Made by a program: the position numbers and the translations under genes. Positions 1 to 41,730 of a stretch of DNA of 41,730 bases are shown piece after piece; position 1 is the stretch's first letter, and every line of letters begins with the position of its first letter. The stretch is from Flavobacteriaceae bacterium. GTDB taxonomy: Bacteria > Bacteroidota > Bacteroidia > Flavobacteriales > Flavobacteriaceae. A model generated the notes under the pieces. That model searched no databases. It was not told where the DNA came from and worked only from the letters and a program-made list of their open reading frames with translations. The stretch is taken from assembly GCA_002707745.1 (NCBI GenBank), contig PANU01000033.1:1-41730 (forward strand), in the 5' to 3' direction.

Positions 1-2
1 GA

Positions 3-914
3 ATTGGTGAAAGACGCTATGTTGAAAACCACTTAAACACTTCGGACATTGCATTTTTTGCTGCTCAAAAGGCCATAGAAAATTCACAGGTTAACCAAGA
101 GGAATTGGATTATATTATTGTTGGCCATAATTATGGCGATGTAAAACACAATTCCCCGCAAAGCGACAATGTTCCAAGCCTGGGTACCCGCGTAAAACAC
201 TTATTAAAAATTAAAAATCCTAACTGCGTAGCCTACGATCTAATGTTTGGGTGTCCGGGATGGGTAGAAAGCATGATTACTGCACACGCTTATATAAAAA
301 GTGGTATGGCAAAAAAATGCTTAGTTATTGGAGCCGAAGCATTATCCAGAGTGGTAGATCAACACGATCGCGACTCTATGATTTATAGTGATGGTGCAGG
401 CGCGACAATTGTAGAAGCTACAGACGATGATGACTCCAGTGGATTTCTAGCGCATAAAAGTGCCACCTACTCGTACGACGAGGCACACTTTATTTATTTT
501 GGCGAAAGCAATAACCAAGAACTAAGCGATGCCAGAAGGTATATAAAAATGTACGGTCGCAAAATTTATAATTTTGCTTTAAGTAATGTCCCGGAAGCCA
601 TGAAAGCGTGTTTAGACAAAAGCGGCATTCCGATTACCGAACTTAAAAAAGTGTTTATACATCAGGCCAACGAAAAGATGGACGAAGCAATTATAGAGCG
701 GTTTTACAAATTATATAGTATGCAAGCCCCAAAAGGGGTAATGCCCATGACTATTAATAAGCTTGGAAACTCCAGTGTGGCTACGGTCCCCACCTTGTAC
801 GATCTGGTTCTTCACGGTAAAATGGAAGGACAAAGTATCTCTAAAGGAGATGTGGTGATGTTTGCCAGTGTTGGTGCAGGGATGAATATTAATGCCATTG
901 TATACCGCGTTTAA
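3..914 (+). CDS. 3-oxoacyl-ACP synthase III family protein (5'-truncated by window)
   Basis: A thiolase-fold ketoacyl-ACP synthase of the FabH/KAS III type, which condenses an acyl-CoA or acyl starter with malonyl-ACP. The reading frame is open from base 3, so the N-terminus (roughly 30-50 residues by comparison with the usual family length) lies outside the window. Counting from base 3, the nucleophile is Cys ~83 in GCPGW, the catalytic His is ~220 in FIHQAN, and the Asn is ~256 in LGNSS, so the Cys-His-Asn triad is complete. The C-terminus ends on the family-typical GAGMNINAIVYR. A methyltransferase and a glycosyltransferase follow, so it may serve a specialised lipid or envelope pathway rather than housekeeping fatty acid initiation; that is inference. 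The family is near certain, the exact substrate unknown. Confidence 0.9.
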   Translation: MGERRYVENHLNTSDIAFFAAQKAIENSQVNQEELDYIIVGHNYGDVKHNSPQSDNVPSLGTRVKHLLKIKNPNCVAYDLMFGCPGWVESMITAHAYIKSGMAKKCLVIGAEALSRVVDQHDRDSMIYSDGAGATIVEATDDDDSSGFLAHKSATYSYDEAHFIYFGESNNQELSDARRYIKMYGRKIYNFALSNVPEAMKACLDKSGIPITELKKVFIHQANEKMDEAIIERFYKLYSMQAPKGVMPMTINKLGNSSVATVPTLYDLVLHGKMEGQSISKGDVVMFASVGAGMNINAIVYRV

Positions 915-968
915 TCATTTAAATTTTCAAATTCATTTTTTTTGATTTTGTTTTCAATTTAAGCAGTT

Positions 969-1493
969 ATGTACGAAGGTAAATTTCCCAAAAAACGGTA
1001 TAAACATACCCTTCAATTTTTAAAGGAACACGTAACTATCAATCAAACTATTTTAGATTTAGGAGTTCCAAATCCCTTTACTGAAATCATGAAGGCCGAA
1101 GGCTATTCAGTAAAAAACACTCAAGGCGAAGATCTGGATTTAATAACCCATTGCGTACAAAATGATGACTTTGACGTACTCACTGCGTTTGAAATCTTTG
1201 AACATCTGGTGAGCCCGTTTAATATATTAAACGATTGTAAAGCAACTAAATTAGTAGCTTCGGTACCTTTAAAATTATGGTTTGCGTCCGCCTATAAAAG
1301 TGAAACAGATGATTGGGACCGTCACTACCATGAGTTTGAAGACTGGCAGTTTGATTGGTTGCTGGAAAAAGCTGGATGGATTATCAAGAAACGAGAAAAA
1401 TTTACACATCCGGTTAAAAAAATTGGGTTTCGCCCTATTCTAAGAAGATTCACACCAAGATATTATCTGGTGTATGCTGAAAGAGCTAAATGA
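969..1493 (+). CDS. Small class I SAM-dependent methyltransferase-like protein
   Basis: A 174-aa protein that looks like a compact class I methyltransferase. ILDLGVP near residue 30 occupies the SAM-binding loop, though the usual DxGxGxG is degenerate. FEIFEHL near residue 75 resembles the post-motif II FDvIEHl segment of UbiG/Methyltransf_11-type enzymes. The C-terminal half is basic and aromatic (HYHEFEDWQFDWLLEKAGW), like methyltransferases that act on lipids or sugars. Its stop overlaps the start of the downstream glycosyltransferase by four bases (ATGA), so the two are translationally coupled and probably act on the same envelope substrate. The glycine-poor SAM motif makes activity less certain than the fold. 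Confidence 0.7.
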   Translation: MYEGKFPKKRYKHTLQFLKEHVTINQTILDLGVPNPFTEIMKAEGYSVKNTQGEDLDLITHCVQNDDFDVLTAFEIFEHLVSPFNILNDCKATKLVASVPLKLWFASAYKSETDDWDRHYHEFEDWQFDWLLEKAGWIIKKREKFTHPVKKIGFRPILRRFTPRYYLVYAERAK

Positions 1494-2338
1494 ATATTCA
1501 AATAATCATACCTGCACATAACGAAGAAGCGTTTTTAGCGCAAACTTTAAAGTCGTTGGTAGTACAAACGCTTCAACCAAAAAAAATTGTAATAGTAAAT
1601 GATGGGTCTAAAGATGACACACAGCAAATTATTGATTTATTTTCTGAAAAATATAGCTTTATTACTTCTGTTGCAAGCAACGCTATGTCCAAACACGAAC
1701 CAGGAAGCAAAGTAATAAATGCTTTTTATAAAGGTTACGAAATACTTGATCATTCTTATGATGTGATTTGCAAGTTTGATGCAGACCTTATTTTTCCAAA
1801 AAATTATTTAGAAAAAATATCTGAACTCTTCCAAAAAGACTCAAAAACAGGGATGGCTGGTGGTTTTTGTACTATCGATAAAAACGGACATTGGGAGTTA
1901 GAAAATCTAACAAATAAAGATCATATTCGCGGTGCTTTAAAAGCTTATAGAAAAAATTGTTTTACAGAAATAGGAGGTCTAAAAAATACTATGGGCTGGG
2001 ACACTGTGGACGAACTTCTGGCGCAATATCACGGATGGAAGGTTGTCACAGACCAAACATTGCGCGTAAAACACCTGAAACCCACAGGTGCCACCTACAC
2101 AAAAGCCGCTAAATACAAACAGGGCGAAGCATTTTATAAAATGCGCTATGGATGGGTACTTACCCAGATTGCCGCTATTAAACTGGCACAGAAAAAAAAG
2201 AGTCTCAGCTTTTATTACAACTGCATGCAGGGTTATATAAAGGCAAAAAAAGGCAAGACACCTTTTATCGTTACTAAGGAAGAAGGGGAGTTTATCCGTA
2301 AGCTTCGCTGGAAAAAGATCAAGGAAAAGTTGTTTTAA
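1490..2338 (+). CDS. Family 2 glycosyltransferase
   Basis: A 282-aa GT-A fold glycosyltransferase. The N-terminus reads IIIPAHNEE (residues ~4-12) followed by VNDGSKDDT (~36-44), the classical nucleotide-sugar binding start of GT2 enzymes. FDADLIFP near residue 97 is the metal-binding DxD segment. GWDTVDELL near residue 165 matches the position of the acceptor/catalytic ED region. No membrane-spanning segment is obvious, although the C-terminus is strongly basic and could associate with the membrane. It overlaps the upstream methyltransferase by four bases. The likely role is transfer of a sugar onto a lipid or envelope polymer; donor and acceptor cannot be read from the sequence. Confidence 0.88.
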   Translation: MNIQIIIPAHNEEAFLAQTLKSLVVQTLQPKKIVIVNDGSKDDTQQIIDLFSEKYSFITSVASNAMSKHEPGSKVINAFYKGYEILDHSYDVICKFDADLIFPKNYLEKISELFQKDSKTGMAGGFCTIDKNGHWELENLTNKDHIRGALKAYRKNCFTEIGGLKNTMGWDTVDELLAQYHGWKVVTDQTLRVKHLKPTGATYTKAAKYKQGEAFYKMRYGWVLTQIAAIKLAQKKKSLSFYYNCMQGYIKAKKGKTPFIVTKEEGEFIRKLRWKKIKEKLF

Positions 2339-2409
2339 TACATCTTAACCTTTTTATAGCATTTCACAATTTCCTAATGTGTATTTTTGAAACTCTTAAG
2401 TTAATTTGT

Positions 2410-3486
2410 ATGCCTTCACATTTTATTAAAACCTTAACATGCCTAACAATTTGCACTTTTAGCGTTGCACTAATTACGGCTCAAACCAATAAAAAACCTA
2501 AAAATATCATTCTGCTCGTAGGTGATGGTATGGGACTAAGTGAAATTTCGTCCAGCCTTTATTTTAATGACAAGCCTTCTAATTTTTTACGTTTTAATAC
2601 CGTGGGCTTAAGCATGACCTCTTCTTCAAAAGAACTGATTACAGATTCTGCAGCTGGTGCCACCGCCTTTGCAGTTGGCATAAAAACATATAACGGCGCT
2701 ATAGGGTTAGACGAAAATATGAATCCCTCCGAAACAATTGTAGAACACATTGCTAAAACCGGTATCGCATCGGGATTGGTGGTCACCTCTTCTGTAGTAC
2801 ACGCTACTCCTGCTTCGTTTTATGCACATCAGGAATCACGTAGAATGTATGATGAAATTGCAGTAGACCTGGTTCATAGCAAACTTGATTTTTTTGCAGG
2901 AGGTGGACTTCAGTTTTTTCAAAACAGAATTGATGGCCAGGACCTCCTTCAGCAATTAAAAGATAGAAATTACGAAGTGCATACCGATGTACTTCCTCAG
3001 AAAATTTCAGAAAAAAAACAAGCCATTTTACTTGCACCAAACGGCATGCCAAAAATGTCGGAAAACCGGGGAAACTTTTTGACCAATGCCACTATGCTCG
3101 CAATTGGCCACCTTTCAAAAAACAAAGAGGGGTTCTTCTTATTAGTAGAAGGCTCCCAAATAGATTGGGGTGGTCATGACAACGATGCGGAGTATTTAAT
3201 AAATGAAATTATAGACTTTGACAAAACCATTGGCGCGGTACTGGATTTTGCTAAAAATAACGGTGAAACACTTGTAATTGTCACGGCCGATCACGAAACC
3301 GGAGGCTTTAGCCTTAGTGCAGACGGAATTAATTACAATAAAATTATTGCCTCTTTCGCAACAACTGGACATACCGCCACTATGGTTCCTGTTTTTGCCC
3401 AGGGACCAGGAGAACATTTGTTTGGGGGTATCTACCAAAACACAAACATTTACACCCTTATGAAACAACTGTTTGATCAAAAGTAA
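2410..3486 (+). CDS. Secreted alkaline phosphatase
   Basis: A PhoA-superfamily alkaline phosphatase that hydrolyses phosphomonoesters in the periplasm. The metal-site motif VGDGMG lies just after the signal peptide. The phosphorylated serine is in ITDSAAGATAFAVG. Later metal ligands are in GGHDND and TADHETGG. I chose ATG 2410 over an ATG at 2377 because it gives a clean signal peptide (MPSHFIKTLTCLTICTFS... ending near ALITAQ) and a 358-aa protein. That is compact compared with E. coli PhoA (about 470) but usual for the short bacterial forms. It is probably transcribed alone or from a read-through of the upstream pair. No phosphate-regulation site is visible. Confidence 0.9.
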   Translation: MPSHFIKTLTCLTICTFSVALITAQTNKKPKNIILLVGDGMGLSEISSSLYFNDKPSNFLRFNTVGLSMTSSSKELITDSAAGATAFAVGIKTYNGAIGLDENMNPSETIVEHIAKTGIASGLVVTSSVVHATPASFYAHQESRRMYDEIAVDLVHSKLDFFAGGGLQFFQNRIDGQDLLQQLKDRNYEVHTDVLPQKISEKKQAILLAPNGMPKMSENRGNFLTNATMLAIGHLSKNKEGFFLLVEGSQIDWGGHDNDAEYLINEIIDFDKTIGAVLDFAKNNGETLVIVTADHETGGFSLSADGINYNKIIASFATTGHTATMVPVFAQGPGEHLFGGIYQNTNIYTLMKQLFDQK

Positions 3487-3544
3487 ACACATTACCATCC
3501 TCTAAAAATTATTTAATTAGTACCTTAGCGACACTATTACAACT

Positions 3545-4282
3545 ATGGCATACCTAGAAGATATTGGTTCTTATTTTTTAATGCTGAAACGCACCTTTGG
3601 GAGTTTCACCAAACGTTCGGTACTCAAAGAACTCATCTTTAAAGAAATAGACGACCTTATAATTGGGTCCCTGGGTATTGTAGTATTTATCTCTTTTTTC
3701 GTTGGCGGGGTAATTGCCATACAAACAGCACTTAATGTAGACAACCCCATTATCCCAAAATCCCTTATTGGTTACGCCACAAGGCAGTCTATAATTTTAG
3801 AATTTGCGCCAACGTTTATGAGTATCATTATGGCCGGTAAAGTAGGGTCTTTTATTACTTCCAGTATTGGCTCTATGCGGGTTACCGAACAAATTGATGC
3901 CCTGGAAGTTATGGGTATTAACTCGCTTAACTATTTGGTTTTTCCAAAAATAGTTGCCTTAATGTTTTTTCCCTTTGTGATTGCACTTTCTATGTTTATA
4001 GGGATTACAGGAGGTTTGCTGGCCGGGGTGTATGGTGGTTTTACAACCTACACAGATTTTACAACAGGACTACAGGATAGTTTTGACTCCTTTCATTTAG
4101 TATATGCTTTTATTAAAACATTTGTGTTTGCCTTTATTTTGGCAACGGTACCTTCCTGGCAAGGATATTATATGAAAGGTGGCGCACTGGAAGTGGGAAA
4201 AGCGAGTACCAACTCCTTTGTCTGGACCAGTGTACTCATTATATTGTTCAATTTTATTATCACTCAACTCCTACTTAGCTAA
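3545..4282 (+). CDS. MlaE/YrbE-family ABC transporter permease
   Basis: A 245-aa inner-membrane permease of the MlaE (DUF140) family, which with an ATPase and an MCE-type lipid-binding partner moves phospholipids between the membranes. Visible features are an amphipathic N-terminus, then 5-6 hydrophobic segments. The family hallmark around residues 80-125 is present: FAPTFMSIIMAGKVGSFITS with SMRVTEQIDALEVMG. The ATPase gene follows with a one-base overlap (TAATG). No MCE protein is encoded in this window, so the substrate-binding subunit must be elsewhere or replaced. A TACCTTAG box at 3521 is one base from the Bacteroidota -7 consensus and could be its promoter. Confidence 0.9.
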   Translation: MAYLEDIGSYFLMLKRTFGSFTKRSVLKELIFKEIDDLIIGSLGIVVFISFFVGGVIAIQTALNVDNPIIPKSLIGYATRQSIILEFAPTFMSIIMAGKVGSFITSSIGSMRVTEQIDALEVMGINSLNYLVFPKIVALMFFPFVIALSMFIGITGGLLAGVYGGFTTYTDFTTGLQDSFDSFHLVYAFIKTFVFAFILATVPSWQGYYMKGGALEVGKASTNSFVWTSVLIILFNFIITQLLLS

Positions 4283-5046
4283 TGATAACAGTTGAAAACA
4301 TAAAGAAGCGTTTTGGTGACGAAGAAATATTAAAAGGGATTTCTACGGTATTCGAAAAAGGAAAAACCAATTTAATTATTGGTCAAAGTGGAAGCGGAAA
4401 AACAGTGATGCTAAAATGCCTGTTAGGGCTTTTTAAACCCGAAGAAGGCCTTATTTATTATGAAAATGAAGCCATCCAAAACATGGATGATGAGCAACAA
4501 AGAAATTTGCGGGAAGAAATAGGGATGCTTTTTCAAGGCGGTGCCCTGTTCGATTCTATGACCATTGAAGAAAATGTGATGTTTCCACTTCGTATGTTTT
4601 CCAGGCAAAAAAAATCTGAAATGCTCGAACGGGTCAATGAAGTTTTGGAGCGGGTAAATCTAGGAGGGGTTAATAAAAAATATCCTTCGGAAATTTCGGG
4701 CGGAATGCAAAAAAGAGTTTCTATTGCACGGGCTATTGTAAACAAACCCAAGTATTTGTTTTGCGATGAACCTAACTCAGGATTAGACCCAAAAACCGCC
4801 ACAGTTATCGACAACCTTATCCAGGAAATAACACACGAAAACGATATTACAACCGTGGTAGTAACACACGATATGAACTCGGTGATGGAAATTGGAGAAA
4901 ATATTGTGTTCTTAAAAAATGGAGTCCTGGTCTGGCAGGGAAGCAACAAAGAAATTTTTAGTACCGACAATCAGGACGTTACAGATTTTGTGTATTCTTC
5001 AGATTTATTCAAGAAAATTCGGGATATTCAGATAAAAGAGCAGTAA
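4282..5046 (+). CDS. MlaF-like ABC transporter ATP-binding protein
   Basis: A 254-aa ABC ATPase that would power the preceding permease. Walker A is GQSGSGKT near residue 35, the Q-loop is FQGGALFDSMT (~88), and the ABC signature is SGGMQKR (~140). Walker B is YLFCDEPNSGLDP (~160) and the switch histidine is in VVTHDM (~195). The Q-loop wording GALFDS and the signature SGGMQKRV are typical of the MlaF/retrograde lipid transporter group. It overlaps the permease by one base, so they are one transcription unit. The C-terminal ~45 residues extend past the core ATPase. Assignment to the Mla-like family is firm; direction and identity of the lipid are not visible. Confidence 0.92.
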   Translation: MITVENIKKRFGDEEILKGISTVFEKGKTNLIIGQSGSGKTVMLKCLLGLFKPEEGLIYYENEAIQNMDDEQQRNLREEIGMLFQGGALFDSMTIEENVMFPLRMFSRQKKSEMLERVNEVLERVNLGGVNKKYPSEISGGMQKRVSIARAIVNKPKYLFCDEPNSGLDPKTATVIDNLIQEITHENDITTVVVTHDMNSVMEIGENIVFLKNGVLVWQGSNKEIFSTDNQDVTDFVYSSDLFKKIRDIQIKEQ

Positions 5047-5117
5047 TTTCTTCATCCACAGGTTGTATTGTACACAAAATTAAGTTATTTTTAACGACTT
5101 TATTAAATTCTTACTTT

Positions 5118-6740
5118 ATGAAAAAAATTATATGCTTATCACTTGCATTTGCCTGTGGTCTTGGAATGGTAGCTCAACAAGTGAGTTTTACCACTCAAAA
5201 CGGATTGATTGGAAACTACGACGATTCCACTGAAATTGCCGCAGATGTTAACAATGATTATCTGGATGACTATGTTCGTATATCCTCTGGCGGTATTGGA
5301 ATAGATTACCAACAACCCGATGGGACTTTTATTTCAACCATGATTGCTATGCCTATCGAAAATGTACCCAACTGGAGTGTTGCTGTGGGAGACCTGGACG
5401 AGAATGGCTATAACGATATGGTTTTAGGTAACGGACAACGCGTATCATTTTTAATGGCAAATGAAGACGGAACAGCGTATTCCGAAACCCCATTTCCACA
5501 ATATATTTTCTCACAACGCACTACTTTTGCCGATATAGATAACGATGGAGACCTGGATGCTTTTGTTTGTCACGATGTAGATTTAAGCCACCCCTACCGA
5601 AATGATGGTAGCGGAAACATGACGTTGGATCAAAGCCTCATCCAGACGATTGATGCCCCGGGTAATTATGCTGCCATTTGGGTAGATTACGATAATGATG
5701 GTGACCAGGATATGTACTTAACAAAGTGTAGAGGAGGCCAACCTGTAGGTGCCTTTGAAAACGAAAATGCCATGTATACAAACAATGGAGACGGAACTTT
5801 CACAGAAAATGCACTGGAAATAGGCCTACAGGATGCAGATCGCTCCTGGGCAACTGTTTTTGAAGACTTTGACAACGATGGAGATTTTGATGCTTTTGTT
5901 GTAAACCACCTAGCACAGAATAATTTCTACGAAAATGACGGTACAGGTAACTTTACAAATATCATTCAAACCACCGGAATTAACCCAACCGATCTTGGAT
6001 CATGGGAAAACCTTGCAGCCGATTTCAACAATGACGGCTATATGGATATTTTGAGTGAAATGTCGAAAGAATTATATCTGGGTAATGGAGACTTAACCTT
6101 TACAGGACAGGATCTTCCTTTTGACGAAGGAGGAATTGGCGATTTTAACGGCGATGGTTTTTTAGATGTTGTTAATAACGGTAACCTATACATAAACGAT
6201 GGTAACAACATAAACAACTACGTTAAGATTGGTCTTAAAGGTGTTGAGAGCAATTCGAACGGGATTGGTGCACGTATTAAGATTGAAGGTGCCTGGGGTA
6301 CACAAATGCGAGAAGTTAGATCCGGACAAGGCTTTAGACACATGAATTCTCTTGTAGCTCATTTTGGACTGGGACCTGCTACAGCAATCGACAAGATTAT
6401 TATTGAGTGGCCTTCTGGCATTATAGATGAAATTATAGATCCAGACATAAACGCGCAACATATTTATGTTGAAGGACAAAACCCAGTTTTAGGCATAAAC
6501 GATGTACAAGTTACTGGTATCAGCTTGTTTCCAAATCCTACTGCAGACAAATTAAATTTCTCAGTTCAAGGAATGAGTGACACACTAGTTACTATAGTAG
6601 ATATGAATGGTAAATTAGTATTAAACACCAGTGTTTCTAACACCAACAGCATTGATGTTTCTACCTTAAAAACCGGAGTTTACTTCGCACAATTTGAGGT
6701 TGACAAAAAACAGCTTAGCTATAAGTTTATAAAAAAATAG
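5118..6740 (+). CDS. Secreted FG-GAP/ASPIC repeat protein with type IX sorting domain
   Basis: A 540-aa extracellular protein. It has a signal peptide (MKKIICLSLAFACGLGMVAQ), then repeated FG-GAP/VCBS-type calcium-loop units such as DNDGDLDAF, DYDNDGDQDMY, DFDNDGDFDAF and DFNNDGYMDIL between residues ~75 and 360. An ASPIC/UnbV-type domain (NGIGARIKIEG...RSGQGF...HFGLG) follows at ~375-450. The last ~75 residues are a type A type IX secretion C-terminal domain, with FPNPTADKLNF, VDMNGKLV, GVYFAQFE and a basic KFIKK end. Such proteins form a beta-propeller and cross the outer membrane through the T9SS, where PorU removes the tail. porU and porV lie 9 kb away in this same window. The natural ligand is unknown. 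Confidence 0.9.
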   Translation: MKKIICLSLAFACGLGMVAQQVSFTTQNGLIGNYDDSTEIAADVNNDYLDDYVRISSGGIGIDYQQPDGTFISTMIAMPIENVPNWSVAVGDLDENGYNDMVLGNGQRVSFLMANEDGTAYSETPFPQYIFSQRTTFADIDNDGDLDAFVCHDVDLSHPYRNDGSGNMTLDQSLIQTIDAPGNYAAIWVDYDNDGDQDMYLTKCRGGQPVGAFENENAMYTNNGDGTFTENALEIGLQDADRSWATVFEDFDNDGDFDAFVVNHLAQNNFYENDGTGNFTNIIQTTGINPTDLGSWENLAADFNNDGYMDILSEMSKELYLGNGDLTFTGQDLPFDEGGIGDFNGDGFLDVVNNGNLYINDGNNINNYVKIGLKGVESNSNGIGARIKIEGAWGTQMREVRSGQGFRHMNSLVAHFGLGPATAIDKIIIEWPSGIIDEIIDPDINAQHIYVEGQNPVLGINDVQVTGISLFPNPTADKLNFSVQGMSDTLVTIVDMNGKLVLNTSVSNTNSIDVSTLKTGVYFAQFEVDKKQLSYKFIKK

Positions 6741-6797
6741 CTAATTAAGAATAGTAAAGAAAAAGAGGCTGTCTTAAAAGTGTCAAAATCCTGAATT

Positions 6798-6821
6798 TGT
6801 CACATGGAGCCTGTCGAAATG
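6798..6821 (+). repeat. Dispersed repeat copy (TGTCACA..GAGC..GTCGAA family)
   Basis: Reads TGTCACATGGAGC followed by CTGTCGAAATG. It aligns with only a few differences to the copy in hsdS at 33574-33598, and in inverse orientation to 6846-6867. Short repeats of this kind, with a TGTCA...GTCGAAG core, are familiar as scattered intergenic elements in flavobacterial genomes (from memory, not checked here). Confidence 0.7.
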
Positions 6822-6845
6822 TATTGGTTATCAATACTATTAAAA

Positions 6846-6867
6846 CTTCGACAAGCTCAGTTTGACA
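6846..6867 (-). repeat. Dispersed repeat copy, inverted
   Basis: Plus strand reads CTTCGACAAGCTCAG then TTTGACA. Its complement, TGTCAAACTGAGC...GTCGAAG, is the same repeat family as 6798-6821 and 33574-33598. Together with the first copy it forms an inner hairpin within the larger inverted repeat. Confidence 0.7.
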
Positions 6868-6901
6868 ATATGAGTACACTTTTTAGACAGCCTCTTTTTT
6901 A

Positions 6902-8332
6902 TTAGCGCTCTTCGACAGCAAGCGTATCTAAGTTTAGCCGCAGCTTAAGTATATTTCTCATCTTTTCCATATTGGAAGTCCGTTCCCGGCTGCGTACGGC
7001 TTTATCCCAGGTAACTGTAAAGACCGGTAGTGTATCTGTCTTTTCATAATTAGTAGAAACTCTTTTGGAGTAGGAAAACTGCTCAATGCCGTCAAACGTA
7101 ACCTGTAGTTCTTTACTAATAGCTTCAAATGGTATGTTATCTTTTACAGTAAGTTTTGCTATTTCATCTTCCAGAAAGGTAATGCGTTCATCTTTATCTC
7201 TAATTACCTGTTCGTTTTTTACGTAAAGATCTTCCAGGATACCAGCTTTTACTTCTCCCGAAAGTCTTTCAGCAAGTTCGCCAGAACGGTCTGAGCCCTG
7301 GTAAATCCGCAACGTCACCTCTTCTAATTTTTCAGTTTGTTTTAGTTGGTCCAGCCATTCATTAATTTTAGGCTGCGGGACTGGTTGTCCTATGAGATAC
7401 ACTTCAATCAGTTTTGTTTTATAATCCTGCGAAGATTTTACAACCTCGGCACCTTCGTATTTTATAATTTCTTTGACAAACTCTTTTGTCTTATTTTCAA
7501 AAACCTGTTCCTGCAGTAATTTATAAAACAAATACACACTGGGTACAATTACAATTACAGCTATCAAGGAAGCCATTTGCGCAATAAACCGCCTTCTTTT
7601 TGAATTGGCATAGCGAACCATTGGAAACCCCAGAATTTTAGATACAATAAAGGTGGATAACGCAATAAAAACGGCGTTAATAGAAAAAAGGTACAGCGCC
7701 CCTCCTGCATAATCTATATTGCCTACAGCCAGTCCATAGCCTACGGTACACAGTGGAGGCATAAGTGCTGTTGCAATAGCAACCCCAAAAATAACACTGG
7801 CAATAGTGCCGCTCTTTGTTTTAGCTACAATAAGTGCCAATCCGCCAAAAATGGCTACCAGCACATCCAAAATTGTTGGGTATGTGCGGGCAAGAAGCTC
7901 TGGTGTTTCTTCGGTTAGGGGGGAAATACTAAAATACAAAAAAGCCGTAAGCACACTAAGCGCTACCATAATCCCTAAATTAATAAGCGATTTTCGTAAT
8001 GTTTCCACGTCATTTATGGCTACCGAAAGACCAACCCCTACAATAGGTCCCATTAGGGGTGAAATAAGCATCGCCCCAATAACAACTGCCGTACTACTAA
8101 CATTTAACCCGATAGAGGCTACAAATATTGAAAATATTAATATCCATGCGGTGTGTCCCTTAAATGAAATATCCTTTTTAACGGCCTCAATGGTGGCATC
8201 CCTGTCGGTATCTTCGTGCAAATTAAAAAGACCCCGTATAAACTTAGCAAGCCCTTTCCAGGCATTTTTTTTATCCTGCTCAAATTCGGCTTCGTTTGGG
8301 GTGATGTGGTTCTTGTTTTCGGATGTACTCAT
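6902..8332 (-). CDS. DUF389 family integral membrane protein
   Basis: A 476-aa membrane protein of the DUF389/TIGR00341 group. The cytoplasmic N-terminus (~60 residues) is followed by about six hydrophobic segments between residues ~60 and 265. They contain the family-typical GAMLISPLMGPIVGVG and ATALMPPLCTVGYGLAVGN stretches. The C-terminal ~200 residues are soluble and rich in charged residues, with a likely coiled coil (ERITFLEDEIAKL). The start codon abuts the stop of manC exactly, with no intervening base, so the two genes are co-transcribed. Function is not established; the family is widespread in Bacteroidota and actinobacteria. Confidence 0.85.
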   Translation of the reverse strand: MSTSENKNHITPNEAEFEQDKKNAWKGLAKFIRGLFNLHEDTDRDATIEAVKKDISFKGHTAWILIFSIFVASIGLNVSSTAVVIGAMLISPLMGPIVGVGLSVAINDVETLRKSLINLGIMVALSVLTAFLYFSISPLTEETPELLARTYPTILDVLVAIFGGLALIVAKTKSGTIASVIFGVAIATALMPPLCTVGYGLAVGNIDYAGGALYLFSINAVFIALSTFIVSKILGFPMVRYANSKRRRFIAQMASLIAVIVIVPSVYLFYKLLQEQVFENKTKEFVKEIIKYEGAEVVKSSQDYKTKLIEVYLIGQPVPQPKINEWLDQLKQTEKLEEVTLRIYQGSDRSGELAERLSGEVKAGILEDLYVKNEQVIRDKDERITFLEDEIAKLTVKDNIPFEAISKELQVTFDGIEQFSYSKRVSTNYEKTDTLPVFTVTWDKAVRSRERTSNMEKMRNILKLRLNLDTLAVEER

Positions 8333-9445
8333 TTAGGTATATTTTTTACCATGCTTTTCGGATACTTCGGTTAGCAGTGTCTTAATCTCTTGTTCTTTTT
8401 CTTTCGGAAATATAAGCAATACATCTTCTTTCTCTACTACAATATAGTTATTAAGCCCTTCCACAACCACTAGTTTATCCTTTTCAGTAAAAATCATATT
8501 CCCGCTGGCATCTTTAAGGTGGGATTTAGCTCTAACAACAGCATTACTATTTATATCTTTTACCAGTTTTTCATGCAAGGCTCCCCAGGTGCCAAGATCA
8601 TTCCAGTCGAATGTTGCTTTTTTTACATACACGTTTTCGGCTTTTTCCATAATGCCATAGTCTATAGAGATATTCTCTGCAAGACTATAATTCTCTAAAA
8701 TAAAGCTTCTCTCTTTTTCTGAATTATACACAGGCACTCCTTCTGAAAACAGGGCGCTCATTACCGGCAAATACGCTTCAAAAGCTGCTACAATACTTTT
8801 TACACTCCATAAAAAGATGCCTGCATTCCACAAGTAATTTCCTTCGGCTAAAAATTGTTTTGCAGTTTCATAATCTGGCTTTTCCCGAAACTGACGTACC
8901 TTATGTATACCTTGTAATTCATTATTTAAAACTGGGGTTGTGGCGCTTTTAGAAGCATCAATGTACCCATAACCTGTGTTTGGAAATGTGGGCGGGATGC
9001 CCAAGGTCATTAAAACATTTTCCTTTTCACATGTATCAAAACACAATGCTACATCTTTTTGAAATGCCACTTCGTCTTCAATCCAATGATCGCTCGGTGC
9101 CACAAGCATCACAGCATTTGGATTTTCTTTCTTAATCTTTAAGGCAGCCAGGAGGATACAGGGTGCCGTATTTCGCATGGCCGGTTCTAAAACCACTTGT
9201 TTTTCTGAAATTTCCGGTAATTGCTCCAGCGTTAGGTTTACATACCGCTCATTGGTTAAAACCTGAATATTTTTTGCAGGTACAATTTTTTTAAGACGTG
9301 AAAATGTTTTTTGGAGTAAGCTTTCCCCTGTTCCTAACATATCATGGAACTGTTTTGGAAATTCCCGGGTGCTCACAGGCCAGAATCGTGAACCGATTCC
9401 TCCAGCCATTATAACTGCGTAGTAATTAGTGTTTAATGATTTCAA
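8333..9445 (-). CDS. manC: Mannose-1-phosphate guanylyltransferase
   Basis: A 370-aa nucleotidyltransferase making GDP-mannose from GTP and mannose-1-phosphate, feeding envelope polysaccharide and glycan synthesis. The N-terminal signature is VIMAGGIGSRFWPVS (residues ~11-25) with KQFHDML. VAPSDHWI (~115) and FREKPD (~195) are the other classical sites. YLWNAGIFLW and DWNDLGTW complete the pattern. It is the stand-alone form, without the C-terminal phosphomannose isomerase domain of bifunctional enzymes. The start is a TTG (9445-9443); the next Met lies inside the MAGG motif and would remove an essential strand, so TTG is the better choice. It precedes and touches the DUF389 gene. Confidence 0.92.
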   Translation of the reverse strand: MKSLNTNYYAVIMAGGIGSRFWPVSTREFPKQFHDMLGTGESLLQKTFSRLKKIVPAKNIQVLTNERYVNLTLEQLPEISEKQVVLEPAMRNTAPCILLAALKIKKENPNAVMLVAPSDHWIEDEVAFQKDVALCFDTCEKENVLMTLGIPPTFPNTGYGYIDASKSATTPVLNNELQGIHKVRQFREKPDYETAKQFLAEGNYLWNAGIFLWSVKSIVAAFEAYLPVMSALFSEGVPVYNSEKERSFILENYSLAENISIDYGIMEKAENVYVKKATFDWNDLGTWGALHEKLVKDINSNAVVRAKSHLKDASGNMIFTEKDKLVVVEGLNNYIVVEKEDVLLIFPKEKEQEIKTLLTEVSEKHGKKYT

Positions 9446-9592
9446 ATTTGTATGTATTTATTGGAATGTCGCTACAATTGCCATCTTGTTAATATTACAC
9501 GTATGGGTGCCTGAGGGTTTATGTGGCTAGCTATATCACCTAACCCGCTATATTTCAAAAACTAAACTATTCCCCTTCCAGAAACATATTTT

Positions 9593-10195
9593 TTAATTTT
9601 TTTTCAAAAACTCTACTTCTGCATTAGGGTTAAAAAGGTAGGTTCTACCCGTAGTTACCTCCAGACATTCGTATCGTTTTACACGCTTATTGCCCCGTTT
9701 AAATATTTTTCCATTGTACAATCTAAACAATGCGCCGTAGGGTATTTCAAATATATAGTTTTTATCGTTTGGGGCGTCGTATTGCTTTAGCGCTAACGAA
9801 AGTTTAGCATCTGTATCGCTACTTGCTCTGGGGTTTTTAAAATGTATGGCAAGTAAGGGAAGTAAATTGTTAGGGAAAACTTCCGGACGTATAAAAGGTA
9901 ACATCAACATCTGAAAGGTATGCTTCCACTCGATCCCATGTGGCTTTATAGTGCTGCCATATTTATTAAAAGCAACCAAATGCGCAATCTCATGAATCAG
10001 CGTAATTAAAAAGCGGTAGTTATTAAGATTGGCATTTACAGTAATCTGATGCTGACCGTTAGGCATTTTTCTATAATCGCCATGGCGCGTTACACGCTCG
10101 TTTACAATTTTTAAATAAACGTTATGGGCTTTAATAAGTTCAAAACTTGGAACTACGGCAGCTTGGGGAATGTATTTTGTGAGGATTTCTTGCAC
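9593..10195 (-). CDS. SprT-like zinc metalloprotease-type protein
   Basis: A 200-aa protein with a SprT-like domain. The zinc motif HEIAH falls in TLIHEIAHLVAFNKYG (about residues 65-80), followed by HGIEWKHTF, where the downstream His is the likely third ligand. The C-terminal part (YGALFRLYNGKIFKRGNKRVKRYEC) resembles the small basic or zinc-ribbon-like tail of SprT proteins but lacks paired cysteines. The start is a GTG. A TATTTTTG box at 10200-10207 lies immediately upstream, giving almost no leader, so either the mRNA is nearly leaderless or the box is fortuitous. Related eukaryotic SPRTN proteins cleave DNA-protein crosslinks; the bacterial role is unknown. Confidence 0.85.
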   Translation of the reverse strand: MQEILTKYIPQAAVVPSFELIKAHNVYLKIVNERVTRHGDYRKMPNGQHQITVNANLNNYRFLITLIHEIAHLVAFNKYGSTIKPHGIEWKHTFQMLMLPFIRPEVFPNNLLPLLAIHFKNPRASSDTDAKLSLALKQYDAPNDKNYIFEIPYGALFRLYNGKIFKRGNKRVKRYECLEVTTGRTYLFNPNAEVEFLKKN

Positions 10196-10352
10196 ATTTC
10201 AAAAATACAGAAAAATATGCCATAATCATTCTGAAGGATTGATGACTGATAACCTAAAACTTCTATGGTATCTTTTGAAATTCTTCTAAGTAGTGCGCGC
10301 CGTAAGTAATTTCTTTGAAGCTCGTATAGATTTTCTGAAAGAATAAAAACCG

Positions 10353-11042
10353 CTAGGGTGTAGCGCTGGAAACCTGTAAGATCTTTCCGTTATACATACT
10401 ATGTCCGGTTAAGGAAAAATCCATAATGTATTGCGCCATTTCTGTAGCAGTAACAGCTGCTTTTAAACCAGGGAATGCTTCTTCCAGCATTTCGGTTTGT
10501 ACAGAGCCTAACGCCAAACAGTTAAAGCTAGGCCCTGTTTCTTTATATTCTTCGGCTAAGACTTCGGTTAAGGTATTTATAGCACCTTTACTACTGCTAT
10601 AGGCAGCCAACCCAGGAAATTTCATACTTCCCTGAACCCCGCCCATACTGCTTATATTCACTACGTGGCCATCCTTTTTCATAAAAGGCAACACCGTTTG
10701 TGTCATCACCGCAGCACCAAAAACATTTACAGCATAACTGTCTACAAAGTCTTCCCATTTCAGCTTTAAAAAAGGCTTATTTACCAGGTATCCAGAATTA
10801 TTGATAAGTACATCTACGTGGCTCCATGTTTCTTTAAGAAAATCTTTTACACGGGTCACATCTTTTTTATCGGTAATATCGCAGGAAAAGCACCAGCAAT
10901 TTGAAATATCCAAGCCTGAAACTGGTGCCGCATCACGAGACAAGGCCAACACATTGTGCCCGGCATCGGTAAGTAATGAAACCAGCTCGTAACCTATGCC
11001 ACGGCTGGTACCTGTAATGATAATATTTTTTTGTTTTAACAT
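10353..11042 (-). CDS. Short-chain dehydrogenase/reductase
   Basis: A 229-aa NAD(P)-dependent SDR oxidoreductase. The Rossmann motif is TGTSRGIG (residues ~10-17), NNSG is at ~82, and the catalytic Ser is in ISSMGG (~130). The active-site pair is YSSSKGAINT (~145), so Tyr and Lys are present. The Arg of TGTSRGIG favours NADP(H). It starts 8 bases after pdhC stops, so it is probably transcribed with pdhA-pdhC, though a metabolic link to pyruvate dehydrogenase is not evident. The C-terminus is short for the family (usual length about 250). The substrate cannot be inferred. Confidence 0.88.
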   Translation of the reverse strand: MLKQKNIIITGTSRGIGYELVSLLTDAGHNVLALSRDAAPVSGLDISNCWCFSCDITDKKDVTRVKDFLKETWSHVDVLINNSGYLVNKPFLKLKWEDFVDSYAVNVFGAAVMTQTVLPFMKKDGHVVNISSMGGVQGSMKFPGLAAYSSSKGAINTLTEVLAEEYKETGPSFNCLALGSVQTEMLEEAFPGLKAAVTATEMAQYIMDFSLTGHSMYNGKILQVSSATP

Positions 11043-11050
11043 CTGGAGTT

Positions 11051-12769
11051 TTAAACAAACATGGTAACTGGGTTCTCTATATACTGTCGCACCGTTTGTA
11101 AATATTTTGCTCCGGTGGCGCCGTCTACGGTGCGGTGATCGCAGGCTAAAGTTACGGTCATGGTGTTTCCTACCGCAATAGCTCCGTTTTTTACAACAGG
11201 TTTTTGCACGATAGCCCCCACCGATAAAATGGCTGAATTGGGCGCATTAATAATACTTGTAAACTCCTTAATACCAAACATTCCCAGGTTTGAAACCGTA
11301 AAAGTACTTCCCTGCATTTCTTCAGGGGTAAGTTTTTTATTTTTTGCTTTCCCTGCCAGTTCCTTAACATGGGCACCTATTTGAGAAAAGGTCATTTGGT
11401 CTGCAAATTTTAAGACCGGAACAACCAATCCTTCCTCTACAGCAACGGCTACTCCCACGTGAATATGGTTTGCAATTTTAGTAGTATCGCCCGTCCACTG
11501 GCTGTTAACCTGCGGGTGCTTTCGCAAGGCCATCGCACATGCTTTTACAATCATATCGTTGTAGGATATTTTTACCTCCGGGTCGCTGTTTATAGCAGTT
11601 CTGGAGGCGATGGCATTATCCATATCCAACTCTATAGTTAAATAATAGTGTGGCGCTGTAAATTTAGACTCTCCCAAACGCTTTGCAATGGTTTTGCGCA
11701 TTTGTGAGTTCTTGGTCTCTTCCCAGCTTTCTTCCCCAACAGGTTGATAGCTTCCTGCAGCAGCCGCTCCTGGCTGGTAGTTTTCAATATCGCTTTTAAC
11801 AATACGGCCGTTATCTCCGGTTCCGTTTACATGTTGTAAATTAATTCCTTTTTCTTCGGCCATTTTCTTAGCTAAAGGAGAAACGAATATTCTTTTAGAA
11901 TCTGATCCTGAAGGCTTTCGGGATGAAGCCTCCCCTTCTTTTTTCTCTGCTGAAACTTCTTTTTTAGTTTCCGTTTTCTTTTCTTCTTTTTTAGCAGCCT
12001 CTTTTGAAGACGTTTCTTTTTTATCTGAAATTTTTTTAGTCGCTGTTTTTCCTTTTGCCGAAATATTGGACACATCGGTTCCTTCTGGCCCAACAATGGC
12101 TAATAATGCATCCACTTTGGCTGTTTCACCCTCGGCAATACCAATTTTAAGCAACGTTCCTGCATAGAAACTTTCAAATTCCATAGTGGCTTTATCGGTT
12201 TCGATTTCAGCTAATATATCGCCCTCTTCTATGGTATCACCTTCTTTTTTTAGCCAGGTAGCTACGGTACCCTCTTCCATGGTATCGCTCAAGCGAGGCA
12301 TAGTAATTATTTCAACGCCTTCGGGCACTTCTGTGTCAGCTGCGCTATTGTCGCTGTCTTTTTCTTCATCTTCAGCTGTTTCCGCATCAGTTTCTGAATC
12401 GTTGGCTGTTTCTTTTTCTTTAGGATCTTTATTGTCAGAACTTTCAGTTGCATCATTCTTTTCAGAATCTTTATCACTGGTTTCTGAGCTTTTTGATGAA
12501 CCGCCATTCAGCAAATCTGAAATATCTTCATCTTTATCCCCAATTATAGCCAGAAGCGTATCTACCTTTGCGGTATCTCCTTCTTCAATACCAATATGCA
12601 GCAACGTCCCTTCGTAGAAAGACTCAAACTCCATCGTGGCTTTATCGGTTTCGATTTCGGCTAATATATCGCCTTCTTCCACGGTATCGCCCACTTTTTT
12701 AAGCCAGGTTGCCACGGTTCCTTCTTCCATGGTATCGCTCAATCGAGGCATATTTATTACTTCTGCCAT
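11051..12769 (-). CDS. pdhC: Pyruvate dehydrogenase E2, dihydrolipoamide acetyltransferase
   Basis: A 572-aa E2 core of the pyruvate dehydrogenase complex, transferring acetyl groups from lipoyl-lysine to CoA. It has two lipoyl domains (residues ~1-75 and ~155-230), each with the lipoylation site EIETDKATMEFES. An acidic Ser/Glu/Asp linker separates them, then a Lys/Glu-rich linker. A peripheral-subunit binding domain follows (FVSPLAKKMAEEKGI...GTGDNGRIVKSDI, ~290-330), then the catalytic domain ending in the active-site DHRTVDGA (~545). The start is three bases after pdhA ends. The two lipoyl domains are nearly identical to each other. No E1-beta or E3 gene is nearby. Confidence 0.95.
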   Translation of the reverse strand: MAEVINMPRLSDTMEEGTVATWLKKVGDTVEEGDILAEIETDKATMEFESFYEGTLLHIGIEEGDTAKVDTLLAIIGDKDEDISDLLNGGSSKSSETSDKDSEKNDATESSDNKDPKEKETANDSETDAETAEDEEKDSDNSAADTEVPEGVEIITMPRLSDTMEEGTVATWLKKEGDTIEEGDILAEIETDKATMEFESFYAGTLLKIGIAEGETAKVDALLAIVGPEGTDVSNISAKGKTATKKISDKKETSSKEAAKKEEKKTETKKEVSAEKKEGEASSRKPSGSDSKRIFVSPLAKKMAEEKGINLQHVNGTGDNGRIVKSDIENYQPGAAAAGSYQPVGEESWEETKNSQMRKTIAKRLGESKFTAPHYYLTIELDMDNAIASRTAINSDPEVKISYNDMIVKACAMALRKHPQVNSQWTGDTTKIANHIHVGVAVAVEEGLVVPVLKFADQMTFSQIGAHVKELAGKAKNKKLTPEEMQGSTFTVSNLGMFGIKEFTSIINAPNSAILSVGAIVQKPVVKNGAIAVGNTMTVTLACDHRTVDGATGAKYLQTVRQYIENPVTMFV

Positions 12770-12772
12770 TGT

Positions 12773-13774
12773 TTATAATTTATGTGGTAAAAATGGATAA
12801 TCTTCTTGTTCGTACACTGCGTCGTACATCACACTTTTTTCTGGATAGGGAGATTCGTCTGCAAATTTTTCGCATTCTTTCACCCAATCTTTTACGCGTT
12901 TGTCTACTTTTTTGATATCCTCTTCGGTAGCCCATTTCTTTTCGTAAATTTTGTGCAACACGTAGGAGATTGGATCTTCTTCCTGCTTTTTGGCAACTTC
13001 TTCCTTCGTACGATACTGTTGTGCATCACTCATAGAATGCCCTCTGTAGCGATACGTTCGTATTTCCAGAAAGGTTGGACCATCGCCACGGCGTGCGCGG
13101 TCTATGGCTTCGTCCATTTCTTTGGCAACCACTTCTGGTTTCATTCCGTCTACGGGCTTACAGGGCATTTCGTATCCTAACCCCAATTTCCAGATGTCGG
13201 TATGGTTTGCGGTTCTTGCTACTGACGTTCCCATGGCATATCCGTTGTTTTCACAACAAAACACAACAGGTAATTTCCATAACATTGCCAGGTTAAAAGT
13301 TTCGTGCAACGATCCTTGTCGTACCGCTCCATCTCCCATATAACATAAGGTTACAGCATCACGTCCGTGAAATTTATCTCCAAAAGCAATCCCCGCTCCC
13401 AGTGGAATTTGTCCCCCTACAATCCCGTGACCTCCATAAAAACGGTGTTCCTTAGAGAAAATATGCATCGAACCCCCAAGACCCTGTGAGGTGCCTGTGG
13501 CTTTTCCGTATAATTCGGCCATCACACGTTTTGGATCTACTCCCATTCCAATGGGTTGTACGTGGTTACGGTAGGCCGTTATCATATTGTCCTTGGTAAG
13601 GTCCATCGCGTGGAGTGCTCCGGCAAGTACTGCTTCTTGCCCATTGTACAAGTGTAGAAAACCCCGTACTTTTTGATTGATATATACCTGTGCCAGTTTA
13701 TCTTCAAACTTGCGCCAGAACAGCATGTTTTCATACCAGTCCAGGTATGTTTTTTTGGTGATTTTTTTCATCAA
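12773..13774 (-). CDS. pdhA: Pyruvate dehydrogenase E1 component alpha subunit
   Basis: A 333-aa E1-alpha, which with E1-beta decarboxylates pyruvate using thiamine diphosphate and acetylates the E2 lipoyl arm. Visible are the family N-terminus (FEDKLAQVYINQKVRGFLHLY) and MGDGAVRQGSLHE, the ThDP/Mg motif beginning GDG and reaching CCENNGYAM around residues 145-180. The phosphorylation-loop-like YRYRGHSMSDAQQYR lies at ~245. The length is typical of the short bacterial heterotetramer type. It heads a tight operon with pdhC (3-base gap) and has its own -7 box (TATTTTTG) upstream. E1-beta must be encoded elsewhere. Confidence 0.95.
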   Translation of the reverse strand: MMKKITKKTYLDWYENMLFWRKFEDKLAQVYINQKVRGFLHLYNGQEAVLAGALHAMDLTKDNMITAYRNHVQPIGMGVDPKRVMAELYGKATGTSQGLGGSMHIFSKEHRFYGGHGIVGGQIPLGAGIAFGDKFHGRDAVTLCYMGDGAVRQGSLHETFNLAMLWKLPVVFCCENNGYAMGTSVARTANHTDIWKLGLGYEMPCKPVDGMKPEVVAKEMDEAIDRARRGDGPTFLEIRTYRYRGHSMSDAQQYRTKEEVAKKQEEDPISYVLHKIYEKKWATEEDIKKVDKRVKDWVKECEKFADESPYPEKSVMYDAVYEQEDYPFLPHKL

Positions 13775-13827
13775 CTAATGGTGTTGGAATATTAAAAACG
13801 GTTTCCGCATTATTTTTTCGCGAATAA

Positions 13828-13835
13828 CAAAAATA
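13828..13835 (-). promoter_or_regulatory. Candidate -7 box for pdhA operon (TATTTTTG)
   Basis: A perfect match to the Bacteroidota -7 consensus TAnnTTTG on the minus strand, in the 97-base gap between cdd and pdhA. It would give a leader of about 45 bases. No clear -33 TTTG is present at the expected distance, so this is a candidate only. Confidence 0.45.
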
Positions 13836-13871
13836 ACATAATATATGCTACTAAAAAACAGCTGCTACTGG

Positions 13872-14360
13872 TTATTTAAGATAAGAACTATCAAAGCGTA
13901 GCGGCAACAAATCTTTTATAGCGTTTGCCTGCACCACGTTACCCGTTTCGCCCATAAAATAAAGTGACATGGACGATTTTTGATTTGTTTCGTATTCGGC
14001 AAGGGATTGGCGGCAGGCTCCACAGGGTGGCGTTGGGGTAGTTACTTCATGATTCAAAGAACGTACTGTTAACGCTATTGCCTGAAAAGCAACTCCCGGA
14101 TACGTGGCGCCTGCATAAAAAGCTGCCACGCGTTCTGCACAAAGTCCTGAAGGGAAAGCGGCATTTTCCTGATTGTTACCTGTTACCACTTCTCCATTGG
14201 CCAGAAGTATAGCTGCACCCACCTTAAAACGCGAATAAGGCGCATACGCTCTTTCCCGAGCCTTCTGCGCCTTATGCATTAATTCTTGAATGGATTGCGG
14301 AAGCTCTTGTAAAGACTCGAACACTGTAAGTTCGGTGGTGATTGTGAGCTTCTTTGCCAT
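13872..14360 (-). CDS. cdd: Cytidine deaminase
   Basis: A 162-aa zinc-dependent cytidine/deoxycytidine deaminase of pyrimidine salvage. The core is YSRFKVGAAILL (residues ~47-58), NQENAAFPSGLCAER with the catalytic Glu next to the first zinc Cys (~75-88), and PPCGACRQ carrying the other two zinc cysteines (~120-127). I chose ATG 14360 rather than an in-frame ATG at 14393. It lies 7 bases beyond the porV stop and gives the family-typical MAKKLTITTEL start, whereas the upstream one would overlap porV. The position between porV and pdhA is known to me as a conserved flavobacterial arrangement. Confidence 0.93.
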   Translation of the reverse strand: MAKKLTITTELTVFESLQELPQSIQELMHKAQKARERAYAPYSRFKVGAAILLANGEVVTGNNQENAAFPSGLCAERVAAFYAGATYPGVAFQAIALTVRSLNHEVTTPTPPCGACRQSLAEYETNQKSSMSLYFMGETGNVVQANAIKDLLPLRFDSSYLK

Positions 14361-14367
14361 GTATATT

Positions 14368-15525
14368 TTAGTATTCGTCGTACTCGTCTCCAAAGTTAAA
14401 GGTAAGCCCGAAACGAAGGGTACCTTCTAACGGACTTCTAACTGCGGAAGTTGAGAATAGGTATGAAACATCTATATTAATTGCTGTGTATTTAAATCCA
14501 GCTCCTAAGGATAGAAACTTTCTGGATCCTTTTTCGTCACTTTCATTGAAATATCCTGTACGGAAAGCAAAAACATCCTGATACCAGTATTCTGCTCCTA
14601 ATGCCCAGGTAAATTCTTTTAACTCTTCACTGAAACCATCTGGGGCATCCCCAAACGATTTGAACATCCCTGAAAAGAAACTAATGTCTTCATATTCTTC
14701 ATCATCTTCAGAATCGATAACACCATCGTTATTGAAATCCTGAGGCGTTGGCACTAACAGTTTGTTTACTTCGGCCGAAACACCCACTTTGTTGTATTCG
14801 TCTAATATAAAGTCGAATCCTGCTCCTAACGCCATATTGGTAGGAAGGTTGTTTTCCTGTCCCACTTCATCATACTTAATCTTTGGACCAATATTTGAAA
14901 AGTTGAAACCTGCTCTCCAACGACCATCAAAATCGTTGTATGCAATTTCTTCAGATTGGTAATAACCTGCAATATCTACTCCAAAGGAACTTGCTGCTGA
15001 GGCATCTTCGTTTGAGGCCTGAATTTTAAGGTCTGAACGCAGATAGCGTCCGGCAATAGCCATAGAAAACCGATCACTCAACCTAAGTGCGTAAGATACA
15101 TCAAAAGTAAATTCGTTTGGACTTTGAACCAGAGGTATTTGATCTGCAGTATCTCGTAATTCAATATCCCCTAAACTGAAATAACGCAAACTAGCACCAA
15201 CGGCACTACGTTCGTTAATACGGTTGTAGTACGTTAAATTTCCGAGGAAAATATCGTTTACCAGCTGACTTAAGTACGGGGTATAGGTTACTCCTACTCC
15301 CTGTTTTGAAATAGCGAAAGCATATTTTGCGGGGTTCCATTGTTGTGAGAAAGCATCGGCAGAAGTTGTTACTCCTATATCTCCCATACCAGCAGCGCGT
15401 GCATCTGCGGCAATTAATACAAAGGGAACTGCGGTTGTGATTACTCTTTGGTCAGTATTATCTTCCTGTGCTTGGGTTTTTACTGTTACCAAGGCTATTA
15501 GAATCAGGATAAAGATTTTCTTCAT
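14368..15525 (-). CDS. porV: Type IX secretion outer membrane protein PorV (LptO)
   Basis: A 385-aa outer-membrane beta-barrel of the PorV/PorQ family. PorV shuttles cargo from the SprA translocon to the PorU sortase complex. ATG 15525 gives a signal peptide (MKKIFILILIALVTVKTQAQ). The mature N-terminus has the family signature VPFVLIAADARAAGMGDIGV, followed by alternating beta-strand sequence. An acidic loop with DFNNDGVIDSEDDEEYED occurs near residue 260. The protein ends in FGLTFNFGD, typical of barrel C-termini. It lies directly after porU and has its own -7 box (TATATTTG at 15543-15550). The in-frame ATG at 15564 would precede the signal peptide and is unlikely. Confidence 0.93.
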   Translation of the reverse strand: MKKIFILILIALVTVKTQAQEDNTDQRVITTAVPFVLIAADARAAGMGDIGVTTSADAFSQQWNPAKYAFAISKQGVGVTYTPYLSQLVNDIFLGNLTYYNRINERSAVGASLRYFSLGDIELRDTADQIPLVQSPNEFTFDVSYALRLSDRFSMAIAGRYLRSDLKIQASNEDASAASSFGVDIAGYYQSEEIAYNDFDGRWRAGFNFSNIGPKIKYDEVGQENNLPTNMALGAGFDFILDEYNKVGVSAEVNKLLVPTPQDFNNDGVIDSEDDEEYEDISFFSGMFKSFGDAPDGFSEELKEFTWALGAEYWYQDVFAFRTGYFNESDEKGSRKFLSLGAGFKYTAINIDVSYLFSTSAVRSPLEGTLRFGLTFNFGDEYDEY

Positions 15526-15542
15526 GAGGTTGAAATTTTTTG

Positions 15543-15550
15543 CAAATATA
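15543..15550 (-). promoter_or_regulatory. Candidate -7 box for porV (TATATTTG)
   Basis: A perfect TAnnTTTG on the minus strand between the porU stop and the porV ATG at 15525. A TTTA sits 18 bases upstream in place of the -33 TTTG. It supports the downstream start for porV and suggests porV can be transcribed separately from porU. Confidence 0.5.
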
Positions 15551-15567
15551 GGTTTAATTTTCAATTA

Positions 15568-18500
15568 TTAAAGGATAACAAGTTTTTCGAATTTTTCAAC
15601 TTGCTTATTGGTTAACGGAGATTTTACAGTTATCTTATATACGTAGACACCTTTTCCTATTCTGTCACCGAAATCGTCCCGGCCATCCCATACAATATCG
15701 CGAGAAAGAAAACCATCGGTAGTGATGGTCTGGTTTTTGGTCCAGACCACTTTCCCTGTTACGGTAAAGACTTGCACCTGCACTTCCAACGGCTCAAAAG
15801 GGCGGTTGTGATTAAACCAGAATTCGGTATAGTTTACAAAGGGGTTTGGATAATTAAGTACTCTTTTTATTTGCAACTCGTCACTACCTGTTACAACAAA
15901 CTGAATATCTGCTGTAGACGAATTGTTATACACATCCCAGGCTTTAAGGGTAAGCGTATGCAATCCTTTCTCTAAATCACGCAGGTTATAATTTGTTGTT
16001 CCTCGTGTAAAATCGTCCACTTCAGTCTGGTAAAATTCGTTAAGTACAATGGGGTTCGATTCGTCTCCATCTAAGATTGCAATTATATCGTGACCAATCC
16101 CACTAGCGGTGTTGATACCATTTTCATCCTGCAGTTTTGCCAGCAACATGGGTGCGTTATTGGTAATCCCACCCGAGACAAAATTTTCATCATTCATAAA
16201 AAGCCTGATGGTTGGTCCAACATTATCTGCCGGGGCATTTTCATTTAGTCCTCCAATTCTTATCTGTTCAGAAAAACCTGTCTGATCTTCCAGTTGCAAA
16301 TTATTTTTAGCATATAAGCTTAATCTACCGTTCCCCACGGGGATTTGGATGTCTCGGGGGACTACAAATTCAAATTCAAACTTTCCGTTGGTAATAGACG
16401 CCTGCCCGTTAAAGAGACCTTCCCCCAGGGTTTTAAATTTCATTTGCAGCAAATCAGTATTACCAAGAACTCCGTCGTCATCAATATCGGTATTATCATC
16501 TGTTATCCCATCATTACCAAGGGTAATACGTTCTACATTTTTATCGAACAGTTTTGCTTCCAGAATCCCGTTGTAGTTCGTAAGCAGGTTCCCGTTAGCA
16601 TCGGTCACTTCACCCCCTAAGCGCACCCTGCTTAAAGCCTGAAGTACAGGAGAACCTCCCGAAACAGCAGCTCCGTTAATAGAAGTAAGCCGGATAGATG
16701 GTTTTGGAAACGCAAGAGGGGAAGCCGGGTCTCCTACAAAAAAGACGACACGTCTTGTATTTCTATCTATATTATTTTTTGCGCGGCGCATAGCCTCTGC
16801 CGGAGGCGGAATGTTATTTGTTCCATAGCCAAACAATTCGGGAGCTAGTGCATTATTGAATAACACACCCACACTAACAAAAATAGAACGTGTTGTGGTG
16901 ATGAGCGAAATAGCTCCTCCTTCGGGATTCCAGTAGGTAAGCTCCCCTGCAGTGATACGTTCTGGATCATCAAATTTGGTAAACTCACATGTTACTGTTA
17001 CAATAAGCGGTAAATTATTGGGGTTTCTTAAATTTTCAGCAACCCCTTTGGTATAAATAAATTCTTTTGCCAGCCCATCTTCTCCACCGTGTCCAAAATA
17101 ATTAATGATCAATGCTCCTACTTCGGTCTGGTTTTGAATTTCTTTTACAACCGTAGGGTATCTGTTACCTCCCGCCGAAGTTTCCTGTAAAAAAGCATCG
17201 GTATGTATTTTCTTTACATTTACAAATTGCTTATTGGCCGAAATCTCATCTCCCAGGTTATCGAGATTTAATTGTAAAGCTTCAAATTCAAACTGAGCAT
17301 CCACGTCGTCCGAAATTAAAATAAAATTATTACGCCAATTTCCATAGGAACTTTTGGAAGCATAGTTTATAATTTTATCTATCATTTGGTTTGCCAATAG
17401 GACATTATCTGCTATAATTCTACCTACAGCTATATCTAACCGGTCTGTATCGGTAAGTTTTTCTCCAAATTCATCTAAATTTTCACCCCCTATGGTCCCT
17501 TCATTAGGATCTACATTTCCGAAGAAATCGTCACTCATAAATGAGTTTGCCGTATTAGTACTTAACAGCGTATGGAATGACGGTACATTATTATTGTTGT
17601 TGTTAAGTCTGTTTTTGTAATCTACCGAGGTGTCTCCAAATAAACCAAGGTATTTAATCCTCTTGTCTGTACTTGAAGCATTTTCATAAATATAGCGAAC
17701 AAAATTTCGGATAGCACTTATGTCTTGTTTCCCGGAGCTAAACTCTTCGTAGATCTTATCGGTAGTAACCACTTTTACAGTTAATCCTCTCCCTCTGTGA
17801 TGATTTGCCAATCGCAACGCAGGTTGTAATAAAAAAGGAGGAGAAATAATTAGGTAATCTAAATCCTGAAAATTGCCTGAAGGATCATTAAAAATAGTTC
17901 CTTTTAAATTTTGATTAGCCACCCTGGCGTTCTGAACTTCTGCGGGCTCTAGCAAATTGGTGTCGTGCACGGCAACATATTTTCTAAGCTGTCCCAGATT
18001 TGCTTTAAAACTAAAAGACGCGCTGGCACCTTCATTTCTTTTACTGGAAACAGTACCTCTGTTGGTTACATCCCAAACCTGGGTATAGTCACTTGCATTT
18101 GTAATTTGATATTCTCCGATCCCTGTAAGGGTAGTCACATCGTTAAACTGAAACGGTATTTGCTCGCCAGTACCCACAAGCCTGCGTACTGCATTAACAC
18201 CAATGTAATCCAGGTACGCCACACTAGCGGGATTACCACCATTATTGTAGACCAGATCTACCGTTACTTCTTCCCCTCCTGCAGGGACTTCGCCTTCAAA
18301 TTCATCTGTACTCAGCAAACTTGTAGAAACCGGGGGAGAGAATGTCAAAGGACTTAAACTTGTATTATTAACAGTAAGTGCAATAGAGCTAGAGGTTTCA
18401 GAGGCAGAAACAGCTTTTACCGTAACAAACATGGGTTCCTGAGGAATAATATTTGGAAAATTGAACGTGAAAGTCTGTTCGTTTTCAATATCGAATCTAT

Positions 18501-19518
18501 TTCCATACCAGCGTCTACCAACCCTAACCGGACTTTCTTCATCAAGCTCATGAAATTTATAATCGTTAAAACTTGTTATAGTTGTCGTGGCATTTCCTGT
18601 GGGCTCCACCATATCCTGCACCCGTAATCCGGGGCCACCAGAGCTTGTTACATAATAATAGGCCTCATCACTGTAAGGGTTTATGTTGGTGTCGTTTTCA
18701 GGATCGTATCCCGTGGTGCCAATCCCGTAAAATAATATGGTATCACCATTGTCAAAAGAACCATCTTCTTCGCCAATTACCTGTATGGCGTTTTCGGGAA
18801 GATCTATTGCTACAGGGATACCACTGTAAAGCGGGAGTGGTTTTCCACCGTGTCCATATACTTTAAGGTTCCTGGGATTTATTCCGTCTGTGTTCATCCC
18901 AATTCTGTTCAGGAAGTCTTTTGTAATACGATAAACTCCTGTTTCCTCAATTTTGAATTTAAACCAGTCGCCAGTTGCTAATACAGAATTAGTAACCGGC
19001 AATTGAGTAACAGAACCTCTGTTGGCGCTTCCGTAGGTATAATTTACAGAAAAAGAAATCACTTTTTTAAGTCCCGTACTGGTATTTACAACTGGTGAAA
19101 TAGCAACCTTAGTAAAAATTTTGTCCCTCCCTCTTGAACTGGTAATCCTGGATGAAAAGGTAGTAGGAATTAAGTCTTTAGTTACTTCATTTAACTCTTT
19201 AGAAGTAAGAGCAGCATATTTTACATTTGAAACCTGCAGTGACGCAGGATCTGCAAAGCCTGAATCTTCCCAAATATTTTGATACAAAAGACTGTTTTCA
19301 CTCATCTGAAGTCCTACTGAAGGCTGTCCAGAAACTTTGCTTTCTGAAGTTGTTTTGCCAGCTGTTGCCAATCCGTTTTTAGCATTGGAAACCGTATTTT
19401 TGTTATTTGAAACGTTGGGAACAGTACTGCTCCAGGGGACTATAATGTCTTTTTGCTGGGCAACAACAATACAAGGTAAAACTAAAAAAACAGAGAGTAA
19501 AAATAACTTTTTCATCAT
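15568..19518 (-). CDS. porU: Type IX secretion sortase PorU
   Basis: A roughly 1316-aa surface cysteine protease that cleaves the C-terminal sorting domain of T9SS cargo and attaches the mature proteins to the cell surface. A signal peptide (MMKKLFLLSVFLVLPCIVVAQ) is followed by a beta-rich N-terminal half. The gingipain-like C25 peptidase domain has the catalytic His in NYFGHGGEDG (~810) and the Cys in TVTCEFTKFDD (~844). The C-terminal 100 residues resemble an uncleaved sorting domain (NYPNPFVNYTEF...GVYVYKITV). ATG 19518 (or 19515) is preferred over one at 19632: it gives the signal peptide and lies just downstream of a perfect -7 box. It is divergent from gldJ, a conserved flavobacterial layout. 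Confidence 0.94.
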   Translation of the reverse strand: MMKKLFLLSVFLVLPCIVVAQQKDIIVPWSSTVPNVSNNKNTVSNAKNGLATAGKTTSESKVSGQPSVGLQMSENSLLYQNIWEDSGFADPASLQVSNVKYAALTSKELNEVTKDLIPTTFSSRITSSRGRDKIFTKVAISPVVNTSTGLKKVISFSVNYTYGSANRGSVTQLPVTNSVLATGDWFKFKIEETGVYRITKDFLNRIGMNTDGINPRNLKVYGHGGKPLPLYSGIPVAIDLPENAIQVIGEEDGSFDNGDTILFYGIGTTGYDPENDTNINPYSDEAYYYVTSSGGPGLRVQDMVEPTGNATTTITSFNDYKFHELDEESPVRVGRRWYGNRFDIENEQTFTFNFPNIIPQEPMFVTVKAVSASETSSSIALTVNNTSLSPLTFSPPVSTSLLSTDEFEGEVPAGGEEVTVDLVYNNGGNPASVAYLDYIGVNAVRRLVGTGEQIPFQFNDVTTLTGIGEYQITNASDYTQVWDVTNRGTVSSKRNEGASASFSFKANLGQLRKYVAVHDTNLLEPAEVQNARVANQNLKGTIFNDPSGNFQDLDYLIISPPFLLQPALRLANHHRGRGLTVKVVTTDKIYEEFSSGKQDISAIRNFVRYIYENASSTDKRIKYLGLFGDTSVDYKNRLNNNNNNVPSFHTLLSTNTANSFMSDDFFGNVDPNEGTIGGENLDEFGEKLTDTDRLDIAVGRIIADNVLLANQMIDKIINYASKSSYGNWRNNFILISDDVDAQFEFEALQLNLDNLGDEISANKQFVNVKKIHTDAFLQETSAGGNRYPTVVKEIQNQTEVGALIINYFGHGGEDGLAKEFIYTKGVAENLRNPNNLPLIVTVTCEFTKFDDPERITAGELTYWNPEGGAISLITTTRSIFVSVGVLFNNALAPELFGYGTNNIPPPAEAMRRAKNNIDRNTRRVVFFVGDPASPLAFPKPSIRLTSINGAAVSGGSPVLQALSRVRLGGEVTDANGNLLTNYNGILEAKLFDKNVERITLGNDGITDDNTDIDDDGVLGNTDLLQMKFKTLGEGLFNGQASITNGKFEFEFVVPRDIQIPVGNGRLSLYAKNNLQLEDQTGFSEQIRIGGLNENAPADNVGPTIRLFMNDENFVSGGITNNAPMLLAKLQDENGINTASGIGHDIIAILDGDESNPIVLNEFYQTEVDDFTRGTTNYNLRDLEKGLHTLTLKAWDVYNNSSTADIQFVVTGSDELQIKRVLNYPNPFVNYTEFWFNHNRPFEPLEVQVQVFTVTGKVVWTKNQTITTDGFLSRDIVWDGRDDFGDRIGKGVYVYKITVKSPLTNKQVEKFEKLVIL

Positions 19519-19532
19519 AAGTAGTAACGCTT

Positions 19533-19540
19533 CAAAGATA
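19533..19540 (-). promoter_or_regulatory. Candidate -7 box for porU (TATCTTTG)
   Basis: A perfect TAnnTTTG on the minus strand 15 bases before the preferred porU ATG (19518). It makes the far-upstream start at 19632 unlikely. No convincing -33 element was found at standard spacing. Confidence 0.5.
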
Positions 19541-19691
19541 CACTTAGTGTAACAATTAAAAAGTTTTTTAAAGAAATGGGAATGCTTCATAATAATTGGT
19601 AAAAAACCACGTTGTGAGTGGGTCGATATCAAATATCAACCCTTACGGTGTATAAATAATAAAATATTATTGCGCTTTTCTCGTTAATTGT

Positions 19692-19698
19692 TATATTG
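19692..19698 (+). promoter_or_regulatory. Weak candidate -7 box for gldJ (TATATTG)
   Basis: TATATTG is one T short of TAnnTTTG, with a TTG 19 bases upstream (19670-19672), in the divergent gap between porU and gldJ. The spacing is reasonable but the box is imperfect. Confidence 0.3.
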
Positions 19699-19726
19699 CA
19701 AACCCAATTTATTCATAATTGAACCT

Positions 19727-21403
19727 ATGAACATGATAAAAAATTTAGCCTTTAAGGCATTACTTTTAGTTGCAGTTACTGCTTTAATTGCAAGCTGTAA
19801 CAAGTCCCGGGACTATAAAAACAGCTCAAGAGCTACCGGTTGGAAGATGAACTCCAAAGAAGGTGGTTTTCAGTACAACCCAAAAGCAAAAGAGCAAGAA
19901 ACAGGTCCTGGACTTGTTTTTGTTGAAGGAGGAACCTTTACAATGGGTCGCGTACAGGATGACCCAATGCACGACTGGAACAATTCCCCAAACCAACAAC
20001 ACGTTCAGTCTTTCTATATGGATGAGACCGAAGTTACCAACCTAATGTATCTGGAATACCTTGATTGGTTAAAGCGTGTGTTTCCACCAGAAGAAGAAAA
20101 CTACCGTCGTATCTATGATGGGGCTGTACCAGATACCCTGGTATGGAGAAACCGTTTAGGATTTAATGAAGTAATGACAAACAATTACTTACGCCACCCT
20201 GCATACGCAAACTATCCCGTTGTTGGTGTGAGCTGGTTACAGGCTGTTGAGTTTAGCAACTGGCGTACAGACCGTGTAAACGAGCTTATTCTTGAAGAAG
20301 AAGGCTTTACTTCACGTAACGCACGTTTTGAGGTTGAACCTGGCGAAACTTTTAGCACAGATACCTATTTAAATGCCCCTACCCAAACATACGGAGGAAA
20401 CGACTCTATCACAAAAGGTGGTAAGCGTTCAGAAAGTCTGGCGAAAAAAAGCAAGGACAGTACAAATTTATATGTTCAGCTTAAGGATGGATTATTATTA
20501 CCATCTTACAGACTTCCAACGGAAGCGGAGTGGGAATATGCAGCACTTGGTCTGGGTGAGTTAAGAAACTACAACGTATACAGAGGTAGAAAAAAATACC
20601 CCTGGGACGGACAATACACCCGTAACAGCAGCAGAAGAAACCGTGGAGACCAGTTAGCTAACTTTAAACAAGGTGATGGTGACTACGGAGGAATTGCAGG
20701 ATGGAGTGACGATGGAGCAGATATTACTGCAGAAGTTAAATCGTACGAGCCAAACGACTTTGGTCTATACGATATGGCTGGAAATGTTGCCGAATGGGTT
20801 GCAGACGTTTACAGACCTATTGTAGATGATGAGTTTAACGACTTTAACTACTACCGTGGTAATGTATATACTAAAAATGCCATAGGTGAAGACGGTAAGG
20901 TTAAAATTGTAACGGCAGACTCTATTGTTTATGACACGCTAAGCAATGGTAAAATTATAGCGAGAAATTTACCTGGCGAAATTGCTCAGGTACCTGTAGA
21001 CGAAAATGAAACATACCTAAGAACACAATTCTCAGAAAGTGACAACCGTGATTACCGTGATGGTGACAAGCGTTCTACAAGATACTATTCTTCTTTTAGC
21101 GACTTTGACAGTGAAGGAGAAACAGAAAAGAACCGTATGTACAACTCTCCTAAGCACAGCGTAACTGCAGACAGCTCAGGAACTTTAGATCGCGAATACG
21201 ACAAATCTGCATCCAGAACTACCTTAATAGACAATGAAGTACGTGTGTATAAAGGAGGATCATGGAGAGATCGTGATTACTGGTTAGACCCGGCACAACG
21301 TCGTTTCTTCCCTCAGGATATGGCTACAGACTATATAGGATTTAGATGTGCTATGTCCCGTGTAGGTTCAAAATCCAAAAAAGGAAAGCGCGCAAGAAAC
21401 TAA
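19727..21403 (+). CDS. gldJ: Gliding motility lipoprotein GldJ
   Basis: A 558-aa outer-membrane lipoprotein needed for gliding and for stability of GldK and the T9SS ring/track. The signal peptide ends in a lipobox (VAVTALIASC, Cys near residue 23). The mature protein is a formylglycine-generating-enzyme (FGE/sulfatase-modifying) fold: FVEGGTFTMGRVQDD (~65), DETEVTNLMYLEYLDW, YPVVGVSWLQAVEFSNWR, LPTEAEWEYAA, GLYDMAGNVAEWVADVY and the end VYKGGSWRDRDYWL...GFRCAMS. Long inserts relative to enzymatic FGE are typical of GldJ. I prefer ATG 19727 (or 19733) to an upstream TTG. It is divergent from porU and ends at a strong terminator. Confidence 0.95.
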   Translation: MNMIKNLAFKALLLVAVTALIASCNKSRDYKNSSRATGWKMNSKEGGFQYNPKAKEQETGPGLVFVEGGTFTMGRVQDDPMHDWNNSPNQQHVQSFYMDETEVTNLMYLEYLDWLKRVFPPEEENYRRIYDGAVPDTLVWRNRLGFNEVMTNNYLRHPAYANYPVVGVSWLQAVEFSNWRTDRVNELILEEEGFTSRNARFEVEPGETFSTDTYLNAPTQTYGGNDSITKGGKRSESLAKKSKDSTNLYVQLKDGLLLPSYRLPTEAEWEYAALGLGELRNYNVYRGRKKYPWDGQYTRNSSRRNRGDQLANFKQGDGDYGGIAGWSDDGADITAEVKSYEPNDFGLYDMAGNVAEWVADVYRPIVDDEFNDFNYYRGNVYTKNAIGEDGKVKIVTADSIVYDTLSNGKIIARNLPGEIAQVPVDENETYLRTQFSESDNRDYRDGDKRSTRYYSSFSDFDSEGETEKNRMYNSPKHSVTADSSGTLDREYDKSASRTTLIDNEVRVYKGGSWRDRDYWLDPAQRRFFPQDMATDYIGFRCAMSRVGSKSKKGKRARN

Positions 21404-21423
21404 GCGCATCCCGTAAATAACAC

Positions 21424-21460
21424 AAACCCTCCTCTGCATTATTGCAACGGAGGGTTTTTT
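21424..21460 (+). terminator. Rho-independent terminator after gldJ
   Basis: A nine-base perfect stem AAACCCTCC / GGAGGGTTT (21424-21432 and 21449-21457), with a 16-base loop and a T run to 21460. It lies 20 bases past the gldJ stop, and murF starts 30 bases after it, so murF has its own promoter or depends on read-through. Confidence 0.9.
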
Positions 21461-21489
21461 TATACCTTTATATACCAAATATCCCTACA

Positions 21490-22770
21490 TTGAAAACAGA
21501 AGCACTACACCAACTTTTTCTTGAAAGCACAGGAGTTTGTACCGATACCCGAAAAATAACCAAAGACTGTCTCTTTTTTGCGCTTAGAGGTGAAAACTTT
21601 AACGGAAATACCTTTAGCCAGGAAGCAATAGACAAGGGTGCTTTACGAGTAGTTATAGACGACAAGGCGTACCACGAATCTACAGGTAAAACCATACTTT
21701 GCTCCAACGTTCTTGAAACGCTTCAAAAGTTAGCGAACTTTCATCGCAATTACTTAAAACTCCCCATAATTGCACTTACCGGTAGTAATGGAAAAACCAC
21801 CACCAAAGAATTAATTAATGCGGTTTTAGCAACAACGTTTAAAACCATAGCAACAGCTGGTAATCTTAACAATCATATTGGAGTACCTCTCACCCTACTC
21901 TCCATGACTTCAGACACTGAAATAGGTATTGTAGAAATGGGCGCTAATCATTTAAAAGAAATAGAACAACTGTGCACCATTGCACAACCAGACTATGGGT
22001 ATATTACCAACTTCGGGAAAGCACATCTGGAAGGTTTTGGCAGTGTTGAAGGCGTTATTAAAGGAAAGTCTGAATTATACGCACACCTTCTTCAAAACAA
22101 CAAACTTGCTTTTGTAAATGCCAACGACCCAAAGCAAATAGAAAACGCTACATCTCTTAAAAAATTTACCTTCGGAGAAAAAGATCAGGATTGTAACGTG
22201 TCTCTAACTAACGCTTCCTCACATCTTAAAATAAGTTATAAAAACCAACTTATTAGCAGCAACTTAGTAGGATTATATAATTATAATAATATTGCTGCAG
22301 CGATTGCTATAGGTCATTTTTTTAAAGTTTCAGCACAAGATATTAAGAAAGGCATTGAAAGTTATATCCCAAAAAATAACCGCTCACAAATTATGCACCA
22401 AAACGGGCACACCATATTACTGGATGCCTACAATGCAAATCCTACGAGCATGCTGGCAGCATTAATAAATTTTAAGCAGGCACAAGGAACCAACAAAGTG
22501 TTAATTCTAGGCGATATGTTTGAATTAGGAAATACAGCCGAAAAAGAACATCAATTTATAACAGATTATCTGACAAAAAATAACTTTGGCCAGGTATATT
22601 TAGTAGGGGAAAATTTTAGCAAGACCAAAGGCAATGCGACTCATATCTCAAAATATAAAAATTTTGAAGCCTTTGAAGAAGCATTTAAAAGCAGCCCCAT
22701 TGCCAAAAGCAGTTTTCTCATAAAAGGTTCCAGAGGAATGGCATTGGAACGAACTTTACATTTTTTGTAA
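21490..22770 (+). CDS. murF: UDP-N-acetylmuramoyl-tripeptide--D-alanyl-D-alanine ligase
   Basis: A 426-aa Mur ligase adding D-Ala-D-Ala to UDP-MurNAc-tripeptide in cytoplasmic peptidoglycan synthesis. The N-terminal substrate domain has STGVCTDTRKITKDCLFFALRG (written here in parts: TDTRKI and LFFALRGENF). The P-loop is ALTGSNGKTTTKEL (~95), the metal region is EMGANHLKEI (~155), and GDMFELG (~340) and LLDAYNANPTSM (~315) are MurF-typical. No ATG is available near the N-terminus. TTG 21490 gives the family-typical MKTEALHQLFL start, whereas a further TTG at 21442 lies inside the gldJ terminator and is rejected. Confidence 0.93.
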   Translation: MKTEALHQLFLESTGVCTDTRKITKDCLFFALRGENFNGNTFSQEAIDKGALRVVIDDKAYHESTGKTILCSNVLETLQKLANFHRNYLKLPIIALTGSNGKTTTKELINAVLATTFKTIATAGNLNNHIGVPLTLLSMTSDTEIGIVEMGANHLKEIEQLCTIAQPDYGYITNFGKAHLEGFGSVEGVIKGKSELYAHLLQNNKLAFVNANDPKQIENATSLKKFTFGEKDQDCNVSLTNASSHLKISYKNQLISSNLVGLYNYNNIAAAIAIGHFFKVSAQDIKKGIESYIPKNNRSQIMHQNGHTILLDAYNANPTSMLAALINFKQAQGTNKVLILGDMFELGNTAEKEHQFITDYLTKNNFGQVYLVGENFSKTKGNATHISKYKNFEAFEEAFKSSPIAKSSFLIKGSRGMALERTLHFL

Positions 22771-22840
22771 AGCGAACTATATTTCAGCCCTTCCTAAGCT
22801 CAGCACAAATTTCTCGTCTCTTTTTACATGAGCTGTATAT

Positions 22841-22878
22841 AAAAAAAGGCTCCACATTTTTGTGAAACCTTGCCTTTT
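22841..22878 (-). terminator. Rho-independent terminator downstream of tRNA remnant
   Basis: Read on the minus strand: stem AAAAGGC/GCCTTTT with an inner CACA/TGTG hairpin over a short A/T loop, then a T run ending at 22841. It begins two bases after the 3' end of the tRNA-like segment, the usual arrangement for a tRNA terminator. It could also stop murF transcripts from the other strand. Confidence 0.75.
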
Positions 22879-22880
22879 CC

Positions 22881-22898
22881 AGTAGCGGGAACAGGACT
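22881..22898 (-). other. tRNA 3'-end remnant, probable attachment site of the island
   Basis: On the plus strand AGTAGCGGGAACAGGACT; its complement reads as the end of the T-loop, T-stem and acceptor strand of a tRNA (AGTCCTGTTCCCGCTA plus CT). Further 5' the T-loop and T-stem no longer match (TTTTAGT loop, mispaired stem), and no D- or anticodon arm can be folded, so the tRNA is not whole. The isotype is uncertain; from memory the sequence resembles flavobacterial tRNA-Met. This is the expected scar when an element integrates into a tRNA 3' end: the chromosome side keeps the 3' fragment and terminator. Confidence 0.55.
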
Positions 22899-22992
22899 AA
22901 AACCAGTGTCCGCCGCGGCAGATATGAGTTGACCTCGCAATTTCTGTAACCCCCCATCTACAGAGGCTTCCGGAGGGTGTGTCTCGCTAAAA

Positions 22993-23021
22993 ATTCGAAA
23001 ACGTATTCGAAAGCGTATTCA
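22993..23021 (+). repeat. 12-bp tandem repeat ATTCGAAARCGT
   Basis: ATTCGAAAACGT (22993-23004) is followed at once by ATTCGAAAGCGT (23005-23016) and a partial third unit ATTCA. It lies about 100 bases inside the tRNA remnant, where recombinase arm-type sites often occur. Confidence 0.7.
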
Positions 23022-23085
23022 TTTGTAGTAAATATGCTATCCTATTTTTAAATAAAAAAATAGCGGTTTTTCCTCTTGTTTCTGG

Positions 23086-23130
23086 TTATGGGAAACCGTA
23101 AAATGGTCTGAGATTTTATTCTGATATTGG
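23086..23130 (+). promoter_or_regulatory. Palindrome TTATGG-GAAA-CCGTAA with weak -7 box
   Basis: A 16-bp imperfect palindrome (23086-23101), one mismatch from TTACGG-N4-CCGTAA. It is followed after exactly 21 bases by GATATTGG (23123-23130, 6 of 8 to TAnnTTTG if N positions count as matches). The same layout occurs at 28785 and 28905. It may drive the EcsC-like gene at 23368 through a long leader. Confidence 0.4.
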
Positions 23131-23367
23131 CGGTTAACGGTGGCTGTTCTTTGATTTAAAAATTACGTGTTTTTGGGGTATTTTTTGAAAAGCAGTAACA
23201 AGGTATATTTACGGTAAGAGATTTTAAATGCAAAGATACTACACACAAATTGCTCTTATCTGGGACAATTAAATGAAAAAGAATCATTCAAATAACTTTA
23301 TTACAGGTTACAAAAAATAGATAAAACATTCCGAATAAATTAACCAACACATTTTACAAATTTAAAT

Positions 23368-24066
23368 ATGGGAAAAAAAAACCAAGTAGAAATTACTAAA
23401 GACTTTGATTTCATGAAAGTTGTAAATTTTGTATCACCATCTTTCGAATCAGTTGAAAAGGATGTAGCTGAACTGAAAAGAGGAAAGCCAAATAAATCAA
23501 AAAAACAACTTTCTAAAATTTATGCAAATAGAATAAGAAATAAATATACTTCAGTTGGAGTCGTAAGTGCTTTACCAAGTAGTATACCTGGATTGGGAAC
23601 TGGAGTTCAAATCGCAATAGAAGCTGGAACTATTTCTGGCGATTTAATATTGATGCTTCGATGGATGGCTTCAACCTGCTACGGTGTTGCAATTATTAAT
23701 GACAAAGATATTCGCTCTGACTTTAATCAAGAGTTCGTGAGGATATTAGGATTGTGGTGTGGAGCGATTGAAGCGTCTAAATTAGCAACGGAGAAAATTG
23801 CAACAAAAGTTGCTGTTACAACCTTTAACAGAAAAGTTAGTGGTAAAACTTTGGCGAAAATAAATCAAAGAGTTGGAACTACCATTTTTACAAAATATGG
23901 TACAAAAAGAGGAGGAATTGCTATCGGTAGATTAATACCATTTGGAATTGGCGCAGTTGTGGGAGGAACTTTTAATTATTTCACAATGACGAAATTTAAA
24001 GGTTCAGCAATAAAATATTTTGAGTCTGACGAATCTGTAAGCTATAAATTTAAAACCAAGAAATAA
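23368..24066 (+). CDS. EcsC-like family protein
   Basis: A 232-aa protein with glycine-rich hydrophobic stretches but no clear signal peptide. The region ~70-125 (GVVSALPSSIPGLGTGVQIAIEAGTISGDL...) and the C-terminal RLIPFGIGAVVGGTFNYF resemble the EcsC family, where an N-terminal Pro/Gly segment and a C-terminal P-x-x-GA-x-x-GG-x-x-N-Y helix hairpin recur. The family's function is unclear (named after a Bacillus ABC-transporter operon protein). A small acidic gene starts two bases after the stop, so the two are probably co-expressed. This is the first gene of the island. Family assignment is by pattern recall and moderate. Confidence 0.55.
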   Translation: MGKKNQVEITKDFDFMKVVNFVSPSFESVEKDVAELKRGKPNKSKKQLSKIYANRIRNKYTSVGVVSALPSSIPGLGTGVQIAIEAGTISGDLILMLRWMASTCYGVAIINDKDIRSDFNQEFVRILGLWCGAIEASKLATEKIATKVAVTTFNRKVSGKTLAKINQRVGTTIFTKYGTKRGGIAIGRLIPFGIGAVVGGTFNYFTMTKFKGSAIKYFESDESVSYKFKTKK

Positions 24067-24067
24067 A

Positions 24068-24289
24068 ATGGGAACATTCGATGATTTGATTGAAAGAACT
24101 AACAAAATGATTGATGAAGTTGAGTACTCAGACAATAGAAGTCAAGAGTTATATGAAAAATTTGTAGAGAACAGGAATGATTTGGAAGATGCCATTGTTG
24201 GTGCTCACGGAAATGAAGAGAAAGAATTAACAAAGCTTTTAAAACTGTTGAACCGAAAGGGAGAAGAAAATGATATGGAAAATTGGTAA
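24068..24289 (+). CDS. Small acidic hypothetical protein
   Basis: A 73-aa, strongly acidic and helical-looking protein (ERTNKMIDEVEYSDN... EEKELTKLLKLLNRKGEEN). It begins one base after the stop of the EcsC-like gene, so it is most likely its translational partner. No known domain, signal or membrane segment. The codon pattern and the tight spacing make it a real gene rather than a chance ORF. Confidence 0.6.
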   Translation: MGTFDDLIERTNKMIDEVEYSDNRSQELYEKFVENRNDLEDAIVGAHGNEEKELTKLLKLLNRKGEENDMENW

Positions 24290-24713
24290 CTATAATCTGA
24301 CTTTAAGCAAAACACATTCAATTGCATGAGGGTCTACTTTTTGTAGCAACGCATATAATACAGCAGTCACATTGGCCTTTAATTAAATTCCCTAACTTTT
24401 TAAAAACATTTGTTCAGCGAACGATTACTTTGTAGCGGCTCCACTGCCCTGCCGATGATTCACCAAATGCTGCGCCACGCTGCTACTTTCAGTTTGACTC
24501 AGCCAATACAGCCCTAAAAACCATTGTATGATCTGTAAAAACTTTACCCAGCATATAAAAGTTATAATCTGAGACACATTAAATTGACAAAATAAATATG
24601 ATTTGGAATATTTCTGGTGAGAACTTATGGAATTTTGCTTCAGAAATATAAGACTCTATCAAAATAATTATAGCCTTTTCCCAAAACAATTTTAAAAATC
24701 GAAATAGAATTCA
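24290..24713. other. Gene-poor stretch with a G+C-richer patch
   Basis: No supported gene in about 420 bases. Around 24421-24530 the sequence becomes noticeably richer in G+C (GTAGCGGCTCC, CTGCCCTGCC, GCTGCGCCACGCTGC) than either flank. Short open frames cross it on the minus strand without a start codon or recognisable protein. It may be a remnant of an earlier insertion; I could not identify it. Confidence 0.5.
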
Positions 24714-25172
24714 ATGAGCAAAAAAATAATTTATGTAGATATGGACAACGTCCTAGTGGATTTTAAATCGGGTATAAAGAAACTTGATGATAAGACACAA
24801 AAAGAATATATCGGCAGATTAGATGAAGCTCCAGGGATATTTGCACAAATGGAACCATTTGATAATGCGATCGATTCAATTCGCATACTTTCTCAAAAAT
24901 ACGATTTATACATTCTCTCAACAGCACCTTGGTTGAACCCAAGTGCCTGGATTGATAAATTAGAATGGATTCAAAAACATTTTGGAAAAGAAACCACTAG
25001 TTTATTTTACAAAAGACTAATAATTTCTCATCATAAAAATTTAAATATAGGCGATTTTTTAATTGATGACCGACCCAATAATGGGGCTGAAAACTTTAGT
25101 GGTAAATGGTTACATTTCGGAAGTGAAAAATTCCCTAATTGGGATATGGTAACGAAATACTTAATGAAGTAA
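24714..25172 (+). CDS. 5'(3')-deoxyribonucleotidase-like HAD protein
   Basis: A 152-aa haloacid-dehalogenase fold protein similar to the NT5C family, which dephosphorylates (deoxy)nucleoside monophosphates. The nucleophile motif is YVDMDNVLVDF (Asp9 and Asp11), motif II is LSTAPW (~75), and the metal-binding acidic motif is LIDDRPNNGA (~118). It is shorter than the usual 180-200 residues, mostly in the cap region. It is transcribed alone, ahead of a convergent gene. Nucleotidases are sometimes carried by mobile islands, but nothing here ties it to defence. Confidence 0.8.
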   Translation: MSKKIIYVDMDNVLVDFKSGIKKLDDKTQKEYIGRLDEAPGIFAQMEPFDNAIDSIRILSQKYDLYILSTAPWLNPSAWIDKLEWIQKHFGKETTSLFYKRLIISHHKNLNIGDFLIDDRPNNGAENFSGKWLHFGSEKFPNWDMVTKYLMK

Positions 25173-25199
25173 AATACTTGCCATAAAAACTAATCTAAT

Positions 25200-25271
25200 A
25201 CGTTGTTGACAAACGTGTTTAATTAAAAGCTGTAACTCTCTTATATGTTTTACACATAACAGCACCAACGT
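25200..25271. repeat. Imperfect hairpin between convergent genes
   Basis: Outer arms ACGTTGTTG (25200-25208) and CACCAACGT (25263-25271) pair with one mismatch, and inner arms GCTGT (25229-25233) and ACAGC (25259-25263) also pair. It sits between the nucleotidase gene and the convergent membrane protein gene. It may act as a terminator, or be a recombination-type structure; pairing is too broken to decide. Confidence 0.35.
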
Positions 25272-25278
25272 TTTGCCT

Positions 25279-25914
25279 TTACTTCAATGAACTACACATA
25301 TGTTCCGTAATCATATATCGGGTAATATCATTTAAAGTTTTGCCATTTATTGGGTGTATGCCCGGATACGTAAATAATTCCAAGTTATTCTTTCCTTGTT
25401 TATAATACCATATTTTAGGGCTACCATCTTTATCAAAGAAGAAACCCTCATGACACTCCACCTCCACCTTCTTAAATTTTGTAAGTAAACCTTTATCAAT
25501 CGGTTTCGCATTGGTTTCTTCACAATGAATCTTTACAAACTTAGTTTCATCCCAGATCATACATTTTTTCCGAGTTGCATCATAAATGAAAAAAGCAACG
25601 ATTAATAAAAGAACCAATACCATAAATTGATATCTTTTTGTATTAATCTTTTTGGTATTCTTACTCGCTACATAGCTTTTATAATCTTCAAAATCTAGAT
25701 ATATGGCTAAGTGATCTTTTGCAGTATTTGAAATATTAAATGACTCTTTATTTTCCCATTTCCGATAATAACCCCGAATCGCATCTGCCGACGTTGGTTG
25801 TTTAAATTTTAATTCAAGTGCTTCATAAATATGAGTTGCCAATCCTAAAGCGGAACTTGCTGTACTATTCTCTTTTGCTTTATTGAATGCATCTGTAAGC
25901 AACTGTTCTTGCAT
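25279..25914 (-). CDS. Single-pass membrane protein with N-terminal HTH-like region
   Basis: A 211-aa protein of unrecognised family. Residues ~1-85 are charged and helical and include a segment (TSADAIRGYYRKWENKESF) that looks like a small DNA- or protein-binding helical domain. One transmembrane helix follows at ~94-112 (FMVLVLLLIVAFFIYDA). The C-terminal ~95 residues would be periplasmic and contain four cysteines (KKCMIW, HCEET, ECHEGFF, HMCSS) and aromatic residues. It could be a membrane-spanning sensor or regulator. It is divergent from the lipoprotein/histidine kinase cluster, so a role in that signalling is plausible but not shown. Confidence 0.6.
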   Translation of the reverse strand: MQEQLLTDAFNKAKENSTASSALGLATHIYEALELKFKQPTSADAIRGYYRKWENKESFNISNTAKDHLAIYLDFEDYKSYVASKNTKKINTKRYQFMVLVLLLIVAFFIYDATRKKCMIWDETKFVKIHCEETNAKPIDKGLLTKFKKVEVECHEGFFFDKDGSPKIWYYKQGKNNLELFTYPGIHPINGKTLNDITRYMITEHMCSSLK

Positions 25915-26289
25915 ATCTATCTAATTTTTTTGCTCGTTGAAAATTACAAATTCTAATTGGAAATCTATTGTGGTTTTCCTTCCCAATAGCTTTCCAAATT
26001 CTTTCCAACGACTTCCCAGGTCAATTAAGAACCAACTTCCTTTATTTGCCTTGTATTGTTGATCGCCCAAGCGTAATAGGGTTTACGATTATTTCAACAG
26101 TACGATTTGGAGCTGCAAAGTAACGTGATAAGACCATTTGAGAAGTAATCTGACACATGATACTTCTGCGCTCCAAACTTCTCAACTGAAGAGCTTGCTC
26201 TTCCCTTAAATGTATGGCTTCCACTCTAGCCCATAAAACTGAGCAAAGACTCGGACGGCCATACCTATGTCTAATTTAAATCGAATAAG
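25915..26289. other. Divergent intergenic region
   Basis: About 375 bases between the divergent membrane-protein gene and the lipoprotein gene. A 60-codon minus-strand frame (26042-26224) is open but has no recognisable domain or ribosome-binding context, and I do not call it. No TAnnTTTG box or TTACGG-type palindrome was found for either gene. Confidence 0.5.
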
Positions 26290-26448
26290 ATGAAAAAGAT
26301 TTCATATATTTTTTCAATACTGCTGCTATTTGTAGCCACGATTTCCTGTACACCAGACAAGCTTGGTGCTACTGGTGAAGAATACGGATGTTGCTCTGAT
26401 GACGAGCCCAATCCGCCCCCTCCACCACCACCGCCTGGGGATGATTAA
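26290..26448 (+). CDS. Small proline-rich lipoprotein
   Basis: A 52-aa lipoprotein. The signal peptide (MKKISYIFSILLLFVATISC) ends at a lipobox Cys20; the short mature part carries CC at ~35-36 and an acidic patch, then a run of eight prolines and ends GDD. It lies 31 bases before the histidine kinase, on the same strand, and is probably co-transcribed. The polyproline run would stall ribosomes unless EF-P acts, which could tune its expression. It could be a ligand-binding or sensory partner of the kinase; no family name is known to me. Confidence 0.7.
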   Translation: MKKISYIFSILLLFVATISCTPDKLGATGEEYGCCSDDEPNPPPPPPPPGDD

Positions 26449-26479
26449 TAATTAATTTAATTGTTAGTACTTTAGAGGA

Positions 26480-28111
26480 ATGAAAACATTACTGTTCTTG
26501 TTCCTCTTTTTTTTATGTCCCTTTTTAACTTTAGGGCAAGAGAATTCTGATAGCCTTAAATATTATTATTACAGCATTGTTGAACCAACAGAAAAATCGG
26601 ATATTCCTTCTGCCGTTAATTTTTTTGAAAATTATAAAAGAATACGTTTAGAATCAAAGGATACTCTACAAGCAGTTTATTCAAGTAGATTAATTTCTCA
26701 GGCTGCGCACTATGTTGGAGATGTCAACGAGAGTGAACTAGAAGCTGTGGATGGATTAAAACTGATTGGCGAAAAAAAGTCTGAAGCGTATGATGAGCAT
26801 CGCATGGGTTTATATACACAACTGGGGATGGTATATCGAAAATTAAAAGATTACGACCAAGCCTTGACAAACTATGATAAAGCTTTGGGATTTAAACTAC
26901 ATCCAAAAGAGCGTATCAACCTTTTGAATAATAAAGCGAATGCCTTTAAAGCAAAAGGAGACTATATAAATGCCCAAGCTATTCTCCAGAATGCCTTAGA
27001 AATTAGTATTCGCAAAAAGTTAACCATGAGCCATGCCTTGATCTTAGATAATTTGGGAGAGGTCCAACAACGACTTAACAATCCAGAATCACTAAATACA
27101 CTACATAAAGCCTTAAAATTACGATTGTCATCTGAAAATCTTAAGTATCGCTTTACTTCCTACTTAAGTTTAGCAGATTACTATAAAACTTCTAATCCTG
27201 ATTCCTCAAATTATTATGCTCGTAAAGCCCAAGTAACTGCTGAAAAACTGAAAAATAAAGCATATAAGCTAGAAGCACTTAGTACGTTGTTAAAGAATAG
27301 TTCCGATCCGAATATTAGAGAATTTATCGTTTTGTCTGATAGTATTTCGACTGCTATTCAAAATGAGGATAATAAATATGCTCAACGAAAGTGGAATGTT
27401 TTAAAAGCAGAACAACAAACTGAACTCGCTAAAATTGAAAAACAAGAAGAACGAAACAAGCGCATTCTTTACCAATGGATTGGTGTTTTAATTGTTGTTA
27501 TAGGCATCTTATTATTTCTGGTGTTTCGGCTTAAACATAAACGGGAACAAACCAAACAAGTGTATACAACCGAAACACGAATTTCCAAAAAAGTACATGA
27601 TGAAGTGGCCAACGATCTTTATAAACTCATGGCTAAAATTCAAACATCCCATGATACAGATGAAGTTTTGTTAGACGATTTAGAAGCGGTGTATCAAAAA
27701 ACCAGAGATATTTCCAAAGAATCCAGTCTCATACCAGTAGACAAAAATTTTGGTAATGTAATTAAGGGGTTACTAATGGATTATCAAAGTGACAATCTAA
27801 ATGTAATTACTAAAAACTTAGGTAATATAACCTGGGATGATATCAGCGAAGTGAAAAAAATCACCCTCTACAGAGTACTGCAAGAATTAATGACCAATAT
27901 GCGAAAGCACAGCAAGGCAACAATAGTGGTTATCACTGCGAAGCAATCGGGCAAGAAACTAGATGTCACCTATACAGATAATGGGGTGGGAAGTGAATTA
28001 AAAAAGCATAACGGTCTTCTTAATACGGAAAACCGTATTCGCTCGGTGAATGGAACTATTATATTTGATACTACTATTAATAAAGGATTCACGGCTAAAA
28101 TAAGGCTATAA
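26480..28111 (+). CDS. TPR-containing sensor histidine kinase (HisKA_3/NarX type)
   Basis: A 543-aa membrane kinase. A signal peptide (MKTLLFLFLFFLCPFLTLGQ) leads to a periplasmic region of tetratricopeptide-like repeats (~100-270, such as YTQLGMVYRKLKDYDQALTNY). A coiled segment and one transmembrane helix (~326-349) follow. The dimerisation box ISKKVHDEVANDLYKLM has the phospho-acceptor His373. The ATPase domain has an N-box-like ELMTNMRKHSKAT, with Asn in place, and a G-box DNGVG. The response regulator starts one base after its stop, so the two form a cognate pair. The TPR architecture is frequent in Bacteroidota kinases; the signal is unknown. Confidence 0.9.
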   Translation: MKTLLFLFLFFLCPFLTLGQENSDSLKYYYYSIVEPTEKSDIPSAVNFFENYKRIRLESKDTLQAVYSSRLISQAAHYVGDVNESELEAVDGLKLIGEKKSEAYDEHRMGLYTQLGMVYRKLKDYDQALTNYDKALGFKLHPKERINLLNNKANAFKAKGDYINAQAILQNALEISIRKKLTMSHALILDNLGEVQQRLNNPESLNTLHKALKLRLSSENLKYRFTSYLSLADYYKTSNPDSSNYYARKAQVTAEKLKNKAYKLEALSTLLKNSSDPNIREFIVLSDSISTAIQNEDNKYAQRKWNVLKAEQQTELAKIEKQEERNKRILYQWIGVLIVVIGILLFLVFRLKHKREQTKQVYTTETRISKKVHDEVANDLYKLMAKIQTSHDTDEVLLDDLEAVYQKTRDISKESSLIPVDKNFGNVIKGLLMDYQSDNLNVITKNLGNITWDDISEVKKITLYRVLQELMTNMRKHSKATIVVITAKQSGKKLDVTYTDNGVGSELKKHNGLLNTENRIRSVNGTIIFDTTINKGFTAKIRL

Positions 28112-28112
28112 T

Positions 28113-28778
28113 ATGTTTACAAAAGTGTTGGTCTCGGACGATCTGGGCAGTATTAATTCTGGGGTATCCAGTATTCTCAATGAGATAGGCGTTAAAGAAA
28201 TAATCCAGGTCCAGTATTGCGATGATGCGTATCTCAAAATAAAGAGCGCTGCACTGCACGAAGCACCTATCGAATTATTAATTACAGACCTATCGTTTGT
28301 ACCAGATCACAGAGAGCAAAATTTTACCTCAGGAGAACAATTAGTGACCATTTTAAAAAAAGAACATCCTGAACTTAAAATAATCGTGTATTCTGTGGAG
28401 GATCGTCCCCAACTCATTAAAAGACTAATTAACGATTTAAAAATTGATGGCTATGTTTCCAAAGGTCGAAATGGTCTTGCGGAATTAAAAGATGCTATCA
28501 ATAGTGTTGCAAAAGGAAGCATATACACTTCTCCACAACTAAGCCAGTTTTCAAAACAAAAAGAACGCTTAGAAATTGATGATTTTGATATTGAATTAAT
28601 GCGCTTATTATCTCTGGGAAAATCGCAAGAGGAAATCAGCACCAACTTTAAACAAAGCAACATTTCTCCTAGCAGCTTAAGTACCATAGAAAAAAGATTA
28701 AACCGCCTGCGTATTCAATTTAAGGCCAACAACGCCATCCATTTGGTAAGTATTGTGAAAGATCTGGGGTTAATATAA
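28113..28778 (+). CDS. LuxR/NarL-like response regulator
   Basis: A 221-aa two-component regulator. The receiver domain (1-130) has the acidic pair in VSDDLG, phospho-acceptor Asp59 in LLITDLSF, Thr/Ser in IVYSVED and Lys in YVSKGRNGL. The C-terminal domain (~150-221) is a helix-turn-helix of the GerE/LuxR class, though the recognition part is unusual (LLSLGKSQEEISTNFKQ... STIEKRLNRLRIQF). It is coupled to the TPR kinase. Two palindromic promoter candidates lie within 150 bases downstream of the gene, and a third is at 23086. These are the obvious candidate targets of this protein (inference). Confidence 0.9.
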   Translation: MFTKVLVSDDLGSINSGVSSILNEIGVKEIIQVQYCDDAYLKIKSAALHEAPIELLITDLSFVPDHREQNFTSGEQLVTILKKEHPELKIIVYSVEDRPQLIKRLINDLKIDGYVSKGRNGLAELKDAINSVAKGSIYTSPQLSQFSKQKERLEIDDFDIELMRLLSLGKSQEEISTNFKQSNISPSSLSTIEKRLNRLRIQFKANNAIHLVSIVKDLGLI

Positions 28779-28784
28779 TTCCAT

Positions 28785-28829
28785 CTACGGATTCCCGTAA
28801 AATAATTTCAAGAAATAGCTATACAATTG
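28785..28829 (+). promoter_or_regulatory. Palindrome CTACGG-ATTC-CCGTAA with -7 box TACAATTG
   Basis: A 16-bp palindrome (28785-28800) with five paired bases per arm, followed after exactly 21 bases by TACAATTG (28822-28829, one mismatch to TAnnTTTG). The expected transcript start is near 28833, and a terminator at 28870-28899 would end the transcript within about 65 bases. The palindrome centre falls near -40, the usual place for an activator that contacts RNA polymerase. Confidence 0.5.
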
Positions 28830-28832
28830 TGG

Positions 28833-28899
28833 TGTTGAATGGCCACACGGCTTTCACAATGGGGAGCTTAAAAAGACACTATATCAGGTGTCTTTTTTT
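28833..28899 (+). ncRNA. Candidate short terminated RNA (about 65 nt)
   Basis: Bounded by the promoter candidate at 28785-28829 and the strong hairpin terminator at 28870-28899, with no normal gene between. It contains a 10-codon frame from ATG 28839 to TAA 28871 (peptide MATRLSQWGA), so it could be a small RNA or a mini-peptide message. The start is estimated from the -7 box only. Confidence 0.35.
28870..28899 (+). terminator. Rho-independent terminator
   Basis: A perfect ten-base stem AAAAAGACAC / GTGTCTTTTT (28870-28879, 28888-28897) with an eight-base loop and a T tail. It can end both response-regulator transcripts and the short RNA that starts near 28833. Confidence 0.9.
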
Positions 28900-28904
28900 G
28901 TGGG

Positions 28905-28949
28905 TTACGGGATACCGTAAAGAATACTTAAAAACGATTAGTAGGTTTG
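28905..28949 (+). promoter_or_regulatory. Palindrome TTACGG-GATA-CCGTAA with perfect -7 box TAGGTTTG
   Basis: A perfect 16-bp palindrome (28905-28920), then exactly 21 bases, then TAGGTTTG (28942-28949), a perfect -7 consensus. The palindrome centre would be near -40 and the leader to the ATG at 28983 about 30 bases. No -33 TTTG is needed if an activator binds here. It shares GGTTAyGGGAwACCGTAAA with the site at 23086. Confidence 0.6.
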
Positions 28950-28982
28950 ATGATACAACTAAAACTAATTAATCAACTCTCC

Positions 28983-29699
28983 ATGAAAAAAACAATACTC
29001 ATTGTTATTCTCACCTTTATATTAATGCCGAAATCCAGTGCCCAGGACGATGGGGTTCTTGGCGCAGCTCTAGGATTAGCTGCAATTGGAGGGGCAATCA
29101 TTGCTGTGGATCAAATGAAAGAACAGGCAGAATTGCGAGCTACAGAATGGCTACTCAACAATAGACCAGAAATGTCAAGCTTCTCCCTTAAAACACTTGC
29201 TTTTGACGGCAAGAAAGCAAAAGATATGTCGGCCGTCTCTGTGATTACCTATAAAATTCAAGAGTTTCAACTTCAGGATAAACCAGAATTGAACGGAAAA
29301 AAATATCTTCTGTTTGGATTTACAAGCTATGGCTGGGCCAATGAAATGGGAGTTGATTTGAGCCGTGTTAGCTGGTATATGATAGATGCAGCTGAATGGA
29401 CTAATATGATGGTGGCGTATGTAAAAACTGCTTCCGATGAACGCAATGATAGCACCATAAAAGAGCGCTTAAAAACGGGAAAAATAGTTAACAAGGGAAT
29501 TAAGGATGGGTTTGACTATACCATTCCATTTTTCAGGCTAGAGGGTGATATGTATGCTGTACGCGACTATAATGAAATGATGAAATTAATCTACAACGAG
29601 CGTTCACTGGGCATCTATCTAAAAGAAACTTCAGATTTGGTTCAAATTGGCCGTGGTGATATTATAGATATTCATGAGTTTTTCAATGAGGAGGACTGA
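28983..29699 (+). CDS. Secreted hypothetical protein
   Basis: A 238-aa exported protein of unrecognised family. ATG 28983 gives a signal peptide (MKKTILIVILTFILMPKSSAQ); an in-frame ATG at 28947 overlaps the promoter box and is rejected. The mature start is Gly/Ala-rich (GVLGAALGLAAIGGAIIA), possibly a second membrane-interacting helix. The rest is mixed alpha/beta with several aromatics and no cysteine in the mature part. It is the gene directly downstream of the best palindrome/-7 promoter, so it is the leading candidate output of the adjacent two-component system. Confidence 0.65.
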   Translation: MKKTILIVILTFILMPKSSAQDDGVLGAALGLAAIGGAIIAVDQMKEQAELRATEWLLNNRPEMSSFSLKTLAFDGKKAKDMSAVSVITYKIQEFQLQDKPELNGKKYLLFGFTSYGWANEMGVDLSRVSWYMIDAAEWTNMMVAYVKTASDERNDSTIKERLKTGKIVNKGIKDGFDYTIPFFRLEGDMYAVRDYNEMMKLIYNERSLGIYLKETSDLVQIGRGDIIDIHEFFNEED

Positions 29700-29771
29700 A
29701 TAAAAAGAGAATCATAGTAAACTCGGCAAAGGAGATATTTTTTTGCTTAAAAGAAATTAAAAAAACAAGAA

Positions 29772-30167
29772 ATGTGGCATAAAATAATTGATGTATATGA
29801 TTGGTTCGGAGAACTTGGGGAGCGAATTAAAGTTGTGAGAGATTTTAATAAAGCTGCAAAATTTGCATTTGTAAGTGGCCAAGCACCAACTTTGCTTCAA
29901 GTTAAAACGACTAAGGGAGATTCAAATTATCGTCATGCTTTTTCAAAATGGATGGCTGGAGGATTTAGAATTAAAGCTCTATCTGGGCAATCTTTACCTA
30001 AAAACCAATTAATTGAGATTGCTCGTGTTGTACTTGATAATGAAGAACTAATTCGTAAACTAGTTTCACTAGGCTGGGACACGTTGGAAGTACATGATAA
30101 CAAAGGTTTCAAGGGTGTAAAATTCCCTTTAAAAGATTATGCAAAAATAGGTGGATTCTTAAATTAA
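29772..30167 (+). CDS. Hypothetical protein
   Basis: A 131-aa soluble protein with no domain I recognise. It has a basic middle (HAFSKWMAGGFRIKALSGQSLP) and a C-terminal pattern (WDTLEVHDNKGFKGVKFPLKDYAKIGGF) suggesting a small alpha/beta fold. It lies 6 bases before the J-domain-like membrane protein and is probably in its operon, so a role as its soluble partner or client is possible but unsupported otherwise. Confidence 0.55.
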   Translation: MWHKIIDVYDWFGELGERIKVVRDFNKAAKFAFVSGQAPTLLQVKTTKGDSNYRHAFSKWMAGGFRIKALSGQSLPKNQLIEIARVVLDNEELIRKLVSLGWDTLEVHDNKGFKGVKFPLKDYAKIGGFLN

Positions 30168-30173
30168 AGATGT

Positions 30174-30614
30174 ATGGCAAATCTTATTCAAAAAGTAACT
30201 GATTCAATTCCAAGTACAAACGAACAAACTTTGGTTAATTCACAATTGTCACTTAATGATGAATTCAATTGGTGGATCGTATTTGCATCCATTGAATTTT
30301 TACTCATAGTATTCCTATTAATAAAATTATTGAAAACAAATCGTGAGCAATCAGTTATCACAAATGGCTTTGACGAGCTAAGAAAAGCAAAATCAAATGA
30401 CATTGACATGACGAACCTTATGAACAGTATTAACTCATCTAGAGTTCTATATAAAGAGCTTAGCCGAAAGTGTCATCCTGATAGATTTCAAGATGAAATG
30501 ATAAAGAGAAAAGCAGATATAATATTTCAGGATATTTCAAGGCACAAACGAGATCATACCAGATTAACTGAACTGAAGCAATTGGCTGAAAAAGAACTAA
30601 ATATAAACTTTTAA
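30174..30614 (+). CDS. Membrane-anchored J-domain-like protein
   Basis: A 146-aa protein with one transmembrane helix (residues ~34-52, WWIVFASIEFLLIVFLLIKL) and a cytoplasmic C-terminal half. That half contains YKELSRKCHPDRF, with the HPD tripeptide at 101-103, preceded by a helix of the kind seen in DnaJ domains and followed by a second charged helix (KADIIFQDISRHKRDH). HPD is the part of J-domains that activates Hsp70 (DnaK). The domain is short, and the helix after HPD lacks the usual FxxIxxAY pattern, so this may be a degenerate or divergent J-like module. Confidence 0.55.
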   Translation: MANLIQKVTDSIPSTNEQTLVNSQLSLNDEFNWWIVFASIEFLLIVFLLIKLLKTNREQSVITNGFDELRKAKSNDIDMTNLMNSINSSRVLYKELSRKCHPDRFQDEMIKRKADIIFQDISRHKRDHTRLTELKQLAEKELNINF

Positions 30615-30625
30615 ATATAAATATT

Positions 30626-30826
30626 ATGGAAGGAGTAATTACTCTAATCTTTCTAGCTCTTAGAATCGGTATCACTATTTATTGTGTAAACAAGGCAGGA
30701 GAATTAAATAGAAGTAAAGGCGGCTGGGGGATATTTGGATTTTTATTGCCAATAATTGCTTTGATTTGGATTCAATTTATGAAGCCAAAAATAGTTTGGG
30801 ATGATCGAAGTGGTCAGCATGAATAA
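30626..30826 (+). CDS. Small membrane protein
   Basis: A 66-aa protein with two hydrophobic helices (~4-20 and ~36-52) joined by a loop with GELNRSKGGWG, a pattern common in small two-helix inner-membrane proteins. It starts 11 bases after the J-like gene, on the same strand. No function can be assigned. The short spacing and tidy helix pattern support its being real. Confidence 0.55.
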   Translation: MEGVITLIFLALRIGITIYCVNKAGELNRSKGGWGIFGFLLPIIALIWIQFMKPKIVWDDRSGQHE

Positions 30827-30961
30827 TTTTATTTGTAATAATCTAAATGTGGAAAGAAACATAATAATTCATTAAAGCCCTAGCAGGAAATATATTGTCA
30901 GGTCAGAAGACGCTATTTAATAAGATAAAATTTGACCGTTAACTAACATACAATTAAAATT

Positions 30962-31327
30962 ATGCCATCTATCAAAAATTTATTTCTCTTTGTGCTAATC
31001 AACGCGTTCTGCATAGTTCCCATCCACGCCCAATCCATAAGCTGCCAGGAACTTTTTGAAATCGTAACTGAAAACTATGAAAGCAAAGACGAGGTAACTT
31101 GCTATCTTTCTTCGATGCTTACCAAAGCTACATATTACCAACTGGAAGGTATGGGCTTTGTAGTAGGCTATATAAAAAGCAACGATTTCGACCTGTATGG
31201 CAAGCCCTATATTTTTTGTGGAATCTCTACCGCGCGCTGGCGTGCTTTTAAATCGGCTGGGGTATATGGTTCCTGGGGCGAATCTTTTCATGAGTACATT
31301 AGGGAATATACCTGCGATTGTAATTAA
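30962..31327 (+). CDS. Secreted KTSC-like small protein
   Basis: A 121-aa exported protein: a signal peptide (MPSIKNLFLFVLINAFCIVPIHAQ), then a domain with IFCGISTARWRAFKSAG...GESFHEYIREY. It resembles the KTSC fold (small protein with a beta-hairpin then a helix ending in Ir-x-Y). Five cysteines in the mature part (SC, TC, FC, TCDC) suggest disulphides. Two further KTSC-like frames lie in the hsd locus (34342 and 34551). Codon use is host-like compared with the neighbouring island genes. KTSC domains have no firmly established activity. Confidence 0.55.
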   Translation: MPSIKNLFLFVLINAFCIVPIHAQSISCQELFEIVTENYESKDEVTCYLSSMLTKATYYQLEGMGFVVGYIKSNDFDLYGKPYIFCGISTARWRAFKSAGVYGSWGESFHEYIREYTCDCN

Positions 31328-31373
31328 AATGGCTTTTAGTAGTGTATAGCATTCGAGTAAAAAGTATATAATT

Positions 31374-31419
31374 TACGTGATTACACGTACTATAGAGTGT
31401 ATGTGAATTTCTATATTTA
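31374..31419 (+). promoter_or_regulatory. Palindrome TACGTG-ATTA-CACGTA with -7-like box before hsdM
   Basis: A perfect 16-bp palindrome (31374-31389) followed after 22 bases by TATATTTA (31412-31419, one mismatch to TAnnTTTG), then hsdM at 31443. The layout matches the TTACGG-type promoter sites but the arms differ; both share TTACG / CGTA outer bases. A likely control site for the restriction locus. Confidence 0.5.
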
Positions 31420-31442
31420 CAAAACATCCCTATTTATAATTT

Positions 31443-33011
31443 ATGACCAAAAAGAATACCAACAAAAAAGAAAAATCAATTGAAGAAACCCTCTGGGCTT
31501 CTGCCAATAAATTACGGGGTTCTGTAGAGAGTGCGGAATATAAACATGTGGTACTGGGACTTATATTCCTAAAATTTGCCAGCGATAAATTTGAAGCCAA
31601 ACGCGCGGCGCTCATTGCCGAAGGAAAAGAAAAATATGTAGAGATGAAAGAATTCTACAACCAGAGCAATGTTTTTTACCTGGCGGAAACATCTCGGTGG
31701 AGCTATATTGTTAAAAATGCCAAGCAAGATGATATAGCTTTAAAAATTGACACGGCGCTACACAATATAGAAAAGAACAATCCCAGCCTTAAAGGGGCAC
31801 TGCCGGATAATTACTTTAGCCGATTGCAACTGGACAAAAGCAAACTCGCCTCACTGCTGGACACCATTAATAAAATTGACACACAAAAAGACCCCAGCCA
31901 GGACATCGTGGGGCGTGTATACGAATATTTTCTCTCCAAATTTGCCCTCGCCGAGGGTAAAGGAAAAGGAGAGTTCTATACTCCAAAAAGTATTGTAAAC
32001 CTTATGGCTGAAATGATAGAACCTTACAAAGGCATTATCTATGACCCTGCCTGTGGCTCCGGCGGTATGTTTGTACAGTCCATAAAATTTATAGAGAGCC
32101 ATCACGGGAACAAACAGGAGGTTTCTATTTATGGGCAGGAATATACCAACACCACTTATAAACTTGCAAAAATGAACCTTGCCATACGGGGTATTGCGGG
32201 AAACTTAGGCGAAAAAGCAGCAGACACCTTTGGGCAGGACCAGCATCCTGACTTAAAAGCAGATTATATTATGGCAAACCCACCCTTTAACCAAAAAGAT
32301 TGGCGGGGTGCCAATGAGTTGGTGGACGACCCGAGGTGGATGGGGTATGAAGTTCCTCCCAAGAGTAACGCCAACTACGGTTGGATTTTGAATATGGTAA
32401 GTAAATTAAGCGATAATGGCGTAGCGGGGTTTATCCTAGCAAATGGCGCCTTATCTGGTGGCGGTGAGGAATATAAAATACGCCGAAAGCTGATAGAAAA
32501 TAATTTGGTAGAAGCCATTGTGATTTTACCACAGAATATGTTTTACACCACCAACATTAGTGTAACGCTCTGGATTTTAAACAAAAACAAAAGAAGCCAT
32601 ACAAAAGATATTGGTGATGCCAAGCGACACCTCCGCAATCGGGAAGAAGAAGTGTTGTTTATGGATTTACGCCAGATAGGCGTCCCGTTTGAAAAGAAGT
32701 TTATACAGTTTAGCGAACCGCAAATTAAAGACATTGTTAAGACTTACCACGATTGGCAACAACAAGACAACAATTACAAAGACGTACCAGAATTTTGCTA
32801 TAGTGCCACGAAAGCAGAAATTGAGAAAAAAGATTTCTCGCTGGTACCCAGCAAGTACATTGAATTTGTGAACCGCGATGAAAATATAGATTTTGATGAA
32901 AAGATGGGCGCTTTGGCTGCTGAAATGAAAATCTTATTGCAAAAAGAAGCCCAATCTAAAGGCGATTTATTAACCGTTTTTAAGGAATTGGGGTATGAGA
33001 TCGAGCTATAG
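31443..33011 (+). CDS. hsdM: Type I restriction-modification methyltransferase subunit
   Basis: A 522-aa N6-adenine methyltransferase subunit (HsdM) that, with HsdS, methylates the host recognition sites and forms the core of the type I complex. The helical N-terminal domain is typical (WASANKLRGSVESAEYKHVVLGLIF). Motif I is DPACGSGGMF (201-210) and motif IV is NPPF (279-282). The order I before IV is that of gamma-type enzymes. The C-terminus is helical and binds HsdS. It overlaps the hsdS start by 17 bases. Codon use is host-like, unlike the AT-rich cargo further on. A palindrome and -7-like box lie just upstream. Confidence 0.95.
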   Translation: MTKKNTNKKEKSIEETLWASANKLRGSVESAEYKHVVLGLIFLKFASDKFEAKRAALIAEGKEKYVEMKEFYNQSNVFYLAETSRWSYIVKNAKQDDIALKIDTALHNIEKNNPSLKGALPDNYFSRLQLDKSKLASLLDTINKIDTQKDPSQDIVGRVYEYFLSKFALAEGKGKGEFYTPKSIVNLMAEMIEPYKGIIYDPACGSGGMFVQSIKFIESHHGNKQEVSIYGQEYTNTTYKLAKMNLAIRGIAGNLGEKAADTFGQDQHPDLKADYIMANPPFNQKDWRGANELVDDPRWMGYEVPPKSNANYGWILNMVSKLSDNGVAGFILANGALSGGGEEYKIRRKLIENNLVEAIVILPQNMFYTTNISVTLWILNKNKRSHTKDIGDAKRHLRNREEEVLFMDLRQIGVPFEKKFIQFSEPQIKDIVKTYHDWQQQDNNYKDVPEFCYSATKAEIEKKDFSLVPSKYIEFVNRDENIDFDEKMGALAAEMKILLQKEAQSKGDLLTVFKELGYEIEL

Positions 33012-34329
33012 GCGGATTGGAGATTTTATTAGACTCGTTGATGTACGCAATAAAGATTTACAGGTGACTAAATTGCTAGGTTTGAGTATTTCTAAGCAGT
33101 TTATACCCTCTGTAGCGAATACGGTTGGTACAAATATGAAAAATTACAAGATTATTAAAAAGAACCAGTTCGCGTGTAGTATCATGCAGGTGCGGCGAGA
33201 TGGAAAAATGCCAGTTGCCTTGTTAGAAGAGTTTGACGAAGCCATTATATCGCAAGCCTATCCAGTTTTTGAGGTAATTGATACATCTTTGCTGTTACCA
33301 GAATATCTAATGATGTGGTTTACCCGATCTGAGTTTGATAGGCAAGCCACATTTCATGCCGTGGGTGGCGTTCGGGGAAGTCTTGAATGGGAAGATTTTC
33401 TGAATTTTGAACTCCCCCTCCCTTCCATTGAAAATCAACGAGACATTGTTGATGAATACACTACTATAGTAAACCGCATTGCTTTAAACGAGCAATTAAA
33501 TGCTAAGCTAGAAGAAACCGCACAAGCACTTTACAAACATTGGTTTGTGGATTTTGAGTTTCCATTGGGCTTATGTCACACTGAGCGCAGTCGAAGTGCT
33601 AATGCAACTGCCAATATAGATTTTTCAAAAGGATATAAAAGTAATGGTGGTAAAATGGTTTATAATGAAGAGTTGGATAAGGAGATTCCTAACGGCTGGG
33701 AAATAGGTAATATGGAGACGTTATGCGAAATTATTGATGGTGATAGAGGTAAAAATTATCCAAGTCAAGAACATTTTACCGAAAGTGGTCATTGTTTTTT
33801 TTTGAACGCAGGAAATGTTTCAAAAATCGGCTTTGATTTTAGTAATAAAAACTTTATTTCTAAAGAAAGAGATGAACTTTTAAGGAAAGGTAAATTAAAT
33901 AGAAAAGATATAGTAGTTACCTCTCGTGGTACTGTTGGAAATATTGCATTCTATAGTGATTTAATTGAGTTTGATGACCTACGTATTAATTCGGGAATGG
34001 TTATTTTTCGTGCAAAAGTGATTGAATATTCAATATTTATTTACTCGTTAATGAGAAGCCAAGAGATGGCAAGAAACATTGAAAATTTTATATCCGGTTC
34101 AGCACAGCCACAACTGCCAATTAAAGACATAAAAAAGATACCTGTTTTGATACCAAATTGTGATTTGACATTGATTTTTTCAAATTCCATGATTATAACT
34201 CAAAATCATCTTGAAATTCAAAATAAAGAAAACAGAAAATTATTAAGCCTAAAAGATTTACTACTATCTAAAATGGCAACTGTTGTAAGTGAGACTGTTG
34301 GGAGTGAGGAAGAATTAGTAACTAATTAA
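32995..34329 (+). CDS. hsdS: Type I restriction-modification specificity subunit
   Basis: A 444-aa HsdS that sets DNA sequence specificity. It has two target-recognition domains (~1-160 and ~225-400), separated by the central conserved helix (LEETAQALYKHWFVDFEFP, ~170-190). The second conserved helix is at the C-terminus (NKENRKLLSLKDLLLSKMA). Just after the central helix the peptide CHTERSRS (194-201) is the translation of a dispersed intergenic-type repeat (33574-33598). The second half is visibly more AT-rich than the first, consistent with domain exchange. It is coupled to hsdM by a 17-base overlap. The first TRD starts at once, without the usual leader before WE/GEI. Confidence 0.93.
   Translation: MRSSYRRIGDFIRLVDVRNKDLQVTKLLGLSISKQFIPSVANTVGTNMKNYKIIKKNQFACSIMQVRRDGKMPVALLEEFDEAIISQAYPVFEVIDTSLLLPEYLMMWFTRSEFDRQATFHAVGGVRGSLEWEDFLNFELPLPSIENQRDIVDEYTTIVNRIALNEQLNAKLEETAQALYKHWFVDFEFPLGLCHTERSRSANATANIDFSKGYKSNGGKMVYNEELDKEIPNGWEIGNMETLCEIIDGDRGKNYPSQEHFTESGHCFFLNAGNVSKIGFDFSNKNFISKERDELLRKGKLNRKDIVVTSRGTVGNIAFYSDLIEFDDLRINSGMVIFRAKVIEYSIFIYSLMRSQEMARNIENFISGSAQPQLPIKDIKKIPVLIPNCDLTLIFSNSMIITQNHLEIQNKENRKLLSLKDLLLSKMATVVSETVGSEEELVTN
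33574..33598 (+). repeat. Dispersed repeat inside hsdS
   Basis: TGTCACACTGAGCGC followed by AGTCGAAGTG, the same family as the two copies in the 6.8 kb terminator. It is read in frame as CHTERSRS, in the linker between the central conserved region and TRD2, and keeps the reading frame open. Confidence 0.8.
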
Positions 34330-34341
34330 AATAGATATATT

Positions 34342-34551
34342 ATGGAAAGACAAGCAGTAAGGTCATCAAATCTAGCCTCGATAGGCTATGATCCTAGTAG
34401 TCAAATCTTAGAGGTAGAATTTCACGGAGGACGTTTGTATGAATTTTATGATGTACCAGCTTCAGAGTACCGTGCTTTGATGAATGCATCTTCGCACGGT
34501 AAGTATTTTAATGCGAATATTAAGAATAATTACAACTTTAAGGAACTTTAA
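34342..34551 (+). CDS. KTSC domain protein
   Basis: A 69-aa single-domain KTSC protein: SSNLASIGYDPSSQILEVEF (~8-27), then GGRLYEFYDVPASEYRALM and the end GKYFNANIKNNY. It matches the KTSC pattern closely (Ser-Ser, Y-D-P, L-x-V-x-F, Y-x-Y-x-x-V-P, G-x-Y-F-N-x-x-I). KTSC proteins are small, often beside or fused to nucleic-acid enzymes; some carry lysyl-tRNA-synthetase-related contexts, but the activity is not settled. Its stop overlaps (TAATG) the start of a frameshifted KTSC-like gene. It sits between hsdS and the ATPase gene, in AT-rich sequence. Confidence 0.85.
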   Translation: MERQAVRSSNLASIGYDPSSQILEVEFHGGRLYEFYDVPASEYRALMNASSHGKYFNANIKNNYNFKEL

Positions 34552-34773
34552 TGTGCAACGATATAGAAACACAGGAGGGGATTCTGGCGTAGCCAGTTTG
34601 AAATAGGAACAGATTATATACGTGTTAAGTTTAGTGGTACGGTGCGCACTTATACTTACAGTTATGGACGAGCTGGCCAACATAACGTGGAGCGCATGAA
34701 ATCTCTAGCTCAACGGGGTAGTGGTTTAAATGGATATATTAATAGTTATGTAAGGGATAAGTTTGATAGGTAA
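34551..34773 (+). pseudogene. Frameshifted KTSC-like small gene
   Basis: The frame starting at ATG 34551 stops after 13 codons, but removing one base from the GGGG run at 34577-34580 restores an open frame to TAA 34773 (73 codons). The second part reads YIRVKFSGTVRTYTYSYG then SGLNGYINSYVRDKF, a KTSC-like pattern related to the preceding gene. It overlaps that gene by TAATG, as coupled genes do. The length is 74 codons plus one base, so a single G insertion, a sequencing error in a homopolymer, or programmed slippage are the options. Confidence 0.75.
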
Positions 34774-34788
34774 ATAATATTTTATAGA

Positions 34789-36933
34789 ATGGATAAATTA
34801 AAGCTAAACCTCATTAACTGTTATGGAATCAATAAACTTGAACAAGAATTAACTTTTGGTGATTTCAATACAATAGTTGTTTATGCGTCAAATGGAATTA
34901 TGAAGACTTCATTGGCTAATACATTTAATGCAATACAAAAAGGTGAACAGCCAAAAGATAGGCTATTTAATAAACCATCAACCTGCGAGATAACTTGTGA
35001 TGGGATTGCCATCAAACCAGAAATGATATCAGTAATCAAATCTTTTGACGATATTGATACCATACCAAGTCAAACAAAATTGCTAGTTGATGAAGATTCA
35101 AAAAAAGAATATGATGAGATTTACCAAGATATTGAAGAAAAGAAGCATAAACTAATAATTAGTTTGAACAAAAAATCAGGGGTTAAAAAAGATGATATTG
35201 AAAAAACAATTTGTAATGCTTTTAGAAAAAATGATTTTTATGAAATTCTTTCAGATTTTGAAAATTTAGAAGTTGGTGATGATTTTTCAGAAATTAAATA
35301 CAATGAGATTTTTAATCCAGATGTTATATCCTTTTTAAAGCAACCTAATGTTATTAAGGATATTGAAGATTACTTTGAAAAATATCAAACTATACTTGAA
35401 AAGTCATCTTTATACAAAGCAGGTATTTTTAATCCGTCTAAAGCTGATAATGTAGCAGCTAGTTTAAAGAAGGAGAATTTTTTCAATGCAGAACATTCCG
35501 TAAAATTAAAAGGAGTAGAAAAAGAATTTAAAAATTTTGAAGCCTTAAATCAAAAACTCACGGAAGAGAAAAAGGAAATAATTGAAAATGAAGACCTTTT
35601 AAAAATTGAGAAGCAGATAAAAAAGGTTGCTGTAAAAAATTTGAGAGAAATACTAGAAAAAAATAGAATTGTAAAAGAGCTTATTAATTTAGATGATTTT
35701 AATATGAAACTATGGCTCTCCTATTTTGATAAAGAGAGATTTTATATATCGGAATTATTAGAAACCTATAAAAATGGACTTGCAAAACTGAAAGAAATTG
35801 AAGAAAAGGCTGAACAACAAGCAACCGTATGGGATGAGGTGATTAAAAAATTTAAAGCACGATTTTCTGTTCCTTTTGATGTAAGGATAAAAAATAAGTC
35901 AAGTTCGATTCTTGGGAAAGATGTTCCTAATATTAATTTTATTTTTACAGATGATATTACAGGTAACGAATCTGCTTTTGAACAAAAAGAATTAGGTAGA
36001 AAAGAGATACTTAGTCAAGGAGAAAAAAGAGCGATGTATTTGCTTAACGTGATGTTTAATATTGAAGCTAGATTAGAGGAAGGAATTCCAACTTTGTATA
36101 TTATAGATGATGTTGCAGATTCTTTTGATTATAAAAATAAATACGCAATAATCCAATATTTAAAAGACATTGCTGAAATAGAAGATAATTATCAAATTAT
36201 TTTAACTCATAATTATGATTTTTTTAGAACACTTCAAAGTAGAATTTTAGGCGGCTCCAAGAGGAGATCTCATTCTTTTGTGACAATAAAAGAGGATAGT
36301 GAAATTACCTTAATTCAATCAGGTCATAAATATCAGGATGAACCATTTAATGATTGGAAAAAAAAATTAAACGAAGTTCGACCGTTACTTTCGTCTATCC
36401 CATTTGTAAGAAATATCCTTGAATTTAAGTCAGGTAATGGCACAGAACATTTTAAAACTCTAACGTCGCTTCTTCACTGTAAAACGGATACACAAACAAT
36501 TACTATTGCAGATATTAAAGCTATTTATAATGATACTATTTCTAGCAACGGATTGGACACTCATGATAATAATGAGTCAATACATAATTTATTAATGATA
36601 GAAGCTGAAGATATTTTCAATAATCATACTGAAATTTCAATAAATTTAGAAGAAAAAATAATTTTATCAATTGCTACTAGAATCAAAGCGGAAGAATATA
36701 TGTGGTCTAAAGTAAATGATAAATCCGAAATTACAAATAGTCAAACAGGGAAATTATTTAACAGATTTAAACTAGAACATGGTGAAACATTAATTAATGA
36801 ATTAAATGTTCTTGAAGAAGTTAATCTAGTTACTCCAGAAAATATTCACCTTAATTCATTTATGTTCGAGCCGATTATAGATTTGTCAATGAATCATCTA
36901 AAGAAAATTTACAACGATGTAAAAAATCTTTAA
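34789..36933 (+). CDS. SMC/ABC-like AAA ATPase inserted in type I RM locus
   Basis: A 714-aa P-loop ATPase. The N-terminus has Walker A YASNGIMKTS (Lys39), in which GIMKTS replaces the common GxGKTS. A long charged coiled-coil region (~100-340) follows. The ABC-like signature is LSQGEKRA (408-415), Walker B is LYIIDDVADSFD (Asp440-Asp441 where Asp-Glu is usual), and the switch is ILTHNYDFF (~470). The C-terminal ~200 residues carry a conserved-looking FMFEPIIDLSMNHLKK end and an isolated RFKLEH. It lies between hsdS and hsdR, the position of PrrC in the prr locus, so a defence ATPase/effector role is inferred. Markedly AT-rich. It could instead be a RloC-like regulator. Confidence 0.75.
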   Translation: MDKLKLNLINCYGINKLEQELTFGDFNTIVVYASNGIMKTSLANTFNAIQKGEQPKDRLFNKPSTCEITCDGIAIKPEMISVIKSFDDIDTIPSQTKLLVDEDSKKEYDEIYQDIEEKKHKLIISLNKKSGVKKDDIEKTICNAFRKNDFYEILSDFENLEVGDDFSEIKYNEIFNPDVISFLKQPNVIKDIEDYFEKYQTILEKSSLYKAGIFNPSKADNVAASLKKENFFNAEHSVKLKGVEKEFKNFEALNQKLTEEKKEIIENEDLLKIEKQIKKVAVKNLREILEKNRIVKELINLDDFNMKLWLSYFDKERFYISELLETYKNGLAKLKEIEEKAEQQATVWDEVIKKFKARFSVPFDVRIKNKSSSILGKDVPNINFIFTDDITGNESAFEQKELGRKEILSQGEKRAMYLLNVMFNIEARLEEGIPTLYIIDDVADSFDYKNKYAIIQYLKDIAEIEDNYQIILTHNYDFFRTLQSRILGGSKRRSHSFVTIKEDSEITLIQSGHKYQDEPFNDWKKKLNEVRPLLSSIPFVRNILEFKSGNGTEHFKTLTSLLHCKTDTQTITIADIKAIYNDTISSNGLDTHDNNESIHNLLMIEAEDIFNNHTEISINLEEKIILSIATRIKAEEYMWSKVNDKSEITNSQTGKLFNRFKLEHGETLINELNVLEEVNLVTPENIHLNSFMFEPIIDLSMNHLKKIYNDVKNL

Positions 36934-36973
36934 TTCATTATTTAGATCCTTGTAATAAAATCAAATTAAAATT

Positions 36974-38005
36974 ATGCCAAACATAAAACTAAACCAAAAG
37001 CTAAAACGCGTAGAACTCCAAAAATTTGAGCTAGATAATGAAATCGTGTTCAATTACTTTGATAAGCTACCCGCGGCAGAGCGGGATGACAAATTGGTGC
37101 GTGCGCTTTACATTGGTGTACTAGCCCTTATGGAGGATAGGTTATCCTCCTTTTTATCTAAAACCTCCAACGAGTTAGGCACCGAGTTGGAAAGCCTTAA
37201 AATGATCTTTGAGATGAAAAAGGAGCTATTTTACAAAAGCACCATCAAAGGCTCCTTGGCAGAAGATGATATTGCCAATTTCTTAAATGATTATTTTAAA
37301 AGCAAACGTATGGCAGACAAAGCATTGCTTACGGGCAATGCCGCAGGTGCGCTACCCCGCAACAAAACGGGTGATATTATTTGTGAAGTAAATGGCTCAC
37401 CAGATTTAAAAATAGCCATAGAGTGTAAGTTTGACAAAAGTGTAAAGTTGGGAGATATAGAAGGCAAAGACCTTTTTATACGAAAGACCGATACCGCATG
37501 GAGCCAGCTCATAGAAAGCAATGCCAATAGAAACTCCAAAGTAAGTATTATAGTTTTTGATATTTCGTTGGTAGACAACAGCATCTTAAAATTTAACGAA
37601 CACGTAGGCTTTATTCCAGAGATAGGGTTTATCGCTATTATAGATTCACAAAAGGGAGATTACACCAATTTGGTAATTGCTTATATGCTTGCCCGTGATA
37701 TTGCCATAAATGCTAAGACTCTAGATTTAGATAAAGATATTTTAAGCATTTTGGTCACCCGTATTTTAAAGGATATAGGGGAAATAAAAGCTATCAAAGC
37801 ATTAGTAGAGCGAAACATCGACACCAACCGCGAAATTTTAAAGCAAATTGAGAAATCTATGTTATTAATGGATTTTAATCAAAAATATCTAAGCCAGTTT
37901 CTCCAAACGGGAACACTTACCAAAAAAGACCTCCTCGACTTTTATGTGGGAGAAGATGTAAAGGACCAATACAAGTTGATTGAGAAGGAGATAAATGAAT
38001 TGTAA
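36974..38005 (+). CDS. Putative PD-(D/E)XK-fold protein
   Basis: A 343-aa soluble protein. A helical N-terminal third (~1-100, with RALYIGVLALMEDRL) is followed by a region fitting a restriction-endonuclease-like core: GDIICEV (Asp134) and, 16 residues later, AIECKFDKS (Glu150-x-Lys152). A strand-helix pattern SIIVFDISLV comes next. The C-terminal ~100 residues are helical with a coiled tendency. The D-(x)n-ExK spacing agrees with PD-(D/E)XK nucleases, but the fold is not proven. Codon use is host-like, close to hsdM and unlike the AT-rich ATPase gene before it, suggesting it has been with hsdM/hsdR longer. It starts 40 bases after the ATPase. Confidence 0.6.
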   Translation: MPNIKLNQKLKRVELQKFELDNEIVFNYFDKLPAAERDDKLVRALYIGVLALMEDRLSSFLSKTSNELGTELESLKMIFEMKKELFYKSTIKGSLAEDDIANFLNDYFKSKRMADKALLTGNAAGALPRNKTGDIICEVNGSPDLKIAIECKFDKSVKLGDIEGKDLFIRKTDTAWSQLIESNANRNSKVSIIVFDISLVDNSILKFNEHVGFIPEIGFIAIIDSQKGDYTNLVIAYMLARDIAINAKTLDLDKDILSILVTRILKDIGEIKAIKALVERNIDTNREILKQIEKSMLLMDFNQKYLSQFLQTGTLTKKDLLDFYVGEDVKDQYKLIEKEINEL

Positions 38006-38010
38006 ATTGT

Positions 38011-38511
38011 TTGAAAATGGAAGAGATAGAACAACTATTAGCGATTGCACAAAGTTTGAGAAATCAATATAATAGAGGATTTTCAATAGATGGAAATATT
38101 GTTGGAGATATTGGTGAAGTACTTGCACAACAAAAATATGACCTTGAATTATACGATGCTAATCATCCTATCCACGACGGCTATACCCCTAATGGACAAG
38201 AAGTACAGATAAGAGCTACGTTAAAGAATAAGTGTTATTTATCTATTAGAGAAAATAATAGACCCGATTATTTTTTGTTTATTCATATTGAAGCAAACGG
38301 CGAAATTGATGAAATATACAATGGCCCTGCACATTATGTTTATAATGAATATAAAACTTATGGAAAGACAGATGAACAAATTGCTCTTTTAAATGACGCT
38401 CAAAGAGTCATTAATGGGAACGCTGCTGGTTACGCTAAAATTTCTTCAAATAGACTGAGGCTAATGAATACAAACGTAGACATCAATGAAAAAATTGAAG
38501 AACGAGGATGA
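38011..38511 (+). CDS. DUF6998-like protein with nuclease-fold signature
   Basis: A 166-aa protein. The segment GNIVGDIGEVLA (Glu36 in DIGE) is followed by HDGYTPNG (Asp56) and VQIRAT (Gln66-x-Arg68). These resemble DUF6998 domains, in which a Glu / Asp / Q-x-K arrangement copies the PD-(D/E)XK core. The terminal acid and lysine are replaced by Gln and Arg, so catalysis is doubtful. I am recalling this family from its pattern, without search. ATG 38011 follows the preceding stop by five bases; ATG 38017 is an alternative. It ends in a 4-base overlap (ATGA) with the next nuclease-like gene, implying coupled expression. Confidence 0.6.
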   Translation: MKMEEIEQLLAIAQSLRNQYNRGFSIDGNIVGDIGEVLAQQKYDLELYDANHPIHDGYTPNGQEVQIRATLKNKCYLSIRENNRPDYFLFIHIEANGEIDEIYNGPAHYVYNEYKTYGKTDEQIALLNDAQRVINGNAAGYAKISSNRLRLMNTNVDINEKIEERG

Positions 38512-39647
38512 ATGAAAACCATTTAAGACTTAAACATTTTTTAGAATCTGAAACTATTCCAAAAATAAAAAAGCAACCTAAAACTTTTTTAGGGATAGCC
38601 AAGCAACCTCATTATGAAAATGTACTGACTAATATCTATGCATTTTATTTTAATGTGAATGAGGTGCATAGATTTGGAGAGGTATTTATTGCTAGTCTTT
38701 TAGAACTCATTGAGGAGAAGTTAGGAAAGGATGTGAAAGATTTTGATAGCTTTTCCGATTTTTACGTAGCAACAGAAAGCCCAACACAAAAAGGAGGGCG
38801 GATAGATTTGCTATTATTTAACGATGAGAACGCTATAATCCTAGAAAACAAGGTGTATCATACACTTAATAACGATTTAATAGATTATTGGGATACCATT
38901 ATAAAAGGACGTGAAACCAATGCTGTAGTGGGTATTGTTTTTTCACTCTTTTCCATACAATCCACAAACCATCCCCAATTTATTAATATTACTCATAAGC
39001 AATTACTTACCCGGGTAATGAATAATATAGGAGGCTATATAATGGAAGCCAATACTAAATATCTGGTTTTTCTAAAAGACCTTTATCAAAATACATTAAA
39101 CATGAGTACTAAAGCTATGAAATCAGAAGACATTCAATTTTATAAAGAACATCGTGATAATATCCATCAAACAGCTCGATTTTTAAATAGGTTTAAAGAC
39201 CACGTTAAAAAAGAGGTTGAAGCAGCTTGTAATTTACTAAATGGGGAGTCGGAATATTTAAACTTAAAAGGAACAACTAGCAATAGATTACGCTACTACG
39301 AATCAAAAGCAAACCCCGATTTAATGTTTACGATAGGTTTTGATAATTTGTTTAGAGATGATAGAAAAAATATTTGGGTAGTCGTAGAATTAAAGGGAGA
39401 TGCTTTACATGACAGAGATGTTTACAAAGAGATCGTATTTACACCCGGAGAATTGAGATTTATTAAGGAGCATGAATTCTATACTGAAAAAAACAGAGGG
39501 TGGGCTCATTTTGCGGTAGCGTTTTATCCTTATGAAATAATTGATTTTGAGGATTTACGAAATTATTTAGTAAATAAAATTAAGGAGGATAAGCTACTTT
39601 CTATTTTCAATAAATTAAATGATTTTCTTACAGACCGAAAAAAATAA
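38508..39647 (+). CDS. PD-(D/E)XK nuclease superfamily protein
   Basis: A 379-aa protein. The core GGRIDLLL (Asp100) and AIILENKVYH (Glu113-x-Lys115) with an upstream Glu (FIASLLELIEEKL) form a clear PD-(D/E)XK signature of the family related to restriction-type and transposon-encoded nucleases. The C-terminal ~150 residues (RFLNRFKDHVKKEVEA... RDDRKNIWVVVELKG) look like a second, possibly DNA-binding module. It overlaps the DUF6998-like gene by 4 bases, and hsdR begins three bases after its stop, so it is expressed with the RM locus. It could be the nuclease effector of the inserted module. Confidence 0.7.
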   Translation: MNENHLRLKHFLESETIPKIKKQPKTFLGIAKQPHYENVLTNIYAFYFNVNEVHRFGEVFIASLLELIEEKLGKDVKDFDSFSDFYVATESPTQKGGRIDLLLFNDENAIILENKVYHTLNNDLIDYWDTIIKGRETNAVVGIVFSLFSIQSTNHPQFINITHKQLLTRVMNNIGGYIMEANTKYLVFLKDLYQNTLNMSTKAMKSEDIQFYKEHRDNIHQTARFLNRFKDHVKKEVEAACNLLNGESEYLNLKGTTSNRLRYYESKANPDLMFTIGFDNLFRDDRKNIWVVVELKGDALHDRDVYKEIVFTPGELRFIKEHEFYTEKNRGWAHFAVAFYPYEIIDFEDLRNYLVNKIKEDKLLSIFNKLNDFLTDRKK

Positions 39648-39650
39648 CCA

Positions 39651-41730
39651 ATGCAAAAATTCACCGAGGCAAAACTAGAAGAAGTTTTCACAGAGTTGCT
39701 GGCGCTGGAAGGCTATCCGCATACGTTTGGCACAACCTTGTCAAGGGATGAAGGCGAGGTTCTTATCGAGAAGGATTTGCGTGGGTATTTAAAGAAGAGG
39801 TATCAGGAACATAACATTACAGAGAGTGAGATTGATGCAGTATTGCTCAGATTAAAGCGTTTGCCATCGTCAGATTTGTATGAGAGTAACAAAGCCATAA
39901 TGCGCCTGTTAATGGATGGTTTTATCTTAAAACGGGAAGACCCAAAACAAAAAGACTTTTATGTAACCTTAATAGATTACAGAGGTTTACACGCTCATAG
40001 AATTTCAGACGAGATAGAAACAATTGCCGCAGAAGAAAAACCAAGTTATAGTGAGCCACAAAACAAATATCGCTTTGTTACTCAACTTAAAATAGTAGAG
40101 CACCATCCTCCGGGACGTATTCCGGATGGCATTTTATACATCAACGGCATCCCAGTTGTAGTGTTCGAGTTTAAAACCGCGATTGAAGAAAACTGTACCA
40201 TTCACGATGCATACATTCAAATCACCACCCGCTACAAACGTGATATCCCTGAGTTATTAAAGTATAATGCTTTTTGTGTGATTAGCGACGGAGTAAATAC
40301 AAAAGCAGGATCTTTATTCGCTTCGTATGAATTTTATTATGCCTGGCGCCGGGTGGCTGGATTGGCAAAAGATGTGGATGGCATAGATGCAATGCATACT
40401 TTGATTCAGGGAATGTTGCACCCTAATAGACTGCGGGACATTATCCGTAATTTTATTTATGTACCCGACAGCAGTAAAAAAGATGAAAAAATTGTGTGTC
40501 GCTATCCACAGTATTACGCCGCACGGGCATTGTATGAAAATATAATCAAAGCACAACGACCAGAGGGCGATGGGAAAGGAGGCACCTATTTTGGAGCAAC
40601 AGGATGCGGTAAGAGTTTTACAATGCTGTTTTTGGTGCGTTTACTTATGAAAAGTCTTCATTTTGAAAGTCCTACCATCGTTATGATCACAGACAGGACA
40701 GATCTGGACGATCAACTTTCCACACAATTCGAACAAGCGAAAAAGTATATAGGCGATAATACCATTAGTAGTGTAGAGAGTAGGGCAAAATTACGTGAGT
40801 ACCTGCAAGGCAGAGAAAGCGGCGGAGTATTTTTAACCACTATTCATAAATTTACAGAAGACACCCAGTTGCTTACAGAAAGAACAAATGTGATTTGTAT
40901 TTCAGATGAGGCACATCGAAGCCAGATAAATCTGGATCAAAAAATAACTGTGACAGAAAAAGGCGTTAAAAAAACCTATGGCTTTGCAAAGTACCTGCAC
41001 GACTCACTCCCCAATGCCACCTATGTTGGTTTTACGGGAACTCCCGTAGATGGTACCCTGGATGTATTTGGTGAAGTGGTGGATGCATACACCATGACCG
41101 AGTCTGTAAAAGATGAAATTACCGTACGCATTGTGTATGAAGGCAGGGCAGCAAAAGTAGCACTGCATAATAACGAACTCAAAAAAATTGAGGAATATTA
41201 TGAAGAAGCTGCACAAGCTGGTGCAAATGAATATCAGGTTGAAGAGAGTAAAAAGCAATCAGCAAGTATGAATGCCATCTTAGGCGATCCAGATAGACTT
41301 AAAGCCATCGCAAAAGATTTTGTGGCGCATTATGAAAACAGAGTTCAAGAAGGTGCAACGGTAAAAGGCAAAGCAATGTTTGTGTGTAGCAGTAGGGAGA
41401 TTGCATTTCAATTTTATAGTAATGTAATTGAGTTAAGACCCGAATGGACAACCATTAAAATTTCCGAAGAAGGAGCAGAACTCTCTGAAAAGGAAAAGAA
41501 AGAAATTAAACCCATGGAGCGTATCAAAATGATTATGACCCGTGGCAAGGATGACCCTAAGGAAATGTATGATTTGCTGGGTACAAAAGAGGATCGAAAA
41601 GAACTTGACAGGCAGTTTAAAAATGAAAAATCAAACTTCAAGATCGCCATTGTGGTAGATATGTGGCTCACGGGATTCGATGTGCCTTTCTTAGACAGCA
41701 TCTATATAGACAAACCCATACGCCAGCATA
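39651..41730 (+). CDS. hsdR: Type I restriction enzyme R subunit (3'-truncated by window)
   Basis: The first 693 residues of HsdR, the DNA-translocating nuclease of the type I complex. The N-terminal PD-(D/E)XK nuclease has PDGILYING (Asp159) and VFEFKTA (Glu173-x-Lys175). The superfamily 2 helicase motor has Walker A GATGCGKS (315-322), motif Ia region TDRTDLDDQL, DEAH (419-422) and motif III GFTGTP (~459). The gene is open to the last base of the window; full subunits are about 1000 residues. It starts three bases after the preceding nuclease-like gene. The base composition resembles hsdM and not the intervening cargo. No stop or frameshift in the visible part. Confidence 0.95.
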   Translation, partial: MQKFTEAKLEEVFTELLALEGYPHTFGTTLSRDEGEVLIEKDLRGYLKKRYQEHNITESEIDAVLLRLKRLPSSDLYESNKAIMRLLMDGFILKREDPKQKDFYVTLIDYRGLHAHRISDEIETIAAEEKPSYSEPQNKYRFVTQLKIVEHHPPGRIPDGILYINGIPVVVFEFKTAIEENCTIHDAYIQITTRYKRDIPELLKYNAFCVISDGVNTKAGSLFASYEFYYAWRRVAGLAKDVDGIDAMHTLIQGMLHPNRLRDIIRNFIYVPDSSKKDEKIVCRYPQYYAARALYENIIKAQRPEGDGKGGTYFGATGCGKSFTMLFLVRLLMKSLHFESPTIVMITDRTDLDDQLSTQFEQAKKYIGDNTISSVESRAKLREYLQGRESGGVFLTTIHKFTEDTQLLTERTNVICISDEAHRSQINLDQKITVTEKGVKKTYGFAKYLHDSLPNATYVGFTGTPVDGTLDVFGEVVDAYTMTESVKDEITVRIVYEGRAAKVALHNNELKKIEEYYEEAAQAGANEYQVEESKKQSASMNAILGDPDRLKAIAKDFVAHYENRVQEGATVKGKAMFVCSSREIAFQFYSNVIELRPEWTTIKISEEGAELSEKEKKEIKPMERIKMIMTRGKDDPKEMYDLLGTKEDRKELDRQFKNEKSNFKIAIVVDMWLTGFDVPFLDSIYIDKPIRQH

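Follow-up and report, generated by a model that had tools for sequence, protein, structure and literature searches.

ComA of Bacillus subtilis, which belongs to the ComP/ComA quorum system, is an activator with a tetrahelical helix-turn-helix (HTH) that recognizes a TTGCGG inverted repeat, for which a spacer of four bases is optimal. There the inverted repeat mediates type I activation, and type II activation depends on another repeat, which is direct (PMC4797271). For promoters of Bacteroidota, mapped transcription starts in F. psychrophilum place a TAnnTTTG box at -12 to -5, and the -33 TTTG motif is needed for full activity of such promoters without being essential (PMC9723704, PMC2483708).

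In the current study, a stretch of 41,730 nucleotides (the window) was analysed together with related loci from other genomes. The reading that we favour, with a probability of roughly 0.85, is that a kinase and a response regulator encoded in the window act as a class II activator system that drives the regulator's own gene, a small RNA and a secreted protein. The kinase (26480–28111) would phosphorylate the response regulator (28113–28778), a dimer of which would bind TTACGG-N4-CCGTAA at a fixed position, where the palindrome replaces the -33 element, and contact RNA polymerase from there. A promoter inside the end of the kinase gene would drive the regulator, giving positive feedback on the regulator alone. 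The second promoter would yield a small RNA of about 65 nt that ends at a terminator, and the third would drive the secreted protein. Comparison of sequences shows the site with its spacing and orientation, its linkage to the regulator, the constraint on the codons of the in-kinase site and box, and the terminator that follows the first downstream site, while the identity of the binding protein, its phosphorylation, the activation and the synthesis of the RNA are inferred.

The kinase, the regulator and the palindromic sites

The sensor histidine kinase (26480–28111, + strand) has Pfam matches to TPR and HATPase_c, an HDE-type kinase core and, as read by eye from the sequence, a signal peptide and one membrane span. 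Its C-terminus is UhpB/LiaS/NarX-like. Relatives were compared mainly in 80 named regulator loci (1.24 Mb; two of them are second records of genomes already included), and in 79 of these a relative of the kinase was found by tblastn.

The gene that follows (28113–28778, + strand) encodes a NarL/RcsB-like response regulator with a receiver domain, a four-helix HTH and a DUF5932-like C-terminus. The structure model of this protein (pLDDT 89.8) consists of the receiver and four C-terminal helices. The nearest solved full-length structures were those of RcsB (Z 20.9, 5.1 Å over 196 residues), of which chain 6eo3_B aligns over regulator residues 1–217, and other NarL-type regulators were also among the nearest full-length matches. 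Pfam Response_reg was matched in all 34 aligned regulators, in which D10, D59 and K117 are invariant, with the window's own protein scoring 24.4, below the curated cut-off of 30.2. In the C-termini of the same 34 proteins GerE gave no Pfam match, and DUF5932 was matched in 24. Since DUF5932 is found instead of GerE, the regulator represents a divergent branch of the NarL/FixJ (LuxR-type) class, to which it is assigned by its domains and its modelled fold. Binding of an inverted repeat by a regulator dimer, phosphorylated by the cognate kinase, is consistent with the symmetry of the site and with the adjacency of the two genes.

In the source genome of the window (2.76 Mb), the exact core TACGG-N4-CCGTA occurs in three copies, all within 900 bases at this locus and all on the + strand. 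The first site, ATACGGAAAACCGTAT (28023–28038; matrix score 33.5), lies inside the kinase coding sequence, where its codons are synonymously constrained. The -7 box TATATTTG (28060–28067, 8/8 match), whose bases are likewise constrained, begins 21 bases past this palindrome, with 45 bases between the box and the start codon of the regulator, and +1 is expected near 28072. The second site, CTACGGATTCCCGTAA (28785–28800; one mismatch, score 26.1), lies after the regulator gene and is followed at 21 bases by the box TACAATTG (28822–28829, 7/8), which would place +1 near 28834. The third, TTACGGGATACCGTAA (28905–28920), has no mismatch and a score of 35.2, and its box TAGGTTTG (28942–28949, 8/8), again 21 bases past the palindrome, leads to an expected +1 near 28954. 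The scoring matrix had been trained on 153 sites of other species, with a minimum of 20.7 and a median of 32.8 among the training sites.

The original prediction was of three sites, at 23086, 28785 and 28905, each with an 8-base box that begins exactly 21 bases past the 16-mer and matches at 6, 7 and 8 of 8 positions, respectively. These measurements are accurate, and the two sites after the regulator gene, with correct coordinates, palindromes and spacing, are well supported by their exact cores and matrix scores; the site at 23086 is not supported, and the one inside the kinase gene (28023–28038) had been overlooked. The genome-wide scan that had been proposed as a check found the palindrome-plus-box pattern with 0–1 mismatch at three places only, all at this locus. 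As the assembly is only 82% complete and consists of 111 contigs, extra copies of the motif could be absent from it. When the window was scanned loosely for TTACGG-N4-CCGTAA (up to three mismatches), 16 hits were obtained against 12.9 expected, and 19 of 100 shuffles reached 16, which is the level of chance.

The candidate at 23086–23101 (+ strand) is a weak look-alike and probably no site. It differs from TTACGG-N4-CCGTAA by one mismatch and its box matches at 6/8 positions. It was rejected as a regulator site, given that its matrix score of 10.9 is below that of every training site (minimum 20.7) and that, at its level of up to three mismatches including the box, the genome gave 30 hits for the pattern and 30 for the reversed control. 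Matrix scores of 9 or more are so rare in simulated windows (about 0.05 per window, 20 windows) that the look-alike is somewhat better than a random spot. Three genes compared from its surroundings (23368, 24068 and 24714) had no relative among the 80 regulator loci, and the first gene of the island, which had been named as a possible target on account of this site, is not supported as one.

The distance between palindrome and box is fixed in the relatives. In the window and 22 loci of nearby genomes, all 25 palindromes (three of them the window's own) had a box matching at 5–6 of 6 positions at 21 bases on the strand of the regulator, while the opposite strand gave box scores of only 0–4. The 80 named loci contained 123 palindromes in 62 loci, and a box of at least 5/6 was found at the one exact spacing in 105 of these, the best count at any other forward spacing being three. 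At the forward spacing the box was missing for 18 of the 123, and 12 palindromes carry a box at the same spacing on the reverse strand. The consensus of the site in relatives is TTACGG-N4-CCGTAA; palindromes with N2, N3, N5 or N6 spacers and three control palindromes gave 0 or 1 site each in these loci, 18 of which had no exact palindrome. When gaps of 8–38 bases (31 lengths) were allowed in 397 genomes of the family, the one spacing accounted for 122 of 150 among the matches listed, and for at least 69 of the 122 a regulator gene is no more than 5 kb away. Relative to the regulator, sites fall mainly at three positions: at about -91 (in the kinase gene), at +680 (just after the regulator gene) and at +800 or further. 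The rule of a fixed spacing is thus upheld by 105 of 123 palindromes, and a random placement relative to -7 boxes was not seen.

A candidate small RNA and protein targets

The stretch after the first downstream site is predicted to yield a small RNA of about 65 nt (28834–28899, + strand), with a GGCC/GGCU hairpin, an unpaired GGGGAG (28861–28866) and a terminator (28870–28899). The sequence from 28834 to 28898 folds better than its shuffles (z -3.6), and short terminated RNAs are predicted at the same place in relatives. Of the 98 loci whose sequence extends far enough, 68 have a relaxed site (palindrome at least 8/10, sum with the box at least 13) between +656 and +850. A strong terminator follows within about 110 bases at 31 of these 68 first sites versus 1 of 63 later sites, a GCTATTA-like motif at 23 versus 1, and GGGA at 33 versus 4. 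Five shuffles gave, out of 68, 0–1 terminators, 0–2 GCTATTA-like motifs and 10–22 occurrences of GGGA, so that GGGA alone is only modestly enriched; terminator and GGGA together were found after 24 first sites and in no shuffle. With 31 of 68 positive, over half of the first sites are without such a terminator by this test. The difference between first and later sites supports the earlier suggestion that a short RNA is a likely target.

Searches with Rfam gave no match in the window at the gathering score of any family, and when nine loci were searched with E up to 1, a tRNA was the sole match. An RNA model (R1) that includes the promoter box was kept sequence-only because the automatic alignment gave no consensus pair. 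At E < 0.01 it gave 20 matches in the 80 loci, each of which follows a regulator copy: 14 training members, one second record (L044, which equals the training locus L006) and five new places (L091, L045, L047 and a further two in L044). Of the 16 training members in these loci, L042 and L043 were missed at E up to 1. From this recovery, the small RNA would be only loosely conserved. A peptide frame of 10 codons in the short RNA of the window was rejected by eye; L005 has no ATG at that place.

Several observations were made on individual loci. L044/L006 carries the regulator twice, at a distance of about 7 kb, and both copies have an in-kinase site, a match to the short RNA and further sites. 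At +799 in L041, +826 in L061 and +1428 in L099, the second palindrome is extended to CCTTACGG-N4-CCGTAAGG and followed by T, and it seems to serve also in terminating the short RNA upstream of it. A structured element with an outer GGCC stem and a G-rich loop is found downstream of a site in Maribacter and two further loci (L051, L055, L057, L058, L063, L066, L068, L069, L079, L078 and L023); in the last two the outer stem is GACC, a change seen by eye only.

In Maribacter, a different-looking element with a GGGG loop occupies the position of the short RNA and leads into the secreted-protein gene in five loci. We read this element and the short RNA as one functional position. In the Maribacter loci L057, L058, L063, L069 and L079 the element separates the site from the secreted-protein gene and a second exact site is absent, as would be expected if the stretch after the first site were an attenuator or leader of the gene behind it rather than an independent small RNA. 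Such a role is possible though unlikely, in that the window and several relatives have a second site and promoter past the terminator, and later sites rarely have terminators (1 of 63). An independent small RNA, made from the promoter of the first downstream site, is the preferred interpretation.

The gene of the secreted protein (28983–29699, + strand) is the likely protein target. Relatives that are 55–63% identical were found in 10 of the 80 loci, and in eight of these (all but L040 and L085) the gene is immediately preceded by a site with a good box, in agreement with the original prediction. The protein had no Pfam or NCBIfam match, and its fold model (pLDDT 37.5) was unusable.

A protein like that encoded at 29772 was found in three of the 80 loci, and in L042 and L090 a site immediately precedes its gene. 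With its two neighbours this gene forms a block of small genes (29772–30826, with genes at 29772, 30174 and 30626) that recurs together in L042, L049 and L090. Other genes behind sites are TerB-like, HNH-like or lipoprotein-like, and the predicted protein targets are variable among loci. Relatives of hsdM, the restriction methylase gene of the window (31443–33011), were found near the regulator in nine of the 80 loci (L037, L042, L070, L083, L090 and four others), which suggests a recurrent island position. PADLOC, applied to 80 of 211 downstream ORFs (plus strand, loci L034–L092, with L084 and L085 left out), detected no common defence system, with one ORF per family among 25 of 54 families listed.

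Probable sign of regulation and probable binding protein

With the box at the position known from F. psychrophilum, which may not be that of the host, the palindrome covers -49 to -34 and lies over the -33 region, with its centre at -41.5; the palindrome centre near -40 that had been proposed is supported by this value. A centre near -41.5 is the position of a class II activator. The aligned sites have no clear -33 element, and for these two reasons activation is the likelier sign. The regulator is proposed to be a class II activator because the palindrome stands in for the -33 element.

Positions that overlap the -33 region are used by repressors too. The regulator could thus bind and repress, with the palindrome, which overlaps the expected location of the -33 element, serving to block the polymerase. 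Repression of this kind is improbable, because the aligned sites offer no clear -33 element by which the promoters could work unaided, the centre at -41.5 and the rigid spacing fit activation, and ComA, whose site is the nearest one known, acts as an activator.

The presence of the site is strongly linked to that of the regulator. Among 397 Flavobacteriaceae genomes, the regulator was detected in 147 and the gapped site-plus-box pattern in 113, with 99 genomes having both, 14 the pattern only, 48 the regulator only and 236 neither (Fisher 1e-40). Hence the site is present in 99 of 147 regulator-positive and 14 of 250 regulator-negative genomes, and the regulator in 99 of 113 site-positive and 48 of 284 site-negative ones; 48 of the 147 regulator-positive genomes had no exact site-plus-box match. 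A reversed control pattern was unlinked to the regulator (16/147 versus 26/250). Of the 14 regulator-negative exceptions, six (G014, G074, G138, G264, G334 and G414) show the exact spacing in the matches listed, five have other spacings only, and three are absent from those matches. In one of these genomes (G014, locus L028) a relative of the regulator is present in pieces with stop codons, and the genome retains correctly spaced sites. Among 295 genomes of the class, all 10 with the exact pattern, including the window's own genome, were among the 12 that are regulator-positive (Fisher 6e-17); two of the 10 are from another family of the order and two from a family outside it. Copies in genomes that lack the regulator are therefore few (14 of 250), and the proposed link of a local regulon to the adjacent NarL/LuxR-like regulator is borne out by co-occurrence and by the proximity of the sites.

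A linkage of this kind would also be produced if the palindrome were bound by a different protein that accompanies the kinase and the regulator, e.g. that of the divergent gene located before the kinase gene (25279–25914, - strand), a relative of which was found in 40 of the 80 loci. This is very unlikely: good sites occur with no detected relative of that gene, as in the Maribacter loci L051, L055, L057, L058 and L066, and the in-kinase site and the sites that flank the regulator point to the regulator. It was also observed that a site points towards the divergent gene in L047, L056, L080 and L100. The gene had no Pfam match, and a matrix scan of the window's own intergenic region found no such site.

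As an alternative to protein binding, the palindromes could be mobile repeats or serve to terminate transcription. This idea would suit L041, L061 and L099, where a palindrome followed by T ends an upstream short RNA, and can practically be dismissed in view of the fixed 4-base spacer, the single distance to the promoter box and the codon constraint. The regulator, probably phosphorylated and probably activating, is thus the preferred candidate for the binding protein.

The end of the kinase gene, and known systems

The kinase gene ends were compared in 92 of 101 non-duplicate loci, those in which a kinase end of the form G-[LIM]-x-x-x-E-[NSK]-R-[IMVL] lies just before the regulator. In the codons of the palindrome, Asn is encoded by AAC in 74 of 74 cases, Ala by GCG in 27 of 27, Val by GTG in 19 of 19, Thr by ACG in 39 of 41, Glu by GAA in 92 of 92, and Arg by CGT in 85 and CGC in 7 of 92; as the species are related, these are not independent events. 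In the upstream part of the same genes the frequencies are 30% for AAC, 11% for GCG, 20% for GTG, 11% for ACG and 14% for CGT. Many loci carry GCG or GTG instead of ACG, so that the left half-site reads TGCGG or TGTGG, which leaves the right half as the only perfect one.

The synonymous statistic is highest within the palindrome, at codons 4, 6 and 7 (342, 233 and 313), with 61 and 50 at codons 3 and 5 of the palindrome. It rises again, to 101 and 42, at codons 15 and 17, which contribute their third bases to the -7 box. Codons 13, 16 and 19, near the box, showed a bias of 98, 60 and 90 at bases outside the TAnnTTTG consensus. The rest of the 48 codons tested gave values of 0–45. Identity of the regulator to the window's protein ranges from 38 to 73% across relatives, a divergence at which saturation of synonymous sites would be expected.

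The end of the kinase gene thus appears to carry a regulator site and a promoter box within protein-coding bases, and this site should drive the regulator gene itself. That the site is a mere by-product of conserved protein sequence (T/A-E-N-R-I and G-T-I-x-F), an idea favoured by the conservation of those amino acids in kinases of this group and by the bias at codons 13, 16 and 19, for which the box consensus does not account, is hardly credible when the synonymous choice is near-fixed relative to the codon usage of the same genes and far above that of the surrounding codons.

A wider reading, to which we give slightly better than even odds, combines this dual code in the end of the ATP-binding domain with a new small RNA as the conserved core output (RNA motifs GCUAUUA and GGGA) and with protein targets that are swapped between genera, some of them beside restriction genes. 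It would apply to a family of two-component loci that is widespread in Flavobacteriaceae and extends to two or more further families of the class.

Among the matches listed in a search of open-access literature (titles and starts of abstracts), no description of this site, RNA or in-kinase promoter was found, and the name DUF5932 was absent from the literature searched. The results would supply a DNA target and a promoter rule for the large DUF5932 branch of response regulators, with which regulons could be read from sequence in many marine flavobacteria. They would also provide a natural example of a regulatory site and promoter inside protein-coding sequence in which the synonymous constraint is measurable, and they indicate a candidate new small RNA.

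Among known systems, the enterobacterial Rcs system is similar in that the nearest full-length structures include RcsB on the rprA promoter (according to the entry title). The regulator described here, like RcsB, probably drives a small RNA, which is rprA in the case of RcsB. RcsB differs in its site and phosphorelay, and rprA is not located beside rcsB.

The host of ComA belongs to another phylum. The consensus of the sites here is not that of ComA, although many in-kinase sites have a TGCGG left half. Compared with the ComA box TTGCGG-N4-CCGCAA, the present site is one base off per half and has the same 4-base spacer, and here the inverted repeat itself occupies the type II position; an in-kinase site is present here, and none is mentioned for ComA in the available part of the source (PMC4797271). 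Compared with the sigma-A promoter of Bacteroidota, which has TAnnTTTG at -7 and TTTG at -33, the -7 box is the same (PMC9723704, PMC2483708), and the palindrome would take the place of the -33 element.
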